A stretch of 64,000 nucleotides of DNA from Gluconacetobacter tumulisoli (lineage in GTDB: Bacteria; Pseudomonadota; Alphaproteobacteria; Acetobacterales; Acetobacteraceae): contig NZ_JABEQM010000007.1 in assembly GCF_014174155.1 (NCBI RefSeq), forward strand, positions 124,001 to 188,000, in the 5' to 3' direction. The notes beneath the pieces are model-generated. The model was not told where the DNA came from, did not search any database, and saw only the letters and a program-made list of their open reading frames with translations. The position numbers and the translations under genes were made by a program. Positions 1-64,000 of this stretch are shown here, piece after piece; positions within the stretch are counted from its first letter, which is position 1, and each line of letters starts with the position of its first letter.

Positions 1-19
1 CAGGGACGGACATATACCC

Positions 20-1327
20 ATGACGGCACGGGCAGGACATACGCCGATCTTCGCGCTGGCGACCGGTGCCGGACGGGCGGCGATCGCGGTCATGCGCCTG
101 AGCGGGGCAGGCTGCGACGACATCCTGCGCAGCCTGTGCGGCGGGCTGCCTGCCCCCCGGCAGGCGTCGCTGCGCGGCCTGTGGCGTCGGGACGATCCCG
201 TCGCCCCCGTCCTGCTGGACCGGGCGCTGGTGCTGTGGTTCCCCGGTCCGCGCAGCTATACCGGCGAGGACAGCGCGGAACTGCATCTGCATGCCGGGCC
301 GGCGGTGATCGCGGCCGTGGCCGACGCCCTGGTGGCGCTGGGGGCGCGCCCGGCCGAACCGGGGGAGTTCACCCGCCGCGCCTTCGCCAACGGCCGGATG
401 GACCTGGTCGAGGCCGAAGGGATCGCCGACCTGATCGAAGCCGAGACCGAGGCCCAGCGGCGTCAGGCGCTGGACCAGTCGGACGGGATGCTGAGCCGCC
501 TGTATGACGGGTGGGCGGCGCGCCTGCGGGTTCTGCTGGCGCATCAGGAAGCGCTGATCGACTTCCCCGACGAGGATCTGCCGCCCGAGATCGAACGGGC
601 GCTGCTGGGCGATCTGGCCGCCCTGCGGCAGGAGATGCAGGCCCATCTGGATGATGGCGGGCGGGGGGAGAAGCTGCGCCGTGGCCTGACATTCGCGATC
701 GTCGGTGCGCCGAATGTCGGGAAATCGAGCCTGCTGAACGCGCTGGCCGAGCGCGAGGCCGCCATCGTGTCGTCCATCGCGGGAACGACGCGCGATGCGA
801 TCGAGGTGCGGGTGGTGCTGGGCGACGTGCCGGTGACCCTGATCGACACCGCCGGCCTGCGCGAGACGCATGACGAGATCGAAGCCGAGGGAGTACGGCG
901 GGCGCTGTTTCACGTGAAACACGCCGATTGCGTGATCGCGATGTTCGACGGCGATGCGCCGCCCGACGATGTGGCGGCAGGGGCGATCCTGATCCGCAAC
1001 AAGATCGACCTGGGGCCGGCGCCAGACGGCGCGATCGGGATCAGCGTGCATCACGGCCAGGGGATGGATATGTTGCGCGCCGCCCTGGCCGAGCGGGCAC
1101 GGGCATTGACCGCGGCATCGGCCGGCCCGCCGCTGACCCGGGCACGCCATCGCGCGGCGATCGAAGAAACCGCTTCCCATCTGGCCACCGCACTGGATAT
1201 GGACTGGCCCGAGATGCGCGGCGAGGACATGCGCCAAGCCATGCGGGCGCTGGGCCGCCTGACCGGCGCGGTCGGGGTCGAGGACCTGCTGGATACGGTC
1301 TTCGGCCAGTTCTGCATCGGCAAGTAG
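20..1327 (+). CDS. mnmE: tRNA uridine-5-carboxymethylaminomethyl(34) synthesis GTPase MnmE
   Basis: MnmE (TrmE) works with MnmG to install the cmnm5 group on wobble uridine 34 of certain tRNAs, using GTP hydrolysis and a methylene-tetrahydrofolate-derived carbon. Visible parts: an N-terminal folate-binding region with the [16 protein letters not shown] motif near residues 79-93; a G domain with P-loop GAPNVGKS (229-236), TTRD (257-260), DTAGL (276-280) and NKID (327-330); and the C-terminal FCIGK motif whose Cys is catalytic. At 435 aa the length is normal. The ATG at 20 directly precedes the conserved N-terminal strand. mnmG begins 17 bp after the stop, so the two are likely cotranscribed. 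The codons for residues 296-301 contain a perfect parS site. Confidence 0.97.
906..921. promoter_or_regulatory. parS centromere site inside mnmE (perfect 16-mer)
   Basis: The 16 bases TGTTTCACGTGAAACA form a perfect palindrome identical to the canonical chromosomal parS consensus bound by ParB. The site lies in the mnmE coding region, where it encodes residues LFHVKH, about 3.7 kb upstream of parB. parS sites embedded in genes close to parAB and oriC are known from many bacteria. ParB would load here and slide on DNA as a CTP-dependent clamp. Confidence 0.9.
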
Positions 1328-1343
1328 GAAGGGGAATTCTCGG

Positions 1344-3206
1344 GTGAAGGGCGAGCACGACGTCATCGTCATCGGGGGCGGCCATGCGGGATGTGAGGCC
1401 GCCGCCGCCGCCGCGCGCTGCGGGGCACGGACGCTGCTGCTGACGCACCGGCTGGATACGATCGGCGCCATGTCCTGCAACCCGGCGATCGGCGGCATCG
1501 GCAAGGGCCACCTGGTGCGCGAGATCGATGCGCTGGACGGGCTGATGGGGCAGGCGGCCGACCGCGCCGGCATCCATTTCAAGCTGCTGAACCGCTCGAA
1601 AGGGCCGGCGGTGCACGGGCCGCGCGCCCAGGCCGACCGGTCGCTCTATCGCCAGGCCATCCGCGACCTTCTGGCCGAAACCCCGAACCTGGATATCGCG
1701 GAAGGGGCCGCCGGCGACCTGGTCCTGGATGCCGCCGGCCACGCGGCCGGCGTGGTGTGCGAGGACGGGCGGCATCTGCGCGCCGGCGCCGTGGTGCTGA
1801 CGGCGGGGACCTTCCTGCGCGGCGTGATCCATATCGGGCATGACAGCACCCCCGCCGGACGGGTTGGCGAGGCACCGGCCCAGGCCCTGGGCCAGCGGTT
1901 GCAGGCGCTGGGCCTGACGATGGGGCGGCTGAAGACCGGCACGCCCGCGCGCCTGGATCGCGCGACCATCGACTGGGACAATCTGGCCGAAGACCCGGGC
2001 GATGCGATGCCCGAACCGTTCAGCCGACTGACCGCCGCCATCACCAACCCGCAATTGTCATGCCGGATCACCGCCACCACGGCGCGCACGCATGAGCTGA
2101 TCCGCGCGCATCTGCATCTGTCGGCTGTCTATGGTGGAGCCATCGCGGGGCGGGGGCCGCGCTATTGCCCCTCGATCGAGGACAAGGTGGTCCGCTTCGC
2201 CGAACGCGACAGTCACCAGATCTTCCTGGAACCCGAGGCCCTGCCGGGCAATCCGGGCGGCGACCTGGTCTACCCGAACGGCATTTCCACCAGCCTGCCG
2301 GCCGACGTGCAGGCCGAGATGATCCGGTCCATCCCCGGGCTGGAACATTGCACCATCGTGCGTCCCGGCTATGCGGTGGAATATGATTTCGTCGACCCGC
2401 GCGAACTGACGCCAGGCCTGGAACTGGCCGCCCTGCCGCGCCTGTTCCTGGCGGGGCAGATCAACGGCACCACCGGCTATGAAGAAGCGGGCGCCCAGGG
2501 CCTGCTGGCGGGCATCAACGCGGCCCGGCGGGCCGGCGGGTCAGCCCCCGTCAGCATCGACCGGGGGGCAGCCTATATCGGCGTCATGATCGACGATCTG
2601 ACCACGCAGGGCGTTTCCGAACCCTATCGCATGTTTACCTCCCGCGCCGAATACCGGCTGAGCCTGCGTGCGGACAATGCCGACCTGCGCCTGACCGGAC
2701 GCGGGCTGGATTGGGGTTGCGTGGGGTCGACGCGCGCGCGTCTGTTCCAGGCCGACCGCGACGCGATCGACGGCGCGATGCGACGCGCGGGCGACGAGAG
2801 CTTCCTGCCGGACAGGTTGAACCAGGCCGGGGTCCCGGTGTCCGCCGACGGGCGGCGGCGCAGCCTGCTGGACGTCCTGGCCACGGCGGCGGCGCCTGAG
2901 GCCATCGACCGCATCGCCCCCTGGTTCGCCGACCTGCCGACGCGCGTCCGCTGCCATGTCGAAACCGAGGCCCGCTATAGCGGCTATCTGTCTCGCCAGG
3001 CGCGCGAGATCCGACAACTGGAGGCCGACACGCGCATCGTGCTGCCCCATGACCTCGATTATCGCCGCATCGGCGGGCTGAGCACCGAAATGCAGGAACG
3101 CCTGGCCGCCGCCCGTCCCGCCAGCTTCAGCGCGGCGCAGCGCATTCCCGGCGTCACGCCATCAGCGCTGGTGGCGCTGCTGTCGCACCTGCGGCAGGTA
3201 GCGTGA
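1344..3206 (+). CDS. mnmG: tRNA uridine-5-carboxymethylaminomethyl(34) synthesis enzyme MnmG
   Basis: MnmG (GidA) is the FAD/NADH partner of MnmE in wobble-uridine modification. The N-terminus has the dinucleotide-binding motif [14 protein letters not shown] (about residues 7-20), followed by [24 protein letters not shown]-type family sequence and the [16 protein letters not shown] motif near residue 372. The C-terminal helical domain contains the [10 protein letters not shown] stretch expected for MnmE and tRNA contact. Length 620 aa is typical. The start is GTG at 1344, preceded by AAGGGG. The stop overlaps the start of rsmG, so mnmE-mnmG-rsmG look translationally linked. Confidence 0.97.
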
Positions 3207-3844
3207 TGTTTCACGTGAAACCGAACGCGGGGGACGATGCCATGCTGTCGCCCGACCTGCGCCGGCGGCTGGATCTGTTCGCCGAGATCCTGACCCGCTG
3301 GAACGGACGGATCAACCTGGTGTCGCCGCGCGACCTGCCGCATCTGTGGGACCGCCACATCGCCGACAGCCTGCAACTGGCCAGCCTGATTCCGCCGGGG
3401 GTCCGGCTGGCGGACATGGGATCGGGCGGCGGCTTCCCTGGCCTGATCATCGCCATGGCGACCGAGGCCGAGGTGACCCTGATCGAATCCGATGTCCGCA
3501 AGGCCGCCTTCCTGCGTGAGGCCGCCCGGGTGGCAGGCGTGCGCGTGACCGTCGTCGCCCAACGGATCGAACGCGCGGACATCGCGCCGGTGCAGGTCGT
3601 CACCGCCCGTGCGCTGGCCGCCCTGCCGCAATTGCTGGACTGGGCCACCCGTTTTCTGGTCCCGGATGGATTTTGTCTGTTCCTGAAGGGCAGAAACGTC
3701 GAGGATGAGTTGACCTCGGCCGCTGCCGGCTGGCACATGGCCGTATCCCGATTACCAAGCCGCACCAACGCGGACGGTACCATACTCAGATTGGGCGATA
3801 TCAGGCGTGTCAGACACTCAGAAGAACGTGCAGCGGGTCCATGA
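3203..3844 (+). CDS. rsmG: 16S rRNA (guanine(527)-N7)-methyltransferase RsmG
   Basis: RsmG (GidB) methylates N7 of G527 in 16S rRNA using S-adenosylmethionine. The SAM-binding loop [10 protein letters not shown] is at residues 71-80, preceded by the family motif [22 protein letters not shown] (38-59). The start is GTG 3203 or the adjacent ATG 3206; both overlap the mnmG stop. An internal ATG at 3242 would also leave the conserved core intact. The first codons read FHVK because a parS-like site is written into them. The 3' end overlaps parA by 38 bp, suggesting coupled translation into the parAB pair. Confidence 0.95.
3207..3222. promoter_or_regulatory. parS-like site at the start of rsmG (15/16)
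   Basis: TGTTTCACGTGAAACC matches the 16-bp parS consensus at 15 positions, differing only in the last base. It covers codons 2-7 of rsmG, about 600 bp upstream of parA. With the perfect copy at 906 it gives two ParB loading sites within 2.3 kb, a usual arrangement near the origin. Confidence 0.85.
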
Positions 3845-4652
3845 CGCCGTGCGCGCTCCTCGTATTCTTGCCCTCGCGAACCAGAAAGGCGGCGTCGGCA
3901 AGACCACGACGGCGATCAACCTGGCCGCCGGACTGGCGGAGCAGGGATTTTCGGTCCTGCTGATCGACATCGATCCGCAGGGCAATGCCTCCACCGGGCT
4001 GGGTGTCGGCTATGACGCCCGCCGCCTGGGCACCTATGCCCTGCTGATGGACGAGACCGGGCCGGACGAGCTGATCCAGGCCACCGAAATTCCGAACCTG
4101 TCGATCATCGCGGCGGATACCGAACTGGCTGGCGCGGAACTGGAACTGGTCATGCAGGACCGGCGGGAATTCCGGCTGCGCGACGCCATCGCGCGGGCCG
4201 GGCAGGGATTCGATCTGATCCTGATCGACTGCCCGCCCAGCCTGGGCCTGCTGACCCTGAACGCCCTGGTGGCGGCCGATGGGGTCATCGTGCCCCTGCA
4301 ATGCGAATTCTTCGCGCTGGAAGGCATCAGCCAACTGGTGCGAACGGTCGATCGCGTGCGCCGCGCCTTCAATTCCAGCCTGCATGTCGCAGGCATCGTG
4401 CTGACCATGTACGACCGGCGAAACAACCTGTCGGAACTGGTGGCCGCCGACGCGCGCGGCTTCTTCGGTGATCAGGTGATGGACACCCTGATCCCGCGCA
4501 ATATCCGCATTTCCGAGGCCCAGAGCCATGGTCGCCCGGCCATGACCTACGACCCGAAATCCAGCGGTGCGATGGCCTATCAGGCCATGGCCGAAGAGGT
4601 GATGGCCCGGATGGGCGTCAGCAAACCCAAACGGAAGGCCGCACGGGCATGA
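3807..4652 (+). CDS. parA: Chromosome partitioning ATPase ParA
   Basis: ParA is the deviant-Walker ATPase that binds nucleoid DNA as an ATP dimer and moves ParB-parS complexes for origin segregation. The deviant Walker A KGGVGKTT is at residues 27-34. [13 protein letters not shown] (Walker A') and the [17 protein letters not shown] Walker B region follow. At 281 aa it is the usual chromosomal Soj/ParA length, with no DNA-binding N-terminal extension as seen in plasmid types. The GTG start at 3807 lies inside the end of rsmG; GTG 3828 is an alternative. The stop overlaps parB in an ATGA arrangement. Confidence 0.96.
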
Positions 4653-5536
4653 GCACGAAGAAGGATCAGGCCCGTCCGCGCCTGGGCCGGGGCTTGGCGG
4701 CGCTGCTGGGCGACCAGGCACCCGCGATCGCCAGCGTGTCGGGCAAGGCGACCGGGGACCGGGGCGGCACCCTGCCTGTCGACCTTCTGGAACCCGGCCC
4801 CTTCCAGCCGCGCCAGGCGATGGAACCCGAGGCCCTGAACGAACTGGCGGATTCGATCCGCACGCGCGGCATCCTGCAACCGATCCTGGTCCGCCCGCAC
4901 CCCGAACGCGAAAACGTCTTCCAGATCATCGCCGGCGAACGGCGCTGGCGCGCGGCGCAGATGGCCGCGCTGCACGAGGTTCCGGTGCATATCCGCGCGC
5001 TGGATGACGGCGACGCGATGGCCGCCGCCCTGGTCGAGAACCTGCAACGCGCCGACCTGAACGCGATCGAGGAAGCCGAGGGCCTGCAGCGGCTGCTGCA
5101 GGATTATCGCCTAACGCAGGAAGAACTGGCCGGCGCACTGGGTAAGTCGCGGTCCCATGTCGCCAACATGGTCCGGTTGCTGAACCTGCCAGGGGCCGTG
5201 CGCAGCGCCCTGCGCAACGGCGACCTGACCGCGGGCCACGCCCGCGCGCTGCTGGCCCATCCCGACCCCGTGGCGGCGCTGAAGATCGTCCTGGACCAGG
5301 GGCTGAACGTCCGCCAGACCGAGGCCCTGATCCAGAAATCCGCCCGTCAGCCGCAAAAGGCCGCACCCGCCGCCGCCGAGCGCAAGGACCCTGAAATCCA
5401 GGTGCTGGAGCGTGACCTGTCGGCCCGGCTGGGCCTGAAGGTGCAGATCGCGTTCGACGGGAAGGGGGGATCGATCCGCATCCTCTATCATTCGCTGGAT
5501 CAGTTCGATGCGGTACTGTCCCGCCTGAACGGATGA
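4649..5536 (+). CDS. parB: Chromosome partitioning protein ParB
   Basis: ParB is the parS-binding CTPase clamp that nucleates the segregation complex. The N-terminus has the [13 protein letters not shown] ParA-interaction motif (residues 9-21). The CTP-binding region includes GERRWRAAQ (96-104) and ENLQRADLN. The helix-turn-helix that reads parS is around 154-180 ([21 protein letters not shown]), and a C-terminal dimerisation domain ends at 295. It shares four bases with parA. Its target is available twice upstream (906 and 3207), so centromere and proteins form a complete local system. Confidence 0.96.
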
Positions 5537-5577
5537 CGGGCCATCGGGAAACGGGGGATTTTTTTCAATAAACCCCC

Positions 5578-5606
5578 TTGCCCTCCCCGTGGTGCGCTGT
5601 TAGAAG
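5578..5606 (+). promoter_or_regulatory. Sigma-70-like promoter of tRNA-Lys
   Basis: A -35 element TTGCCC (5578-5583) and a -10 element TAGAAG (5601-5606) are separated by exactly 17 bp. They are followed by a GC-rich discriminator (GCGCG) typical of stable RNA promoters under stringent control. The tRNA begins 27 bp after the -10. This is inferred from spacing and match only. Confidence 0.45.
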
Positions 5607-5633
5607 CGCGTCACCCGAAAGGGCCAACTCCAT

Positions 5634-5709
<76 letters not shown>

Positions 5710-5802
5710 TGGAGCCTCCCCCATAATTCGTTTTTCGATCGTACCGCCGCAGCGGCAGAACGATTCATCGATCGAAGGGTGCAGGCGCGTTCTTCCACCC
5801 CC

Positions 5803-5961
5803 TCAATACGTGCCGCGTCGTTCCCTCTCCATCCGGTCATTTTCCAGCCGGAGTTTGCGTGCGCGCTCTGTGGCTTCGTCCGCCCGGGCCTGCAGCCATC
5901 TCGTAACGGGCTTCAGCGAACACAGCGCGATCAGGAACAGTCCCAGCCCCAGAAAAAACAT
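5803..5961 (-). CDS. Small single-pass membrane protein, unknown
   Basis: A 52-residue reading frame starts with a hydrophobic helix (MFFLGLGLFLIALCSL). It continues as a charged, probably coiled-coil segment rich in Arg, Glu and Ala. The frame is open upstream to 6057, but the internal ATG at 5961 puts the membrane segment at the N-terminus. I do not recognise a family. No strong ribosome-binding site is visible, so this is a plausible but unproven gene lying convergent to tRNA-Lys. Confidence 0.35.
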   Translation of the reverse strand: MFFLGLGLFLIALCSLKPVTRWLQARADEATERARKLRLENDRMERERRGTY

Positions 5962-6107
5962 CCGCACCCGTTTCCCATCTCGTGGATCCGCGAAAATTCT
6001 TATCCGGCCCTGCGTCCGCTGTCGATTGCGGCATGCATGCTGCGGGGCGGATCGCAAGGGGCGGCACGGCAGCAGACGCGATAGCCTATCCGGCAGGCCA
6101 GGCGGCC

Positions 6108-6545
6108 TTATCGCCGGATGTCGCTTCCGGTGCGCTGGCCAAAAGCCAGGGCGAAGCGGCCCGGCCCTGTGGCGGCCAGCGCCAACAGGCCGCCGATAAT
6201 GCTGATATTCTTGTAGAAATGGATCATGTTGTCATAGCGCAGCATGCCGGACATGTTCCAGAATGGATGACCGATCAGGCCGGTAATCAGCGTGTAGGCC
6301 GCCAGGATCAGGGCCAGCGGCGTGGTCAGCACCCCCGCCACGATGGCCAGCCCGATCCCCAGTTCCGTCACAGTCGCAAGAACCGCCGCCAGTTCCGGAA
6401 ACGGGGCATGGGTCTGCGCCATATAGGCGACGGCGCCGCCGAAATCGCTCAGCTTTCCCCAGCCCATCACCAGGAACAATGTTGCCAGAAGGAGACGGGC
6501 GGTCAAAAGAAGCGCGTCGCGGGAAAATGCGTTTATCGTGAACAT
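6108..6545 (-). CDS. DoxX family membrane protein
   Basis: A 145-aa integral membrane protein with four hydrophobic helices. It carries the DoxX-type signature LLLATLFLVMGWGKLSDFGGA near the N-terminus, and GHPFWNMSGMLRYDNMIHFYKNISIIGGLLALA in the second half, as in YphA/DoxX proteins. DoxX proteins act in quinone- or redox-linked membrane functions; the substrate here is unknown. ATG 6545 is chosen because upstream codons are not conserved-looking. It is divergent from the LysR remnant at 6.8-7.2 kb, which was possibly once its regulator. Confidence 0.85.
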   Translation of the reverse strand: MFTINAFSRDALLLTARLLLATLFLVMGWGKLSDFGGAVAYMAQTHAPFPELAAVLATVTELGIGLAIVAGVLTTPLALILAAYTLITGLIGHPFWNMSGMLRYDNMIHFYKNISIIGGLLALAATGPGRFALAFGQRTGSDIRR

Positions 6546-6652
6546 GGCAGAGGCTTTCCGGTTTCTATGTTCTGCGGACCGGGGAGCCTCGCACCTGCTG
6601 CGATCATCGCCGGCCTGTCTGTTCGAAACCGTATCGTCCTGCCTGTCCTGGA

Positions 6653-6681
6653 TAAATAGAAACAATATAAACTGTTTATTT
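6653..6681. promoter_or_regulatory. AT-rich imperfect dyad between doxX and LysR remnant
   Basis: The arms AAATAGAAACA and TGTTTATTT flank an 8-bp AT-rich centre, in a local AT-rich island within GC-rich surroundings. Position (about 110 bp upstream of doxX) and composition fit a LysR-type operator or promoter for doxX. The cognate regulator next door is degenerate, so function is speculative. Confidence 0.3.
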
Positions 6682-6740
6682 CCATTTTTTATCTACAGGT
6701 CGAAACGGGCGCAGCCGTAGGCAAACCCTTGCCCCACCCG

Positions 6741-6810
6741 TTTGGAAAACCGGGACACGAACGGGATGCAAGGGCCGAGGCCCTTGCCGGGTTCGGGCAG
6801 CGCCCGACCT
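6741..6810. repeat. Family A hairpin repeat, partial copy
   Basis: It contains the hairpin GCAAGGGCCGAGGCCCTTGC (6768-6787) followed by the terminal hairpin TTCGGGCAGCGCCCGACC (about 6792-6809). Both modules recur at ten other places in the window. It abuts the 5' end of the truncated LysR remnant. Confidence 0.75.
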
Positions 6811-6826
6811 TACGAGGCAATCGCCC

Positions 6827-7159
6827 CGTGCGCCCTGATCTACACCCAAGGCCGGGCCACCACCTGGACATTCCGGCAGGGACGCGCGTCTGCCCGTTGA
6901 CGCTGCACGGGCGCCTGCGCCTCGGCGCCGCCGAGGGTATCCAGGCCGCGCCCCTGGCCGACCTGGGACTGACCATCGCCTCCGACTGGATATTCCGCGC
7001 CAGAACTGGCAAATGGCCGCGTCCCGCGCGTGCTGGAGGACTGGGCGCTGCCGGCGATCGACCTGTGGGCGGTCTTTCCCGGGGCCCACCCGACCCGCGC
7101 GAAAGCCCGTGCCTTTATGGAATTCGTCAACACTCTTCTGGCAACGTCCCAGACCACAC
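6827..7159 (+). pseudogene. LysR-family transcriptional regulator, C-terminal remnant
   Basis: Three frames in succession give pieces of a LysR effector domain. First comes CALIYTQGRATTWTFRQGR, ending at a TGA at 6898. Next is LTLHGRLRLGAAEGIQAAP followed by LADLGLTIASDWIF. Last, after a one-base shift near 7000, is RVLEDWALPAIDLWAVFPGA and AKARAFMEFVNTLL. Together these match the last 110 or so residues of a regulator about 300 aa long. The N-terminal helix-turn-helix is missing; the remnant starts just after a family A repeat. The last frame has lost its stop and runs into the M20 peptidase gene. The fragment is divergent from doxX. Confidence 0.65.
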
Positions 7160-7236
7160 CTGTCGGGTGGACGGCGTCACTGGCGCACATCACCCAAATG
7201 ACGTTACTCTGGCGCATTGGACAGGAGAGCGTTTCG

Positions 7237-8640
7237 ATGCGGATAGCGATAACCGCCATGGCAATGGCGGCCACGATGACAGCGACGATGGCGGGCGCCG
7301 CCCATGCGGCCCCCGTGGAACATCCCCAGGCCGACAGCCAGGCGCTCGACCTCGCGGAAAAGGCCATCGCGCTGCGGTCGGTCATCGGACCCGGCAACCA
7401 GACGCCCCAGGTCGCGACGCTCTACAAGGCGGCGCTGGTCGCGGGCGGCTTTTCCGATCAAAATATCACGATCACGCCCGTCGACGACACGGCCTACCTG
7501 ATCGCGCGCTGGCCCGGAAGCGATCCGTCGCTGAAGCCGCTGGTCATTTCGGGGCACATGGACGTGGTCGAAGCCAAGCCGTCCGACTGGCAGCGCGATC
7601 CGTTCAAGCCGGTGGTCGAAAACGGCTACCTGTTCGGCCGGGGCGCGACGGACATGAAGCTGGACGGCACGCTGGCCATCGCCGCGCTGAACGAGCTGAG
7701 ACGGGAGGGATACAAGCCCCGCCGCGATATCATCATCGAATTCTCGGGCGACGAGGAAACGACGATGAAGACCAGCGCGATCATCGCCGGCAAGCTGTCG
7801 AATGCCGACCTCGTGCTCAACATCGACGGCGGCGGCGGCGTCCTGGACGAACATACCGGCAAGCCCGATTACTTCACCTGGAAGGGCGCCGAAAAGAGCT
7901 ACGCCGATTTTGAAATGACAGTCACCAATCCGGGGGGCCATTCGTCGGAACCGCGTGCCGAAAACGCGATCGACCAGCTGGCCGCCGCGCTGTTGCGGAT
8001 CCAGCATTATCAGTTCAAGCCCGAACTGAACGACCTGACCCGCAGCTATTTCCTGAACGCCGCGAAATGGGAGCCCGGGAAAATCGGCATCGCGATGCGC
8101 GCCTTTGCCGCGAATCCCGCCGACAGGAAGGCTATCGCCACCCTGACCGCCGACCCGTCCATGATCGGCAAGATCGGCACGACCTGCGTGGTGACCATGA
8201 TCAATGGCGGCCACGCGCTCAATGCCCTGCCGCAACGCGCGACCGCCAATATCAATTGCCGCATCTTCCCCGGCCATCCTCGTGCCGCCATCATGGCGGA
8301 ACTGGAAAAGGTCGCCGCCGATCCGAACGTACATTTCGCCGACGTCACCACGGGTTCGGTGGCCACCGACGCCTCGCCCATGCGCCAGGACCTCATCTCG
8401 GCCGTGGACAAGGCGATGAACGAGACCTATCCCGGGGTTCCGGTGTTTCCCAGCATGTCGTCGGGCGCCAGCGACAGCATGTGGTTTCGCAATGCCCACG
8501 TGCCCAGCTATGGCGTGAGCGCGCTCTTCATCAAGGAATCCGAGAATTTCAGCCATGGCCTGAACGAGCGCACGCCCATCGCCGGTATTCCGCTGGCGAT
8601 CGATTATTACCTGTCGCTGTTCACCAGCCTGTCGCACTAG
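7237..8640 (+). CDS. M20/M25/M40 family metallopeptidase, exported
   Basis: A zinc amidohydrolase/peptidase of the M20 family, 467 aa, with a Sec signal peptide (MRIAITAMAMAATMTATMAGAAHAA). Metal-binding motifs are present in order: SGHMDVV (about residue 104), GRGATDMKL (about 134) and GDEETTM (about 171). The dimerisation domain contains TNPGGHSSEPRAENAID, and the last ligand region is NFSHGLNE near the end. The ATG at 7237 has an AGGAG upstream at good spacing; longer in-frame starts would only add LysR debris. Substrate unknown; periplasmic dipeptide or N-acyl amino acid hydrolysis is plausible. A second exported metallopeptidase follows. Confidence 0.88.
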   Translation: MRIAITAMAMAATMTATMAGAAHAAPVEHPQADSQALDLAEKAIALRSVIGPGNQTPQVATLYKAALVAGGFSDQNITITPVDDTAYLIARWPGSDPSLKPLVISGHMDVVEAKPSDWQRDPFKPVVENGYLFGRGATDMKLDGTLAIAALNELRREGYKPRRDIIIEFSGDEETTMKTSAIIAGKLSNADLVLNIDGGGGVLDEHTGKPDYFTWKGAEKSYADFEMTVTNPGGHSSEPRAENAIDQLAAALLRIQHYQFKPELNDLTRSYFLNAAKWEPGKIGIAMRAFAANPADRKAIATLTADPSMIGKIGTTCVVTMINGGHALNALPQRATANINCRIFPGHPRAAIMAELEKVAADPNVHFADVTTGSVATDASPMRQDLISAVDKAMNETYPGVPVFPSMSSGASDSMWFRNAHVPSYGVSALFIKESENFSHGLNERTPIAGIPLAIDYYLSLFTSLSH

Positions 8641-8644
8641 GAAC

Positions 8645-8780
8645 CCAAGGGGGCCGCGGCCCCCAGGTCGGGCTTTGCCCGAACCCACCAGGGCCGGAGG
8701 CCCTGGACCCCGATCCTGAATCAGCGGATTGGTTTCCAAAGGCCCCTGGCCTTTGGCGGGTTCGGGCAGTGCCCGACCTT
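8645..8780. repeat. Family A hairpin repeat, full copy
   Basis: This is the most complete copy. Terminal module AGGTCGGGC-TTT-GCCCGAACC starts at 8664. It is followed by hairpin CCAGGGCCGGAGGCCCTGG, a spacer GACCCCGATC, hairpin CCAAAGGCCCCTGGCCTTTGG, and the closing module TTCGGGCAGTGCCCGACC. The two ends are inverted copies of each other over about 22 bp. It lies in the 3' region of the M20 gene and may also stop transcription. Confidence 0.8.
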
Positions 8781-8849
8781 AAAAAAATCCTCATCAGATC
8801 ATTCAAAGCCCGGCGCACGCGCCATACGCCCTGACCGGAGATGCATTCC

Positions 8850-10541
8850 ATGATTTCTCGTCGTCCGTTCGCAGCCCTGATTCCCGTCGTGGCCCTTGCG
8901 ACGCTGACGTCCGCGCACGCGGCCCCGCCCGCGTCCTCCCCCTGGGCGCCGGTCGATCCGGCCCGCATGTCGGCCGCGATCGGCACGCTTGCCTCCGACG
9001 ACTTCCAGGGCCGTTCCCCCGCAACGGAAGGCGAGGCCCGGACGGTCGCCTGGCTGATCGCACAATATCGAAAGATCGGGCTGGAACCCGGTGGCGAGGC
9101 CGGCGGCTGGACCCAGGAGGTGCCGCTGCTGCGGACACGGATCGGGACGCCGTCGCGGCTCGACGTCACGATCGGCGGGGCGGCCATGCCGCTGGAGCTG
9201 AAGAAGGACGTCTATCTGGCGACCCTGTCGCCGGTCGAGCGGATCCGGATCGATTCCGCGCCGATGGTCTTCGTGGGGTATGGGGTGCATGCACCCGAAC
9301 GCCAGTGGGACGATTATAAAAATGTCGATCTCAAAGGCAAGATTGCCGTCTTCCTGATCAACGATCCGGATTTCGACGCCAGGCCGGGCGAACCCGTCGC
9401 CGGACGGTTCGGCGGCCGGACGATGACCTATTACGGCCGCTGGACCTATAAATATGAGGAGGCCGCGCGGCGCGGCGCCATCGGCGCGCTGATCGTGCAT
9501 GATACGCCGGGCGCCTCCTATCCCTGGACGACGGTGATCGCGCCGGGTGGCGAGGCGTTCGATATCGTGCGCGACAACACGACCGACAGGCCGGTGCCGC
9601 TTCAGGGCTGGCTGGAAGGCGACGCCGCGACGCGCCTGTTCGCCCGCGCCGGACTGGACCTGGCGACCCTGCGCGTGAAGGCGCGCGACCCGGCGTTCCA
9701 GCCCGTGACGATTCCGGGCGCGACCCTGACCGCGGATGTTCCGGTTTCGGTCGCCCATCTGCGCAGCCACAATGTCATCGGCAAGCTGACCGGCGCGAAA
9801 TATCCCGGCGAGACCGTCATGTACGGCGCACATTGGGATGCCTTCGGCGTCGGTACCGACACGCAGGGCCGGCCGGTGATCCGGCGTGGCGCCATCGACG
9901 ACGGGTCGGGAATCGCCGCCGTCCTGGAAATCGCCCGTGCGTTCAAGGCCGGTCCGAAACCGGCCCGGACGGTGATGTTCGCGTCCTGGACGGCCGAGGA
10001 ACGCGGGTTGCTGGGTTCGACATGGTACGCGGCGCATCCGCTGGCGCCGCTGGCGAAGACGGCGGCGAATTTCACCATCGACGTGCTGCAGATGGCCGGC
10101 CCCGCCCATAATGCCTTCGTCATCGGCGCCGGGCAGGACAGCCTGCAGGACGACCTCGCGACCGCCGCCGTTTCGCAGGGTCGCACCGTGCAGCCCGAGA
10201 CCCGGCCCGAACGCGGCGCGTTCTATCGCGCCGACCATCTGCCCTTCGCCCGCGCAGGCGTGCCCGTCGTCGCAATGATGGACATGGCCGGCCCCTACGA
10301 CCTTCTGTCGGGCGGGGTCCCGGCCGGCGAGGCATGGCTGAAGGCCTATATGGCCTGCTACCATCAGGCCTGCGATGCCTGGAGCGCGAACTGGGACCTG
10401 CGCGGCGCGGCCGAGGACGCGGCGCTGGTCTACCAGGTCGGGCGCGCTGTCGCATTCTCGCATGACTGGCCGCAGTGGAAGGCGGGCTCCGAATTCGCCG
10501 CCATTCGCGCGGAGAGCGCTGCCGAACGGGGTGGGGAGTAA
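8850..10541 (+). CDS. M28 family metallopeptidase with PA-like insert, exported
   Basis: A 563-aa exported zinc aminopeptidase-like protein. The signal peptide ends near ALATLTSAHA. A protease-associated-type region occupies roughly residues 130-290. The M28 catalytic core follows: MYGAHWDAFG (about 325), RRGAIDDGSGIAAVLEIARAF (about 343-363) and SWTAEERGLLGS (about 378-389). The later acidic and His ligands are near YRADHLPFARAGVP. ATG 8850 is preferred over ATG 8841 because the GGAG at 8837 is then correctly spaced. It is likely periplasmic or secreted. It pairs with the upstream M20 gene, but each has its own repeat-type 3' hairpins. Confidence 0.88.
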   Translation: MISRRPFAALIPVVALATLTSAHAAPPASSPWAPVDPARMSAAIGTLASDDFQGRSPATEGEARTVAWLIAQYRKIGLEPGGEAGGWTQEVPLLRTRIGTPSRLDVTIGGAAMPLELKKDVYLATLSPVERIRIDSAPMVFVGYGVHAPERQWDDYKNVDLKGKIAVFLINDPDFDARPGEPVAGRFGGRTMTYYGRWTYKYEEAARRGAIGALIVHDTPGASYPWTTVIAPGGEAFDIVRDNTTDRPVPLQGWLEGDAATRLFARAGLDLATLRVKARDPAFQPVTIPGATLTADVPVSVAHLRSHNVIGKLTGAKYPGETVMYGAHWDAFGVGTDTQGRPVIRRGAIDDGSGIAAVLEIARAFKAGPKPARTVMFASWTAEERGLLGSTWYAAHPLAPLAKTAANFTIDVLQMAGPAHNAFVIGAGQDSLQDDLATAAVSQGRTVQPETRPERGAFYRADHLPFARAGVPVVAMMDMAGPYDLLSGGVPAGEAWLKAYMACYHQACDAWSANWDLRGAAEDAALVYQVGRAVAFSHDWPQWKAGSEFAAIRAESAAERGGE

Positions 10542-10549
10542 GAGGAACT

Positions 10550-10568
10550 CAAGGGGCTTTGCCCCTTG
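10550..10568. repeat. Family A single hairpin at the M28 3' end
   Basis: CAAGGGG-CTTT-GCCCCTTG followed by GACCCCAGC resembles one internal module of the family A repeat (hairpin then GACCCCGATC). It starts 9 bp after the M28 stop and could act as a transcription terminator. Confidence 0.5.
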
Positions 10569-10658
10569 GACCCCAGCATTTGACATCCGGTCATTCCGGG
10601 ATCTCGAGGCCGGACATATTGTTTCTCTTTGAATCATGACTTCGGGGCCGGGCGCCTT

Positions 10659-10686
10659 ATCGTGACAGGGGTATCCTTGTCACGAT
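10659..10686. promoter_or_regulatory. Perfect 9-bp inverted repeat upstream of a secreted-protein gene
   Basis: ATCGTGACA and TGTCACGAT flank a 10-bp spacer, ending 9 bp before the ATG at 10696. It could be an operator or an mRNA hairpin masking the start region. No matching regulator is adjacent. Confidence 0.4.
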
Positions 10687-10695
10687 GGAACGCTC

Positions 10696-11178
10696 ATGCT
10701 GCGGCATATCTTTGCTGGATTGGCCTGCCTTTCTCTGGAATCGGTCGTGGTTCCAAGCTGCGCGGCCACACTCCTGACCGATGACGTCAAGGACGGGGCG
10801 TCGCCGACATATTATTCCGGGCAGTGCGGCGGCCGGTTCGCATGCTCCCGCCTCGGCGTCACGATCGGGAACGGCAGCCTGACGATCGACATGACGAACC
10901 TTTTGAAGGACGGCAGTCCGGCCTCTCTCGACGGCGACCTCCTGGACGAGGACGACGACCACGCCACCTATGCCCTGCGCACGCTGAAATCCCGCTTCAC
11001 GCATCTGGATTTCGGCATCAACGCCTTTCGTTCGACGACGGCGCCGCGAAGCACATGCACCGTCCGCTATCGCGACAAGACGTTTTCAAGCCTGGACTGC
11101 ACCTATTACGTCGGCAATGATTTCGGCGATTTCGAACCGACGCAGTTCAGCTTCTTCCGGCGGGCCGGCACCCCCTGA
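10696..11178 (+). CDS. Secreted hypothetical protein
   Basis: A 160-aa protein of unrecognised family. The N-terminus looks like a signal peptide (MLRHIFAGLACLSLESVVVPSCAA). The mature part contains several cysteines (CGGRFAC, CTVRYRD, LDCTYYVG) that could form disulfides in the periplasm. It is Asp-rich around residues 72-95. The start follows a perfect inverted repeat that may control expression. Codon usage is coding-like (GC-rich third positions), which supports a real gene. Function unknown. Confidence 0.55.
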   Translation: MLRHIFAGLACLSLESVVVPSCAATLLTDDVKDGASPTYYSGQCGGRFACSRLGVTIGNGSLTIDMTNLLKDGSPASLDGDLLDEDDDHATYALRTLKSRFTHLDFGINAFRSTTAPRSTCTVRYRDKTFSSLDCTYYVGNDFGDFEPTQFSFFRRAGTP

Positions 11179-11388
11179 CCCCGGGCCGGGGTATTGAACG
11201 ATATGTTTCGTACAGCGCAGAAACAGCATCGGATTATCACATTTCGTGACATTCCCGAGGCTCGTCCCCCACGCCCTTTTCAACGATGATGACCTCGGCC
11301 CGAACAGGGAGTATCCGATGCCGAACCAGTCCGTCATATCGCGTGCCTGCCCTGCAATGGACCGGTCGACCTTCGGCAGGAAAAAGGC

Positions 11389-11871
11389 ATGAGGCGCAGG
11401 AGGCTGTTTGAAAATGCGGGCCGCGCCGCGCCCGGCGTGTATTTTCGGACGCCGGAGCGCAATGCAGGAAACGCGCGTCGGATTGCCGTCGGCCCATATT
11501 TTCAGACAGGCTTCAGGACGTCGATACTTGGCTGCCTGGCCCTTCTTGCGACCTTGGGGGCCTGCAGCCCGTCCCCGGACGAAAATCCGTCGCAATGCCG
11601 GCGTGGACCACCAGGATCGCGGACAGGAGAGGGCGGTCACGGCGGGTTCGGTGGCCTGCATGGCGGCGGCCTGGGGTCCCCCGGTGGCGGCATGATGGGC
11701 GGCCGTTTCGGCGGCGGTTTTGATTCCGGCCACCGACAGGGTGGCCCGGGCCGCTGCGGACCGCGCCCGGGCGATGGGCCGGACCGACAATCCTCTGCCG
11801 CGCCAGGCAGGACGTCCGACAGGCAGGAGACCGTTACCTCTTCGGATATCCAGATTGGCGATCCGCGTTGA
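11389..11871 (+). CDS. Gly-rich lipoprotein-like ORF whose 5' end is a family B palindrome
   Basis: The frame contains a credible lipoprotein signal, TSILGCLALLATLGAC, with LGAC as lipobox. A Gly-rich segment follows (GGHGGFGGLHGGGLGSPGGGMMGGRFGGG). However, all codons before this signal, including the ATG at 11389 and a possible GTG at 11437, come from the family B palindrome at 11401-11515. Either the repeat inserted at the 5' end and supplied a new start, or the gene is broken. The C-terminal 40 residues are Arg/Pro-rich and look out of frame. A 24-codon frame with an AGGGAG site (11318-11392) ends in an ATGA overlap with its start. Confidence 0.3.
   Translation: MRRRRLFENAGRAAPGVYFRTPERNAGNARRIAVGPYFQTGFRTSILGCLALLATLGACSPSPDENPSQCRRGPPGSRTGEGGHGGFGGLHGGGLGSPGGGMMGGRFGGGFDSGHRQGGPGRCGPRPGDGPDRQSSAAPGRTSDRQETVTSSDIQIGDPR
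11401..11515. repeat. Family B palindromic element, copy 1
   Basis: The ends are inverted copies: AGGCTGTTTGAAAAT followed by GGGCC on the left, and GGCCC followed by ATATTTTCAGACAGGCTT on the right. The interior GCGCCCGGCGTGTATTTTCG and the GGAGCGCA...ACGCGCGTCGGAT tract recur in the copies at 45.65 kb and (inverted) 58.86 kb. The element is about 115 bp. Confidence 0.75.
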
Positions 11872-11884
11872 CGTCCCGTTCCCC

Positions 11885-12103
11885 ATGAAGCGCACGTTGC
11901 CGTTTCTGTGCGGCCTGGCCCTCCTGGCCGGATGCGCCTCGCCGCCTCCGGCACGCGACGATGATGGCCTGCCCGTCATCGACGGTCCACGCGGAAACCG
12001 CTCGGCCGGCGGCAGGGGAGGCGGCCAGGGCGTCTGGTCCGATATTCTCCGCACCGCCATGCAGACGGGCATGCAGGCCGGCATGGGAATGCTGCACCAT
12101 TGA
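11885..12103 (+). CDS. Small lipoprotein, unknown function
   Basis: A 72-aa protein with a clear lipoprotein signal MKRTLPFLCGLALLAGCASPPP (lipobox LAGC, Cys near residue 17). It is followed by a Gly/Arg-rich stretch and a Met-rich tail (MQTGMQAGMGMLHH). The in-frame extension upstream to 11720 has no signal-like sequence, so ATG 11885 is the start. It is convergent with the TonB receptor gene, whose 3' end is 58 bp away. Probably anchored in the outer membrane; no known family recognised. Confidence 0.55.
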   Translation: MKRTLPFLCGLALLAGCASPPPARDDDGLPVIDGPRGNRSAGGRGGGQGVWSDILRTAMQTGMQAGMGMLHH

Positions 12104-12161
12104 TCGCATCCGGAAGCTGACAGGCCCCGCGGATGGTCCGGCGCAAGCTTCTCCGGCCCAT

Positions 12162-14597
12162 TCAGAATGACGCGCTGACGGTACCAAAAAACTGCCGGAC
12201 CGCGCCGCGCTCCAGCGACTGATAGTCGCCGCTCAGCGGGTTGCCGTTTTCGCCCATCATCGAAATATATTTCGTATTCAGCAGATTATAGACGTTGAAC
12301 CCGACGGACAGATTCTTCAGCGGCCCGTACTCTCCGAAATGGTACTTCGCCCCGAGCGTCACGAGCCAGTAAGCGGGGACGGACGTATCGTTAACGTAGG
12401 AGAAATAGCGTTTCGAGTAGTAATTGGCGTCGATATGCGCTTCGGCGCCTTTCCAAGCATAGCTCAGGCTGGCTTTGTACATGACCTGCGGAAAATTGAC
12501 GACCTTCTTGCCCTTCATGGCGTAGACGGCGTCCGGTTCAACGAGGTCGCGACCGTAGGTGGAATGATTGTAGCTCACGCTGTTGTAGATGGAGAGGCCC
12601 CGGAACGGTCGAAGGGTCAGTCCCGCGTCCATCCCGTACATCGAGATGCTGCCGGTATCGACCATGGTCGTGATGGGGAAATTCAGCGTGCCCTCCGTCG
12701 CCTGCTGAAGCCTGTGGCGGACGTCGGCGTGATAACCGTCCAGCGAGGCCGTCACGACAGGCGAAGTGTAGCGGTATCCGACGAGGTAGACCCAATCCTT
12801 TTCCGGTTTAACCGAATGCTGGAGCGTCCTGAAGGCGTCCTGATTCTGCACGCCCCAGAGCGAGCCGCTGCCCCAGGGCGCGACGGCATAGCCCCGCATG
12901 TTCTCGGCCACGTCGAAATACAGTTCGTGACCGGGGAGAAACCGCCAGTTCGCGCTGACGTTGGGCAGGAAGGCGGACGCGGCGGTCATGCCGCCGTTCG
13001 CCAGCGCGGCCTCACCGGTGTAATCGGTGTTGTTGTAATTCGCACCGCCCGACGTGCTGACGATCATGCTGCGGAACCCGGCGTGGATATCCAGGTTTTT
13101 CAGGACATGATAGGTATCTGCCAGGAAATACTGGAAGGTGTTGGTCGTCCATTTGAAGTCATAGGATGTCAGGAAGGCAGGACCGTACGTGTTGTACGGC
13201 CCTACGGTCTTGAGCGGCGCGCCCTGTCCCAGAAGCGGCTCGTTGAAGAAATACTGCCCTGATTCCTGATTGTTGTTTTCCAGCCAGATTCCGGTGTTCA
13301 AGCTGTTGCGCGCGATGTCGTAGCGGACGGCCGATGTCATGCCGTAGCGGACCTCCCGCGATTCCCATACCTGTTCCGAGAAGGGGGCCCCGGTGGCCGA
13401 GGGCTGCCACGGATCGCCGTAGGTGGTGTAGAGGACTTCGCTGTTTCCATAGAAGTTGGTTTGCCAGCGCAGGTGATCGGTCATCTCGAAATCGAGATTG
13501 AGCGCGCCGAGATAGGAAACCTGATGCTGCCCGCCGTCATAGAGGCTGACCGACCAGGGTTCCTGACCGGTGATCTTGTCGTATCCCGGCGGAAGGTAGG
13601 TTCCCTGGGCGACGTGATAGGCGGTGGCGTAGTCGGGATAGAAATACTCCGTGCGCCAGCCAAGCTTGTTCAGGATTTCAAGAGACTGGTCGGCATAACC
13701 CCACTGCGAGTTGTTCGACCAGTTCATGAAGGCGGACACCCTGGACGCGTTATTGACGGGCTGGACAAGCTTCGCCTCCGCCTGTTGCCCGAGCTGGTTG
13801 CCGTAGCCCTTCCATTTCTGCGTGTCGGAGCGTGCATAGGCCAGGTACATCTTCGTGCCGGTCCGGTTCATCGCGCCGGTGTCAAAACGGCCGTACGTCC
13901 GGAAGGAGGAATTGCTTCCGAAAACCTGCGACACTTTTCCGCCCATTTTATCCGCCGGGTCGTCGCTGACGAAGCGGATCGCACCGCCGAGATTGGTGTT
14001 CGACGGAACGTCGACGGCGCCGCCGCCCTGGGAGACCGACATAAAGCCGATATCATCGGTGATGATGGCCTGGCTGACATTCAGGCCGCTGATCGTATTG
14101 TAGGACTGATCATTAAGCGGGACGCCGTCGAGCGTCATGCCCAGCCGGTCCCAGAAGAAGCCACGCATGTAGAGGCTGCTCGACCAGGCGTCGAGCCCCA
14201 GCGCGTCGCTGGAACTGAAGCTGAGGCCCGGCGTGCGGGCGGCGAGGATCTTGAGCGGGTTCGTGCCTTCGACGAACTGTTCCATGACGGCCTTGCCGAC
14301 GGCTTCCTCGCTGCCGTGCGAGACCGCACGGCTGGTCTGCACCACTATGGATTCGCTGTCCGGCCTCGGTGCGGCCGGAGGCATATGCCGTGTTCGCGCG
14401 GCTGCGTTCGGGCGAGCGGCAACCGGACCGGCCGCTGCCGGTCCGGGATGATGCCGATGGGATGTCGCGGATGCCTGGGGAGACATGGTGGCAGCCCAGG
14501 CGGTGGACGTGAGAAGCACGGCCGAGCAAATGCCTGTGGAGCAGCGAACGAGCAGGCATGACGACAGGCGCGACGTCGCGCGGTGAGTATATGCCAT
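12162..14597 (-). CDS. TonB-dependent outer-membrane receptor
   Basis: An 811-aa outer-membrane gated channel. A signal peptide (about MAYTHRATSRLSSC to AWAA) is followed by a Pro/Ala/His-rich linker. The plug domain spans about residues 85-215 and includes the SSLYMRGFFWDRLGMTLDGVPLNDQ segment typical of plugs. A 22-strand barrel follows, ending in aromatic Phe (VSASF). ATG 14597 is preferred over the longer frame because it yields the signal peptide and has AGGG upstream. It lies 67 bp downstream of the spermidine-dehydrogenase-like gene on the same strand, so it may belong to that operon and import a polyamine-related ligand; the ligand is inference. Confidence 0.9.
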   Translation of the reverse strand: MAYTHRATSRLSSCLLVRCSTGICSAVLLTSTAWAATMSPQASATSHRHHPGPAAAGPVAARPNAAARTRHMPPAAPRPDSESIVVQTSRAVSHGSEEAVGKAVMEQFVEGTNPLKILAARTPGLSFSSSDALGLDAWSSSLYMRGFFWDRLGMTLDGVPLNDQSYNTISGLNVSQAIITDDIGFMSVSQGGGAVDVPSNTNLGGAIRFVSDDPADKMGGKVSQVFGSNSSFRTYGRFDTGAMNRTGTKMYLAYARSDTQKWKGYGNQLGQQAEAKLVQPVNNASRVSAFMNWSNNSQWGYADQSLEILNKLGWRTEYFYPDYATAYHVAQGTYLPPGYDKITGQEPWSVSLYDGGQHQVSYLGALNLDFEMTDHLRWQTNFYGNSEVLYTTYGDPWQPSATGAPFSEQVWESREVRYGMTSAVRYDIARNSLNTGIWLENNNQESGQYFFNEPLLGQGAPLKTVGPYNTYGPAFLTSYDFKWTTNTFQYFLADTYHVLKNLDIHAGFRSMIVSTSGGANYNNTDYTGEAALANGGMTAASAFLPNVSANWRFLPGHELYFDVAENMRGYAVAPWGSGSLWGVQNQDAFRTLQHSVKPEKDWVYLVGYRYTSPVVTASLDGYHADVRHRLQQATEGTLNFPITTMVDTGSISMYGMDAGLTLRPFRGLSIYNSVSYNHSTYGRDLVEPDAVYAMKGKKVVNFPQVMYKASLSYAWKGAEAHIDANYYSKRYFSYVNDTSVPAYWLVTLGAKYHFGEYGPLKNLSVGFNVYNLLNTKYISMMGENGNPLSGDYQSLERGAVRQFFGTVSASF

Positions 14598-14664
14598 GAT
14601 TATTACCCTATCTTTGCTGCGGCGGGACAGCGCGGGATGTCGAAACGTTCGGAGACGTGTCTTT

Positions 14665-16542
14665 CTAGGTATAGCCCCGGCTGACCAGGCATTCCTGGAC
14701 AGCGCGTTCCGCCTCGTCGATTGCGATATTCGTAAAGGCCGACGCACCTGAATCCGCGTTGGCGATGGCGATCCGGCCGAAGGGGCGGCGGCCGACGACA
14801 TGCGGCTGTTCGGCCTCCGGGAATTCGGGGTCGCCAAGCGTGTCGTATGTGTATGCGTATCCATGCGGCCACCGGTTGACGGTCAGGCCGAGGATGTCCT
14901 GTTCCTCGTTGAAACCATGCGGTCCGAAAATGCGCTGAAGCTGCGCACGCGTTTCCTTCTCTATGGTCTCGAACGATGTCGCGAGCATTTCCGCCCGGCC
15001 CATGCGGTTCTGTTCCTTGCGCGGATGGCCGGGAAAATTCGGATTGCGCAGCATGTGGAGCGTGACGGGCTCGTCGGGCGAAAGTACTGTCTCGAATGCG
15101 CCGAAGCGCGCCGGGCTGTCGAGAAGCAGGTGCTGATAGTAGCCGTGCGGAACGCTGAGGCTGCTGATGCCGGCCTGCTTCCAGGCACGCCAGTTGCCGA
15201 GGACGACGCTGGTGTACATCATCGGCACCTTCGACGGATATTTCAGCGCCTCTTTCTGAGGGTCGGGCAATTCCGGAACGATGTAGGGAATGATGTTGTT
15301 GAAGCAGGCCAGGACCACGTTCTCGGCCGTGACCGCATGGCGTGCCGGGTCGGAGCCGTCCGGCTTCTGATACACGATACGCACCGGCGCCTTTCCGGCG
15401 GCCTTGTCCTGCGCGCTGGCCCCCCCGACATGTTCGACCCGCACAACCATCTGTCCGAGCCGGATGCGGACCGGCGATCCGGCCCTGTCCAGTTCGCCGT
15501 AATCCGCCTGCGCCGTTACGATGCTTTCCATGTTCTGCGGCGTTCCGAAGACTGCGGAAACCAGCTGGCTGACGAGCAGGCGGGCGATGGAGGCGTTGCC
15601 ATCGGGGAAATGAAAGACAGGGGAATCGTCGACCGGGTCCTGCTCGATCCCCATGCCCGCGAAGCCCGGCGCGCCGTAGCGCATGGCCATGAAGGCGGGA
15701 CAGCTGTCGACACGCATGTTGTTGCGATATCCGTCGCCATGGAAGAAGGCGACGGCCTGGTCGGGCAGTTTCGCGTAGTTTCGAAGAAAGGTTTCATAGC
15801 TGATGGATTGCAGGAGAACCCGGCGGGCCCGCGGCGTCATGCCGGGCAGGAAGTTGACGCGCGGGTCGTGCAGATGGATGAGCGCCCGGCGGGACGGTTC
15901 GTCCAGCGGGGCGTCCTTCCAGAACGACGCCGGTGCATTCGGTGTATAGCCCGCCAGGATGCGATCGGCCGTGAAATGGTCGCTGTCGAAGAAGACACCC
16001 CGATTCATGCCGGAGAATATCCTGGGCTGCTCGATTCCGCCGGTGCGGGACAGGTCGACGCCGAGCTCGGAAAGCAGCGACTTTGCCGTGAAGCTGTAGG
16101 GGAAGGGCGATTCGATGCTCATCGTGCCGCCATAGGACAGCAGCGTGCGCCCCTGGATGCGGTACTCGTTTCTTTTGGCATGGCCGCCGAAATCGTCGTG
16201 ATTGTCGATGACGAGAACGCGCGTGGCCGGCCCGAGCGCGCGACGATAGAACCAGGCGGCGCTGAGCCCGGAAATTCCGCCGCCGACAACGACAAGATCG
16301 TAATGTTCGCCGGTGTCGCGGGCCTGAACGGGCCCGGTGAAGCCGCCGTCGCGTGCGACATGGGCGATTTCGAACGAACCGGGATACTGGCCGCGCAGAC
16401 CCTGCTTCAGCGGCGGATCGTCGGCGCGGGCGGTGGTGGAATCCGCTGCCGAGGCGGCGTATGATCCGCCCAGCAGGCCGGAGAGCGTGACGGCGGAGAC
16501 ACCGTTTATGAAGTCTCGTCGTGTTATGGAGGATCTTTTCAT
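14665..16542 (-). CDS. Tat-exported FAD-dependent oxidoreductase, spermidine dehydrogenase-like
   Basis: A 625-aa flavoprotein resembling SpdH-type spermidine dehydrogenases, which cleave spermidine to an aminoaldehyde and diamine and pass electrons to an acceptor. A twin-arginine signal ITRRDFINGVSAVTLSGLL is at residues 6-24. The FAD Rossmann motif DLVVVGGGISGLSAA is at 82-96, followed by NHDDFGGHAKRNEY (114-127). A C-terminal FAD contact region reads GRRPFGRIAIANADS. AGAGG precedes ATG 16542. It is a tandem paralogue of the next gene upstream, and the two share motifs throughout. Export to the periplasm suggests feeding electrons to the respiratory chain. Substrate assignment rests on family resemblance. 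Confidence 0.8.
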   Translation of the reverse strand: MKRSSITRRDFINGVSAVTLSGLLGGSYAASAADSTTARADDPPLKQGLRGQYPGSFEIAHVARDGGFTGPVQARDTGEHYDLVVVGGGISGLSAAWFYRRALGPATRVLVIDNHDDFGGHAKRNEYRIQGRTLLSYGGTMSIESPFPYSFTAKSLLSELGVDLSRTGGIEQPRIFSGMNRGVFFDSDHFTADRILAGYTPNAPASFWKDAPLDEPSRRALIHLHDPRVNFLPGMTPRARRVLLQSISYETFLRNYAKLPDQAVAFFHGDGYRNNMRVDSCPAFMAMRYGAPGFAGMGIEQDPVDDSPVFHFPDGNASIARLLVSQLVSAVFGTPQNMESIVTAQADYGELDRAGSPVRIRLGQMVVRVEHVGGASAQDKAAGKAPVRIVYQKPDGSDPARHAVTAENVVLACFNNIIPYIVPELPDPQKEALKYPSKVPMMYTSVVLGNWRAWKQAGISSLSVPHGYYQHLLLDSPARFGAFETVLSPDEPVTLHMLRNPNFPGHPRKEQNRMGRAEMLATSFETIEKETRAQLQRIFGPHGFNEEQDILGLTVNRWPHGYAYTYDTLGDPEFPEAEQPHVVGRRPFGRIAIANADSGASAFTNIAIDEAERAVQECLVSRGYT

Positions 16543-16599
16543 TTCGGAAACCTCTTTCCACGGGTGATGCACTGTCGCCTGCCGGGGCGGGCATCCGGT

Positions 16600-18645
16600 T
16601 CAGAAGGTGGCCGGACCGGGGGATGGCGGGACGAAGGGAAAAACCTGGCGGTCGAGCAGTTCGGCGACGGCGCGATGAGCGGCCTCGAACGCGGCGTCGG
16701 TATGGGGACTGGCGGCGGAATCCGCATTGGCGATGGCGATGCGGCCGAAGGGCTGGCGGCCGGTGACGCAGGGGCGGCTTTCCGATGCGGTGAAAACCCA
16801 TTCGGGCGGGTCGTAGAGACTGTTGTAGGTATAGGCGTAGCCGTGCGGCCAGCGATTGACGGTGATCGCCGCGATGTCCCTGTCCGCGTCGAAGCCGCCT
16901 GGTCCGAGGATATGTTGCAGTTGTCCCCGTATTTCCCTCTCGAAGGTGTCGAAGGAGGTGGCAAGGAGCATGGCGCGGCCGGCGCGATGCTGATCGCGTT
17001 TCGTCGGCAGGCCGGGCGCCCCGAAGGTCTTGATCATGCGCACGACGTTCGGCATCGCGGGGTCGGATGGCGCCTTGAGGCCGCCGAGCGACGCCGCTTC
17101 GGCAAGCTGCACCTGTTCGAAATACAATGTCGGACAATCGACCTCGGCGACACGAAGTTCATGAAAGGCGCGCCAGTTCCGGATCGCGACGTTGGCGTAG
17201 ACGATCGGCCCCTTGACGCCGTAGGCGAGGGCGTCCTTCTGATGCGCCGGCATGGTCGGCACGAGATAGGGGATGACCATGTTCCAGCAGGCAAGCACGA
17301 CCTGCCGGGCGCGAATGCGGGTGATCGTATCCGGATGCGGGTTGCCGGCCGGGGCGCAGAGGATGGAGACGGTTTCGGCCTGATCGGGCGGCCCGTCATG
17401 CGCGACGTTCAATGCCAGGGTGGACAGGCGGATGCGCGTCGGATTGCCGGCGAGATCCAGCCTCGCATAGTCGAATGTCGCCGTTCCCATCTCATCCTGG
17501 GTCCGCGCCCTGGTGGCGCCAGGGACGAGCGAGGCGACCAGGAGGCGGGCCAGGGTGGCGTTTCCGTCCGGAAAATGCACGGACTCACCGCTTTCGGCCT
17601 GCCTGCCGTGCTGTCCGCCGGGAAGATCGGACAACAGGCCTTCGGGCAGTTCACCCAATCCGAGGCCGGAAAAACCGGGATAGCCCATCGCCCAGGCAAA
17701 CAGGGCCGGCATGGCATCGGCGCCGACACAGAAGACGCCCGCCCCGGCCTTGCTGAAGATCCACGCGACGGACGGATCGACCTTGGCGCAATCAAGCAGA
17801 TAGCGGTCGTAGGCCATGGTCGCGAGGCGCTTCTTCTTTTCCGCGACGCTGGCACCGGCGAGATAGTCGGGTTGCCGCGACGCCAGCAGCCTGGCCAGAT
17901 CGGCGCGGGCTTTTTCGCCGAGCGGCGCGTTCGCGACGAAATCGGGGCCGAAGCCGTACCAGGATGTGCCGGGCGGGACGTGTCTGGGAACGAGTGCGTC
18001 GGAGGCCCAGCTTTCCCGGTCGAAGAAAAAGGCGCGATCCATGCCGAGCCGTTCGTGCAGGCCGGCCTCCCGCCGGTTCTCGCGCAGGTAGGCGGAAATA
18101 TCGACACCGATCTCGTCGAGTATGCGTTTTGCCCATTCGTTGTAGCGGGCAGGGGATTCGATTTCGAGCGTGCCGCCGTTGAGGGCCAGGAGGCGGCCGT
18201 CGACGACGAATTCGTTGCGTTTGGCGTGCCCCCCGAAATCATCATGATTTTCGAGGATCAGGACGGATTTGCCCGACCCTGCGTAGCGGTGGAAGAAATG
18301 GGCGGCGGCCAGGCCGCTGAGGCCGCCGCCGACCACGACGAGATCGTAGAGTTCGCCGTCGTCGTGCCCGCCGGTCGGCCGAAGGGTACCGTCGCGCAAG
18401 GCATGGGCGGCTTCGAACGCGCCGGGATGGCTGCCGCGCAGGCCGGTCCTGCGGGGCGGCGGCACGCTGTCCGGGTCGGTGGCGCCGAAAGCGGGGAATA
18501 TGCTGCAGGAGACGGTGGCGCATGCCGCGGCAGTCGTGACGCCGTTGATGAAATCCCGTCGCGTGATCGCGGGCCTTGTGGTCGTGGACCTTTGTCCTGA
18601 CCCGGGGGGCGGGCATCCGGGCCTTGGATCGGGTCGGTCGGACAT
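16600..18645 (-). CDS. Tat-exported FAD-dependent oxidoreductase, spermidine dehydrogenase-like paralogue
   Basis: A 681-aa paralogue of the 14665-16542 protein with the same order of parts: Tat motif ITRRDFINGV near residue 27, FAD motif DLVVVGGGLSGLAAAHFF, NHDDFGGHAKRNEF, and the C-terminal GRQPFGRIAIANADS. The N-terminal region before the Tat motif is unusually long and Pro/Arg-rich. ATG 18645 has GGAG about 10 bases upstream; ATG 18666 is an alternative with AGGA very close. The gene is divergent from the XRE-cupin regulator. Sequence between the paralogues differs enough that distinct polyamine substrates are likely, but this is inference. Confidence 0.78.
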   Translation of the reverse strand: MSDRPDPRPGCPPPGSGQRSTTTRPAITRRDFINGVTTAAACATVSCSIFPAFGATDPDSVPPPRRTGLRGSHPGAFEAAHALRDGTLRPTGGHDDGELYDLVVVGGGLSGLAAAHFFHRYAGSGKSVLILENHDDFGGHAKRNEFVVDGRLLALNGGTLEIESPARYNEWAKRILDEIGVDISAYLRENRREAGLHERLGMDRAFFFDRESWASDALVPRHVPPGTSWYGFGPDFVANAPLGEKARADLARLLASRQPDYLAGASVAEKKKRLATMAYDRYLLDCAKVDPSVAWIFSKAGAGVFCVGADAMPALFAWAMGYPGFSGLGLGELPEGLLSDLPGGQHGRQAESGESVHFPDGNATLARLLVASLVPGATRARTQDEMGTATFDYARLDLAGNPTRIRLSTLALNVAHDGPPDQAETVSILCAPAGNPHPDTITRIRARQVVLACWNMVIPYLVPTMPAHQKDALAYGVKGPIVYANVAIRNWRAFHELRVAEVDCPTLYFEQVQLAEAASLGGLKAPSDPAMPNVVRMIKTFGAPGLPTKRDQHRAGRAMLLATSFDTFEREIRGQLQHILGPGGFDADRDIAAITVNRWPHGYAYTYNSLYDPPEWVFTASESRPCVTGRQPFGRIAIANADSAASPHTDAAFEAAHRAVAELLDRQVFPFVPPSPGPATF

Positions 18646-18776
18646 GGACGTGCGACTCCGTAGCATGTTTCCTGACGACCCGGTATTTACGGTTGAGGCA
18701 TGCCGGACGGCGGGAAAGACGCAAACAGTGCGTGAGTGATGAGTTCGTTATAGTATCGTGATGAAACGAGTGCAAG

Positions 18777-18799
18777 ATTTTTTACTATAGTGAAAAAAT
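18777..18799. promoter_or_regulatory. AT-rich dyad operator in the SpdH/XRE divergent promoter
   Basis: The arms ATTTTTT and AAAAAAT flank the palindromic core ACTATAGT. A half-site TATAGTAT occurs 26 bp upstream (18750-18757). It is the only AT-rich tract in this intergenic region and overlaps the expected promoters. It is the best candidate binding site for the XRE-cupin regulator encoded 44 bp downstream. Confidence 0.5.
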
Positions 18800-18842
18800 A
18801 GATGTATCTGGGCGTGCGATTATCGGTTCGTGAAGGATGTGC

Positions 18843-19415
18843 ATGGAAAATCTGGACGGCGCCCTGGGACGGCGCCTGCGTGAACGGAGAAAGTCGCGGG
18901 GGCTGTCGCTACAGCAGATTGCCGATCAGGTCGGGATTTCGGTCGGGCATCTGAGCCAGATCGAGCGCGGCATGTCCTCGCCGTCCGTGCGGGATCTGAT
19001 TCGTATCGCGGAAATTCTGCAAACTTCGGCAGGGGAGCTACTGGACCTGTTCGAAGAGCCGTCGCGGGACCGGATTGTGGTGCGACATGCGCAGCGGCCG
19101 GCTGTCGCGCTGAAGAACGGGATCACGAAACTGCTGCTGACGCCGCATGAGGAGGCGCCGCTGAAAATGTTCATGGTGACCCTGGCGCCGGGCAGCACGA
19201 CGGGCGACGAATTATACGCACATGAAGGAATCGAAGCCGGACTGGTTCTGGAGGGCCGGATCCGGCTGATCGTGGAACACCGGGAGATGCTGGTGGGCCA
19301 GGGCGACAGCTTCCGCTTCACGAGCGATCGGCCTCATCGCTTCATGAACGCTCATGACGGGGAGAGCCAGGTGCTCTGGGTGAATTGCTCGATGCTTCCC
19401 GTGCATCTGGTCTGA
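18843..19415 (+). CDS. XRE-family regulator with C-terminal cupin domain (PuuR-like)
   Basis: A 190-aa two-domain regulator. The N-terminal helix-turn-helix (about residues 8-62) contains RLRERRKSRGLSLQQIADQVGISVGHLSQIERGMSSPS. The C-terminal cupin barrel (about 105-185) has APGSTTGDELYAHEGIEAGLVLEGRIRL. This architecture is that of PuuR and relatives, which repress polyamine or amino acid catabolism and release DNA when a small ligand binds the cupin. ATG 18843 is chosen over 18837 because AAGG is then 6 bases upstream. It is divergent from two spermidine-dehydrogenase-like genes and probably controls them through the dyad at 18777. Confidence 0.88.
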   Translation: MENLDGALGRRLRERRKSRGLSLQQIADQVGISVGHLSQIERGMSSPSVRDLIRIAEILQTSAGELLDLFEEPSRDRIVVRHAQRPAVALKNGITKLLLTPHEEAPLKMFMVTLAPGSTTGDELYAHEGIEAGLVLEGRIRLIVEHREMLVGQGDSFRFTSDRPHRFMNAHDGESQVLWVNCSMLPVHLV

Positions 19416-19498
19416 TATCCGACAACCGCGCTGCGAGGCGGCTTCGCATACCATCGGGATCTGGGCGTTTCCCATCCGCCGTCTTTAAGGCATGCCTC

Positions 19499-19546
19499 GG
19501 GGCGCTGCGCTGAAACCCGCCAAAGGCCGGCGGCTTTGGGAGCCGA
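19499..19546. repeat. Family A partial copy, inverted
   Basis: On the minus strand it reads TCCCAAAGCCGCCGGCCTTTGG, then CGGGTTTCAGCGCAGCGCCC. This corresponds to the third and fourth hairpin modules of the family. It sits at the tesA 3' end and could terminate tesA. Confidence 0.6.
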
Positions 19547-19552
19547 TCTGTT

Positions 19553-20233
19553 TTATTCGTGATCGGGTTTCGGGGTCTCGGGCACTTCCGGCTGGTGCGC
19601 CATCCGTGCCAGATGCTCGACCATCGGGGTCAGGCGGCGGACGATCAGCCGGACGCCGTTTGGGTTGGGATGGATATGGTCGGCCTGGACCAGACCGGGA
19701 TGGGCCGCCACGCCATCGAGGAAGAACGGATCCCACAGGATGCCCGGGCGGTGCGACAGGCGGTCGAACACCGCGCGGAAGGATTGCGCGTAAGGGGCAC
19801 CCATGTTGGGCGGCGCATACATGCCCGACAGCAGCACCGGCAGATGCAGCGCCTGCAGGCGATCGAGAATGGCCGTTATGTTGCGCTCCATCCGCGCCGG
19901 GTCCAGGCCCCGCAACCCGTCATTGCCGCCCAGTTCGACGATGACCGCATCCGGCCGGTCGCCCAGCGCCCAGTCCAGGCGCGCGAGGGCATCGGTGCTG
20001 GTATCGCCCGACACGCCGCCATCCAGCACCGTGATCCGATCGCCCCGCGCGTCGAGCGCGGCCTGGAGCTGCGCGACGAACCCGTCGCCATGCGCCAGGC
20101 CATAGCCCGCGATCAGCGAATCCCCCAGCGCGAGGATCCGGACCGGCCGGTCCGCGCCGTCCGCCGCCCGGCCGGGCGGGGCCATGCACACCGCGCCGCA
20201 CAGGCACAGGGCGGCAAAAAGGGTTCGGGCCAT
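19553..20233 (-). CDS. tesA: Arylesterase / multifunctional acyl-CoA thioesterase I (SGNH hydrolase)
   Basis: A 226-aa periplasmic GDSL esterase of the TesA family. A signal peptide MARTLFAALCLCGAVCMAPPGRA is present. Block I is LALGDSLIAGYGL (catalytic Ser), block III GGNDGLRG (oxyanion Asn), and block V DHIHPNPNGVRLI (catalytic Asp/His). ATG 20233 gives the signal peptide; longer frames are read-through of the opposite strand. It is divergent from an ABC ATPase/permease pair, the same arrangement as tesA-ybbA-ybbP in enterobacteria, which supports the identification. Confidence 0.93.
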   Translation of the reverse strand: MARTLFAALCLCGAVCMAPPGRAADGADRPVRILALGDSLIAGYGLAHGDGFVAQLQAALDARGDRITVLDGGVSGDTSTDALARLDWALGDRPDAVIVELGGNDGLRGLDPARMERNITAILDRLQALHLPVLLSGMYAPPNMGAPYAQSFRAVFDRLSHRPGILWDPFFLDGVAAHPGLVQADHIHPNPNGVRLIVRRLTPMVEHLARMAHQPEVPETPKPDHE

Positions 20234-20291
20234 TCGCCCCGGCCATGTAGCGTATGAGACGGGGCAACCCGGATTGTCGGAAGGATTACGC

Positions 20292-21062
20292 ATGGACGGC
20301 GAAGGATTCCCGAGTGGACGGCCGGCTCTGGTAGAGGCGGAGGATCTGTGGCTGACAGTGCCGGCCCGTCCATCGGGGGTCAACCCGAAGGGCGACCCCC
20401 ATGGCGGCCAGGGCGCCGGCGGCGGCCTGGACATCCTGTCCGGCGTCAGCCTGCGGGTGGGCGAGGGCGAGGCCGTGGGCATCGTCGGCCCGTCCGGGTC
20501 GGGCAAGACGTCGCTGCTGATGCTGCTGGCCGGGCTGGAACGCCCGACGCGGGGCCGGGTTCGGATCGCGGGCACGGTGCTGGGCGAGCTGGATGAAAAC
20601 GCGCTGGCCCGCTTCCGCCGCCGGACGACGGGCATCGTCTTCCAGTCCTTCCAGCTGATCCCGACCATGACGGCGCTGGAAAACGTGCTGGTGCCGCTGG
20701 AACTGGCCGGCCGCGCCGACGGGGCCGCGGCCGCGACGGCCGCCCTGGCGGCGGTGGGGCTCGACCGGCGGCTGGGCCATCTGCCGACCGAACTGTCGGG
20801 CGGCGAGCAGCAGCGCGTCGCGCTGGCGCGCGCGTTCGTCACCCGGCCGCGCCTGCTGCTGGCCGACGAACCCACGGGCAATCTGGATACCCGCACGGGC
20901 GAGAGCGTGATGACGCTGATGTTCAGCCTCCAGCAGCAATATGGCACGACGCTGGTGCTGATCACCCACGATCCGGCGCTGGCGGCCCGATGCGACCGCC
21001 GGTTGCATGTCCGCGATGGCCGGGTCACGACCGATCATCCCCTGCGGCAGGACGGTCCATGA
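20292..21062 (+). CDS. ABC transporter ATP-binding protein (YbbA/LolD-like)
   Basis: A 256-aa ATPase of the MacB/LolD class. Walker A GPSGSGKTS is near residue 74, the Q-loop region TGIVFQSFQLIPTMTALENV near 113-131, the signature LSGGEQQRVALARA near 169-182, Walker B LLLADEPTG, and the switch His in VLITHDP. GGAAGG at 20279-20284 supports ATG 20292. The stop overlaps the permease start (ATGA). With its permease it resembles YbbA-YbbP, a mechanotransmission-type complex acting on envelope lipids or lipoproteins rather than a simple importer. Confidence 0.92.
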   Translation: MDGEGFPSGRPALVEAEDLWLTVPARPSGVNPKGDPHGGQGAGGGLDILSGVSLRVGEGEAVGIVGPSGSGKTSLLMLLAGLERPTRGRVRIAGTVLGELDENALARFRRRTTGIVFQSFQLIPTMTALENVLVPLELAGRADGAAAATAALAAVGLDRRLGHLPTELSGGEQQRVALARAFVTRPRLLLADEPTGNLDTRTGESVMTLMFSLQQQYGTTLVLITHDPALAARCDRRLHVRDGRVTTDHPLRQDGP

Positions 21063-23686
21063 GCCCGGCCGCTACGCCCGACACCACGCCCGACCTCGCC
21101 CGCGACGCCGGGCCGACGGGCCTGTCGGCGCTGCGGCTGGCCGCACGGCTGGCCCTGCGCGACCTGCGGGGCGGCATCGGCGGTTTCCGGATCGTGCTGC
21201 TCTGTCTGGCGCTGGGGGTGGCGGCGATCGGCGCCGTCGGCGGGTTGCGCGCCATGATCCAGGACGGGATCGCGGACCAGCAACGCACGCTGCTGGGCGG
21301 GGACCTGGCGATCGACAGCAGCGATCCGCTGCCGGAGGCACTGTCCCGCTTCGTCACCGCACGTGGCGGCCGGATCTCGCAGGTGCTGCGGATGCGCTCG
21401 ATGCTGTATGCCCCGCGCGAGGTCGCGGGCGACGGACCGGGCGGGCGGATGCTGGTCGAAATCGAGGCCGTCGACGCCGCCTATCCGCTGGTCGGCACCG
21501 TGGCCAGCACGCCGTCCCGCCCCCCCGGCCAGGCCCTGTTCGCCGACACCGACCCGCCCGGCGTGCTGGCCGAGCCGATCGTGATCGACCGGCTGGGCCT
21601 GAAAGCCGGGGACATGCTGCGGATCGGGTCGGCCCGCTTCCGACTGGCGGGGACATTGACGCACAGTCCCGACAATGCCGGCGGCGTCGTGCTGGCGCCG
21701 ACCGTGATGATGGACCGCCGGGCCCTGGACGCCGCCGGCCTGCTGCAGGTCGGCGCGCTGGCCAGCCGGTCGCTGCGGATCGCCCTGGATGGCCCGGACG
21801 GGGGACGAAGCCTGCGCGCGGCATCGCTGGCCGGCGCCATCGCCCGGCAATTCCCCGACCAGGGCTGGCGTATCCGGGGCGTGGCCGACGCCGCGCCGGG
21901 CCTGACGCGCACGATCGACCAGGTCGCGCGGTTCATGGGCCTGACCGGCCTGACGGCCCTGCTGCTGGGCGGCCTGGGAGTGTCGGCGGGCGTCGCCTCG
22001 TGGCTGGAGGGACGGGGACGCACCATCGCCGTCCTGCGCTGCCTGGGGGCGCCGGCACGCCTGATTTCCCTGACATTCGGCCTGCAGGTCATGGGGCTGT
22101 GCGGCATCGGTATCGGCGCGGGCATGGCCGCCGGCCTGGTGCTGCCGTCGGTGGCGGTCCATGCCCTGTCGGGCCTGCTGCCGGTGGCGCCGGCCCGGGC
22201 GCTGTCGGTCTGGCCCGTGCTGCTGGCCGGCCTGTTCGGCGCGCTGGTGGCCGCGTTTTCGGCCATCGTGCCGCTGGTCCGGGCAGCCGCAACCCCGCCG
22301 GCCGCCCTGTTCCACGACCAGGGACGCAGGCGGGCGCTGGATCGCGCCGGCCGGATCCGGACCGGGGCCGCGCTGGGGACCTGCGCAATCCTGCTGGGGC
22401 TGCTGGCGGTCGTGATGACACCCGACAGCATGTTCGTCGCCGGGTTCCTCGGCGTGGTGCTGGGGGCGGCCGGGGCTCTGGCACTGGCCGGCCTGGGACT
22501 GCGCCACCTCGTCGGCGGGGTCGTGGGGCACATGGGGACGGAATGCGGCGTACTGCGGCTGGGACTGGCGCTGTTCGCCCGGCCCGGCGCGCCGACGGCC
22601 CGCCTTCTGGTCGCCCTGGGCGCGGGACTGGCGGGCATGGCGACGATCATCCTGGTCGAAGGCGCCATCATGGCGCAATTGCGCGACCAGCTGCCGCGCC
22701 ATGCCCCGTCCTTCTACTTCGTGGATATACAGCCCTACGATCTGGAACGGTTCGACAGCGTGGCGCGCGCCCAGCCATCGGTGCACGAGATCCAGCAGCT
22801 TCCGTCGATGCGCACGCGGGTCGTCGCGATCGACGGGGTGCCGGCCGAACAGGTGCCGGCCACCCCGCAGACAAGATGGGCCCTGCGCGGCGACCACGGG
22901 CTGACCCTGTCGGCAACGCCCCCGCCGGGCACGAAACTTGCCGCCGGGGCGTGGTGGCCGGCGGATTATGACGGGCCGCCGCTGCTGTCGCTCGATTCCG
23001 GCGTGGCCGCCGGCTGGGGCGTGAAAATCGGCTCGGTCGTGCGGCTGAACGTCCTGGGCCGGTCGATCGATTTCCGGGTGGCGAACCTGCGCACGGTGGC
23101 ATGGCGGTCGCTGCAGCTGAATTTCGCGTTCGTGGTCTCGCCGGGCCTGTTGTCGCACGCCCCGCATACATTCGTGGCCACGGTGACGACCTCCGGCCGG
23201 CCGGACCAGGATGCCGCGGTGCTGGCGGCCGTCACCGACGCCCTGCCGGGGGTCACCGGCATCCGGGTCGCCGACGTGCTGGCGGAACTGGGAACATTGG
23301 TCGCTCGCCTGGCCACCGCGCTGGCGGCGGCGGCATCGGTCGTGCTGGCGGCGGGCGGCCTGGTCCTGGCGGCGACGCTGGCGGCGGGATGGCGGCAACG
23401 CGTCGCCACGGCCGCAACCTTGCGGGCGCTGGGGGCCAGCGCGGGCCAGGTCCGGACGATCTGGCTGGTGGAATTCGTCGTGCTGGGGCTGGCCGCCGGC
23501 CTGTGCGCGGCAGGACTGGGTACGGTCGTCGCCTGGCTGGTGACACGGGGCGTCCTGCATGTGCCATGGACCGGCGCATGGGCCAACCTGGCCCTGACCC
23601 TGTCGGGCACCCTGGTCGCGATGATCGGATCGGGGCTGCTGTTCTGCCGATGGGCGCTGCGCGATGCGGGTCGGACACGATCATGA
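21059..23686 (+). CDS. FtsX-like ABC permease (YbbP-like)
   Basis: An 875-aa membrane protein with the YbbP layout: one N-terminal transmembrane helix (GFRIVLLCLALGVAAIGAVGGLRAM), then a large periplasmic region. A helical block around residues 305-520 follows, then a second periplasmic domain and a C-terminal FtsX domain (helices at about 755-865). This duplicated-domain form is twice the size of LolC/E. Start ATG 21059 overlaps the ATPase stop; upstream in-frame codons lie inside the ATPase gene. Probable function is ATP-driven extraction or remodelling in the envelope; substrate unknown. Confidence 0.9.
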   Translation: MSPAATPDTTPDLARDAGPTGLSALRLAARLALRDLRGGIGGFRIVLLCLALGVAAIGAVGGLRAMIQDGIADQQRTLLGGDLAIDSSDPLPEALSRFVTARGGRISQVLRMRSMLYAPREVAGDGPGGRMLVEIEAVDAAYPLVGTVASTPSRPPGQALFADTDPPGVLAEPIVIDRLGLKAGDMLRIGSARFRLAGTLTHSPDNAGGVVLAPTVMMDRRALDAAGLLQVGALASRSLRIALDGPDGGRSLRAASLAGAIARQFPDQGWRIRGVADAAPGLTRTIDQVARFMGLTGLTALLLGGLGVSAGVASWLEGRGRTIAVLRCLGAPARLISLTFGLQVMGLCGIGIGAGMAAGLVLPSVAVHALSGLLPVAPARALSVWPVLLAGLFGALVAAFSAIVPLVRAAATPPAALFHDQGRRRALDRAGRIRTGAALGTCAILLGLLAVVMTPDSMFVAGFLGVVLGAAGALALAGLGLRHLVGGVVGHMGTECGVLRLGLALFARPGAPTARLLVALGAGLAGMATIILVEGAIMAQLRDQLPRHAPSFYFVDIQPYDLERFDSVARAQPSVHEIQQLPSMRTRVVAIDGVPAEQVPATPQTRWALRGDHGLTLSATPPPGTKLAAGAWWPADYDGPPLLSLDSGVAAGWGVKIGSVVRLNVLGRSIDFRVANLRTVAWRSLQLNFAFVVSPGLLSHAPHTFVATVTTSGRPDQDAAVLAAVTDALPGVTGIRVADVLAELGTLVARLATALAAAASVVLAAGGLVLAATLAAGWRQRVATAATLRALGASAGQVRTIWLVEFVVLGLAAGLCAAGLGTVVAWLVTRGVLHVPWTGAWANLALTLSGTLVAMIGSGLLFCRWALRDAGRTRS

Positions 23687-23708
23687 CCCATATCGAACCG
23701 GGAAGGAC

Positions 23709-23822
23709 AGGTCGGGCGTTGCCCGAGCCCACCAGGGCCCGAGGCCCTGGACCCCGATCATGGATGAACGACCGGGTTCCCAAAGGGCGACGCCCTTTGG
23801 CGGGTTTCAGGACAGCGCCCTG
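23709..23822. repeat. Family A hairpin repeat, near-full copy
   Basis: Modules in order: AGGTCGGGCGTTGCCCGAGCCC, CCAGGGCCCGAGGCCCTGG, GACCCCGATC, then CCCAAAGGGCGACGCCCTTTGG and GCGGGTTTCAGGACAGCGCCC. It begins 22 bp after the permease stop. Confidence 0.78.
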
Positions 23823-23852
23823 AGGCAGCCACCCACGACCCGGTTCATCGGG

Positions 23853-24140
23853 TCAAAATCCGTTGGGCGTCAGTCCCACGCCGGGACCGCCGACGCCGTA
23901 TCCGCGCCCGCTTCCGAAGCCCGTCCCCACAGATATGCTTCCGTGGATTTTTTGATCCGTGGGCACCCGCGGCATGGGGGGCGCACCCGCATCGCCGACA
24001 GGCGCCTTCAGCAGCGCGGCCCGTTCGTCGGCCGGTCGCGGGTGGGAACAGCCGGTGGCCACGCACATACCGGCAATGGCCAGCACACTGCAGGTCCTGC
24101 GGAAACAATGGTCCACCCTGGCGGAGGCCGCGTCAATCAT
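23853..24140 (-). CDS. Small lipoprotein with Gly-rich tail
   Basis: A 95-aa protein. The basic N-terminus and hydrophobic run end in VATGC (lipobox, Cys near residue 31). The mature part contains a charged stretch, then a glycine-rich C-terminus (SVGTGFGSGRGYGVGGPGVG). Its ATG overlaps the end of the upstream small gene, so the two are translationally coupled. No known family recognised; probably an envelope protein. Confidence 0.55.
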   Translation of the reverse strand: MIDAASARVDHCFRRTCSVLAIAGMCVATGCSHPRPADERAALLKAPVGDAGAPPMPRVPTDQKIHGSISVGTGFGSGRGYGVGGPGVGLTPNGF

Positions 24141-24345
24141 GCCGCTCGACCTTCAATTCGCCGACGGTCAGCCTTTCCACCCGCAATTCCCGGATCGTGA
24201 CCCGTCCCAGCGCCAGCCGCCCGATCGCGACCGCCCCGATGGCAAGGGCACCGATCGAAAGCGCACCGACCGCCAATGCGCCCGCGGATCCGGCCCCAAA
24301 ACCCAATAGCCGCGATGTTCGACGTCCGGGTGACGTTGCATCCAT
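24133..24345 (-). CDS. Small repeat protein with alternating Ile/Leu-Gly pattern
   Basis: A 70-aa protein. After a 13-residue basic start it consists of five- to six-residue repeats (ALAVGALSIGALAIGAVAIG), then more polar ones (RLALGRVTIRELRVERLTVG, then ELKVE). Such periodicity suggests a small beta-solenoid or stacked beta-roll, a pattern seen in uncharacterised alphaproteobacterial proteins. AGGAAGG precedes the ATG by about six bases. It overlaps the lipoprotein gene by 8 bp in an operon-like arrangement. Function unknown. Confidence 0.55.
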   Translation of the reverse strand: MDATSPGRRTSRLLGFGAGSAGALAVGALSIGALAIGAVAIGRLALGRVTIRELRVERLTVGELKVERHD

Positions 24346-24516
24346 GTTTGCCTTCCTGCCATGCAGGCCGTTTCACGCCGACATCTGAATCCGATCGGCA
24401 ATTCGGACATGGCGTCAAAACATGATCCCGAGAGGATCAGGGTCGTGAGATCATGCAGCCATCGGCGGTAGCGGGGGAAGGGGGGCGATCTGACGGTTGT
24501 CCGTCAACGCGCCACA

Positions 24517-24538
24517 GAGGGGCAATTTTCGGCCCCTC
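24517..24538 (-). terminator. Stem-loop downstream of tRNA-Ala(GGC)
   Basis: GAGGGGC/GCCCCTC encloses an 8-base loop, about 37 bp past the tRNA 3' end. It lacks a long T-run. A near-identical hairpin occupies the same position behind the second tRNA-Ala (36995), which supports a terminator or 3'-processing role. Confidence 0.45.
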
Positions 24539-24575
24539 AAACCTGACACTGATTTTCATAGAAACCGGCAGGAAC

Positions 24576-24651
24576 TGGTGGAGCCAATCGGAATCGAACC
24601 GACGACCTCCTGAATGCCATTCAGGCGCTCTCCCAACTGAGCTATGGCCCC
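24576..24651 (-). tRNA. tRNA-Ala (anticodon GGC)
   Basis: A 76-nt cloverleaf on the minus strand with acceptor GGGGCCA/TGGCTCC (one G-U pair), a D arm AGCTCAGTTGGGAGAGC and an anticodon stem CCTGA/TCAGG with loop ATGGCAT. Anticodon GGC reads GCC/GCU (Ala). The T arm contains GGTTCGATTCC, and a CCA is encoded. Confidence 0.97.
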
Positions 24652-24696
24652 GCCGTCACCGTTGCCATTCCGTCCGGCACCGTGTGAGTGCGCGGG

Positions 24697-24724
24697 GTAT
24701 AACTGCCGTCCGACCCATTGGCAA
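24697..24724 (-). promoter_or_regulatory. Sigma-70-like promoter of tRNA-Ala(GGC)
   Basis: On the minus strand TTGCCA (24724-24719) and TTATAC (24702-24697) are 16 bp apart, about 45 bp upstream of the tRNA 5' end. It overlaps the 3' flank of the maf gene. Confidence 0.4.
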
Positions 24725-24732
24725 CCCCCTAT

Positions 24733-25422
24733 TTACGACATCACCACCCCATGCTGGCGCAGGAAACCCAGCAGCTTCAGAAGCGGCAGGCCGAGGATGG
24801 CGGCGTGCTCGCCCTCCACCCGGTCGAACAGATGGACACCGCGTCCTTCCAGAAGGTAGGCGCCCACAGACGACAGGATCGCGTCGCCCTCGGCTGTCAG
24901 GTAGCGGTCCAGGAACGCCTGGGAAAACGGTCGCATCGTCAGTTCCGGCCGCGCGACGTGATGCCAGATCGTCTGGCCGCCCCGCCGGACGACGACCGCC
25001 GTATGCAGCACATGCGTCCGTCCCCGCAGCCGCAGCAATTGCGTCCGCGCGCCGTCGCGATCGGCGGGCTTTTCGAACCATTCGCCGTCGCAGGCCAGGA
25101 TCTGGTCGGCGCCGATCACCACCGCGTCAGGCACCACCGCATCGGAATTGTCGATGCGCCGCGCCTTCATTTCGGCCAGCAGCAGGGCTGCATCGTCCGG
25201 CGACGCACCTTCGGCCAGCGCCGACTCCCGAATGGCGTGCTCGTCCACGCGGGCGGGGCGGGATTCGATGTGCAATCCCGCCTGTTCCAGCAGAATCCTG
25301 CGGGTTCGGGACTGGCTGGCCAGTACTATCCGGGGCGACTCGGCCTGTAACAGGACGGGGGGCGGTACTAATGACGAGTCGCTCAAGATCCGTGTCTCCG
25401 TACTGCGATAATCAAACGGCAT
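24733..25422 (-). CDS. maf: Maf-like nucleoside triphosphate pyrophosphatase
   Basis: A 229-aa Maf/YceF-type protein that hydrolyses non-canonical or modified nucleotides. Motifs: IVLASQSRTRRILLEQAG near residue 34, the ARVDEHAIRESA segment, VIGADQILACDGEWFEKP near 105, and the C-terminal GAYLLEGRGVHLFDRVEGEHAAILGLPL. ATG 25422 adds about 30 residues before the usual Maf N-terminus, so an alternative downstream start is possible. The 5' part lies inside the GTAC-rich origin-like region. maf beside hemE at the origin is a known alphaproteobacterial arrangement. Confidence 0.9.
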   Translation of the reverse strand: MPFDYRSTETRILSDSSLVPPPVLLQAESPRIVLASQSRTRRILLEQAGLHIESRPARVDEHAIRESALAEGASPDDAALLLAEMKARRIDNSDAVVPDAVVIGADQILACDGEWFEKPADRDGARTQLLRLRGRTHVLHTAVVVRRGGQTIWHHVARPELTMRPFSQAFLDRYLTAEGDAILSSVGAYLLEGRGVHLFDRVEGEHAAILGLPLLKLLGFLRQHGVVMS

Positions 25423-25780
25423 ATCCGGCCCGGATGAGTACTGGGGTACATGGGGATAGTACTCCGGACGCTTCTTGGCCGTACCGAGTACCGTGGACAA
25501 CGTCCATCGGGCTCCGTACGGTGGGTTGTACACAGCGCCTTGTCGGTAGTTTCTGGATAAGTTCGATAACCCCTTGAAGATCAGGCGCCTGCAAACTGTA
25601 CACCCTGTGGGAAAGACGGGGTACGTTTTTGGAAACGTGGGTACCCCGTCATCCACAGGCCCTATATCCCTCTACAGCATTTCTTTCTTCTTATTTCATG
25701 TTTAGAGGTAGGACCCGAAACCTGGTGACGGCGTACCGGACGTTTGCCCGGGTCCTGTCATCTTCCGAGAAAGTACGGGA
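25320..25780. other. Putative chromosomal replication origin (oriC) with GTAC cluster
   Basis: The maf-hemE intergenic region plus the maf 5' end. DnaA-box-like 9-mers: TCTGGATAA (25552-25560, 8/9 to TGTGGATAA), TCATCCACA (25649-25657, 8/9 to TTATCCACA), CGTGGACAA (25492-25500), TGTGGGAAA (25606-25614) and TTGTACACA (25526-25534), the last three at 7/9. An AT-rich tract (about 25672-25708) could be the unwinding element. The tetramer GTAC occurs 15 times between 25323 and 25776. Origins next to hemE are established in alphaproteobacteria such as Caulobacter, and parAB/parS lie about 20 kb away. The intergenic part, about 390 bp, has no gene. Confidence 0.65.
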
Positions 25781-25814
25781 TATTCCCGCAATGACAGGAA
25801 CGAACGACGAGGCG

Positions 25815-26876
25815 ATGACGGATACAGGGAAACCTCTTCTGCGGGTGCTCCAGGGCGAAGCCGTCTGGCCGCCCCCCCTGTGGCTGATGCGGCAGGCCGG
25901 GCGATATCTTCCGGAATTCCGGGCGCTGCGGGACAAGGCGGATTTCATCACCCGCTGCATGACGCCGGACCTGGCGACGGAAATCACGCTGCAACCCATC
26001 CGGCGCTATGCGATGGATGGGGCGATCCTGTTTTCCGACATCCTGATCCTGCCCTGGGCCATGGGTCAGTCGCTGGAATTCGTGCAGGGCACCGGGCCGG
26101 TCCTGGGCGCGATCCGGTCCGAGGCCGATCTGGCGCGGCTGGATCCCCGGCGGGTTCCCGACGCGACGGCGCCCGTGATGGAAACGCTGTCGCGCCTTCG
26201 TGCGACCCTGGACGGCCCCGATCCGATCGGCGCGGCGCAGGGCGGCAAGGTGGCGCTGCTGGGCTTCGCCGGCGCGCCCTTCACCGTCGCCTGCTACATG
26301 GTCGAGGGCCATGGTTCGCGGGATTTCGAGGCGACGCGGGGCATGGCCTATGCCAACCCGATGCTGTTCGACCGGCTGATGGACATGCTGACGCGGGCGA
26401 CCGCCGACATGCTGTGCGCGCAGATCGATGCCGGGGCCGAGGCCGTGATGCTGTTCGACAGCTGGGCCGGCCTGCTGCCGCCATCGCAGTTCCGCCGCCA
26501 TGTCATCGCGCCGACGCGGGCCATCGTGCAGGAAATCCAGGCCCGTCGCCCGGGTGTTCCGGTTATCGGCTTCCCGCGCCTGGCCGGGATCATGGCCGCG
26601 GAATACGCGCGTGACACCGGCGTGAAGGTCATGGCGCTGGATACCGGGACCGACATGGCCGCGATGGCCGGCCAGGTGCCGCCGGACCTGACGCTGCAGG
26701 GCAATCTCGACCCGCTGCTGCTGCTGGCCGGGGGCGAGGCGATGGCGGCGGAGGCCCGGTCGATCCGCGATGCGATGAAGGGCCGGCCGCATGTCTTCAA
26801 CCTGGGCCATGGCGTGGTGCCCCCCACCCCGCCGGAACATGTCGGCGAACTCGTGCGCATCGTCAGGGAGGGGTGA
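25815..26876 (+). CDS. hemE: Uroporphyrinogen decarboxylase
   Basis: HemE converts uroporphyrinogen III to coproporphyrinogen III in heme synthesis. Family motifs are clear: PPLWLMRQAGRYLPEFRALR near the N-terminus, the DGAILFSDILILPWAMG stretch with the catalytic Asp, GFAGAPFTVACYMVEG, and the C-terminal FNLGHGVVPPTPPEHV. ATG 25815 gives a 353-aa protein of usual length; ATG 25791 would add eight residues. The frame is open further upstream through the origin-like region but that part is not conserved-looking. It is followed by a HAD hydrolase and hemJ in overlapping order. Confidence 0.95.
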   Translation: MTDTGKPLLRVLQGEAVWPPPLWLMRQAGRYLPEFRALRDKADFITRCMTPDLATEITLQPIRRYAMDGAILFSDILILPWAMGQSLEFVQGTGPVLGAIRSEADLARLDPRRVPDATAPVMETLSRLRATLDGPDPIGAAQGGKVALLGFAGAPFTVACYMVEGHGSRDFEATRGMAYANPMLFDRLMDMLTRATADMLCAQIDAGAEAVMLFDSWAGLLPPSQFRRHVIAPTRAIVQEIQARRPGVPVIGFPRLAGIMAAEYARDTGVKVMALDTGTDMAAMAGQVPPDLTLQGNLDPLLLLAGGEAMAAEARSIRDAMKGRPHVFNLGHGVVPPTPPEHVGELVRIVREG

Positions 26877-26878
26877 GC

Positions 26879-27586
26879 ATGCTGCCCAGGGCGGTCCGGC
26901 CGGATGGATGCCTGCGCCTCGTCATCTTCGATTGCGACGGGGTGCTGATCGACAGCGAGGGACCGTCCTGCCGGGCGGTTGCGCGCGAACTGCGCCAGAT
27001 CGGGCTGGATCTGGACGATGAGGAGGCCGTGCGCCGCCTTGCGGGCAAGGCCCTGACGGTGATCAAGATCGAGGCCGAGGCCGAAACCGGCCGCGCGCTG
27101 CCGGCGGACTGGGTCGCAACGATGCAGGGCAAGCTGGTCGAGCTGATGCGGCAGGAGGCCCGGACCATCGACGGCGCGCATGGCATGCTGACGGCGGTGG
27201 TCGGGCTGGACCTGCCGGTGCGGGTCGGCTCCAATTCCTCGATCGCGGAAATGGACGTGAAATTCGGTCGGACCGGGCTGGACCGGTTCGTGGCCGACCG
27301 GATCCATTCGGCACGTGACATGGGCAAGCCCAAGCCCGATCCGGCGGTCTATCTGCATGCCGCGGAAATCGAAGGCGTGGCCCCGGACGATTGCATCGTG
27401 CTGGAAGACACCGATACCGGCGCGCGCGCGGCGCAGGCGGCGGGCATGGCCTGCGTCCTGCTGCGCCCGCTGGACCATCCGGCGCCGGACTGGCCGGGCC
27501 TGTTCCGCATCGGGCATCTGTCCGAATTCGCGCCGTTCCTGGAGCGGATCCTGGCATCGCAGGGCCGGGACGGGGGACGGTCTTGA
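26879..27586 (+). CDS. HAD family hydrolase (phosphatase/phosphoglucomutase-like)
   Basis: A 235-aa haloacid dehalogenase-superfamily phosphatase. Motif I is FDCDGVLIDSE with the nucleophilic Asp, motif II GSNSS, then a Lys in the GKPKPDPAVYLHAAE segment, and motif IV VLEDTDTGARAAQAAG. A helical cap (about residues 28-85) is of the phosphoglycolate-phosphatase/beta-phosphoglucomutase type. GGGAGG at 26866-26871 supports ATG 26879; GTG 26873 is also possible. It is placed between hemE and hemJ with overlapping ends, so it is coexpressed with heme genes, but its substrate cannot be read from sequence. Confidence 0.9.
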   Translation: MLPRAVRPDGCLRLVIFDCDGVLIDSEGPSCRAVARELRQIGLDLDDEEAVRRLAGKALTVIKIEAEAETGRALPADWVATMQGKLVELMRQEARTIDGAHGMLTAVVGLDLPVRVGSNSSIAEMDVKFGRTGLDRFVADRIHSARDMGKPKPDPAVYLHAAEIEGVAPDDCIVLEDTDTGARAAQAAGMACVLLRPLDHPAPDWPGLFRIGHLSEFAPFLERILASQGRDGGRS

Positions 27587-28032
27587 TCGAAGGATTCCTG
27601 CCGTTCCTGGCATGGTTCAAGGCCCTGCATGTGATGTCCCTGATCGCGTGGATGGCGGGCCTGTTCTACCTGCCGCGCCTGTTCGTCTATCATTGCCAGG
27701 TCACGCCCGGGTCGCCGGAAAGCGAACGGTTCAAGATCATGGAACGCAAATTGCTGCGGCAGATCATGACCCCGGCCATGATCTGCACGTTCCTGTTCGG
27801 CATCCTGCTGGCCCTGACGCCGGGCACCGTCGATTGGCATGCCGGCTGGTGGTACACCAAGATCGCCGGCGTGCTGGGCCTTGCGGGCTTTCACGGCGCA
27901 TGTGCATCCTGGCGGCGGCAATTCCAGTCCGATCGCAATACGCGGCCCGAAAATTTCTATCGTGCAGCGAACGAGATTCCGACCGTTCTGATGATGATCG
28001 TGGTCATCATGGTGATTGTCCGGCCGTTCTGA
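27583..28032 (+). CDS. hemJ: Protoporphyrinogen oxidase HemJ
   Basis: A 149-aa membrane protein of the HemJ (UPF0093) family that oxidises protoporphyrinogen IX. It has four hydrophobic helices. Conserved elements are KALHVMSLIAWMAGLFYLPRLFVYH near the N-terminus (the His is heme-ligand-like) and HAGWWYTKIAGVLGLAGFHG. A TTG start at 27583 overlaps the HAD stop (27584-27586); no ATG or GTG fits the conserved N-terminus. Together with hemE it places two steps of heme synthesis in one operon next to the putative origin. Confidence 0.9.
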   Translation: MIEGFLPFLAWFKALHVMSLIAWMAGLFYLPRLFVYHCQVTPGSPESERFKIMERKLLRQIMTPAMICTFLFGILLALTPGTVDWHAGWWYTKIAGVLGLAGFHGACASWRRQFQSDRNTRPENFYRAANEIPTVLMMIVVIMVIVRPF

Positions 28033-28033
28033 A

Positions 28034-28075
28034 GGTCGGGTTCCGCCCGAACCCGGCAAGGGCAAAGTCCTTGTG
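28034..28075. repeat. Family A partial copy behind hemJ
   Basis: AAGGTCGGGTTCCGCCCGAACCC followed by a decayed GGCAAGGGCAAAGTCCTTG hairpin. It starts 2 bp after the hemJ stop and probably serves as its 3' hairpin. Confidence 0.6.
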
Positions 28076-28136
28076 ACATGACGTGGTCGCCTGTTTTCCG
28101 GTAGATTTGGCCATTCCGGAATGGGAGGCGGCGACG

Positions 28137-29021
28137 ATGGACGCGACGGATCATGTATTCGGGACCGACAGGATGGCGGTGCGCGTCGCTGCGGCGGGGG
28201 CGGAGCTTCATTCGCTGCGGGATGCGGCGGGGCGCGAGCTGATCTGGGCCGGCCTGCCGGCGTGGCCGCGCCATGCGCCGGTTCTGTTTCCCATCGTCGG
28301 AAGACTGGCGGACGATACGGCCTGGATCGACGGCAAGCCCTGCCATCTGACCCAGCACGGCTTCGCCCGCGACCGGATGTTCCGCTGGGTCGAGCGGACG
28401 GAGACCGGATGCACGCTGGTCCTGGACGATGATGAGGCCAGCCGCCAGGTCTTTCCCTTCCGGTTTTCCCTGACGATCGGTTACAGGGTCGATGGCGACA
28501 GGCTGCATGTCGGCTATACGCTGCATAATCCGGACGATCACGCCATTTTGCATGCGTCGCTGGGCGCGCATCCTGCCTTCGTCTGGCCTTTGCGTGCCGA
28601 CGTGGCGAAGGAGGACCATGTCCTGGAATTCGCCAGTCCGGAACCCGCGCCGGTCCGGCGGGTGGCGAAGGGATTGCTGCTGCCCGACCTGTTTCCCTCG
28701 CCGATCGAGGGGCGAATCCTGAAATTGTCCGAAGATCTGTTCGCGGCGGACGCGTTGATCCTGGATCATCCGGCCAGCCGGGAAGTCATGTTCCGCACCC
28801 CGGATGGCGATGGGCTGACGATGGCATGGCATGGGTTCGAGCAACTCGGCCTGTGGATGAAACCGGGGGCGGATTTCCTGTGTATCGAGCCGTGGCACGG
28901 TTTTGCCAGCCCCGTGGATTTTTCAGGAGATTTCATGACCAAACCCGGATTGCTGCACATCGCGCCCGGGCAGGACTGGACCGCCTCATGGTCTGTAAAG
29001 CTGAAACCCGTCCCCCATTGA
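28137..29021 (+). CDS. Aldose 1-epimerase family protein
   Basis: A 294-aa member of the galactose mutarotase-like superfamily (YeaD/LacX type). It has ELIWAGLPAWPRHAPVLFPIVGRL near residue 35, the HGFARDRMF motif (His) near 77, a central SLGAHPAFVWPL (His) and a C-terminal CIEPWHGFASPVDF with the catalytic-type Glu. ATG 28137 has GGGAGG upstream. It likely interconverts sugar anomers or binds a hexose-6-phosphate in the cytoplasm. It is flanked by family A repeats and apparently monocistronic. Confidence 0.88.
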   Translation: MDATDHVFGTDRMAVRVAAAGAELHSLRDAAGRELIWAGLPAWPRHAPVLFPIVGRLADDTAWIDGKPCHLTQHGFARDRMFRWVERTETGCTLVLDDDEASRQVFPFRFSLTIGYRVDGDRLHVGYTLHNPDDHAILHASLGAHPAFVWPLRADVAKEDHVLEFASPEPAPVRRVAKGLLLPDLFPSPIEGRILKLSEDLFAADALILDHPASREVMFRTPDGDGLTMAWHGFEQLGLWMKPGADFLCIEPWHGFASPVDFSGDFMTKPGLLHIAPGQDWTASWSVKLKPVPH

Positions 29022-29029
29022 CCAGTTGG

Positions 29030-29085
29030 ATTCCAAGGCAGGCCTTTGATGGGGTTCAAGGGGCAAGGCCCCTTGGTCCTGAATA
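29030..29085. repeat. Family A partial copy behind the epimerase
   Basis: TCCAAGGCAGGCCTTTGATGGGG followed by the hairpin TTCAAGGGGCAAGGCCCCTTGG. This corresponds to the third and a decayed fourth module, in the 3' region of the epimerase gene. Confidence 0.55.
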
Positions 29086-29124
29086 TGGTTTCCACTTCAT
29101 TATTTATGGACGGTCCTTTTTCGA

Positions 29125-29781
29125 ATGTGCGGACGTTTCGCCAACGACCTGCCGAAGGAGCTGATGCAGCAGGTCTTCCGGACGACGGGCCCGGCCCCGG
29201 ACTGGCTGGCGTCCTGGAACATCGCGCCAAGGCAGCCCGCGCCGGTCGTGCGGCGTCATCCGGCGACGGGCGAACGCAGGCTGGACCTGCTGATGTGGGG
29301 CCTGGTGCCCAACTGGGCAAAAGATATGGAGCGGCAGCCGATCAACGCGCGTGCGGAAACGGTCGCGACCTCCGGCATGTTTCGCGCCGCGTTCCGGTCC
29401 CGCCGGTGCCTGGTTCCGGCGACGGCCTATTACGAATGGAAGACCGGTTCGCTCCCCCGGCCACCCTACGCGTTCGCGCGGCGGGACGGGGCACCCCTGG
29501 CGCTGGCCGGCCTGTGGGAGTCATGGGAGTATGAGGGCGATATCCTGCGCACGTTTGCGATCATCACCACCCGGGCCAGCGACGCGGTGCGGTCGATCCA
29601 CGACCGGATGCCCGTCATCGTTGAGGAGCGGGACCAGGATATCTGGCTGAATGCCCCGCCCCAGGTCGCGGGCGACCTGCTGCATGCGGCCGGGGAAGAT
29701 GTCCTGCGATTCTGGCCGATCGGCATGGCGGTCAACAGCACACGCAATAACGGGCCGGAATTGCTGCAGGCGATCGGATAA
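29125..29781 (+). CDS. SOS response-associated peptidase (SRAP/YedK/HMCES family)
   Basis: A 218-aa SRAP domain protein that crosslinks to abasic sites in single-stranded DNA through its N-terminal cysteine. It begins MCGRFAND, placing the catalytic Cys at position 2. Other hallmarks are WNIAPRQPAPVV, GLVPNWAKD, PINARAETV, RCLVPATAYYEWK and SIHDRMPVI with the active-site His. Length is typical. The start is fixed because the Cys must be exposed after Met removal. No clear LexA box was found upstream. It is independent of neighbours. Confidence 0.95.
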   Translation: MCGRFANDLPKELMQQVFRTTGPAPDWLASWNIAPRQPAPVVRRHPATGERRLDLLMWGLVPNWAKDMERQPINARAETVATSGMFRAAFRSRRCLVPATAYYEWKTGSLPRPPYAFARRDGAPLALAGLWESWEYEGDILRTFAIITTRASDAVRSIHDRMPVIVEERDQDIWLNAPPQVAGDLLHAAGEDVLRFWPIGMAVNSTRNNGPELLQAIG

Positions 29782-29802
29782 CCGGGCCGCAAGCCTCGGC
29801 CG

Positions 29803-30027
29803 CTATTCCTCGAACGTGACCGCCACGTCGCCATTTGCGGACAACCGTACGGTGTCGCCTTCGACACCGGCGATCAGGCCGATCGAGATGTAGTGACATT
29901 TGCCGTCCGCGGCGTCGGTTTTCGCAAGGCGGATGCGATGGCGCTCGACATGGTCGACGGTGCCGACATGCACGCCGTCGGCGCCGATGACGTCCGCATG
30001 TTCCTTGATCAGGGCCAGATCAACCAT
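29803..30027 (-). CDS. DUF2171 domain protein
   Basis: A 74-aa small soluble protein of the DUF2171/PRC-like type. It starts MVDLALIKEHADVIGADGVHVGTVDHVE and continues with an LAKTD...CHYISIGLI pattern typical of short beta-barrel proteins in alphaproteobacteria. Longer in-frame starts up to 30216 overlap the next gene's end and are not credible. Function unknown; related proteins are often stress-induced. It is convergent with the SRAP gene. Confidence 0.75.
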   Translation of the reverse strand: MVDLALIKEHADVIGADGVHVGTVDHVERHRIRLAKTDAADGKCHYISIGLIAGVEGDTVRLSANGDVAVTFEE

Positions 30028-30091
30028 CGGATTTTCCCCAGTGCTCGAGATCCGATGTAACGCGACATCACATGCCCGGTTGCCGCACCTG

Positions 30092-30574
30092 TCAGGGATG
30101 TTCCGCCGGGTGGGCATCATCCGCCGGGGGTGATCCCGGGGCGGGCGTGCGGATGAACCAGTAGACGATGCCCAGGGACAGGACGGCGGCCGACAGGGCC
30201 AGCATTTCCATGACATTCACGCCGCTGAGATCGAGGACGATGAATTTCCGCACCGTGGCCATCATCCCGATCAGCAGGACCGAGCGCATGCGGATCATGC
30301 TGTGGGGCTGGACGTCGGGCAGGACCAGGATGGAATGCTTGAATTCCAGGGCGATGAGGACGGTAAAGAACATGCCGAACAGGCTTTGCAGCACCTGCGG
30401 GCTGGTCGGGGACAGTCCGGCGGTCAGCAGCATGTGCCCGACGGCCACGACGACGTGAAACAGCGACAGGCTGGCGATGATGACGATCAGGAACGTGAGT
30501 ACGAGCATCGCACATTCCTCGAACAGGTCGAAGACTTTCGCCGTCTGCAGGAAGCCTGGTATTCGGGGAATCAT
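30092..30574 (-). CDS. PsiE-like phosphate-starvation-inducible membrane protein
   Basis: A 160-aa protein with four hydrophobic helices: AMLVLTFLIVIIASLSLFHVVVAV, a QSLFGMFFTVLIALEF segment, MRSVLLIGMMATVRKFIVLDL and LALSAAVLSLGIVYWFI. The order and the EFKHSI and RKFIVLD motifs fit the PsiE/DUF2127-like family. A Pro-rich cytosolic tail closes it. ATG 30574 is the only start that begins near the first helix. PsiE is phosphate- and catabolite-regulated in E. coli; its molecular role is unknown. Confidence 0.75.
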   Translation of the reverse strand: MIPRIPGFLQTAKVFDLFEECAMLVLTFLIVIIASLSLFHVVVAVGHMLLTAGLSPTSPQVLQSLFGMFFTVLIALEFKHSILVLPDVQPHSMIRMRSVLLIGMMATVRKFIVLDLSGVNVMEMLALSAAVLSLGIVYWFIRTPAPGSPPADDAHPAEHP

Positions 30575-30675
30575 GTCGGTTTGCCTCTGTCCATCCTTCG
30601 CGATGGCCGCGAAGGTAACAGAAACGCGATCATTTACACACCGTAGGGCACGAAGGCACGGAAAGGGAGGGCCGC

Positions 30676-32142
30676 TCAGCCCGCCGCCCGTGCGCCTGCT
30701 TCGGCCAGGATGGTGCGCAGAACCGGCCATAATTTCGGCTGGTCCGCGACGCTGACGGTAAAGCGCAGCATGGTGGACGGCGCCTGCAGGGGCGAAAACA
30801 GGGAACCGGGGGCCAGCAGCACGCCGTGGTCCGCGGCCAGGCGTGCGACGGTTTCGGAATCGCGTCCGCAATCGGCCCACACGAACATGCCCGCATAGGG
30901 CAGATGCGGCAGCATCAGGCCGCAGCCGGTCAGGGCCTCGATGCAGCGGTGGCGCGCCTGGTCGACGCGCTGGCGCACCCGCGTCAGGTGACGGGTGTAA
31001 TGGCCCTCGTGCAGCAGGCGGTGCACCACGCTTTCGCCGAGGCGCGGCGTCGTCAGACCGGCCAGCAGCTTCAGGTCGGTCAGGCGCGCGATCAGGTCCG
31101 GCCGCGCGGCCAGCATCCCCACCCGCAGGCCGGCCGCCAGTGTCTTGGCATAGCCGCCGACCAGGATGACGCGGCGCAGGCGGTCCAGCGTGGCCAGCCT
31201 GATGGGGACGCCTGGATGGAAATCCGCGTAGGTATCGTCTTCCACGATCAGGAAATCGTGCCGGTCGGCCAGGCGCAGCACGTCATGGGCCGCGGCCGCG
31301 GCCAGCGTATGGCCGGTCGGATTGTGAACCGCGCTGTTGATCAGGAACAGCCGGGGCCGATGGGTCGCGGCCAGCCGGTCCAGCGCCTCCAGGTCGGGTC
31401 CGTCCGGGCCGCGCGGCACGCCGACGATCCTCGTGCCATAGGTCGCGAGCCGCCCGAAGATCAGGAACCAGCCGGGATCCTCGACCAGAACGGTGTCGCC
31501 GGGCTGCACCAGCAGGCGCAGGATCAGGTCCAGTCCCTGGGTCACGCCGGCCGTCGTCATCAGATGATGGTCGGGATGGGCCGCGATGCCCTGGCTTTGC
31601 AGAATGGAGGCCAGTTGCACGCGCAGCGGCGCATGTCCGCGCGGATGGCCGTAATCGAGAAATTCCGCGCCAGCCCGGCGGCCGACCGCACGGATGGCGG
31701 CATTGACGATATCCGCATCCAGCCAGCCCGCGGGCAGCAGGCCGGCGGCCGCCGGAATCTCGACCGGGGCGCCGTCATCGAACATGCCCCGCAGCAGCCA
31801 CGCGACATCCAGCCGCGATGACGGTGCCCCGGCAGGGGAGACGGCATCGGCGATCGGTGGCGTCGCCGCCCGTCTCCGCACGAAATAGCCCGAGCCATGG
31901 CGCGGTTCGACCAGGCCGCGCGCCACAAGGCGTTCATAGGCCTCGACCACGGTGAAGCGGCTGAGGCCGGCGCTTTCCGCCATGCGCCGCACCGATGGCA
32001 GGCGGCTGCCCGGGCGCAGGGCGTGATCGGCGATGCGGGCCGAAAGCTCGTCTTCCAACTGCGCGACCAGGGTCCGGTCGCCCCCGCGCACCGGCTGCCA
32101 GCGGGGCGGCAGGGCGGAGGAGCGGGCATGTTCAACTGGCAT
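30676..32142 (-). CDS. MocR/PdxR-type GntR regulator with aminotransferase domain
   Basis: A 488-aa PLP-dependent transcription regulator. The N-terminal winged helix (about residues 25-95) includes LRPGSRLPSVRRMAESAGLSRFTVVEAYERLVARGLVEPRHGSGYFV. A class I aminotransferase fold follows, with the PLP-binding region DTYADFHPG and the Schiff-base lysine in GGYAKTLAAGLRVG. It is divergent from a LysE exporter and an Asp/Glu racemase, so it probably senses an amino acid-PLP adduct and regulates their expression. A 10-bp inverted repeat in the shared promoter is the likely binding site. Confidence 0.92.
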   Translation of the reverse strand: MPVEHARSSALPPRWQPVRGGDRTLVAQLEDELSARIADHALRPGSRLPSVRRMAESAGLSRFTVVEAYERLVARGLVEPRHGSGYFVRRRAATPPIADAVSPAGAPSSRLDVAWLLRGMFDDGAPVEIPAAAGLLPAGWLDADIVNAAIRAVGRRAGAEFLDYGHPRGHAPLRVQLASILQSQGIAAHPDHHLMTTAGVTQGLDLILRLLVQPGDTVLVEDPGWFLIFGRLATYGTRIVGVPRGPDGPDLEALDRLAATHRPRLFLINSAVHNPTGHTLAAAAAHDVLRLADRHDFLIVEDDTYADFHPGVPIRLATLDRLRRVILVGGYAKTLAAGLRVGMLAARPDLIARLTDLKLLAGLTTPRLGESVVHRLLHEGHYTRHLTRVRQRVDQARHRCIEALTGCGLMLPHLPYAGMFVWADCGRDSETVARLAADHGVLLAPGSLFSPLQAPSTMLRFTVSVADQPKLWPVLRTILAEAGARAAG

Positions 32143-32152
32143 GGTCCGGTTC

Positions 32153-32190
32153 CCGGTACAGTATGGAGAAAGGCAGATGAACTGTACCGG
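32153..32190. promoter_or_regulatory. MocR operator candidate between regulator and lysE
   Basis: CCGGTACAGT (32153-32162) and ACTGTACCGG (32181-32190) form a perfect 10-bp inverted repeat. The 18-bp spacer places the arm centres about 28 bp apart, near three helical turns. Paired sites in a divergent promoter are what MocR dimers use. It starts 11 bp upstream of the regulator ATG, implying autoregulation. Confidence 0.6.
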
Positions 32191-32254
32191 TCCTGTTCCG
32201 GCCAGATCGTCAATACTTCCGTCACGCGCGGTCCTGCAAACGGAGATTTCCCCC

Positions 32255-32869
32255 ATGTCCGCCTTCTGGCACGATTTCGGACCCCTGGCCGTGTTCGCCC
32301 TGGTCGCGTCGATCACGCCGGGGCCGAACAATACGATGCTGGCGGCATCGGGCCTTACGCACGGCTTCCGGCGGACGCTGCCGCATATGCTCGGCGTCTC
32401 GGTCGGCTTCGTGATCATGGTGGGGTTGGTGGGCGTCGGGCTGGGCACGGTCTTCGACCGGCTGCCCTGGCTCTATGGGCTGCTGAAATATGTCAGTGCG
32501 GTCTACCTGCTGTGGCTGGCGTGGAAGATCGCCAATGCGGGCGTCGACGCCTCGTCGTCCGGGGCGGGCCGGCCGCTGGGCTTCCTCCAGGCTGCCGGCT
32601 TCCAGTGGGTAAATCCGAAAGCCTGGGTCATGGCGATCGGTATCGTGTCCGCCTATACGCCCCGGGGCGATTTCCTGTTCAACCTGCTGGTGGCCTGCCT
32701 GATCTGCGGGGCGATCAACCTGCCGACGGTCAGCCTCTGGACGGGGTTCGGTGCCGGCATGCGGCGCTGGCTGGCGCGGCCGGCCATCCTGCGCGGCTTC
32801 AATCTCGGGATGGCGCTGCTGCTGGTGGCGTCGCTGTATCCCCTGTTGCAGGAGGCCGCCGCGCGATGA
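32255..32869 (+). CDS. LysE family amino acid exporter
   Basis: A 204-aa inner-membrane translocator with six hydrophobic segments. The LysE/RhtB signature ASITPGPNNTMLAASGLTHGFRRTLPHMLGVSVG is at residues 19-52, and GFQWVNPKAWVMAIG in the middle is also diagnostic. It exports an amino acid; the neighbouring racemase and MocR regulator suggest an acidic or D-amino acid, which is inference. Its stop overlaps the racemase start. Confidence 0.92.
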   Translation: MSAFWHDFGPLAVFALVASITPGPNNTMLAASGLTHGFRRTLPHMLGVSVGFVIMVGLVGVGLGTVFDRLPWLYGLLKYVSAVYLLWLAWKIANAGVDASSSGAGRPLGFLQAAGFQWVNPKAWVMAIGIVSAYTPRGDFLFNLLVACLICGAINLPTVSLWTGFGAGMRRWLARPAILRGFNLGMALLLVASLYPLLQEAAAR

Positions 32870-33609
32870 GGACGATCGGCCTGATCGGCGGCATGAGCTG
32901 GGAGAGTTCGGCCGTCTATTACCGCCTGATCAATGACGGCGTGCGCCAGCGCCTGGGCGGGCTGCATTCCGCGCGCTGTCTGATGTGGTCGTTCGATTTC
33001 GCCGAAATCGAGAATGCGCAACGCACCGGTCGCTGGGACGACGCGGCGGCGCTGATGATCGACGCGGCAAGACGGCTGGAACATGGCGCGGCGGCGTTCG
33101 TGATGATCTGTACGAACACCATGCACCGCATGGCCGACGAGGTGCAGGACGCGATCGATATCCCGCTGCTGCATATCGCCGATCCGACGGCCAAACGCAT
33201 CCGCGCGGACGGGCTGCGCCGCGTGGCCCTCCTGGGCACGGCCTTCACCATGGAACAGGATTTCTACAAGGGCCGCCTGTCGGGTCGGCACGGCCTGGAC
33301 GTGCTCGTCCCCGACGAGGAGGATCGCCAAACGATCCATCGGGTGATCTATCAGGAACTGGTGCAGGGGCGCGTGCTGCCGGACTCGCGGCAGGCGTGCC
33401 GCGAGATCATCGGGCGACTGGTGCGATGCGGGGCCGAGGCGGTGATCCTGGGCTGCACGGAACTCATGCTGCTGATCGGTCCCGAGGACAGCCCGGTGCC
33501 GCTGTACGATACCACCGCGCTGCATGCCGAGGCGGCGGTGACGATGAGCCTGGGCGCATCGGGCCGGGCATTGCCCGACCCAGGCGGTATTACCCGGCGG
33601 CCGGGGTAA
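32866..33609 (+). CDS. Aspartate/glutamate racemase family protein
   Basis: A 247-aa PLP-independent racemase. The N-terminus MRTIGLIGGMSWESSAVYYRLIN, the ICTNTMH segment with the first catalytic Cys (about residue 82), and ILGCTELMLLI with the second Cys are present. These two cysteines perform the proton transfer. Start ATG 32866 overlaps the lysE stop. The last 20 or so codons are written by a family A repeat (33558-33587), so the C-terminus may be extended compared with relatives. It overlaps the convergent tetR gene by 20 bp. Confidence 0.9.
   Translation: MRTIGLIGGMSWESSAVYYRLINDGVRQRLGGLHSARCLMWSFDFAEIENAQRTGRWDDAAALMIDAARRLEHGAAAFVMICTNTMHRMADEVQDAIDIPLLHIADPTAKRIRADGLRRVALLGTAFTMEQDFYKGRLSGRHGLDVLVPDEEDRQTIHRVIYQELVQGRVLPDSRQACREIIGRLVRCGAEAVILGCTELMLLIGPEDSPVPLYDTTALHAEAAVTMSLGASGRALPDPGGITRRPG
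33558..33587. repeat. Family A single module inside the racemase 3' end
   Basis: TCGGGCCGGGCATTGCCCGACCC is a single terminal hairpin of the family. It lies within the coding frame and encodes residues about ASGRALPDPG. Confidence 0.5.
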
Positions 33610-34192
33610 CCGGACCGAGCAGGGTCAGCGCCGATCGCAGCATGCCCTCGAACAGTTCCCGCTCCGGCTGGACCCGCGCCATGACGCGGATTCCGAGAAG
33701 GACGGCGAGCAGGTTTCGCGCCACGTCTTCAGGCGGCAGGACGGGCGTGATCGTCCCGTCCGCCTGCCCGGCGGCGACGGCGCGGCAGAAGAACGCCTCG
33801 ATCCGGCCCAGCCGGTCGGCGACCGCCTGCCTGCAGTCCGGTTCGTGCGGCGCGACCTCCAGCGCCGAATTGATCACGAGACATCCTTTGCGCGCCGTGT
33901 CACGGAGCGATTCCTCGATGATGTCGCGCAAGACGGTCTCGATCGCCTGTCGCGGGGGCACCTGTCCCTCCAGCCGGGCGATGCGTGCGGTGGTGCCGCG
34001 TTCGGAATAGCGGTCCAGCGCGCGGCGAAAGAGGGCATGCTTGTCACCAAAGGCGTTGTAGAGGCTGGCGCCGGTAATGCCCATCCGCTCCGCCAGGTCC
34101 CGGACCGAGGTCGCTTCATATCCGCGCGTCCAGAAGCATTCGATGGCCGCATCCAGTGCCGCCGCCTCATCGAATTCCCGTGGTCTTGCCAT
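33590..34192 (-). CDS. TetR/AcrR family transcriptional regulator
   Basis: A 200-aa repressor. The helix-turn-helix at residues 8-50 reads ALDAAIECFWTRGYEATSVRDLAERMGITGASLYNAFGDKHALFRRAL. The C-terminal ligand domain includes GCLVINSALEVAPHEPDC, as in TetR_C_16/AefR-like members. ATG 34192 (MARPREFD) is the usual start for this subgroup; ATG 34204 and 34195 also exist. It is divergent from a glutathione S-transferase gene and separated from it by a 28-bp palindrome, so it most likely represses GST and itself. Confidence 0.92.
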   Translation of the reverse strand: MARPREFDEAAALDAAIECFWTRGYEATSVRDLAERMGITGASLYNAFGDKHALFRRALDRYSERGTTARIARLEGQVPPRQAIETVLRDIIEESLRDTARKGCLVINSALEVAPHEPDCRQAVADRLGRIEAFFCRAVAAGQADGTITPVLPPEDVARNLLAVLLGIRVMARVQPERELFEGMLRSALTLLGPVTPAAG

Positions 34193-34243
34193 CATTCTCC
34201 CCATCGCCCGCAGGATGGGGCGTTCGCGTCATGCCATCTTGCC

Positions 34244-34271
34244 GTGTTTTAGATCGAACGATATAAAACAC
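34244..34271. promoter_or_regulatory. TetR operator: 28-bp palindrome
   Basis: GTGTTTTA and TAAAACAC form the outer arms, and ATCG and CGAT the inner arms around an AA centre. Only one base pair between the arms and the two central bases break the symmetry. Length and AT-rich arms fit a site for one or two TetR dimers. It lies midway in the divergent tetR/GST promoter. Confidence 0.7.
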
Positions 34272-34313
34272 AAGGTCAGGCGACCGGCCCGACGGACCGA
34301 AGGAGAGATGTCC

Positions 34314-35018
34314 ATGATCCGCTTCTATTTCCATCCCACGCCCAATCCGGCGAAGGTGGCCCTGTTCCTCGAGGAAACGGGCCTGCCGCACGAGGTCATT
34401 CCCGTCGATACCCGCAAGGGCGCGCAGCACGACCCGTCCTTCCTCGCGATCAATCCGAACGGCAAGGTGCCGGCCATCGTGGATACCGACGGGCCGGGCG
34501 GCCAGGCGGCTCGGGTGTTCGATTCCAGTGCGATCCTGCTGTACCTTGCCGAAAAGACCGGGCGTTTCCTGGGCGATCCGGCCGACCGGCCGGAACTGCT
34601 GTCCTGGCTGTTCTTCATCGCCACGGGCATCGGGCCCTTTTCGGGGCAGGCGGTGCATTTCCAGCATTATGCGCCCGAGGGATCCGACTACGCCGTCAAT
34701 CGCTATAGGCGCGAGATCGCGCGTCACTATCGCGTGCTCGACACCCATCTGGCCGGACGGGACTATATCGTCGGTGCCGAATACACGATTGCGGACATGT
34801 CGGGCTGGGGCTGGCTGAATGTCGCCGCACGGGTCCTGAAGACAGAGGACGATCCGTTTGCGGATTATCCCAATATCGGGCGCTGGTTCGCCGCGATCGA
34901 CGCACGCCCGGCGGCGGCCCGGGCCAGGATTGTCGGTCGGGACCATCCGTTCAAGACCGATTTCGACGAGACTGCGCGTCGTGCCCTGTTTCCGTCCAAC
35001 TATCCGCCGGCTGTGTGA
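34314..35018 (+). CDS. Glutathione S-transferase family protein
   Basis: A 234-aa cytosolic GST of the YfcG/Nu type. The N-terminal thioredoxin fold begins MIRFYFHPTPNPAKVALFLEETGLPHEV. GKVPAIVDTDG (cis-Pro) and FDSSAILLYLAEKTGRFL (Ser/Glu-Ser binding motif) follow. The C-terminal helical domain holds EYTIADMSGWGWL. AGGAG at 34301-34305 favours ATG 34314 over ATG 34308. Probably detoxification or disulfide-bond reduction, induced through the adjacent TetR. A decayed GST follows directly. Confidence 0.92.
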   Translation: MIRFYFHPTPNPAKVALFLEETGLPHEVIPVDTRKGAQHDPSFLAINPNGKVPAIVDTDGPGGQAARVFDSSAILLYLAEKTGRFLGDPADRPELLSWLFFIATGIGPFSGQAVHFQHYAPEGSDYAVNRYRREIARHYRVLDTHLAGRDYIVGAEYTIADMSGWGWLNVAARVLKTEDDPFADYPNIGRWFAAIDARPAAARARIVGRDHPFKTDFDETARRALFPSNYPPAV

Positions 35019-35049
35019 CGGGAAGGGGCCACAGGATAATCGGTCCCTC

Positions 35050-35520
35050 TTGCTGGCCAATGCCGAATGGCCATGGGATCACGGGAAGCCCCGGCTGGAT
35101 TGGATGATCCATCCCGAGGATATCAGCGCAGGCGATCAGTTCAAGTCCGAATTCCTGGCGCTTCATTCCCGCCGATATCCGGGGACGCAAGGTTGTGACG
35201 GAGTGGCTGTTCTGGCAGATGGGCAGAACTGGGATCGACGGCCAGCCAGAATCATCATTTCAGCCGATGTGCGCCGGAGAATTTCCTCATGAGATCACGC
35301 TTTATGTGAACGAGACCGATCGGCTCCATGGCATTCCGCATGGCCGAACGGCCTTTCCGTGCGGGCGAGGCGTACGGCATTGCGGACATGGCCCGCTATC
35401 CGTGGACCGTGCCATGGCGACGCCAGCAGAAAAATCTGGACGATGTCGCGAACCTGCATTTCTGGTTTGCCATCATCGCGGCACGATGGCGACAGGGGCA
35501 TGGAAGGCCAACGCCGGGCG
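35050..35520 (+). pseudogene. Glutathione S-transferase pseudogene (YfcG-like)
   Basis: Three frames give successive GST fragments. First is MIHPEDISAGDQFKSEFLAL (thioredoxin fold, ATG at 35104). Next, after loss of about 50 residues, are TEWLFWQMG and FPHEITLYVNETDRLHGI. Last is EAYGIADMARYPWTVPWRRQ followed by NLDDVANLHFWFAIIAAR. The order matches an intact Nu-class GST, but the cis-Pro and Ser-binding segment is deleted and at least two frameshifts are present. It resembles YfcG-type sequences more than the intact neighbour does, so it was probably a different paralogue rather than a recent duplicate. Confidence 0.7.
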
Positions 35521-35570
35521 GGCGCGGTGGGCTGCGGACTCGTCCTGCCGAACGGACCGCCCTGGAGATT

Positions 35571-35912
35571 TCAAGGGCGGTCGAGAAATTCCGTGATGAT
35601 CGGGTGCCAAAAATCCGGTCCTGTCCATCCCCGTTCGCCGGGATGATTCAGGCAAATGCTCTCGACGGAAAACAAGCCGTCGCACGACACGAAGCGGCCT
35701 GTTTCAATATGCGCCGCACCATTCATGACGGGCGGCAGGTCTTCCCATTTCGTGCGTGGCAATTCATGCGTATATCTTGACCAGGATGTCTTCGAAAACA
35801 TCAGCATTTTACGAGGTTTAAGAAGAGACAGAATTGTCGGCAGCGATTTTTCTCCAAGCCGGTACATCGACGTGGTCGCCTGTTCCAGGCTCCCATGTGC
35901 CGGTCGAATCAC
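35571..35912 (-). CDS. Unrecognised ORF in a lower-GC stretch
   Basis: A 113-codon minus-strand frame with no recognisable domain. It reads partly like natural protein (KWEDLPPVMNGAAHIETGRF, FSVESICLNHPGERGWTGPD). It lies in a locally less GC-rich segment (about 35640-36000). No good ribosome-binding site precedes ATG 35912; several internal ATGs exist. The rest of the interval 35520-36110 shows nothing else recognisable. It could be a fragment of a transferred gene; treat as uncertain. Confidence 0.25.
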   Translation of the reverse strand: MIRPAHGSLEQATTSMYRLGEKSLPTILSLLKPRKMLMFSKTSWSRYTHELPRTKWEDLPPVMNGAAHIETGRFVSCDGLFSVESICLNHPGERGWTGPDFWHPIITEFLDRP

Positions 35913-36110
35913 CGCGCCTTGGCAAAAGTTCGCAAATGCATACCGATCCCAGAACGTGGGAACCGGGACAGCCGTGGCGGGAAGCCAATGATGGCTTTTC
36001 GAATGTTGGAAAAGGGGAGGCTGCTTGTCAGTACGATGGCCTGCTCAAGACGCGGTAGCAGAGGACGGCGGGGAGGGGGGCTGTTGCGCGGGCCGAGCAG
36101 AACTGCCATC

Positions 36111-36140
36111 AAAAAAGCCCGGCGTTGGCCGGGCTTTTTT
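36111..36140 (-). terminator. Rho-independent terminator, bidirectional
   Basis: A 13-bp perfect stem (AAAAAAGCCCGGC with GCCGGGCTTTTTT) encloses a GTTG loop. This is the clearest intrinsic terminator in the window. It lies 9 bp past the stop of the small minus-strand gene at 36150-36317 and works in principle in both directions. Confidence 0.85.
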
Positions 36141-36149
36141 GCGTGTCGC

Positions 36150-36317
36150 TCACTTCGTGGCGCCGGGTGTGGGTCTCGGACTCTGTCCGGGCGCAGGATG
36201 TTCTTTCGGATCCTTGCCGGTGGCGAGATCGGCATAGGCTTTCGTCTTCGTTTGCGCGGTCTTGGACGCCGTCGCTTTCTTGGATGCGGAAGATGGGGTA
36301 CTTCTGTTCCTGTCCAT
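36150..36317 (-). CDS. Small Lys/Ala/Thr/Pro-rich protein
   Basis: A 55-aa basic low-complexity protein (MDRNRSTPSSASKKATASKT, KTKAYADLATGKDPKEHPAP). Strong support for expression: AAGGAGGG about five bases before ATG 36317 and an intrinsic terminator just after the stop. The composition recalls the disordered tails of nucleoid-associated or histone H1-like proteins, but no family is recognised. It could also be a stress-related intrinsically disordered protein. Confidence 0.6.
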   Translation of the reverse strand: MDRNRSTPSSASKKATASKTAQTKTKAYADLATGKDPKEHPAPGQSPRPTPGATK

Positions 36318-36562
36318 AGCGCCCTCCTTGGGATGTGGAACAGGACATAAGGTGGCGCACGAGGGCTGCAAGGGCGGATGACCCTGGGGAAACAGGGATA
36401 TTTTGAGTCCTCCGGACCGGCCTCGGCGCGGGCGAAAATGCCGGACTTCGGCCGTCAGGCGAAACCTTTGCGGACGCCCGGCGCGTGGTCGGGCCGCCCG
36501 CGGTGGCTCATTCCTGCCATCGGTTCCAGTCGTCCGGCCGCATGAGTTGCACCGGGAAAGAA

Positions 36563-36878
36563 TCAGCTGGCGGCCTCGGAGATCACATCCTGCATAAACT
36601 GGTTGGGGCTTACGCCCATGGCCGCAGCAGCTTCGGCGGTGCGCGCATGCAGTTCCTTGTCCACCCGGACCGGGAACTTGCCCGAATATGCCGCACCGGG
36701 TTGATTCCTTTTCGGCGCACATGTCGAAGGAAGACCGGAAGCGAGATGCCCCCAGGTGCCGCAGGTCGGTCATGCTGTCGGCATAGAAGCCAACCCCTTC
36801 GCCGGGGCCGACGAGTTCCCTGGGGAAGATGCCGATCTCGGGATAAAACGGGATCCCGGCGCGAGGGCCGTCGAGCAT
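36563..36878 (-). pseudogene. HicB-like antitoxin, frameshifted
   Basis: From ATG 36878 the frame reads [15 protein letters not shown], then GEGVGFYADSMTDLRHLGAS and FRSSFDMCAEKE, the HicB RNase-H-like fold. Continuing in another frame are AAYSGKFPVRVDKELHARTA and EAAAAMGVSPNQFMQDVIS, the C-terminal ribbon-helix-helix region of HicB. The stop is TGA at 36565-36563. A single-base difference in the GAAAAGG run (near 36705) would restore one frame. No hicA toxin is visible on either side, so this is an orphan remnant or a sequencing-error case. The segment 36318-36562 shows only the promoter side of the small basic-protein gene. Confidence 0.55.
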
Positions 36879-36994
36879 TGGAGCGACGACATCCGGGCCG
36901 GAGCCCATCGCGGTCGCGATGTCTGGGGAAGGTCACGGCTTAACGAATGTCTGCCGGGGCCTTGGCTATCCCAGTCATTCAAGAGGGACAGCAC

Positions 36995-37017
36995 GAGGGG
37001 GCGATTTTCAACCCCTC
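36995..37017 (-). terminator. Stem-loop downstream of tRNA-Ala(CGC)
   Basis: GAGGGG and CCCCTC enclose GCGATTTTCAA. The same hairpin, with related loop sequence, is found at the same distance behind tRNA-Ala(GGC) at 24517. Confidence 0.45.
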
Positions 37018-37055
37018 TTCCAACGTCCTGATTTTCAGGTGGAAATGTCGGCCAG

Positions 37056-37131
37056 TGGTGGAGCTGAGGGGAATCGAACCCCTGACCTCCTCATTGCGAA
37101 CGAGGCGCTCTCCCAACTGAGCTACAGCCCC
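37056..37131 (-). tRNA. tRNA-Ala (anticodon CGC)
   Basis: A 76-nt minus-strand cloverleaf with acceptor GGGGCTG/CAGCTCC, a D arm AGCTCAGTTGGGAGAGC, an anticodon stem CCTCG/TGAGG (one G-U) and loop TTCGCAA. Anticodon CGC reads GCG (Ala). The T arm contains GGTTCGATTCC, and a CCA is encoded. Confidence 0.96.
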
Positions 37132-37261
37132 ACTGCCTGACGGGCTGGATAAATAACGGCAAGCGGGCGTTTGTCAAGCGGGGATCGGGGGGCGCGTGGA
37201 GTTGTGCCGGCGTCCGGCTGACGATAGGCTTTCGGTCCTGCCATTGCCGGAGATTGCCGCA

Positions 37262-37570
37262 TTGATCACTCTTGTCTTCACCCTGTTGTTCGAACTGATC
37301 AGACTGTACACGTGGGTGCTCGTGATCTCGTGCGTGTTCAGTTTCCTGTATGGATTCGGCGTGCTCGATCCCCGTAACCGGATCGTGTGGAATATCGGCA
37401 ATTTCCTGAACCGCCTGACGGAGCCCGCCTTGCAGCCGATCCGACGTATCCTGCCGGCGATGGGCAACATGGATTTCAGCCCGCTGGTGCTGCTGCTGTT
37501 GATACAATATGTCCTGACCCCGCTGCTGCGGCAGCTTTATTTTGCCCTGATCATCGGTGGCGTCCCCTGA
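37262..37570 (+). CDS. YggT family membrane protein
   Basis: A 102-aa two-helix membrane protein of the YggT family. TLVFTLLFELIRLYTWVLVISCVFSFL forms the first hydrophobic block. The conserved DPRNRIVWNIGNFLNRLTEPALQPIRRILP motif is followed by the second helix, PLVLLLLIQYVLTPLL. A TTG start at 37262 with GGAG at 37249-37252 gives the family's usual length; GTG 37196 would add 22 residues. YggT proteins influence osmotic tolerance and, in other bacteria, membrane or cell-division protein organisation; exact function unknown. Confidence 0.85.
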   Translation: MITLVFTLLFELIRLYTWVLVISCVFSFLYGFGVLDPRNRIVWNIGNFLNRLTEPALQPIRRILPAMGNMDFSPLVLLLLIQYVLTPLLRQLYFALIIGGVP

Positions 37571-37662
37571 CAGGCCGAGGCGGATATCCTTTATCCTTCA
37601 TAATGCGGACATAACTTCGGCTCAGGATGGCGGGCCTGACGATAGATAGAAAGGACATGGTC

Positions 37663-38073
37663 ATGACCGGACGTATCGCTGTTTCGTCGGCTCTTGCCGT
37701 TCTGGCGCTCGCGGCGGGTGTCGCAACGGCACGGGCGCAGATGCCGAGCATGCCGGGGATGCCTGGCATGAACATGGGCGGCGGAATGGGGCTGCCGTCG
37801 GTGACGTCGGCGGCGCCGGGCAATCTGGCGGGCGTCCTGGGGTTCTGCGTTCAGAACAATTATCTGGGGGCCAGCACGGCGTCCCCGGTCATGAGCGCCC
37901 TCGGCCAGAAGACGGGTACCGACAGCAGCCAATATCAGGCGGGGCAACGCGGGCTGCTGGACACCGGGAATGGCAGGACATTCTCCCTGGCCGGCGCCGG
38001 CCAGGGCATCAAGCAGCAGATGACGCAGAAGGTCTGCAACCAGGTCCTCAGCCGCGCGCAATCCCTGCTGTGA
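37663..38073 (+). CDS. DUF2501 family secreted protein
   Basis: A 136-aa exported protein. The signal peptide MTGRIAVSSALAVLALAAGVATARA is followed by a Met/Gly-Pro-rich segment (MPSMPGMPGMNMGGGMGLP). The conserved C-terminal domain (NLAGVLGFCVQNNYL to KVCNQVLSRAQSLL) has two cysteines that may pair. AAAGGA supports ATG 37663. DUF2501 members (YjjA type) are periplasmic and linked to biofilm or surface traits; no defined activity. Confidence 0.8.
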   Translation: MTGRIAVSSALAVLALAAGVATARAQMPSMPGMPGMNMGGGMGLPSVTSAAPGNLAGVLGFCVQNNYLGASTASPVMSALGQKTGTDSSQYQAGQRGLLDTGNGRTFSLAGAGQGIKQQMTQKVCNQVLSRAQSLL

Positions 38074-38075
38074 CA

Positions 38076-38175
38076 GCAAGGGCCTCGGCCCTTGCGATCC
38101 CATAAGGCTTCAGAAAGTTCGGGGTTTCCAGAGGGCTGCGCCCTTTGGTGGGTCAAGGGCAGCGCCCTTGCCTTC
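38076..38175. repeat. Family A repeat, variant copy
   Basis: GCAAGGGCCTCGGCCCTTGC, then a spacer, then TTTCCAGAGGGCTGCGCCCTTTGG and GTCAAGGGCAGCGCCCTTG. The terminal GGTCGGGC module is replaced by a CAAGGGC module. It starts 3 bp after the DUF2501 gene stop. Confidence 0.65.
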
Positions 38176-38201
38176 CCCCGCCCAATGCGGCGGGGGACGC
38201 C

Positions 38202-39251
38202 TCATTCCCCGATGCTGAGCAGAACCTTGGACGCGCTCTGCCGGTCGGACGAGGCGGCGAACGCGGCGCCGTAGGACGTGAAACCGAATTCGTGGGTGAC
38301 CAGTCCATCCGCGATATCCGGATGCGCCGCCAGCAGGTCCAGCGCGTCGACGAATTCGGAATCGAAGCGGAACGAGCCGCGCAGATCCAGCTCGCGCGCG
38401 ATGATCTGTGCCATCGGCACCTCGATATTGCCGGGGGGGAACATCCCGACCTGGACCAGGATGCCGCCCCGGCGCGTGTGGGCGATCGCGAAGGGCAGGG
38501 CCCGAACGACGCCCGTGGCCTCGAACACGATGTCGAATTCCTCGTCCGGGGCGGTGGTGGCGGTGTTCCATGTTTCGGTCGCGCCCAGGCGGCGGGCGAC
38601 CGACAGCGGAAAATCATGCAAATCGGTGGCCACGATGCGGGCGGCCCCCCTGACGGCCAGGCCGGCGACGATCAGCGCCCCGATGGGGCCGGATCCCTGA
38701 ACCAGCACGGATGCCCCGGCGCAGGTTCCGGCGCGGGCGATGGCGTGCAGCGCCACCGCGAACGGCTCGGCCAGGGCCGCGCGGCGCAAATCCAGCCCGG
38801 GCGGCAGGTGATGCAGCTGCGATGCGGCCACGGTCATGACCCGGCGAAATCCGCCATGGGTGTGCGGCAGGTAGGCCGCGCTGCCGAAAAACCGCATGTT
38901 GCGGCACAGATTATGTAATTCGCGCCGGCATTCGGGGCATGTGCCGCACGGGCGGGCCGGGTGGATCGCCACCGGATCGCCGGCCTGGAACCCGGTGACG
39001 TTCGCGCCGCAGGACAGGACGATGCCCGAAACCTCATGCCCCAGGACCATGGGTTCGCGCAGGACGGATGCGCCCACGCCGCCATGCTGCAGGTAATGCA
39101 TGTCCGATCCGCAGATGCCGCCCCAGGCGATGCGGACGCTGACTTCGTCCGGTCCGGGGGGCGGGAGGGCGACCGAATCGATCCGCAGGTCGCCCGCGCC
39201 GTGAATGACCAGGGCGTCGGTGCTGGTGGAAAGATCCGTCATGAGATCCAT
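38202..39251 (-). CDS. Zinc-dependent alcohol dehydrogenase, L-idonate 5-dehydrogenase-like
   Basis: A 349-aa medium-chain dehydrogenase. Catalytic zinc ligands: GICGSDMHY (Cys) and GHEVSG (His/Glu). The structural zinc loop is CGTCPECRRELHNLC. The NAD(P) Rossmann motif is VLVQGSGPIGALIVAGLAVRG. Overall resemblance is to L-idonate 5-dehydrogenase/sorbitol dehydrogenase, consistent with ketogluconate or idonate turnover in acetic acid bacteria. The start is ATG 39251 or 39242; neither has a strong ribosome-binding site. It is divergent from the UPF0303 gene. Exact substrate is inference. Confidence 0.85.
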   Translation of the reverse strand: MDLMTDLSTSTDALVIHGAGDLRIDSVALPPPGPDEVSVRIAWGGICGSDMHYLQHGGVGASVLREPMVLGHEVSGIVLSCGANVTGFQAGDPVAIHPARPCGTCPECRRELHNLCRNMRFFGSAAYLPHTHGGFRRVMTVAASQLHHLPPGLDLRRAALAEPFAVALHAIARAGTCAGASVLVQGSGPIGALIVAGLAVRGAARIVATDLHDFPLSVARRLGATETWNTATTAPDEEFDIVFEATGVVRALPFAIAHTRRGGILVQVGMFPPGNIEVPMAQIIARELDLRGSFRFDSEFVDALDLLAAHPDIADGLVTHEFGFTSYGAAFAASSDRQSASKVLLSIGE

Positions 39252-39417
39252 CGCGTCGATATCCGCAGAAAAGGGGGGAAACGTGACGGGACTATCGATC
39301 CGGATCGGACCGGGCAGAAATCACGATAAAGTCACCCACCGGTCGCCACTGCGTTTTCGGTGCTATCGCGGCACATCATGTCGCCGCATCGCGGCGTCGC
39401 AGACAGGGAGCACATGG

Positions 39418-39954
39418 ATGGCGAATCAGGCAGGAACGGGCGGCGCGGCCAGCGGCCTGTCGTCGGAGGTCAGGGACCTGGAACTGATCGCCCGGCAGGA
39501 GCGGGATCTGGTCCTGCCGGGCCTGACCGAGGCCGACGCCTGGGAACTGGGATGCTGGCTGCGGCGGACGGCGGCGGACAGGCGCCACCCGATCGCCATC
39601 GACATCCGGCGTGGCGGCCAGACGCTGTTCAGCGCGTGTCTGGAAGGCGCGACGCCGGACAATCTGGGCTGGATCGCGCGCAAGACGCGCGTGGCCGAGC
39701 GCTTCCACCGCCCGTCCTATGCGATCGGGCTGCTGCTGCAGCAGGAAGGCAAGACGATCACCGCGCGCTTCGGCCTGCCGGAGGCCGAGTACGCCCCCTT
39801 TGGCGGCGCCTTTCCGTTGCGCGTGCGCGGGGTGGGAGTGGTCGGGACGGTCTGCGTGTCCGGCCTGCCGCAGCGCGAGGACCACCGGCTGGTGGTCGAG
39901 GCGCTGGGCGCGTTCCTGGGCATTCCGACGGACGAGATGCAGCTTCGGCCCTGA
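39418..39954 (+). CDS. UPF0303 / heme-degrading domain protein
   Basis: A 178-aa protein of the UPF0303 family (HbpS/GlcG-like fold). Motifs: HPIAIDIRRGGQTLFSACLEGATPDN near residue 59, ARKTRVAERFHRPSYA in the centre, and the glycine-rich FGGAFPLRVRGVGVVGTVCVSGLPQREDH. These proteins bind small ligands such as heme or cobalamin and are often next to sugar or sugar-acid operons. CAGGGAG precedes ATG 39418. Frames extending upstream to 39205 lack coding character. Confidence 0.85.
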   Translation: MANQAGTGGAASGLSSEVRDLELIARQERDLVLPGLTEADAWELGCWLRRTAADRRHPIAIDIRRGGQTLFSACLEGATPDNLGWIARKTRVAERFHRPSYAIGLLLQQEGKTITARFGLPEAEYAPFGGAFPLRVRGVGVVGTVCVSGLPQREDHRLVVEALGAFLGIPTDEMQLRP

Positions 39955-39971
39955 TCGTAAATTTTGCAGCG

Positions 39972-40018
39972 CACAAATACGAATTTGTGAAGCAGATCGT
40001 TTGCGGAAGCGCTTGCGG
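39972..40018. promoter_or_regulatory. Two dyads upstream of the Gfo/MFS operon
   Basis: CACAAAT-ACGA-ATTTGTG (39972-39989) is a perfect 7-bp inverted repeat. GCGGAAGCGCTTGCGG (40003-40018), centred on AAGCGCTT, resembles LacI-family operators. Both lie in the 312-bp gap before the oxidoreductase/MFS genes; the rest of that gap (40019-40266) shows only a good ribosome-binding site. No LacI-type gene is in the window. Confidence 0.4.
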
Positions 40019-40266
40019 CCCCTTGGGCGTTGGCCTCTATCATGGGGGCTCGTATCCTGCGGGGGCGGCGGACATGCCGTTCCCGGGAAACGGATTGCCC
40101 GGACGACCGACAGACAGGACCGGCACGCGAGGAAGGGGGCCATGCAGGCCCGGCGGAACTCTCGGCGCCGTATCGTGTTTTTGGTGCGACGTCCGACCGC
40201 CACGGCAATCTTAACAATAACATAACGGGAACGGACCGGGGCCCTGGTGCCTCGAGGGAGGACGGA

Positions 40267-41271
40267 ATGACGCATCCGACCGGATGGGGTCTGATAGGTG
40301 CCAGCAACGTCGCGCGGGAATGGATCATCGATGCGATCCGGGCGCAGCCCGGTGGCGAGGTCCGCGCGGTTCTGAGCAGCAGTACGGAGCGCGGCGCCGC
40401 CTTCGCCCGCGATAATGATATTCCCTATCACACCACGTCGCTGGACGAGTTGCTGTCCAGGCCGGACATCGACGCGGTGTATATCAGCACGAACAATCGC
40501 CTGCATTTCGAGCAGACGATTGCCGCCGCGCGGGCGGGCAAGCATGTCCTGTGCGAAAAGCCCCTGGCCCTGTCGGTCGAGGATGCGAACGAAATGGTCC
40601 GCGTCTGCCGGGCCTGCGACGTCGTTCTGGGCACGAACCACCATCTGCGCAATGCCGCGACCCATATCGCGATCCACGGCATGATCGAGGACGGGCGTGT
40701 CGGCCGGCTGATCGCCGGGCGGGTCTTCCATGCCAATTTCCTGGCTGCCGCCCTGCAGGGCTGGCGCGTCAACGACCAGGGCGGCGGAGTGATCCTGGAC
40801 AGCACGATCCATGATATCGATACCCTGCGTTTCCTGTTCGACCAGGACCCGGTCAGCGTCTTTGCCATGACGCAGAGCGGCCGCCTGGCCCAGGACGGGA
40901 TCGAGGACGGGATCATGGCCGTCCTGCGCTTCCCCGACGACATGCTGGTCCAGATCCATGGCGGCTACACCGTACCCTATTCGCCGGGCGGGGTGGAAAT
41001 CATGGGGGAACGCGGCGTCATCATCGGCCGCGATTGCATGAGCCAGAGGCCGATCGGCACCGTGTCGGTCCGCGATGGCGACGGCGAACGGGAAATTCCC
41101 TTAAAGCATCACAATCTTTATCATCGCGCATTGGAACTGTTCACCGATGCCATCCATGGCGGCGGCCTGCCGGCCGCCACGGGCGAGGACGGGGTTGCCT
41201 CGCTGGCCATTGCGCTTGCGCTGCGTGAATCCGCCAGAACCGGACGCGAGATCGGGGTAGACCTGCCATGA
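40267..41271 (+). CDS. Gfo/Idh/MocA family oxidoreductase
   Basis: A 334-aa NAD(P)-dependent sugar or inositol oxidoreductase. The N-terminal Rossmann part is WGLIGASNVAREWIIDAIRA. The EKP motif lies in GKHVLCEKPLALSVEDA (about residue 97), and the C-terminal domain has GGGVILDSTIHDIDTLRFLF, with the catalytic-type Asp/His. GGGAGG precedes ATG 40267. The stop overlaps the MFS transporter start, so uptake and oxidation are coupled, and paired operators upstream suggest inducible control. Confidence 0.93.
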   Translation: MTHPTGWGLIGASNVAREWIIDAIRAQPGGEVRAVLSSSTERGAAFARDNDIPYHTTSLDELLSRPDIDAVYISTNNRLHFEQTIAAARAGKHVLCEKPLALSVEDANEMVRVCRACDVVLGTNHHLRNAATHIAIHGMIEDGRVGRLIAGRVFHANFLAAALQGWRVNDQGGGVILDSTIHDIDTLRFLFDQDPVSVFAMTQSGRLAQDGIEDGIMAVLRFPDDMLVQIHGGYTVPYSPGGVEIMGERGVIIGRDCMSQRPIGTVSVRDGDGEREIPLKHHNLYHRALELFTDAIHGGGLPAATGEDGVASLAIALALRESARTGREIGVDLP

Positions 41272-42695
41272 AACAGCCAATTCTTGCCGGGGCTGCCCAT
41301 GTGCACGCCGCCGGCCCGTTGCCGCGCGTGACGACCCGGGAGGCGGCGATGGCGCACCATACCGTGACCACGGCGGACCTGCGCCGTGCGGCCTGGACCA
41401 GTTCCCTGGGCAGCGCCCTGGAATATTACGATTTCGCGCTCTACAGCCTGGCGGCGGCGCTGGTATTCGGCCCGCTCTTCTTTCCGCGCCAGAGCCCGAG
41501 CATGGCGCTGATTTCCAGCTTCGGCACCTATTTCCTGGGCTTTGCCGTCCGGCCCGTCGGCGGCATCCTGTTCGGGATGATGGGCGACCGGTACGGACGC
41601 AAGATGGTCCTGCTGATCACCGTCACCCTGATGGGGGGCGCCAGCACGGCGATCGGCCTGATCCCGACCTACCAGAGCATCGGCATCTGGGCACCGGTGA
41701 TGCTGATCGTGCTGCGCCTGCTTCAGGGCCTGGGGGCCGGCGCGGAGCAAGCGGGCGCCGCCGTGCTGATGACTGAATACGCCCCGAAGGGAAAGCGGGG
41801 ATTCTATGCCGCGCTGCCGTTCCTGGGCATTCAGATCGGCACCATCGTCGCGGCGATCGTGTATTTCGCGCTGCTGTTCCATGTGCAGGACGTCCTGCAC
41901 AGCTGGCTGTGGCGCCTGCCGTTCCTGCTCAGCTCGCTGATCCTGCTGGTGGCCCTGTACATGCGGGTGAAGCTGAAGGAATCGCCGGCGTTCGTCGAGA
42001 TCGAGGAAGAGGAGCGCGCGCAATCGCAAAGCCTGCCCGAGGTCGTGCGGGAATCGTGGAAGACGATCCTGCTGGGCATGGGCCTGCGGATGGCGGAAAA
42101 TGGCGGATCGTCGATCTACCAGGTGCTGGCCGTCAGCTATTCGGTCAATGTCGTGGGCATGCGCAACGCGACCGGCGCGCTGTCGCTGCTGTGCGCCGCC
42201 GTCGTGGGGGCGTTCATCGTGCCGATCGCCGGCATGCTCAGCGACCGGTTCGGGCGGATCAAGGTCTATCGCGCCTTCGCGACGCTGCAGCTCGTGGCGG
42301 CGATCCCGGTCTGGTACATCCTCAGCCTGGGCTACCTGCCGCTGACCATCCTGGCCCTGTCGGTCGCGCTGGGCTGCGCCACCTGGGGCATGTTCGGAAC
42401 GCAGGGGGCGTTGTTGCCGGAAATGTTCGGCAGCCGTCACCGGTATCTGGGCGTGTCGATGACGCGTGAGATCTCGGCCGTGCTGTCGGGCGGCCTGGCC
42501 CCGCTGGTGGGGTCGGTGATCATCGCCATGGTGTCGAGCCATTATGTCGGCGCGGCCCATCCCGGCCTGGCCTCGTGGCTGCCGCTGGCGCTGTATGTCA
42601 TGCTGCTGGCCTGCATGACCATCCTGGCGACATTGTTCGCACCCGAACCGCGCGATCGCGACCTGCTGGACCGTCGGGATCTGATCAATACCTGA
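41268..42695 (+). CDS. MFS transporter, metabolite:H+ symporter type
   Basis: A 475-aa major facilitator of the MHS/ShiA-ProP type with 12 hydrophobic helices. Characteristic elements are SLGSALEYYDFALYSLAAALVF in helix 1, the loop GDRYGRKMVLL between helices 2 and 3, RLLQGLGAGAEQAGAAVLM in helix 4, and a second SDRFGRIKVYR loop. Members carry organic acids, shikimate or osmolytes with protons. ATG 41268 overlaps the oxidoreductase; ATG 41349 would give the more typical N-terminus. Likely substrate is a sugar acid or polyol used by the neighbouring enzyme. Confidence 0.9.
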   Translation: MKQPILAGAAHVHAAGPLPRVTTREAAMAHHTVTTADLRRAAWTSSLGSALEYYDFALYSLAAALVFGPLFFPRQSPSMALISSFGTYFLGFAVRPVGGILFGMMGDRYGRKMVLLITVTLMGGASTAIGLIPTYQSIGIWAPVMLIVLRLLQGLGAGAEQAGAAVLMTEYAPKGKRGFYAALPFLGIQIGTIVAAIVYFALLFHVQDVLHSWLWRLPFLLSSLILLVALYMRVKLKESPAFVEIEEEERAQSQSLPEVVRESWKTILLGMGLRMAENGGSSIYQVLAVSYSVNVVGMRNATGALSLLCAAVVGAFIVPIAGMLSDRFGRIKVYRAFATLQLVAAIPVWYILSLGYLPLTILALSVALGCATWGMFGTQGALLPEMFGSRHRYLGVSMTREISAVLSGGLAPLVGSVIIAMVSSHYVGAAHPGLASWLPLALYVMLLACMTILATLFAPEPRDRDLLDRRDLINT

Positions 42696-42776
42696 AGAGC
42701 CGCGCCGCCTCCGGATGGTTTTCCCCTCCGGGGGCGGTATCGTGGCGCGTTCGATTTGGCGTGCAGGAGTATCTAC

Positions 42777-43532
42777 GTGACCGTTTCAGTCGATCATCTG
42801 GCCGGGTCCTTTCTGCGGGTCCGGTCCGGTGCGCCGCCCCTGACCCGCCTGCCCGACGGGTATCGGGTCGGGTCCGCCGCCGACGCCTACGCCGTGCAGC
42901 ACGAAACCATCCGCGCCCTGGGCGGGCGGATCGCCGGATGGAAGGTCGGGGCCCGCACCCCGGAATCCGAGCCGTTCGCCGCCCCGATCCTGGAGGCGAC
43001 CGTGTTCGACGGCGTTACCGCGCTGCCGCCGGGCCTATGCCGCCATATCGGCGTCGAGGCCGAGATCGCCTACCGGTTCGGCCGCGCCCTGCCCGCGCGC
43101 GACGTGCCCTATACGACCGCCGAGGTGCGGGACGCGATCGTATCCGTCCATACGGCGATCGAAATCGTGGACACGCGCTTCGTCACCCCCGGCAGCCAGC
43201 CGGCGCTGGACCATCTGGCCGACCAGCAGAGCCATGGCGCCCTGTTCGTCGGTCCCGCGGTGACCGACTGGCAATCGCTGGTTCCGCTGGAGGAACGGGT
43301 GGTGCTGTCGATCGACGGCAAGGTGGTCGCCGATCATGTGGGCGGCAATTCGGCGGGCGATCCGATCCGCACGCTGGTCTGGCTGGCCGCGCACGCCGCG
43401 CGGTACGCCGGCGGCCTGGCCGAAGGGGCGATCGTCACCACCGGGTCGACGACCGGCACGGTCTTCGTCGCGCCCGGCGCGCGCGTCAGTGCGACCTTCG
43501 CGCATCTGGGCACGCTGTCGATCACCTGCTGA
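42777..43532 (+). CDS. 2-keto-4-pentenoate hydratase / fumarylacetoacetase-like protein
   Basis: A 251-aa member of the MhpD hydratase/decarboxylase branch. GWKVGARTPESEPFAAPILEATVF, HIGVEAEIAYRFGRALP with the metal-binding Glu pair, and HTAIEIVDTRF are family motifs. The GTG at 42777 is preceded by AGGAG at correct spacing. Family members hydrate dienols in aromatic or 2-keto acid degradation. No other aromatic-ring genes lie nearby, so a role in 2-keto-3-deoxy sugar-acid turnover is equally possible. Confidence 0.85.
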   Translation: MTVSVDHLAGSFLRVRSGAPPLTRLPDGYRVGSAADAYAVQHETIRALGGRIAGWKVGARTPESEPFAAPILEATVFDGVTALPPGLCRHIGVEAEIAYRFGRALPARDVPYTTAEVRDAIVSVHTAIEIVDTRFVTPGSQPALDHLADQQSHGALFVGPAVTDWQSLVPLEERVVLSIDGKVVADHVGGNSAGDPIRTLVWLAAHAARYAGGLAEGAIVTTGSTTGTVFVAPGARVSATFAHLGTLSITC

Positions 43533-43643
43533 TCCCGGGCGCCCCAGTCGCTGGCGCCAGGTCGTTAATCGGTCCTGTCGTTTGTTTATCCACCTTGTCT
43601 TTCCCCGCCCCGGCACGCCGGGGCCAAGAACCGGAGACCATGA

Positions 43644-44570
43644 ATGAAACCCGACATCCTTCTGCTCGAACCGATGATGCCGCAGATCGAAAAGGCGCTG
43701 GACGATGCCTATACCGTGCATCGCTTCACCGACCTGGCGGCCCTGCAGGGGGTCGCGTCGTCCATCCGCGGGATCGCGACCGGCGGGGGCGTGGGCGTGC
43801 CGCCCGACGTGATGGCGGCGCTGCCCGAACTGGGGATCGTGGCGATCAACGGCATCGGCACCGACGCGGTGGACCTGAACGTGGCGCGGGATCGCGGCAT
43901 CCGGGTGACGACGACGCCCGGCGTGCTGACCGCCGATGTCGCCGACATGGCCCTGGGCCTGATCCTGGCGACCTGCCGTGGCCTGGCGATCGGCGACCGG
44001 TATGTCCGCGCCGGGTCGTGGGGCAAGGCGCCGCTGGCGCTGGGGCACACCGTCACGGGACAGAAGATGGGAATCCTGGGCCTGGGGCAGGTCGGGCGCG
44101 CGATCGCCGTGCGGGGCCAGGCGTTCGGCATGCCGATCGCCTATCACGACATCCGCGAATTCCCCGAGACCGGGTACACCTACCATGCCGACCTGGTCGA
44201 ACTGGCCCGTGCCAGCGACATCCTGGTCGTCGCGGCGTCCGGCGGGGCGCAGTCGCGCAACATCGTCAACCAGGCGGTGCTGGAGGCCGTGGGGCCCGAG
44301 GGCGTGCTGATCAATGTCGCGCGCGGCAGCGTGGTTGACGAGGACGCGCTGGTTGCCGCCCTGCAGGCCGGCACATTGGGCGGCGCCGGGCTGGACGTGT
44401 TCCAGCACGAACCGCACGTGCCCGACGCCCTGAAGACGATGGACAATGTCGTATTGCAGCCCCACCGCGCCAGTGCCACGGTGGAGACGCGCCTGGCGAT
44501 GGGCGACCTGGTCGTCCGCAACCTCGCCGCCTGGTTTGCCGGGGAGTCGCTGCTGACCCCCGTCGTGTAG
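43644..44570 (+). CDS. D-isomer-specific 2-hydroxyacid dehydrogenase
   Basis: A 308-aa NAD(P)H-dependent reductase of the glyoxylate/hydroxypyruvate reductase type. The dinucleotide loop MGILGLGQVGRAIAV starts near residue 141. The catalytic Arg is in NVARGSVVDEDALV, Glu in DVFQHEPHVP, and His in LQPHRASATVETR. GGAG precedes ATG 43644. It probably reduces a 2-keto acid such as glyoxylate, hydroxypyruvate or 2-ketogluconate, and fits next to the hydratase gene in sugar-acid metabolism. Confidence 0.92.
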   Translation: MKPDILLLEPMMPQIEKALDDAYTVHRFTDLAALQGVASSIRGIATGGGVGVPPDVMAALPELGIVAINGIGTDAVDLNVARDRGIRVTTTPGVLTADVADMALGLILATCRGLAIGDRYVRAGSWGKAPLALGHTVTGQKMGILGLGQVGRAIAVRGQAFGMPIAYHDIREFPETGYTYHADLVELARASDILVVAASGGAQSRNIVNQAVLEAVGPEGVLINVARGSVVDEDALVAALQAGTLGGAGLDVFQHEPHVPDALKTMDNVVLQPHRASATVETRLAMGDLVVRNLAAWFAGESLLTPVV

Positions 44571-44641
44571 CATGACGGCGCCCCGGTGCGGTTCCCGTTC
44601 CCGGGGCGTGCCGGGGCCTGGGACCACAGAAAGGGTTTTCG

Positions 44642-45133
44642 GTGCATCCATCGCCTGACGCGGGGCCGGGCAGCCTGGCCCATGTCATCCTCGACGATGT
44701 GGATGGCGGGCTGCTGGCCAGCCAGACCCGGCGAAATGACGTCGACCAGGCGGTAGCGGACCTGCGGCAGACGGCCCGTTTCATGCCCGAGGGGCTGACC
44801 GGGCCGTTCAACCTGCATCTGTCGGTCCAGACCAACGGGCTGATCTTCGATCTGCGCCACGCCGACGACGACCGGCCGCTGCGGATCTATCGGGTCTCGC
44901 TGATGCCCTTCCGCCGGTTGATCAAGGATTACATCCTGCTGGTCGACAGTTTCGATGAGGCGGTGACCGAGGGCAACACGATGCGCGTCCGTGCGATCGA
45001 TATGGGCCGGCGCGGCCTGCATAATGATGGCGCCGAACTGATGATCGACCGGCTGCGCGGTAAGATCGAAATGGATGCCGAAACCGCCCGCCGGCTGTTC
45101 ACTCTGGCCTGCGTCCTGCAGCAGCGCCGATAG
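44642..45133 (+). CDS. UPF0262 family protein
   Basis: A 163-aa alphaproteobacterial protein of unknown function (UPF0262). Recognisable parts are DQAVADLRQTARFMPEG, the central SVQTNGLIFDLRHADDDRPL and SLMPFRRLIKDYILLVDSFDEAVTEGN, then IDMGRRGLHNDGAELMIDRL. A GTG start at 44642 is used. The family is often found near hisD or aspartate-family genes; here it precedes ridA on the other strand. Confidence 0.85.
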   Translation: MHPSPDAGPGSLAHVILDDVDGGLLASQTRRNDVDQAVADLRQTARFMPEGLTGPFNLHLSVQTNGLIFDLRHADDDRPLRIYRVSLMPFRRLIKDYILLVDSFDEAVTEGNTMRVRAIDMGRRGLHNDGAELMIDRLRGKIEMDAETARRLFTLACVLQQRR

Positions 45134-45164
45134 TCGGCGCCGCGCGGTGACGGCCGGCGAGGCG

Positions 45165-45236
45165 GACTCAAAATTCGCCCTGCCGAGCGAGAGTGTGCAT
45201 CGGATCGGCACCGGTACGCATGTGCAGACAGGTTCA
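45165..45236. repeat. Possible relic of a family B palindrome
   Basis: It shares TTCG, GCGAGAG and the right end GTGCAGACAGGTTCAGG with the family B copies at 45647 and 11401, but the left arm and centre are missing. It lies between the UPF0262 gene and the ridA 3' end. Confidence 0.35.
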
Positions 45237-45557
45237 GGCGTCGGGGCGTCCTACCACCAGCTCGATCTCGATCAGCACGTCCGGGTCGTCGAAGCCGGGA
45301 ACCAGGCGCAGGGTCGTGGCCGGACGGCCCGATCCGAATGCCTCGCGCAGGTGCGGAAAGCAGGCGGCGAAGCCGTCGGTATCGCGCAGCAGGAAGACGG
45401 CCCGCGTCACGTCATGCATCGCATGACCGTCGCGCGCCAGGGCGGCCGCGCCGTGGTCAAGGGCCAGGCGGCATTGCTCGGCCAGGCCCGGGCCGGTCTG
45501 GCCGGTCGCCCGGTCGATCCCCGTCAGGTGGCGAACATGGATGTCCTGTCCCCTCAT
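45234..45557 (-). CDS. RidA family protein (YjgF/YER057c/UK114)
   Basis: A 107-aa Rid-family protein. RidA deaminates reactive enamine/imine intermediates produced by PLP enzymes. The C-terminal block RPATTLRLVPGFDDPDVLIEIELVV contains the substrate-binding Arg position and the Glu characteristic of the fold. HDVTRAVFLLRDTDGFAACFPHLREAF is the central motif. The N-terminal part is slightly shorter than canonical RidA, so it belongs to an atypical Rid subgroup. Deaminase competence cannot be judged from sequence alone. Confidence 0.8.
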   Translation of the reverse strand: MRGQDIHVRHLTGIDRATGQTGPGLAEQCRLALDHGAAALARDGHAMHDVTRAVFLLRDTDGFAACFPHLREAFGSGRPATTLRLVPGFDDPDVLIEIELVVGRPDA

Positions 45558-45646
45558 GCCGTGCGGATGCTCCTTCGCCTATCGCAAAAATAACGGAATC
45601 GTCATATTCCGTTTCCGGTGAAATTCAACCGGTGAAATTCAACTTC

Positions 45647-45808
45647 GGGCCTGTTTGCAAACATGGGCCGGCGAGCGAGAGCGGCCCGACGGCCCGCGTC
45701 CGGCGTGTTTTCGGGCACCGAAGGGGAAGCGGCCTTTCGGGCCGCCTGCCAGAGAGCGCAGAAAACGCGCGTCGGGTCGCCGCCAGTGCGTATCTGCAAA
45801 CAGGCTCC
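45647..45808. repeat. Family B palindromic element, copy 2 (long form)
   Basis: Left end GGGCCTGTTTGCAAACATGGGCC; right end TGCGTATCTGCAAACAGGCTCC is its inverted counterpart. The centre contains GTCCGGCGTGTTTTCGGGCAC and AGAAAACGCGCGTCGGGTCG, shared with copies 1 and 3, plus an extra hairpin (GCGGCCTTTCGGGCCGC). Two tandem copies of a 14-bp unit CCGGTGAAATTCAA (45615-45642) abut it on the left. Confidence 0.75.
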
Positions 45809-45892
45809 TGGAGCCGGCTGTTCGTCCAGGCGGTGATATCGACAACGGTTATCTCGGTGTCCCGGACGCCGGGACAAGCGGGGAGGGTGAAA

Positions 45893-46345
45893 ATGGATCG
45901 GGACGGCCGGGGCAGGGGACAGATCCATGCAAGCTGCGCCGCGCGCGGCGGCAATGGCGTCCTGCTGACGGGGCCATCGGGGGCGGGGAAATCCGACCTG
46001 CTGCTGCGGCTGGTGGATGCGGGCTACGATCTGGTCGCCGACGACCGGGTCGACCTCATGGACGGGTGGGCTTCGGCCCCTGCGCGGCTGGCGGGGCTGA
46101 TCGAAATCCGCGGCATGGGGATCGCGCGGATGCCGTTCCTGGCCCGTGCGCGCGCCGTGCTGGCGGTGCGCCTGGTCGGGCCGGGGCAGTGGCCCGACCG
46201 CCTGCCGGCGCCGGGACGGGATGCGATGACCGGCCTGCCGGAAATCCGCATCGATCCCGCCCTGCCGTCGGCCGTGGCGCGGATCAACCTGGCCCTTGAC
46301 TGCCTGGACGGACGTTGCAAAATGTTAATGTCCGAGCAGATGTGA
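45893..46345 (+). CDS. hprK: HPr kinase/phosphorylase, short alphaproteobacterial form
   Basis: A 150-aa HprK C-terminal domain protein that phosphorylates HPr on the regulatory serine. The Walker A loop is LLTGPSGAGKSDLLLRL (about residues 22-38), followed by LVADDRVDLM and LAGLIEIRGMGIARMPF, the HprK signature with the catalytic Asp region. The N-terminal domain of Gram-positive HprK is absent, as usual in alphaproteobacteria. GGGAGG supports ATG 45893. It heads the hprK-rapZ-EIIA-HPr-EI cluster. Confidence 0.92.
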   Translation: MDRDGRGRGQIHASCAARGGNGVLLTGPSGAGKSDLLLRLVDAGYDLVADDRVDLMDGWASAPARLAGLIEIRGMGIARMPFLARARAVLAVRLVGPGQWPDRLPAPGRDAMTGLPEIRIDPALPSAVARINLALDCLDGRCKMLMSEQM

Positions 46346-46475
46346 TGCATGCGGTTCTTTCCATGCCTGTCCTTTCGGTGTCAGATGCGAGGGCGTTGAC
46401 TGTCCATCCATGTGCGGCGCGACGACCGTCCCGGGTTTCCGAACGGTTCGGCCCGTTGTCCAGCCAGGATTTCCC

Positions 46476-47531
46476 GTGACGGATTCTTCACATGACGGAG
46501 TACCGGCGCCACGTCGCATCCTGCTGGTCACCGGCCTGTCCGGGGCCGGAAAATCCTCGATTCTGCGGATCCTTGAGGATCTGGGGCACGAGGTGATCGA
46601 CAACCCGCCGCTGGGCATGCTGGACGAGATCGTGACCCGCGCGGAACAGCCGGTGGCGATCGGCGTGGATTCCCGCACGCGGGGGTTCGACGCCACGGCG
46701 GTGCTGGCGGCACTGGCGCGGCTGCGCGTCAATCCGGAACTGCAGGCCGAACTGATCTATGCGACCGCCGAGGAAAGTGTCCTGCTGCGGCGCTATACCG
46801 CGACGCGCCGTCGCCATCCTCTGGCGGTGCGCGGCACGGTCAAGGAAGGGATCGAGGCCGAGATCGCGCTGACCGCCCGGCTGCGGGCGGCGGCGGATGT
46901 CGTGATCGATACCTCCGACCTGCCGCCGCCGGAACTGCGCCAGATCGTCGAAACGCGCTTCGGCCGGTGGGGCGGCCGCATGGCCGAGGGCCTGACCGTC
47001 GCCCTGATGTCCTTCGCCTTTCCCGCAGGCCTGCCGCGCGAGGCCGACATGGTCTTCGACGCCCGTTTCCTGCGCAATCCGTACTACGACCCCGACCTGT
47101 CCACCCTGACCGGCCTGGACGGCGCCGTCGCGGCCTATGTCGAGGCCGATCCCGATTACCGTCGCTTCCTGGACCAGATCGACGGAATGCTGGAACTGGT
47201 GCTGCCCCGCTTCGTGCGGGAAGGCAAGAAATACGCCACCATCGCCATTGGCTGCTCCGGCGGGCGGCATCGGTCTGTCACCCTGGTCGAGGCCCTGGCC
47301 GGACGGCTGGCGGACCGCGCGGGAACGGGCGACGGGCCGGAATCTGAGTCCCATATTGAAAAGGCCTCTGGCCCGTCCGATGTGCAATCGGCTATTGCGG
47401 ATGGACGAGGGGCATGGTCGGTCATCGTCATGCACCGCGAGCTTGCCCGACAGGGACGCTGCAGCTGGCGCTGGGCCAGCCGGCCGAAGGAATACGCGGC
47501 GGACGTCGTGGAAGGACGATATTCTTCATGA
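46476..47531 (+). CDS. rapZ: RNase adapter protein RapZ
   Basis: A 351-aa P-loop protein of the RapZ/YvcJ family. Walker A VTGLSGAGKSSIL is near residue 19, DNPPLGMLDEIV follows, then GVDSRTR and SFAFPAGLPREADMVFDARFLRNPYYDPDL. The C-terminal substrate domain has KYATIAIGCSGGRHRSV (binding pocket). In enterobacteria RapZ targets sRNAs for RNase E. Start GTG 46476 with AGGA upstream gives the normal N-terminus. The C-terminus carries a nonconserved tail of about 50 residues ending in an ATGA overlap with the EIIA gene. Confidence 0.93.
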   Translation: MTDSSHDGVPAPRRILLVTGLSGAGKSSILRILEDLGHEVIDNPPLGMLDEIVTRAEQPVAIGVDSRTRGFDATAVLAALARLRVNPELQAELIYATAEESVLLRRYTATRRRHPLAVRGTVKEGIEAEIALTARLRAAADVVIDTSDLPPPELRQIVETRFGRWGGRMAEGLTVALMSFAFPAGLPREADMVFDARFLRNPYYDPDLSTLTGLDGAVAAYVEADPDYRRFLDQIDGMLELVLPRFVREGKKYATIAIGCSGGRHRSVTLVEALAGRLADRAGTGDGPESESHIEKASGPSDVQSAIADGRGAWSVIVMHRELARQGRCSWRWASRPKEYAADVVEGRYSS

Positions 47532-48025
47532 TCGGTATGGTTCTCGTCACCCATGGCGAGCTGGGCGAGACCCTGAGACGCGCGATGGAACATGTGGTGG
47601 GGCCGCAGAGCCAGATGACCACCCTGAATATCGAGGCCGGGGACGACCCGGTGCTGCGTCGCGGGGATTTGCAGGTGGCGATCGCCGGTGTCGATACCGG
47701 CGACGGTGTCCTGCTGCTGACCGACATGTTCGGCAGCACGCCGTCCAACCTGGCGATTTCCACCCTGGAAGAAGGACGGGTCGAGGTCCTGGCCGGCGTC
47801 AACGTGCCGATGCTGGTGAAGCTGGCGCAGATCCGCAACGGGCATACGCTGGCGGAATGCGCGGACATGGCCGAGGGCGCGGGGCGCAAATACATCTCCA
47901 CCGCCTCGCACCTGCCGCCGCAATGCCTGGGTGGGGCGCGCAGCTGCCTGTACGGCGATCGCCCGGCGGAGGTGCCGCCCCCGGCCGCGTACCGCGCCGC
48001 GCCGCGGCGGGTTGCCGCCGGCTGA
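47528..48025 (+). CDS. PTS EIIA component, mannose family
   Basis: A 165-aa EIIA(Man)-type phosphocarrier. MIGMVLVTHGELGETLRRAMEHVVG contains the phosphorylated His (residue 9). GDGVLLLTDMFGSTPSNLAI is the second family motif. There are no EIIB or membrane EIIC genes beside it, so this EIIA probably regulates rather than transports. Start ATG 47528 overlaps rapZ. HPr follows after 7 bp. Confidence 0.93.
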   Translation: MIGMVLVTHGELGETLRRAMEHVVGPQSQMTTLNIEAGDDPVLRRGDLQVAIAGVDTGDGVLLLTDMFGSTPSNLAISTLEEGRVEVLAGVNVPMLVKLAQIRNGHTLAECADMAEGAGRKYISTASHLPPQCLGGARSCLYGDRPAEVPPPAAYRAAPRRVAAG

Positions 48026-48032
48026 TCCGGGC

Positions 48033-48338
48033 ATGTCCGCAGCCGGACTCGATCCCCGGGATCCTGAAGTTCTTTCCGTCACCGTGACCATGGTCAATCG
48101 CCGCGGCCTGCATGCGCGCGCGGCGGCGAAGCTGGTCACGGTGGCCGAGCAGTTCGATGCGAATGTCGAGGTCGCGCGCGCCGACCAGAGCGTCTCGGCG
48201 CGTTCGATCATGGGGTTGATGATGCTGGGCGCGGGCCGGGGTGAATCGATCACGCTGCTGGCGACGGGATGGGACGCCCATGCGGCGGTCGAGGCGCTGG
48301 TGACCCTGGTCGAGGCCGGCTTCCATGAAGACGACTGA
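48033..48338 (+). CDS. ptsH: Phosphocarrier protein HPr
   Basis: A 101-aa HPr. The active-site histidine lies in NRRGLHARAAAKLV (His near residue 27), and the regulatory serine target of HprK is in SVSARSIMGLMMLGAGRG. The N-terminus is extended by about ten residues compared with the E. coli protein. Its stop overlaps the EI start by 14 bp. Together with hprK it gives a Ser-phosphorylation switch on top of the EI-dependent His phosphorylation. Confidence 0.95.
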   Translation: MSAAGLDPRDPEVLSVTVTMVNRRGLHARAAAKLVTVAEQFDANVEVARADQSVSARSIMGLMMLGAGRGESITLLATGWDAHAAVEALVTLVEAGFHEDD

Positions 48339-50199
48339 CGCCATTCCCGGCGGCACCCCCGCGCAGGGGCGCGGCCGACGCACGCGGGCCGCCGACCGTC
48401 GGGGCGGGGGGCTGGCGGAATACCGGCTGGATGGGGATGCGACCGCGCACGGCGTCGCCATCGGCCCGGCGGCGATGGCGGTCGAAGGCCCCGCGCCCGA
48501 TATCGACGAAGCCGCGCGCACCGACGATCCCGACCACGAGCTTGCCCGCCTGGCCGAGGCGATCGAACGGTCGGTCCGGCAGGTCGAACGCCTGCGCGAC
48601 CGGCTGGCGCTGCTGCCCGAGGACAGCAAGCTCGAAATCGGATCGCTGCTGGAGGTCTATCGCCGGATGCTGGGCCCGTCGCGGCTGCAACGCGGCATCC
48701 GGCAGCGCATCGCCCAGGACCGGCTGATGGCCGAGGCCGCCGTCCGGCAGGAGACCGAGGCCCTGGCGCAGGCCATGCTGGGCGGACCCGGCCGCCCGGA
48801 GCCGGCCGGCGAGGACGCCGCCGCCGCCCAGCGCCGCGCCGGCGAATTTCGCGAGATCGGGCGCCGGCTGGTCCGCAACCTGGGGCATATGCCCTTCCGG
48901 TCCTTCAACGCGCTGCCCGTGGGCGCCGTGCTGGTGACCGAACAACTGCGTCCCGCCGACGCCGCCCTGATCGACCCGTCGCGCATTGTCGCGGTGGCGA
49001 CGGAGGAAGGTGGCTCGACCGACCATACCGCGATCATGCTGCGGGCGCTGGGCATTCCCGCCGTGCTGGCGGTCCATGGCCTGATGGCGCGGGTGCGCGA
49101 CGGCGCCACGATCGTGGTCGACGGCAGCACCGGCACGGTGGTGATCGACCCCGGCGAGGACACGCTGGCGGCGGCCCGTCGCGGCGTGGCCGACTACGCA
49201 CGCGACCGTCAGGCGCTGGGCCGCCTGCGGCGCCTGCCCGCGAAACTGGCCAGCGGCGAGAAGCTGCAATTGCAGGCCAACCTGGAACTGCCCGCCGAAC
49301 TGCCGCTGATCGCGCAATCCGGGGCGTCGGGCATCGGGTTGCTGCGGACGGAATTCCTGTTCATCAACGCCGAGACGATGCCCGACGAGGACGGGCAGGA
49401 AGCGGTGTATGCCGAAGTGATCGCGGCGATGGCCGGGGACACCACCACCATCCGCGTCGTCGACTGGGGCGGCGAGAAGCAGAGCGAGGCCCTGACCCGC
49501 GCCGGCCTGTCCTATCCCGGCGACAACCTCAACCCCGCGCTGGGGGTCCGGGGGCTGCGCCTGCTGCTGCGCCATCCGGCGATCCTGGAGACGCAGTTCG
49601 CCGCCATCCTGAAGGCGTCCGTGGCCGGTCCGGTCCGCGTCATGCTGCCGATGGTGACCTCGGTGCATGAGATCCGCGAGGCGCGCGAGATCTATCACCG
49701 CGTCGCGCGCCGCCTGCGCCGCCGGGGCGTGAAGCTGGGCGACACGCTGCCGCCGCTGGGGATCATGGCGGAAACGCCGGCCGCCGCGATCATGGGAGAC
49801 GCCCTGGCGCAGGAGGCCGAGTTCCTGGCCATCGGTACCAACGACCTGACGATGTACACCCTGGCGGTGGACCGGGCCTCGGCCGAGGTCGCGTCTCTGT
49901 ACCACCCGTTGCATCCCGCCGTGCTGCGCCTGATCCAGACGGTGACCGAGGCCGCGCTGCGCCAGTATCGGCCGATCTCGGTCTGTGGCGAGATCGCGGG
50001 CGATCCCCGGGTGGTGCCGCTGCTGATCGGGCTGGGCCTGCGGTCGTTTTCGATGACCGCATCGGCCGTGCCGCGCGTCAAGCGGGTGGTGCGCGCCCTG
50101 TCCTTCGAGGATTGCCGGCGTCTGGCCCACCGTGTGATGCAGGTGTCGGTCGTCGAGGAAGTGACGGCTCTGATCGACGCCTTCGCCGCCGGGAAATGA
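48325..50199 (+). CDS. ptsI: Phosphoenolpyruvate-protein phosphotransferase (PTS enzyme I)
   Basis: A 624-aa enzyme I that transfers phosphate from PEP to HPr. The HPr-binding helical region is at about residues 70-160, and the active His is in EEGGSTDHTAIMLRALGIPAV (about residue 235). The TIM-barrel PEP domain has IGLLRTEFLF, LGVRGLRLLL, VRVMLPMV, the FLAIGTNDLTMY segment and the catalytic Cys in SVCGEIAGDP. No GAF domain is present, so it is not PtsP. The N-terminal 30 residues are basic and nonconserved. Confidence 0.95.
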   Translation: MKTTDAIPGGTPAQGRGRRTRAADRRGGGLAEYRLDGDATAHGVAIGPAAMAVEGPAPDIDEAARTDDPDHELARLAEAIERSVRQVERLRDRLALLPEDSKLEIGSLLEVYRRMLGPSRLQRGIRQRIAQDRLMAEAAVRQETEALAQAMLGGPGRPEPAGEDAAAAQRRAGEFREIGRRLVRNLGHMPFRSFNALPVGAVLVTEQLRPADAALIDPSRIVAVATEEGGSTDHTAIMLRALGIPAVLAVHGLMARVRDGATIVVDGSTGTVVIDPGEDTLAAARRGVADYARDRQALGRLRRLPAKLASGEKLQLQANLELPAELPLIAQSGASGIGLLRTEFLFINAETMPDEDGQEAVYAEVIAAMAGDTTTIRVVDWGGEKQSEALTRAGLSYPGDNLNPALGVRGLRLLLRHPAILETQFAAILKASVAGPVRVMLPMVTSVHEIREAREIYHRVARRLRRRGVKLGDTLPPLGIMAETPAAAIMGDALAQEAEFLAIGTNDLTMYTLAVDRASAEVASLYHPLHPAVLRLIQTVTEAALRQYRPISVCGEIAGDPRVVPLLIGLGLRSFSMTASAVPRVKRVVRALSFEDCRRLAHRVMQVSVVEEVTALIDAFAAGK

Positions 50200-50220
50200 T
50201 GTCCGGGGCGTGGGTGGTGT

Positions 50221-50370
50221 CAGGCCGGGGCGCTGTCCCGAAACCTGCCGGAACGGGCTTCGCCCGGACCCGCCAGGGCCTGAGGTCCAGGACCCCGATC
50301 ACAGGTCAACGAACCGGTTTCCAAGGGCCGCCGGCCTTTGGCGGGTTTCAGGGCAGCACCCTGACCCAGG
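50221..50370. repeat. Family A hairpin repeat, full but diverged copy
   Basis: It carries all modules: GGCCGGGGCGCTGTCCC, a GGGCTTCGCCC hairpin, CCAGGGCCTGAGGTCCAGG, GACCCCGATC, TTTCCAAGGGCCGCCGGCCTTTGG and GGTTTCAGGGCAGCACCCTGACC. It fills most of the space between ptsI and pabB. Confidence 0.72.
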
Positions 50371-50401
50371 GTCGGGAAATCGCGCCGGCAGGACCGTCCC
50401 G

Positions 50402-51802
50402 ATGATGACGGCACCCCACACGATCGAACTGCCGTGGCGGGATCCGGACGACGTGCTGTGGTCCTGGCGGGAGGAACCGTGGCTGGCCTGCCTGGACAGC
50501 GGTGGGGAGATCGGTCCGCGTGCCCGCTGGACAGTCCTGTGCCGCCGGCCTGTCCATGTGGTGGATTGGCGCCGTGGCGGGTCCTGCCGCGTGGACGGCA
50601 TGCCGGTCCACGGAGCGGGGGAGGAGATCGACCCGCTGGCGGTCCTGCGCGGCCTGCTGCCGCCGCGCATCCCGGTCGGCGATTGGCCGTTCGCGGGTGG
50701 CCTGATTGGTTTCGCGGGCTACGCGATGGGGCAGGAACTGGAAGGGGTGGCGACGCGCCATGCCCCGGATCCGGCCCATCCGGACCTGGCGGCGGGCTGT
50801 TACGACCACGCCCTGCTGTTCGACCGGATCGCGCGGCGGGTGCATCTGGCGACGATCCGCGCCGAACCCGGGCCGCTGTTCGCCCGCGCCAGGGCGGATT
50901 GGGGGGCGATCGGGGCGGCACCGCCGCCGACGTCCCTGCCGAACCTGCGCTTCGTTCCCGACCAGCCTTCGGGCGACTATGTTGCGGCGGTGGCCAGGGC
51001 GGTGGAACGGATTGCCGCCGGCGATATCTTCCAGGTCAATATCACCGGGCGGATGACCGCCGCTCGTCCCCCGGGCCTGGCGGATATCGACATCTATCGC
51101 GCGTTGCGCCGGGCCTCGCCCGCGCCGTTCGGGGCGTGGCTGGCCTGCGGGCCCGGTTTCGGCCTGCTGTCGGCGTCGCCCGAACGGTTCGTGCATCTGT
51201 CGGCGGACGGCGCCCTGGGGACCCGGCCCATCAAGGGCACCCGGCCGCGCGGCGCTACCGCGGACGAGGATGCGGCGCTGTGCGCCGAACTGGCGGCGGA
51301 CGACAAGGAGCGGGCCGAAAATCTGATGATCGTGGACCTGATGCGCAATGACCTGGGCCGGGTCGCGCGGATCGGCAGCGTCCATGTCCCCGAATTGCTG
51401 GCAGTCGAACAATTCGCCCATGTCCACCATCTGGTGTCCGAGGTGCGGGCCCTGCTGGCCCCCGGGCGCGACGCGTTCGACCTGCTGCGCGCCACCCTGC
51501 CGCCGGGGTCGGTCACCGGCGCGCCCAAGCACCGGGCGATGCAGATCATCGACGAACTGGAGGCGTCTGCCCGGCATGCCTATTGCGGCGCGGTCTTTCG
51601 CATCGGAACCGATGGCGCGATGGACAGTTCGGTCATCATCCGCGCGCTGGCGACGACCCCGGACGGGATCGAGGCCGCGGCGGGGGGCGGGATCACCATC
51701 CTGTCCGACCCGGAGCAGGAATATGCGGAAATGTGCCTGAAGATCGCGCCGCTGCTGTCCCTGTTCGGGGACCGCCCCCCCGGCGGGCGCGCCGCATCAT
51801 GA
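50402..51802 (+). CDS. pabB: Aminodeoxychorismate synthase component I
   Basis: A 466-aa chorismate-utilising enzyme that makes 4-amino-4-deoxychorismate for folate synthesis. Motifs: AAVARAVERIAAGDIFQVNI, GFGLLSASPERFVHL, GTRPIKGTRPRG, DDKERAENLMIVDLMRNDLGRVA and LPPGSVTGAPKHRAMQIIDELE. The PIKGT motif, rather than PIAGT, fits PabB, where the Lys forms a covalent intermediate. ATG 50402 or 50405 are equivalent. Its stop overlaps pabC. No glutaminase pabA is present here. Confidence 0.9.
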   Translation: MMTAPHTIELPWRDPDDVLWSWREEPWLACLDSGGEIGPRARWTVLCRRPVHVVDWRRGGSCRVDGMPVHGAGEEIDPLAVLRGLLPPRIPVGDWPFAGGLIGFAGYAMGQELEGVATRHAPDPAHPDLAAGCYDHALLFDRIARRVHLATIRAEPGPLFARARADWGAIGAAPPPTSLPNLRFVPDQPSGDYVAAVARAVERIAAGDIFQVNITGRMTAARPPGLADIDIYRALRRASPAPFGAWLACGPGFGLLSASPERFVHLSADGALGTRPIKGTRPRGATADEDAALCAELAADDKERAENLMIVDLMRNDLGRVARIGSVHVPELLAVEQFAHVHHLVSEVRALLAPGRDAFDLLRATLPPGSVTGAPKHRAMQIIDELEASARHAYCGAVFRIGTDGAMDSSVIIRALATTPDGIEAAAGGGITILSDPEQEYAEMCLKIAPLLSLFGDRPPGGRAAS

Positions 51803-52602
51803 CGTGGCTGTGGCTGAATGGCGGGCTGGTCTCGGCCGACGCGGCGCGCATCGACCCGGCCGATCGCGGCCTGACCCTGGGTGACGGCGTGTTCGAGACG
51901 ATGCGCGTGGCGCACGGTCGCATCGTCCATGTCGCCCTGCATCTGGACCGGCTGCGCCAGGGGGCGGAGGTCCTGATGTTTCCGGCGCCGGACCTGGACC
52001 GGGTCGAGGACGCGCTGCGCCGGGTCGTGCGGCGCAACGACATGACGGATGGATCGCTGCGCCTGACCCTGACGCGCGGCTGCGGGCCGCGCGGGGTGAT
52101 GCCGCCGGCCCATCCATCGCCGACCCTGCTGGTCACGCCGTCCCCGCCGCCGGCCGCCCCGTTGCCTGCGGCGCGCATGGTCGTCAGCACGCGCATCCGG
52201 CGCGACGAAACCTCGCCGCTCTCGCGGATCAAGAGCCTGGATTACCTTCCGAATGTCCTCGCACGGCTGGAGGCCGCACAGCGGGGCGGCGACGAGGCGC
52301 TGATGCTGAACCTGGCCGGACGCGTGGCGGAGGCCTCGGCCAGCACGATCGTCATCCAGCGCGAGGGCCGGCTGGTGACGCCACCGGTGGCCGAAGGCGC
52401 GCTGCCGGGCATCGCGCGCGCGGTCCTGCTGGCGGCGGGAATGCTGGACGAGGCGCCGCTGGACCTGGACGATCTGCGCCATGCCGACGGCGTGTTCCTG
52501 ACCAGCAGCCTGTCGGTGCGCGAGGTCGCGTCCCTGGACGGCGTGGCCCTGGCGCGCGTGCCGGGGACGGCGGATGCCATCCGGGCCTGCGTGCAGTCGT
52601 AG
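51799..52602 (+). CDS. pabC: Aminodeoxychorismate lyase (class IV aminotransferase fold)
   Basis: A 267-aa PLP enzyme. Hallmarks: DRGLTLGDGVFETMRV near residue 22, IKSLDYLPNVLARLEAAQRG with the PLP lysine (about residue 149), EASASTIVIQREGRLVTPP and the C-terminal VFLTSSLSVREV. Coupled directly to pabB by ATGA, so it most likely converts aminodeoxychorismate to p-aminobenzoate and pyruvate. D-amino acid or branched-chain aminotransferases of the same fold are the alternative. A family A repeat follows. Confidence 0.88.
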   Translation: MTWLWLNGGLVSADAARIDPADRGLTLGDGVFETMRVAHGRIVHVALHLDRLRQGAEVLMFPAPDLDRVEDALRRVVRRNDMTDGSLRLTLTRGCGPRGVMPPAHPSPTLLVTPSPPPAAPLPAARMVVSTRIRRDETSPLSRIKSLDYLPNVLARLEAAQRGGDEALMLNLAGRVAEASASTIVIQREGRLVTPPVAEGALPGIARAVLLAAGMLDEAPLDLDDLRHADGVFLTSSLSVREVASLDGVALARVPGTADAIRACVQS

Positions 52603-52612
52603 TACAGGTCTA

Positions 52613-52732
52613 CAGGTCGGGCTCTGCCCGAACCCGGCAAGGGCCTCGGCCCTTGCATTCCGTCTTTTTATAAAATCTGGGGTTTCCAAAGAGCTAAGCC
52701 CTTTGATGGGACAAGGGCGACGCCTTTGTCTG
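52613..52732. repeat. Family A hairpin repeat, near-full copy
   Basis: AGGTCGGGCTCTGCCCGAACCC, CAAGGGCCTCGGCCCTTG, a T-rich spacer, TTTCCAAAGAGCTAAGCCCTTTGATGGG and ACAAGGGCGACGCCTTTGT. It starts 10 bp behind the pabC stop. Confidence 0.7.
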
Positions 52733-52847
52733 GCCTCATCATTCCTTTCGCACGTCTGAATCTTGCACGGGAAGATTGCCCCTGCGGTCCGGGTTGGATA
52801 AGGGACGCGGGCTTTGCATTCCGCCCCTTCATGAAAGGTCGCCCCCG

Positions 52848-54425
52848 ATGACCCAGACGCCCGTGCCGGTCCGGCGCGCCCTGATTTCCGTCTCCGACAA
52901 GACGGGACTGCTCGATCTTGCCCGGGCCCTGATCGCCCATGGCGCGGAAATCCTGTCGACCGGGGGGTCGGCCAAGGCGCTGCGCGAGGCCGGCCTGCCG
53001 GTGACCGAGGTCTCGGACCATACCGGCTTCCCGGAAATCCTGGATGGCCGCGTCAAGACGCTGGTGCCGCAGATCCATGGCGGCATCCTCGGCCGCCGCG
53101 ACCTGCCCGCGCACCTGGCGCAGATGGACGCGCACGGCATCGCGCCGATCGACCTGGTCGCGGTGAACCTCTACCCGTTCGAGGCCACCGTGGCCTCCGG
53201 CGCGGGGGAAGAGGACTGCATCGAGAACATCGATATCGGCGGGCCCGCCCTGATCCGCGCGGCGGCCAAGAACCATGACCATGTCGCCGTGCTGACCGAT
53301 CCGGCCCAGTATCCGGCCGTCATCGAGGCGCTGGCCGCCGGCGGCACGACACTGGCGGCGCGGCGCGCGCTGGCGGGCGCCGCCTATGCCCGCACCGCCG
53401 CATATGATTCCGCCATCGCGACCTGGTTCGCGGCCCGGCGCGGCGACATCCTGCCTGATCGCCTGACCGTGGCCGGCCTGCGGCGCGAGAGCCTGCGCTA
53501 TGGCGAGAACCCGCATCAGCACGCGGCCTTCTACGCCGACGGCAGCACGCGCCCCGGCGTCGCCACCGCGCGGCAGGTGCAGGGCAAGTCCCTGTCCTAC
53601 AACAATCTGAACGACACCGACGCGGCGTTCGAGGCCGTGGCGGAGTTCGACGGCCCGGCGGTGGTCATCGTCAAGCATGCCAACCCCTGCGGCGTCGCCA
53701 CCGCCGACACGCTGGCGGCGGCGTGGGACCTGGCGCTGCGCTGCGACCCGGTTTCGGCCTTCGGCGGGATCGTGGCCCTGAACCGCACGCTGGATGCCGA
53801 GGCCGCGTCGCGGATCGCCGCGATCTTCACCGAAGTCATCGTGGCCCCGGATGCGACCGACGAGGCCTGCGCCATCCTGGCGAAGAAGAAGAACCTGCGC
53901 CTGCTGCTGACGGGCGCGATGCCCGACCCGGCCGAAGGCGGCGTCACGATCCGTTCGGTCGCCGGCGGCTTCCTGGCCCAGACGCGCGACAACGGCCGGA
54001 TCGCGCCCGCCGACCTGAAGATCGTGACAGCCCGCGCGCCGACCGAGGCCGAAATGGCGGACCTGATCTTCGCCTTCCGCGTCGGCAAGCATGTGAAGTC
54101 GAACGCCATCGTCTATGCCAAGGGGCAGGCGACGGCCGGGATCGGCGCCGGGCAGATGAGCCGCGTGGATTCCGCCCGGATCGCCGCGGTCAAGGGCGCG
54201 GAGGCCGCGAAGGCCGCCGGCCTGGAGCAGCCGCTGACGACCGGGAGCGTTGTGGCGTCCGATGCGTTCTTCCCCTTTGCCGACGGGCTGGAGGCCGCGA
54301 TCGCGGCCGGCGCCACCGCGGTGATCCAGCCTGGCGGGTCGATCCGTGACGACGAAGTCATCGCCGCGGCCGACCGCGCGGGCGTCGCCATGGTGTTCAC
54401 AGGTATGCGTCACTTCCGGCACTGA
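52848..54425 (+). CDS. purH: Bifunctional AICAR transformylase / IMP cyclohydrolase
   Basis: A 525-aa enzyme for the last two steps of IMP synthesis. The N-terminal cyclohydrolase domain ([40 protein letters not shown]-type [12 protein letters not shown]) is followed by the transformylase domain. That domain has [29 protein letters not shown], and [18 protein letters not shown] with its catalytic Lys-His. It ends in [54 protein letters not shown] 52848 with AAAGG upstream is the family start. Monocistronic by spacing. Confidence 0.97.
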
Positions 54426-54529
54426 TCCCCCGGCGGCGGGGATTGCCGGGCGGGGCAGGATCCATTTCACTGCCCGCCCGGCCGCGTCCCCGTCGGGACG
54501 GACGCAAGACGACAGAGACGAGCACTGGC

Positions 54530-55291
54530 ATGGACATTTCCCGTCGTTTCCCCCTTCTTCCGGCTTCCTGCCTTCTGGCGGCCGCCGGGCTGTTCGTGTC
54601 CCACGGAGCGTTCGCCAGGGCGGCCGCGCCGGTTGCGCCGATGGCGGCGCAGGAAAGCCACCCGGTGTCCGCCTATGATTTCGCGCCGCTGCCGGTGACG
54701 ACGGGCGTTGTCGCCCAGTACCTGCCGACGCCGGCGGGGGACGTCGACGGCCTGATGCTGACCGACGGGACCGAGATCCTGTGCTCGCACGAACTCGGCC
54801 TGGCCGTCGCCAGCATCGTGAAGCCGGGCGACCGGATTTCCGTCAGCGGCCTGAAGGGCCGCGAACTGCCGATCGTCCGCGCCTATGCGGTGACCAGCCC
54901 CCGCGGGCGGCGGGTCGAGGATGCGGGCGCGACCTCGGTCCGGCTGCCCACGCCGACCAGCGGGCCGGACATCGTCGTGACCGGCACCGTGCGGGCGCCG
55001 CTTTATTCCCTGCATGGCCAGCTGATCGGCGCGGTGATGCAGGATTACGGCGTCGTGTACCTGGCGCCGGCCGAGGCCGCGCGCCTGTCGGCGTGGCTGC
55101 AGCCGGGGCGCACGCTCCATGCCGTGGGCAATGGCAGCACGGGCGCGCTGGGGCGGGCGATCGACGCACGTGACATCGGGCCCGCGCCCGGCCAGACGAT
55201 CCGCGTCGCGCCGGCGGATGCGCCGGCGGCAGGCGCCTTTCCCGGCAGCGCCGCCTATGACGACATTCCGGGTGCCACCTCCCGGCCCTGA
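54530..55291 (+). CDS. Exported hypothetical protein
   Basis: A 253-aa protein with a signal peptide (MDISRRFPLLPASCLLAAAG to FARA). The mature part consists of two beta-rich segments. The first (about residues 55-115) reads VTTGVVAQYLPTPAGDVDGLMLTDGTEI and KPGDRISVSGLKGRELPIVRAYAVT. The second (about 145-215) repeats the theme: DIVVTGTVRAPLYSLHGQLIGAVMQDYGVVYL. This looks like a duplicated OB-like fold for binding in the periplasm. No family is recognised. It is followed by 200 bp holding only the atp promoter. Confidence 0.65.
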   Translation: MDISRRFPLLPASCLLAAAGLFVSHGAFARAAAPVAPMAAQESHPVSAYDFAPLPVTTGVVAQYLPTPAGDVDGLMLTDGTEILCSHELGLAVASIVKPGDRISVSGLKGRELPIVRAYAVTSPRGRRVEDAGATSVRLPTPTSGPDIVVTGTVRAPLYSLHGQLIGAVMQDYGVVYLAPAEAARLSAWLQPGRTLHAVGNGSTGALGRAIDARDIGPAPGQTIRVAPADAPAAGAFPGSAAYDDIPGATSRP

Positions 55292-55491
55292 TCGACGGGA
55301 AGCCGGGGTCGGCGATTTCATGCGGAACCTGCGGGGCAGAAATGTAATATATGCATGATCGCGGGCGACCCGCGGTCGCGGACCCGCCGCCCGGGTCGGT
55401 CGATCCGTCCATGCATGCCGCAGCCTCTGCGCCCGAGGGGACTCATTGCGAAAGATGGCTGTTTTCCTGAACCGGAAACACCAGCGTTTGC

Positions 55492-55520
55492 TTGACAGCT
55501 TATTGTGGCCCCGTTAGCTA
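55492..55520 (+). promoter_or_regulatory. Sigma-70 promoter of the F0 ATP synthase operon
   Basis: A consensus TTGACA (55492-55497) and TAGCTA (55515-55520) are separated by 17 bp, 30 bp upstream of the atpI start. This is the best sigma-70 match noted in the window, fitting a highly expressed operon. Confidence 0.65.
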
Positions 55521-55549
55521 GCGCCTGCACCCGCCTGGAGGTGTGAAAT

Positions 55550-55873
55550 TTGGGTAAGGATCCGGACAGCTCCCGAGAGTCCTTCGACCGCAGGTTGCGA
55601 CAGGCCCAGGATCGGCACAAGCCGGACCGGGCGACGCAGCCGAAGGCGGCGGGGGGCGACATGTCCGACCTGGGGATTGTCCTCCGGGCGGGCACCGAGA
55701 TGGTATCGGCCCTGGTGGTCGGTGTCGCCATCGGATGGGGATTGGACCGATGGCTGGGCTACCGCCCGGCGTTCCTGATCCTGTTTACGTTCCTGGGTGG
55801 CGCTGCGGGCGTGCTGAATGTCTGGCGTCTCGTCAGGCCGCAGGACACGCCGGGGGACAAGCCGGGCCCGTGA
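55550..55873 (+). CDS. atpI: ATP synthase accessory protein I
   Basis: A 107-aa AtpI. Two transmembrane helices (GTEMVSALVVGVAIGWGLDRWL and PAFLILFTFLGGAAGVLNVWRL) are connected by a short loop, after a charged N-terminus of 40 residues. It assists assembly of the c-ring and magnesium homeostasis. TTG at 55550 follows GGAGGTG at ideal spacing. First gene of atpI-B-E-F'-F, expressed from the TTGACA promoter just upstream. Confidence 0.9.
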   Translation: MGKDPDSSRESFDRRLRQAQDRHKPDRATQPKAAGGDMSDLGIVLRAGTEMVSALVVGVAIGWGLDRWLGYRPAFLILFTFLGGAAGVLNVWRLVRPQDTPGDKPGP

Positions 55874-55904
55874 CAGGGACCGGAACGGTATAGGGAAGAC
55901 GAAG

Positions 55905-56654
55905 TTGGCGGCCGGATCCACCATCGACGCACTCGGTCAGTTCGAACTCCACCCCGTCCTGGGCGGACTCGGGCAGTCGCTGCGCTTCAGCCAGTCGCCG
56001 GTCATGATGATCGTCGCGTCCGCCCTGGTGCTGGCATTCCTGTATGTCGGCATGCGTCCCGCCGCCGTCGTGCCGGGCCGCCTGCAATCGGCGGCGGAAA
56101 TCTGCTACGATTTCATCTACAACATGGCCGTCGACACGATCGGCGCGGAAGGCCGGGCCTTCTTCCCGTTCGTCTTTACCCTGTTCTTCTTCATCCTGGC
56201 CGGCAACTATCTCGGCCTGCTGCCTTTTTCCTTCGCGTTCACCAGCCATGTCGCCGTGACGCTCGCGCTTGCGCTGCTGGTGTTCGTCCTCTCGGTCGTC
56301 GTTTCGCTCAAGGTCCAGGGCGCGAAATTCTTCGCGCACTTCATGCCCGCCGGCGCGCCGGTCGCCCTGGCGCCGCTGCTGGTGCCGATCGAGATCCTCT
56401 CGTTCCTCTCCCGTCCCGTCAGCCTGTCGATCCGTCTGTTCGCCAACATGGTGGCAGGCCACGTGATGCTGGAGATGTTCGCCGCCTTCACGATCATGCT
56501 GGCCGGGCTCGGGCTGGTCGGCGACGTGCTCGCCGTCGGACCGGTGGTCATCAATATCGCGCTGATGGCGCTCGAATTGCTGGTGGGTGCGCTCCAGGCC
56601 TACGTGTTCGCGATCCTCACCTGCATCTACCTGCGGGAGGCGGTCGCACACTGA
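55905..56654 (+). CDS. atpB: F0F1 ATP synthase subunit a
   Basis: A 249-aa subunit a forming the proton half-channels. Five to six helices are visible. The essential arginine is in SLSIRLFANMVAGHVMLEMF (about residue 178), and the C-terminal helix holds ALELLVGALQAYVFAILTCIYLREA. The N-terminal AAGSTIDALGQFELHPVL fits alphaproteobacterial homologues. TTG at 55905 is the only start near that N-terminus. It lies 31 bp after atpI. Confidence 0.95.
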   Translation: MAAGSTIDALGQFELHPVLGGLGQSLRFSQSPVMMIVASALVLAFLYVGMRPAAVVPGRLQSAAEICYDFIYNMAVDTIGAEGRAFFPFVFTLFFFILAGNYLGLLPFSFAFTSHVAVTLALALLVFVLSVVVSLKVQGAKFFAHFMPAGAPVALAPLLVPIEILSFLSRPVSLSIRLFANMVAGHVMLEMFAAFTIMLAGLGLVGDVLAVGPVVINIALMALELLVGALQAYVFAILTCIYLREAVAH

Positions 56655-56710
56655 TCGCGGCCTATCCCCAGCCCCACCTGAACGCCTGAACAAACAAGGA
56701 AAGCCTCGCT

Positions 56711-56935
56711 ATGGACATCGCTGCAGCCCGGGAAATTGGTGCCGGTATCGCCGTTATCGCCCTCGCCGGCGTCGGCATCGGCCTGGGTAACATCTTCTCC
56801 ACGCTGGTCAGCAGCATCGCCCGCAACCCGGCCGCGCGTCCGCACGTGTTCGGCCTGGGCATGCTGGGCTTCGCCCTGACGGAAGCCGTGGCCCTGTACG
56901 CCCTGCTGATTGCCTTCCTGATCCTGTTCGTCTGA
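56711..56935 (+). CDS. atpE: F0F1 ATP synthase subunit c
   Basis: A 74-aa c-ring protein: two helices joined by the polar loop ARNPAARP. The proton-carrying glutamate lies in the second helix ([23 protein letters not shown], Glu near residue 58). The glycine-rich first helix ([17 protein letters not shown]) packs the ring. No Na+-binding signature was noted, so it is proton-driven. Confidence 0.97.
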
Positions 56936-56950
56936 GTATCGGAGGCCGAC

Positions 56951-57562
56951 GTGGCACGTTCCGCGGTGTCGATCACCCGAAAGGCGGCGTCGCTTGCGAC
57001 GTCGTCCGCGCTGGCCCTGCCGCTGATGGCCATGGTCGCGCCGGGCGCGCGCGCCGTGGGCATGCCGCAGCTTGATTTCGCCAACCCCCTCGTCACCGGC
57101 CAGGTGATCTGGGGCGGCGTCATCTTCCTGGTGCTGTATCTGCTTCTCAGCCGCTCGGCCCTGCCGAAGGTCGAGAAGGTTCTCGCCACCCGTCGCCTGA
57201 CGATCGAGAACGACCTGGATATCGCCCGCCGCGCCAAGGCCCACGCCGATGCCGCGGTCGACGACCTGCACCAGGCCCGCCGTTCGGCGATGGCCGAGGC
57301 GCAGGCCAATGTCGAGAAGGTGGTCGAGGACGCCCGTGTGGCCGCCCTGCGCCAGACGCAGGAGATGAACGCCCGTCTGGCGGAGGATATCCGCCAGGCC
57401 GAGGCGCGCGTCGCCGCCGCCCGTGCCGAGGCCCTGGGATCCCTGCGTCAGATCGCCGGCGAGACGGCGCAGGTTCTGGTTCATCAGGTGTCGGGTACCT
57501 CGGTTCCGGGCGACGTGCTCGCCAGCCGGGTGAACGACGCCGCGACGGCCCGCGGTTTCTGA
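56951..57562 (+). CDS. atpG: F0F1 ATP synthase subunit b'
   Basis: A 203-aa b' subunit (AtpF2). A membrane helix (QVIWGGVIFLVLYLLLSRSALP, about residues 50-71) is followed by a long Ala/Glu/Arg-rich coiled coil forming the peripheral stalk. The N-terminal 35 residues look like a signal-type extension. GTG start at 56951 with GGAGG upstream. Two different b subunits in tandem are characteristic of phototroph-derived and alphaproteobacterial enzymes. Confidence 0.92.
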   Translation: MARSAVSITRKAASLATSSALALPLMAMVAPGARAVGMPQLDFANPLVTGQVIWGGVIFLVLYLLLSRSALPKVEKVLATRRLTIENDLDIARRAKAHADAAVDDLHQARRSAMAEAQANVEKVVEDARVAALRQTQEMNARLAEDIRQAEARVAAARAEALGSLRQIAGETAQVLVHQVSGTSVPGDVLASRVNDAATARGF

Positions 57563-57593
57563 CCGGGGCGCAATAGGAACAGGTCCAAAGACC

Positions 57594-58088
57594 ATGCTGC
57601 ACGAACCCCGTTTCTGGTCGGCCGTCGCCTTCGTTCTGTTCTTCGTCCTGTTCGGGAAGAAGGTCTGGACGCCTCTGGTCACGGCACTGGACGGCCGGGC
57701 CGCCCGCATCCGCGCCGACCTGGACGAAGCCGCGCGCCTGCGCCGCGAGGCCGAGCAGATGCTCGAGGACGCCACGCGGGAACGCGAACTGGCCCTGGCC
57801 GAGGCCCGCGCCCTGGTGGAGCATTCGCTGGCCGAGGCGGCGCGCATCGCCGAGGCAGCCCGCAAGGAAGCCGAGGCCGTCGCCAGCCGACGCGAGCAGA
57901 TGGCCCGCGACCGGATAGCGGCCTCTGAACGCAGTGCGGTGCGCGAGGTCCGCCTGGCGGCGATCGACGTCGCCATGCAGGCGACGCGCGATGCCCTGGC
58001 GGCGGCCCTGCCGGCCGAGGCCGGCGTGGCGATCGTCGACCGGGCCATCGCCGACCTGCCGTCGGCCCTGACCCGGCACGCCGCCTGA
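57594..58088 (+). CDS. atpF: F0F1 ATP synthase subunit b
   Basis: A 164-aa b subunit: N-terminal helix (FWSAVAFVLFFVLFGKKVW), then an alternating Ala/Arg/Glu coiled coil (about residues 30-145). Partner of b' in the stalk. The F1 genes (atpHAGDC) are not in this window, so F0 and F1 are encoded apart, as typical for alphaproteobacteria. The next gene, a glycosyltransferase, starts 14 bp after its stop and may be in the same transcript. Confidence 0.95.
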   Translation: MLHEPRFWSAVAFVLFFVLFGKKVWTPLVTALDGRAARIRADLDEAARLRREAEQMLEDATRERELALAEARALVEHSLAEAARIAEAARKEAEAVASRREQMARDRIAASERSAVREVRLAAIDVAMQATRDALAAALPAEAGVAIVDRAIADLPSALTRHAA

Positions 58089-58101
58089 AGGGGCGCAGTT
58101 T

Positions 58102-58857
58102 CTGACCGCGCCCATTCCTTCCGCCCGTCCGGACCCCGTCCTCACCATCGTGGCGGCGGTCCTGAACGAGGTGGACAATATCCGTCCCGTCTGCATCGAA
58201 ATGGCCGAGGCCTGCCAGGCCCTGCCGGAATGCGAATTCGTCTTCGTCGATGACGGCAGCACGGACGGGACCGTCGATGCCCTGCTGGCGGTCCGCCAGG
58301 AAGGCATCCTGACCGGCTTGCGGGTGCTGTGCCACGATCGCCGCCTGGGCAAGTCGGCGGCCCTGCGCACCGGGATCGAGGCTGCGCGCGGTCGCTGGAT
58401 CGCGACCATCGACGGCGACGGCCAGGACGACCCCACCGAAATCGCCGTCATGCTGGACCTGGCCCTGGCTGCGACAGGGCGGCCCCCTCTTGTCGTGGGC
58501 GTGCGGCTGCGCCGGCGGGACACCCTGTCGCGGCGGGTGGCGACGCGGCTGGCCAACGGGCTGCGTCGGCGCCTGCTGCGCGATGGCTGCCCGGATACCG
58601 GCGCGCCGATGAAGCTGTTCCTGCGTGACGATTTCCTGCGCCTGCCGCAGTTCGAGGGGCTGCATCGCTTCCTGCCCTCGCTGATGGGCCGGTATGGCGT
58701 ACCGCTGCTGTGCCAGCCCGTACGCCATCGCAACCGCCTGCACGGGCATTCCAAATACACGAACCTGAACCGGGCGCTGGTCGGCATCCGGGATCTTCTG
58801 GGCGTGATGTGGCTGAACAACCGCACGAGGCTGCCCCACCGCGTCATCGAACGCTGA
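58102..58857 (+). CDS. Glycosyltransferase family 2 protein, possible CTG start
   Basis: A GT-A fold transferase, 251 aa from the proposed start. PVLTIVAAVLNEVDNI forms the first strand and nucleotide site, VFVDDGSTDGT the metal region, IATIDGDGQDDP the DXD-like motif, and FLPSLMGRYGVP with the NRLHGHSKYTNLNRA tail resembles polyprenyl-phosphate sugar transferases. GTG 58150 would cut off the first beta strand. CTG at 58102 with AAGGGG about eight bases upstream keeps it. It may charge a lipid carrier for the GT39 protein that follows. It is positioned directly behind atpF. Confidence 0.82.
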   Translation: MTAPIPSARPDPVLTIVAAVLNEVDNIRPVCIEMAEACQALPECEFVFVDDGSTDGTVDALLAVRQEGILTGLRVLCHDRRLGKSAALRTGIEAARGRWIATIDGDGQDDPTEIAVMLDLALAATGRPPLVVGVRLRRRDTLSRRVATRLANGLRRRLLRDGCPDTGAPMKLFLRDDFLRLPQFEGLHRFLPSLMGRYGVPLLCQPVRHRNRLHGHSKYTNLNRALVGIRDLLGVMWLNNRTRLPHRVIER

Positions 58858-58858
58858 G

Positions 58859-58992
58859 AGGCTGTTTCAAAAGCGGATGGGCCTGCGATCCGACACGCGT
58901 TCCCCTGCGCTCCGGTGCGCGAAAACACGCGCCGGGCGTGCGGCTGCGCGGCCCTCTGGTATGGCAGGCCCGTTTTTGAAACAGTTCCTGAG
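58859..58992. repeat. Family B palindromic element, copy 3 (inverted)
   Basis: The ends GGCTGTTTCAAAAGCGG and, as reverse complement, GGAACTGTTTCAAAAACGGG face each other. Read on the minus strand the interior matches copy 1 and 2 (GCCCGGCGCGTGTTTTCG, ACCGGAGCGCAGG, ACGCGTGTCGGAT). It starts immediately after the GT2 stop and ends 12 bp before the GT39 start. Confidence 0.75.
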
Positions 58993-59004
58993 GAGGCGTA
59001 GCGG

Positions 59005-60663
59005 ATGACGCGGCTGACCTTGCGCCATTATGTGCTGCTCGCGCTGTGCGCGTTCCTGATCTTCCTGCCCGGGCGGGCGACCCTGCCGCCGCTGGACCGC
59101 GACGAACCCCGTTATATGGAAGCCAGCGCGCAGATGCTGCGCAGCGGCGATTTCATCGACGTCCGCTTCCAGGATCGTCCGCGCTACCTGCAACCGGCCG
59201 GGATCTACTGGCTGGAGGCCGCGTCGGTCGCTGCGACCGGCACGCTGCGGCAGAAGGCGGCCTGGGCCTATCGCATTCCCTCGCTGCTGGCCGTGACGGC
59301 CTCGGTCGTGCTGACGGCGTGGATCGGGGCCACCCTGTTCGGGCCGGCCAGCGGGCTGCTGGCGGCGGCGTTGCTGGCGGTCTCGGTCCTGATGACGGCC
59401 GAGGGCCGGATGGCGACGATCGACACCACCTTGCTGCTGGCGGTCCTGCTGGCCGAAACCGGATTGCTGCGCGCCTATCTGGACCGGGAACGGGACCGGC
59501 CGACGCCGCTCTCCGCCGCCCTGCTGTACTGGACGGCGCTGGGGGCCGGGCTGATGCTGAAGGGGCCCGTGGTGCTGATCCCGGGTTTCGGCACGCCGCT
59601 GGCGCTGGCGCTGGTGGAGCGGCGGACGGATTGGTGGCGGCGGCTGCGGCCGTCCTGGGGATGGGCGCTGATGCTGGCGATCGTCCTGCCCTGGTGCGTC
59701 GCCATTGGCATCCTCAGCCACGGCGATTTCTTTTCCCGTGCCGTGGGGACCAATTTCCTCGGCAAGGTCGCCAGCGGCCAGCAGGCGCACGGACTGCCGC
59801 CGGGCTATCACCTGGCGGTCTTCGCCATCGCATTCTGGCCGGGGTCGATCTTCGCGGCGATGGCGCTGCCGTTCGTATGGACGCGCCGGCACCTGCCGTC
59901 GGTGCGGTTCCTGCTGTGCTGGATCGTGCCGCACTGGCTGGTGTTCGAGGCGATCGCGACCAAGCTGCCGCATTACGTCCTGCCGACCTATCCGGCGATC
60001 GCCCTGCTGACCGCCGCCGCGCTCCTGACGATGCCGGCGCGCTGGTCCTGGCCGGTCAGCCGGTGGGGCCGGGGTGCGCTTGCGGTCTACGGGACGCTCT
60101 GGTTCGCGATCGGGGTGGCGCTCTGCCTGGCGGGTCCGGTCCTGCTGTGGCGGCTGGAGCATGTGATCGACCTGGCGGCGCTGATCGTCCCTGCCGGGGC
60201 ACTGCCGCTGATGGGGGTTGCGCTATGGTTGCTGCTGCGGGGCGAGGCCCTGCGGGCGGCGCTGAGCGCGATCGGCGCGGCGACGATCATCCATGTCGGG
60301 CTGTTCCTGACGGTGATCCCGAACCTGCAGACGATCTGGCTCAGTCCCCGACTGGCGGCGCTGGTGGACGACTATCGGCCCTGTCCGGACACGATCGTGG
60401 CCTCGGCCTCGTACTCCGAACCCAGCCTGGTGTTCCTGGTGGGCCAGAACACGGCGCTGGTCGGCCCCGCCGGGGCGGCCGACCTGCTGCGTGACAACCG
60501 GGCCTGCGGCCTGGCGCTGGTCGATCGCAAGGATGAACCCGTCTTTCACGCCCGCCTGCGCCAGGACGGGCTGGATGCCATCGAATTCGGCCGCGTCACG
60601 GGCCTGAACTATTCGACGGGCAAGCATCTGGATATCGGCCTGTTCGGCCCCTCGTCCCCCTGA
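59005..60663 (+). CDS. GT39-type membrane glycosyltransferase (ArnT-like)
   Basis: A 552-aa integral membrane protein with about 10-12 helices. The first periplasmic loop holds LDRDEPRYMEASAQMLRSGDFI, the acidic Asp-Glu motif of PMT/ArnT enzymes that use polyprenyl-phosphate sugars. FQDRPRYLQPAGIYWLEAAS follows; HYVLPTYPAIALL is also family-typical. A C-terminal soluble domain of about 130 residues is present. GAGGAGG upstream supports ATG 59005. With the GT2 gene it likely modifies a lipid A-type or other envelope acceptor; the sugar is unknown. Confidence 0.88.
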   Translation: MTRLTLRHYVLLALCAFLIFLPGRATLPPLDRDEPRYMEASAQMLRSGDFIDVRFQDRPRYLQPAGIYWLEAASVAATGTLRQKAAWAYRIPSLLAVTASVVLTAWIGATLFGPASGLLAAALLAVSVLMTAEGRMATIDTTLLLAVLLAETGLLRAYLDRERDRPTPLSAALLYWTALGAGLMLKGPVVLIPGFGTPLALALVERRTDWWRRLRPSWGWALMLAIVLPWCVAIGILSHGDFFSRAVGTNFLGKVASGQQAHGLPPGYHLAVFAIAFWPGSIFAAMALPFVWTRRHLPSVRFLLCWIVPHWLVFEAIATKLPHYVLPTYPAIALLTAAALLTMPARWSWPVSRWGRGALAVYGTLWFAIGVALCLAGPVLLWRLEHVIDLAALIVPAGALPLMGVALWLLLRGEALRAALSAIGAATIIHVGLFLTVIPNLQTIWLSPRLAALVDDYRPCPDTIVASASYSEPSLVFLVGQNTALVGPAGAADLLRDNRACGLALVDRKDEPVFHARLRQDGLDAIEFGRVTGLNYSTGKHLDIGLFGPSSP

Positions 60664-60690
60664 TCCCGGCGGGCGGGGTGAGGGCTGCGA

Positions 60691-60828
60691 TCATCCGGTG
60701 AAGAAAATCAGCGCGGTCGACAGCCCGAATGCCACTGCCAGCCCCAGAACCCCGATGAAATCCCAGAACGTAAGTGGTCTGGCGCGATATGTACCGTCGC
60801 GCCCGTACCGGTGAAATCCCCTGAACAT
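60691..60828 (-). CDS. Small single-pass membrane protein
   Basis: A 45-aa protein: a basic soluble start (MFRGFHRYGRDGTYRARPLT) followed by one hydrophobic helix (FWDFIGVLGLAVAFGLSTAL) at the C-terminus. AGGAGGG lies six bases before ATG 60828, a strong ribosome-binding site. No family recognised. Convergent with the GT39 gene. Confidence 0.6.
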   Translation of the reverse strand: MFRGFHRYGRDGTYRARPLTFWDFIGVLGLAVAFGLSTALIFFTG

Positions 60829-61007
60829 GGGACCCTCCTGCCGGGGGTGAAGTGTTCCCCCGATGACGGAAATATGGGGGGACGCCCCCCTGTTTGAAGA
60901 CAGCATCAGGGGATTTCACGTAAAAAACACCGACCACACGACCTGTTGGCCCCCCGTCGGATCGTCGCATCTTGACGCGGCATCCTCCCTTCCATCATCT
61001 ATCGCAA

Positions 61008-61084
61008 TGAACCGGGGTGTCCGCACATGCGGACTGAGATCAAACCCGTTGCACCTGATCTGGGTCATGCCAGCGAAGGGAGAT
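61008..61084 (+). ncRNA. TPP riboswitch (THI element)
   Basis: The conserved thi-box parts appear in order: GGGGTG at the 5' arm, the P3 hairpin TCCGCACATGCGGA, CTGAGA (61034-61039), ACCC, ACCTGATCTGG (61053-61063) and CCAGCGAAGGGA (61070-61081). It binds thiamine pyrophosphate. The AAGGGAG at the 3' end doubles as the ribosome-binding site of the TonB receptor at 61089, so control is most likely translational. Confidence 0.95.
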
Positions 61085-61088
61085 CATC

Positions 61089-63527
61089 ATGAAACGCATG
61101 CGCAGACATGCGCGCACGCTGTCCGGCGTGTTTGTCCTGTCCCATATCCCGGCCCTGGCCGGGGCGGCGTCCGCTCCGGCGGCCCCTGTCTCGGTCTCCA
61201 CCGTACCGGCCGCGTCGTCCGGGTCGTCGTCCGCGTCCGCGGGCGCGTCTGCCCGCCATCCTGCGGGCGAACGGATCGTGGTGACCGGCGACGGCACCTT
61301 CGCCACCGCGAACGGGCATATCGGCAACCAGCCCGGCGGCGGCCTGATCCGGCCCGAAACCGCGACGCGGTCGGTCAGCACCCTGTCGGCGGACGCCATT
61401 GCCCGTCAGGCCCCGACCTCCAGCGCGTTCGACATGGTCGCCCTGCTGCCGGGGGCGAATGTCAGTTCGTCGGACCCGCTGGGGTTCGCCGCGCAGACCA
61501 ACATCACCGTACGCGGCCTGTCCGGCGATGCCATCGGCTACGTGCTGGAAGGGATGCCGCTGAACGACATCGCCTATTATTCCGGCTATCCGGGCCAGTT
61601 CGCGGATAACGAGAATTATGACCAGATTGCCCTGGCCCAGGGGGCGGCGGACCTGGACAGCCCTGTCCTGAATGCGTCGGGCGGGCTGATGTCCCTGCGC
61701 TTCCGCGACCCGTCGCACGACGCCGGCGGGATGGTCGATGCGTCCTACGGGTCGTATCATACCGACCGGGAATTCGCCCGGGTCGACACCGGCGAGATCG
61801 GGCACAGCGGCATCCGCGCTTTCGTGTCCTATTCCCATGGCGAGACCAGCAACTGGCGCGGGTCGGGACGCGACCGGCGCCAGCATATCGATTTCAAGGC
61901 GGTGAAGGAGTGGGGGGACGGCAACCGGGTGTCGGTGCTGGGCACCTGGAACGACGCCGTGACCAGCAACTATCCCCAGATCGACATGGCCGACTGGCAT
62001 GCCTATGGCGTGTCCGGCCCGAACAATTATGCCAGCACCTACGATCCTTCAAATGCGGCCGCCGGGACGGATTACTGGCGGCTGTACCAGGACCCGTATC
62101 GCCTGTTCTATGTCGCGGCGCCGTCGCGCTTCACGCTGACGCGTGCGCTGCACCTGTCGGTGACGCCCTATGCGCAGTGGGGATATGGCAATGCCCCCGG
62201 GGGCACCGTGCTGTCCACCACCGGCAACTGGCAGGGGACGGAGGCGCTGCCTTACGCCGTGTCCATCCCCGGCGCGCAGGACGGCATGGCGACGGTCATG
62301 GCGGACTATACCCAGTCCAGCTACCGTACCGGCTTTACCTCGGCGCTGGACTGGCGGCTGGGGCGTCATCGCCTGACGATGGGGTACTGGTACGATTATT
62401 CGGACGACACCGAAACCCAGCCCTTCTCGCTGCTGCCGGCGAACGGCCATCCGGGAAACATCTGGGCGGATTCGGCGAAAGGCACGATCCTGCTGCCCGA
62501 CGGGCGGCAGCTCCTGGGCGGGGACAACCACACGATCTCGCAGGTCAGCGCCCTGTTCGTGGGCGACACGATGTCCTTCCTGAACCAGCGCCTGACGATC
62601 GAGGCCGGATTCAAGGAGGTCATGCTGTCGCGCGACGGCACGAACAACCTGCCCGGACCCCAATACCGGTCGACCATGAACGTGGCCGAGCCGCTGCCCC
62701 GGCTGGGCGCGCGGTTCCAGATCGATCCACGGCATCAGATCTTTGCCAGCGTCAGCACGAATTTTCGCGCCCCGGCGGAATCCTCGCTGTACGATGCCTA
62801 CGATCCGTCCAGCGGGGCGCTGGTCAATACGGCCAACAATACGTTGCGCAACGAATATTCGATTTCCGAGGAAGTCGGCTACCGCTATGCCGGGAACCGG
62901 GTGATCGGCAGCGTCACGTTCTTCAACTACAATTTTACGAACCGCCAGATCCAGACGGTGGTGTCGCATAACGGATCGCTGATCGGATCGACCGTCAATG
63001 CCGGCGGCCAGACGTCGCGCGGCATCGATGTCGAGGCCGGGTTGCGGCCCTGGCACCACTTCAGCCCGTATGTGTCCGGCGAATACCTGCATGCCACGAT
63101 CGACAACGACATGGCGGTGGATGGCGACCTGCTGCCCACCCGGGGCAAGACGGCCGTGCGCAGCCCGTCGCTGCAGGCCGCGATCGGCCTGACCTATGAT
63201 GACGGCACGTTCTTCGGCATGGCCAGCGTCAAATATGTCGGCCATCAATATGCGACATTCATGAACGACGAACGCATGCCCGACCATACGACCGGAAACC
63301 TGACGCTGGGATACCGGATGTCGTCGATCGGCGTGGCGCGGCATCCGGAATTCCGCCTGAACTTCATCAACATCACCGACAGCCATTATCTGTCCGGCGT
63401 CGCCAATCCGACCTTCAACGCACGCGATGCCACCGGCCGGTACGGCACGACGATCGCGGGCGAGGCCCCGACCTATTATGTCGGCGGCGGCTTCGCGATG
63501 TTGCTGACCGGTTCGAGCGCGTTCTGA
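61089..63527 (+). CDS. TonB-dependent receptor under TPP riboswitch control
   Basis: An 812-aa outer-membrane receptor. A signal peptide (about residues 1-33) precedes a Ser/Ala-rich linker. The plug domain contains SVSTLSADAIARQAPTSSAFDMVALLPGANVSS and NITVRGLSGDAIGYVLEGMPLNDI. The barrel ends in aromatic Phe (LLTGSSAF). Its place behind a TPP aptamer and before a ThiY-like gene indicates uptake of thiamine or a pyrimidine precursor across the outer membrane. It is distantly similar in layout to the receptor at 12-14.6 kb. Confidence 0.93.
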   Translation: MKRMRRHARTLSGVFVLSHIPALAGAASAPAAPVSVSTVPAASSGSSSASAGASARHPAGERIVVTGDGTFATANGHIGNQPGGGLIRPETATRSVSTLSADAIARQAPTSSAFDMVALLPGANVSSSDPLGFAAQTNITVRGLSGDAIGYVLEGMPLNDIAYYSGYPGQFADNENYDQIALAQGAADLDSPVLNASGGLMSLRFRDPSHDAGGMVDASYGSYHTDREFARVDTGEIGHSGIRAFVSYSHGETSNWRGSGRDRRQHIDFKAVKEWGDGNRVSVLGTWNDAVTSNYPQIDMADWHAYGVSGPNNYASTYDPSNAAAGTDYWRLYQDPYRLFYVAAPSRFTLTRALHLSVTPYAQWGYGNAPGGTVLSTTGNWQGTEALPYAVSIPGAQDGMATVMADYTQSSYRTGFTSALDWRLGRHRLTMGYWYDYSDDTETQPFSLLPANGHPGNIWADSAKGTILLPDGRQLLGGDNHTISQVSALFVGDTMSFLNQRLTIEAGFKEVMLSRDGTNNLPGPQYRSTMNVAEPLPRLGARFQIDPRHQIFASVSTNFRAPAESSLYDAYDPSSGALVNTANNTLRNEYSISEEVGYRYAGNRVIGSVTFFNYNFTNRQIQTVVSHNGSLIGSTVNAGGQTSRGIDVEAGLRPWHHFSPYVSGEYLHATIDNDMAVDGDLLPTRGKTAVRSPSLQAAIGLTYDDGTFFGMASVKYVGHQYATFMNDERMPDHTTGNLTLGYRMSSIGVARHPEFRLNFINITDSHYLSGVANPTFNARDATGRYGTTIAGEAPTYYVGGGFAMLLTGSSAF

Positions 63528-63549
63528 CCCCTTACCGACCGGAGCCGAC

Positions 63550-64000
63550 ATGATGAAAAAGCTGCTGCGTCTGCTAACGGGTCTTGCGATCGTGCTGTCC
63601 ATGGTCGTGACCGGACCCGTGGCACGTGCGGATGCGCCGGAAAGCACGCCGGAAACCGTGACGGTCATCCTCGACTGGTTCCTCAACGCCGATCACGCCG
63701 CCCTGCTGGCGGCGGAGTACAGCGGCGCGTTCCGCCGTCATGGGGTGCAGGTCCGGCTGATCGCGCCAGCCGACCCCGGATCGCCGGCGCGGCTTGTGGC
63801 GGCGGGGCAGGCGGACCTGGCCATTTCCTACCAGACGCAGCTGGGCATGCTGGCGGAACAGGGGATTCCCCTGCTGCGGGTCGGCACGCTGATCGACACG
63901 CCGCTGGACACCCTGATCGCGGCGCCGGGGATCCGTTCGCTGGCCGACCTGAAAGGGCGGACGATCGGGATCTCGATGGCGGGGGTCGACGACGCCGTGC
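63550..64000 (+). CDS. NMT1/ThiY-like ABC substrate-binding protein, truncated by window end
   Basis: The first 150 codons of a periplasmic binding protein. A signal peptide (MMKKLLRLLTGLAIVLSMVV, with cleavage near ARA) precedes TVTVILDWFLNADHAALLAAEYSG, the start motif of NMT1/THI5-like proteins that bind formylaminopyrimidine or HMP. DLAISYQTQLGMLAEQGIPLL and SLADLKGRTIGISMAG follow. GGAG at 63541 supports ATG 63550 or 63553. It is 22 bp behind the TonB receptor and so under the same TPP riboswitch transcript. Permease and ATPase genes probably follow beyond the window. Confidence 0.9.
   Translation, partial: MMKKLLRLLTGLAIVLSMVVTGPVARADAPESTPETVTVILDWFLNADHAALLAAEYSGAFRRHGVQVRLIAPADPGSPARLVAAGQADLAISYQTQLGMLAEQGIPLLRVGTLIDTPLDTLIAAPGIRSLADLKGRTIGISMAGVDDAV

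Follow-up and report, generated by a model that had tools for sequence, protein, structure and literature searches.

Why should a four-letter word, GTAC, accumulate within less than half a kilobase beside hemE of an acetic acid bacterium? The locus lies in a 64,000-nucleotide stretch of a Gluconacetobacter tumulisoli contig (the window, whose positions are used below), and the HemE protein encoded there comes closest to that of Gluconacetobacter (97% for G. johannae). We hold, with moderate confidence, that the region between maf and hemE is the replication origin, oriC, and that a putatively orphan methyltransferase (the enzyme) methylates its GTACs and thus controls access of DnaA. Given that in the genomes sampled the GTAC array occurs only together with the enzyme, acetic acid bacteria may time replication by chemical marking of the origin, as E. 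coli does with another word and another enzyme.

All 15 GTAC coordinates listed in a first-pass annotation of the window are exact (25323, 25365, 25400, 25438, 25446, 25459, 25481, 25488, 25516, 25528, 25598, 25621, 25641, 25733 and 25773). Together the sites form an array at 25323–25776 that is not assigned to a strand. Its placement between maf and hemE applies to twelve of them. The likely 5' end of maf, a gene for a Maf-like protein (PF02545; 24733–25422, minus strand, likely start 25422), covers the first three (25323, 25365, 25400); these are not strictly intergenic because a candidate maf ATG is located at 25422. On the opposite side the array region is adjoined by hemE, encoding uroporphyrinogen decarboxylase (PF01208; 25791–26876, plus strand). 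The excess over chance, estimated earlier against about two expected sites, is borne out by the rest of the window, from which 0.55 GTACs are expected per 461 bp. In 5000 draws from a first-order Markov model built on the region's own sequence, the count averaged 3.7 GTACs and never exceeded 12, and the second densest of the non-overlapping 461-bp stretches of the window holds five. Among all tetramers of the window GTAC ranks first when the count in the densest 461 bp is divided by expectation. When the forward strand of the 3.96-Mb draft genome was scanned for three GTACs with gaps of 0 to 30, six of the 26 matches were located at the array, where overlapping matches peaked; at most two overlapped at any other place.

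Several features of the region fit an origin. DnaA-box-like elements, also proposed in the first-pass annotation, are present and several are conserved, but a canonical box is not among them. The region contains no TTATCCACA, and its sole match to TTNTNCACA is TTGTACACA, a DnaA-box-like 9-mer at 25526–25534 (plus strand) that holds a GTAC and is identical in 73 of 73 aligned loci. Further box-like elements are TCATCCACA (25649–25657, plus strand, one mismatch to TTATCCACA), TTATCCAGA (25552–25560, minus strand, one mismatch), and TTTCCCACA (TGTGGGAAA on the plus strand; 25606–25614, minus strand), which has two mismatches and a mean identity of 91% in the 73 loci. The proposed AT-rich tract is real: positions 25655–25715 (no strand assigned) have a GC content of 41% as compared with 67% in the window and represent a candidate unwinding element. 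The run TAG-AGG-TAG, a possible set of DnaA-trios, is found at 25703–25711; in its exact form it is not kept even in G. diazotrophicus. CtrA sites have the motif TTAA-N7-TTAA. Positions 25300–25800 contain no TTAA and therefore no such site; CtrA sites are a trait of Caulobacter, and we do not take them as defining for all origins. According to the available text of PMC1914354, the origins of Caulobacter and Rickettsia lie beside hemE. The region studied here shares with Caulobacter Cori (hemE-COG1806) the linkage to hemE and an AT-rich region, and it has DnaA-box-like elements as counterparts of the DnaA boxes of Cori; it differs in that maf is the other flank.

GC skew supports the neighbourhood rather than the exact spot, since the minimum or switch lies near but off the array. 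In 144 kb of the array's own contig the cumulative minimum is located near window position 9000, about 16.5 kb from the array, and the skew to the left of this minimum is nearly flat. A segment at 12000–18500 is AT-richer, has positive GC skew and contains local clusters of GTAG and TAGG; it may be a recent insertion that possibly shifts the apparent minimum. In a complete genome (G025), sampled in 16 stretches of 20 kb, skew rose from −0.21 at 1.73 Mb over 0.00 at 1.80 Mb to +0.15 at 1.85 Mb, with hemE at 1.875 Mb. It was −0.01 at 2.00 Mb and positive again in the samples that follow. The switch lies 30–130 kb from hemE, and the two samples flanking dnaA (0.60 Mb) are both negative without a sign change. 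Taken together, the hemE neighbourhood, the conserved DnaA-box-like elements, the AT-richer tract and the nearby skew switch support the reading of the region as oriC that the first-pass annotation had put forward.

In E. coli, dnaA is also under the control of SeqA. Upstream of dnaA no GTAC cluster was found in 27 genomes (at most 2 per 460 bp; the upstream stretch was short in G060, G066 and G029, with 76, 511 and 148 bp). A paper on Acetobacter cerevisiae KSO5 (2026) predicts oriC near dnaA, as stated in its available text (PMC13209655). It assigns oriC to the maximum and dif to the minimum of the skew. The two would then be separated by about 51 kb of a 3.26-Mb chromosome, which looks inconsistent.

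The array is widely conserved in Acetobacteraceae. Among 80 named hemE loci of the family, the best 80 of 201 confirmed ones, 72 carry it, with 6–16 GTACs within 621 bp around the hemE start. The other eight (six from Bombella, one from Parasaccharibacter, and strain B3987) have 0–3. In an alignment of the window with the 72 array-bearing loci, identity to the window amounts to 84% in GTAC columns, 68% in the 4-bp flanks of the sites, and 50% elsewhere. The sites at 25446, 25528, 25621 and 25641 are kept in all 73 loci; poorly kept are 25516 (7 loci), 25733 (10), 25773 (27) and 25323 (29). Twelve representatives drawn from eight genera or lineages delimit a conserved core at 25438–25660 (no strand assigned) in which 25446, 25481, 25528, 25598, 25621 and 25641 are invariant, while GTACs of one representative or another occupy 31 distinct alignment columns. 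Within the core 6 of 10 GTACs are invariant versus 3 of 155 tetramers that do not touch a GTAC, columns not being independent of each other. The array thus consists of a rigid core with turnover of sites outside of it. Core spacing (8, 13, 22, 7, 40, 70, 23 and 20 bp) is the same in Gluconacetobacter, Komagataeibacter and most Acetobacter, and the same to within 1 bp in Gluconobacter oxydans.

In three genomes (G032, G118, G101) that encode the enzyme and lack an array at hemE, the array is found 20–26 kb away on the same contig and, by eye, shares local motifs with the hemE-linked ones. Therefore it is not tied to hemE regulation; it follows a locus, not hemE. Part of the core is a 29-bp element, GGGTACRTTT-N10-GGGTACCCC (25619–25647, plus strand), which comprises two GTACs at fixed spacing. 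Of 150 genomes, 26 carry it, in a single copy; each of the 26 encodes the methyltransferase, and two of them are among the three genomes with a relocated array. A reversed control pattern had no match in the 150 genomes.

The genome contains three PF01555 methyltransferase genes. The candidate for the array codes for a protein of 287 amino acids (L116:1474-2337; PF01555 match with E 1.2e-45) and is located on another contig than the array, between mltA and a gene for a di-haem peroxidase; a nuclease gene is not among these immediate neighbours. Orthologues were detected in 71 of 150 genomes of the family (E ≤ 1e-30). In a class-wide sample with a threshold of E ≤ 1e-60 only 4 of 385 genomes were positive, all four being Acetobacteraceae. 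In the best 30 of the 71 orthologues TSPPYN is present without exception, and mltA adjoins the gene in 24, with one of the six exceptions located at a contig end. Two copies of the methyltransferase gene are present in G534 (C1:413763-414569 and C1:2003393-2004202), the products being 69% and 55% identical to the query. The other two PF01555 genes were set aside as the array enzyme: the CcrM-like L115 scored 614.5 bits against the NCBIfam CcrM model, which has a cut-off of 830, and L117 lies, by eye, beside a ParA-like gene.

Co-occurrence of enzyme and array was assessed in 142 of 145 genomes with a hemE match (three with partial matches were left out), taking the largest number of GTACs per 460 bp within about 1.6 kb upstream of hemE. 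The cut-off of at least five sites was set after the counts were known, and a threshold-free test was therefore run alongside. Arrays were present in 36 of 68 enzyme bearers versus 0 of 74 non-bearers; among the latter the largest count was four, reached by five genomes. Ignoring kinship, Fisher's test gave p 7e-15 (36/68 versus 0/72, two stretches below 500 bp being dropped) and the threshold-free Mann-Whitney test p 2e-12. Thirty-two of the 68 enzyme bearers lack an array of at least five sites at hemE, or 29 after counting the three relocated ones. These three came from genome-wide scans of six such bearers; in the remaining three (G049, G067, G010) a genome-wide pattern with gaps of 0 to 24 detected none. 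Given such bearers, another role, or an earlier one, has to be assumed for the enzyme.

A midpoint-rooted HemE tree was built from 90 of the 142 genomes, chosen to include every array bearer; the 52 genomes off the tree comprise 49 non-bearers and 3 enzyme bearers, and the array clade could include some of them. One branch (SH-aLRT 99) sets off this clade of 39 genomes, in which the array is present in 36 of 36 enzyme bearers (relocated in three) and in none of the three nested non-bearers (G066, G029, G116). The latter, scanned genome-wide, contain no array but only scattered single matches and, in G116, a GTACT microsatellite (G116:C1:536876-536914); the methyltransferase was not found in that genome. 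The three may go back to one single loss. Eight independent pairs contrast in the presence of the enzyme; in about three of them the array differs in the same way, in none in the opposite way, and in about five not at all. The tree-corrected p is 0.125–0.25 when starting from the enzyme and 0.125–0.5 when starting from the array, so that the corrected association alone is not significant. Sister genomes with and without the enzyme can have similar small counts (G017 5 and G108 4; G033 4 and G119 4). Outside the clade the last 700 bp upstream of hemE contain on average 2.25 GTACs in 32 bearers versus 1.09 in 68 non-bearers (three short stretches dropped; p 8e-5, kinship ignored). Because most bearers outside the clade lack an array, the enzyme may predate it. 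By eye, the enzyme gene is located 5–9 kb from hemE in five of the non-clade genomes (G010, G064, G067, G109, G143).

What does the enzyme methylate? RsaI cuts GTAC and ScaI cuts AGTACT, and a TSPPY motif suggests N4-methylcytosine (m4C) as the product. The nuclease partners of its relatives are informative here. In Synechococcus phage ACG-2014j a homologue with 43% identity overlaps a gene deposited as R.RsaI endonuclease, and viral homologues that are 40–47% identical to the enzyme often adjoin a gene of this name. When viral contigs were searched with the R.RsaI gene, a homologous methyltransferase adjoined it in 7 of 7 loci (two cut by a contig end). In the reverse search, with the Acetobacteraceae enzyme as query, 31 of the 80 best loci had a homologue of the R.RsaI gene upstream of the methyltransferase gene; in one of the 31 it lay 1.2 kb away, and in the others it overlapped or lay at a distance of about 100 bp or less. 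The other 49 showed no R.RsaI-type neighbour. Nor did the homologue in phage ACG-2014f, where an Eco57I-type methylase comes next. R.RsaI is the depositor's name, and for the one nuclease tested Pfam, PHROGs, PADLOC and PDB yielded no match. A distant homologue on an E. coli plasmid (29.5%) is encoded beside a ScaI-family nuclease, confirmed as RE_ScaI (PF09569). For a Paracoccus plasmid homologue (55.7%) no nuclease is listed alongside in a gene table that is incomplete. From the nuclease partners we infer that the enzyme probably methylates GTAC, and probably as N4-methylcytosine. Of the three roles suggested earlier for the array (target of a dedicated regulator, methylation signal, orientation signal), methylation thereby gains specific support, in that a putatively orphan methyltransferase of an RsaI-/ScaI-associated family co-occurs with it. 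As an observation in its own right, R.RsaI-like and methyltransferase genes form a compact pair on the viral contigs (L353-L386, L423).

M.RsaI itself makes m4C at GTAC (PMC6256690), and HG10 and HG18 are archaeal orphan methyltransferases that do so as well (available text of PMC10609329). Compared by description only, the enzyme resembles all three in its presumed target word and in a TSPPY motif consistent with m4C; as a difference, no nuclease gene lies directly beside its own.

The array clade is also set apart by its DnaA boxes. Each of the 33 clade bearers whose array lies at hemE has TTGTACACA; in the 800 bp upstream of hemE, TTATCCACA was detected in just one of the 36 clade bearers. 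The three nested non-bearers show the reverse (TTATCCACA in 3/3, TTGTACACA in 0/3); in G066 the region upstream of hemE (L182) contains 14 perfect TTATCCACA boxes, several of them closely paired, and no GTAC. Of the genomes outside the clade, 32 bearers and 71 non-bearers, only one has TTGTACACA, a bearer; TTATCCACA was found in 6 of these bearers and 22 of these non-bearers (28 of 103 genomes). Canonical boxes are uncommon there too, and what distinguishes array genomes is therefore not the lack of such boxes but the GTAC-containing TTGTACACA. In 19 array-clade sequences, out of 27 DnaA sequences found in all, we inspected stretches of DnaA domain IV which we take to be in contact with DNA: ARPRQ and NRDHTTV are unchanged in 19/19 and SLPEIG in 18/19. 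An altered DnaA specificity was rejected on the basis of the first two; given the conserved domain IV stretches, specificity has probably not moved. The two non-bearers inspected deviate slightly, with SLPDIG in G066 and ERDHTTV in G029. To judge from these sequences, change seems to have affected the boxes more strongly than DnaA itself.

The array itself and its conservation, the co-occurrence of array and enzyme across genomes, the nuclease pairing of the enzyme family and the GTAC-containing box are all direct results of computation. On this basis we propose the following model. The maf-hemE region would be the chromosomal origin and the array a set of methylation sites resident in it. The PF01555 orphan methyltransferase would methylate the GTACs in vivo, probably to N4-methylcytosine. 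Passage of the fork would leave all sites of the array hemimethylated together, and hemimethylation might alter the assembly of DnaA, or of a putative reader protein, on the origin. The most direct effect would be expected at TTGTACACA, where DnaA-like box and GTAC coincide. Such a hemimethylation switch would help to limit initiation to once per cycle. It is tempting to go further and to speculate that the origin is licensed by N4-cytosine methylation, that its boxes were rewritten as TTGTACACA, that DnaA directly reads the replication age of the origin without a SeqA-like protein, and that loss of the enzyme goes together with loss of the array, canonical TTATCCACA boxes taking its place; to this extended version we give tentative credence at most.

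Other explanations of the array deserve consideration. It might be a platform for a dedicated origin protein that reads unmodified GTAC, the correlation with the enzyme being due to shared ancestry. The rigid core spacing across genera indeed suggests a fixed nucleoprotein complex and not a bag of methylation sites, and the phylogeny-corrected association with the enzyme is weak. We nevertheless consider this unlikely: flanks vary more than the sites and site positions turn over, as expected for a bare 4-bp target, and the nuclease partners tie the enzyme family to GTAC independently. That the GTACs are mainly variant DnaA boxes, and that DnaA of the clade uses GTAC-centred sites, is improbable. 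Only one of the 15 GTACs of the window fits TTNTNCACA, and the domain IV stretches are conserved in the array-clade sequences displayed; what speaks for this idea is TTGTACACA, present in each of the 33 clade genomes whose array lies at hemE, together with the near absence of TTATCCACA there.

Two further proposals deny the array a role in replication. That the maf-hemE region is a conserved regulatory region and not an origin is very improbable. The skew minimum at a distance of 16.5 kb and the oriC placed by dnaA in KSO5 (PMC13209655, available text) speak for this proposal; against it stand the arrays located 20–26 kb from hemE in three genomes, the 14 perfect DnaA boxes upstream of hemE in G066, and the skew in G025, which changes sign within 130 kb of hemE and not across dnaA. 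We give hardly any credit to the array as a relic of restriction protection or avoidance. Although the enzyme family takes part in restriction-modification-like pairs in viruses, the enzyme gene studied here is flanked by mltA and the di-haem peroxidase gene with no nuclease gene directly beside it. Its linkage to mltA in 24 of the best 30 of 71 orthologues shows a stable chromosomal gene, and restriction leaves a single cluster at a single locus unexplained.

Compared with known systems, our preferred reading, an origin methylated at GTAC, has precedents. Outside the Dam-bearing bacteria, the prevention of re-initiation is to our knowledge largely open. Control of the origin by Dam and SeqA is well established and, in the available text of PMC4285127, described as exclusive to a few Dam-bearing proteobacteria. 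According to the same text, SeqA acts at E. coli GATC sites that overlap DnaA sites. Common to both systems are a short palindrome enriched at the origin along with a methyltransferase of that word (GTAC being the presumed target here), and an invariant array site inside a DnaA-like box matches the overlap of GATCs with DnaA sites (PMC4285127). By contrast, the word here is GTAC and not GATC, the enzyme belongs to PF01555 and probably makes m4C, and no cluster is present upstream of dnaA. GATC is not enriched in the region, with two copies in 25300–25800.

Clusters of orphan-methyltransferase motifs at putative origins were described by Blow 2016 (PMC4752239, available text) for GATC, for TTAA in Arthrobacter, for CTCGAG in Nocardia and for an m4C motif of Haloarchaea, which is given as CATG in the text and as CTAG in a figure legend. 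The array resembles these cases in being an orthologously conserved motif cluster at a putative origin that co-occurs with an orphan, here putatively orphan, methyltransferase (PMC4752239). It differs in motif, enzyme and taxon, in its location at hemE instead of dnaA or orc1/cdc6, and in the invariant site within a DnaA-like box. Neither GTAC nor Acetobacter appears in the main text of Blow 2016. As far as the available text of that paper (PMC4752239) allows comparison, the general kind is known and the GTAC case would be a further member of it, with the GTAC-containing DnaA-like box and the fixed 29-bp twin-site element as distinctive features. Among the entries listed by a literature search of openly accessible main texts, we found no report of a GTAC cluster or of GTAC methylation at an origin of Acetobacteraceae.

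If the proposed model is true, it would add a second, apparently independent system of origin methylation, in a genome that also contains a CcrM-like gene. Acetic acid bacteria are easy to grow and are used industrially. A natural experiment is offered by the lineage in which enzyme and array are both missing and the DnaA boxes are canonical. A minor observation concerns the contig of the array itself, which also carries four GTACs within 40 bp at G000:C7:40773-40812.
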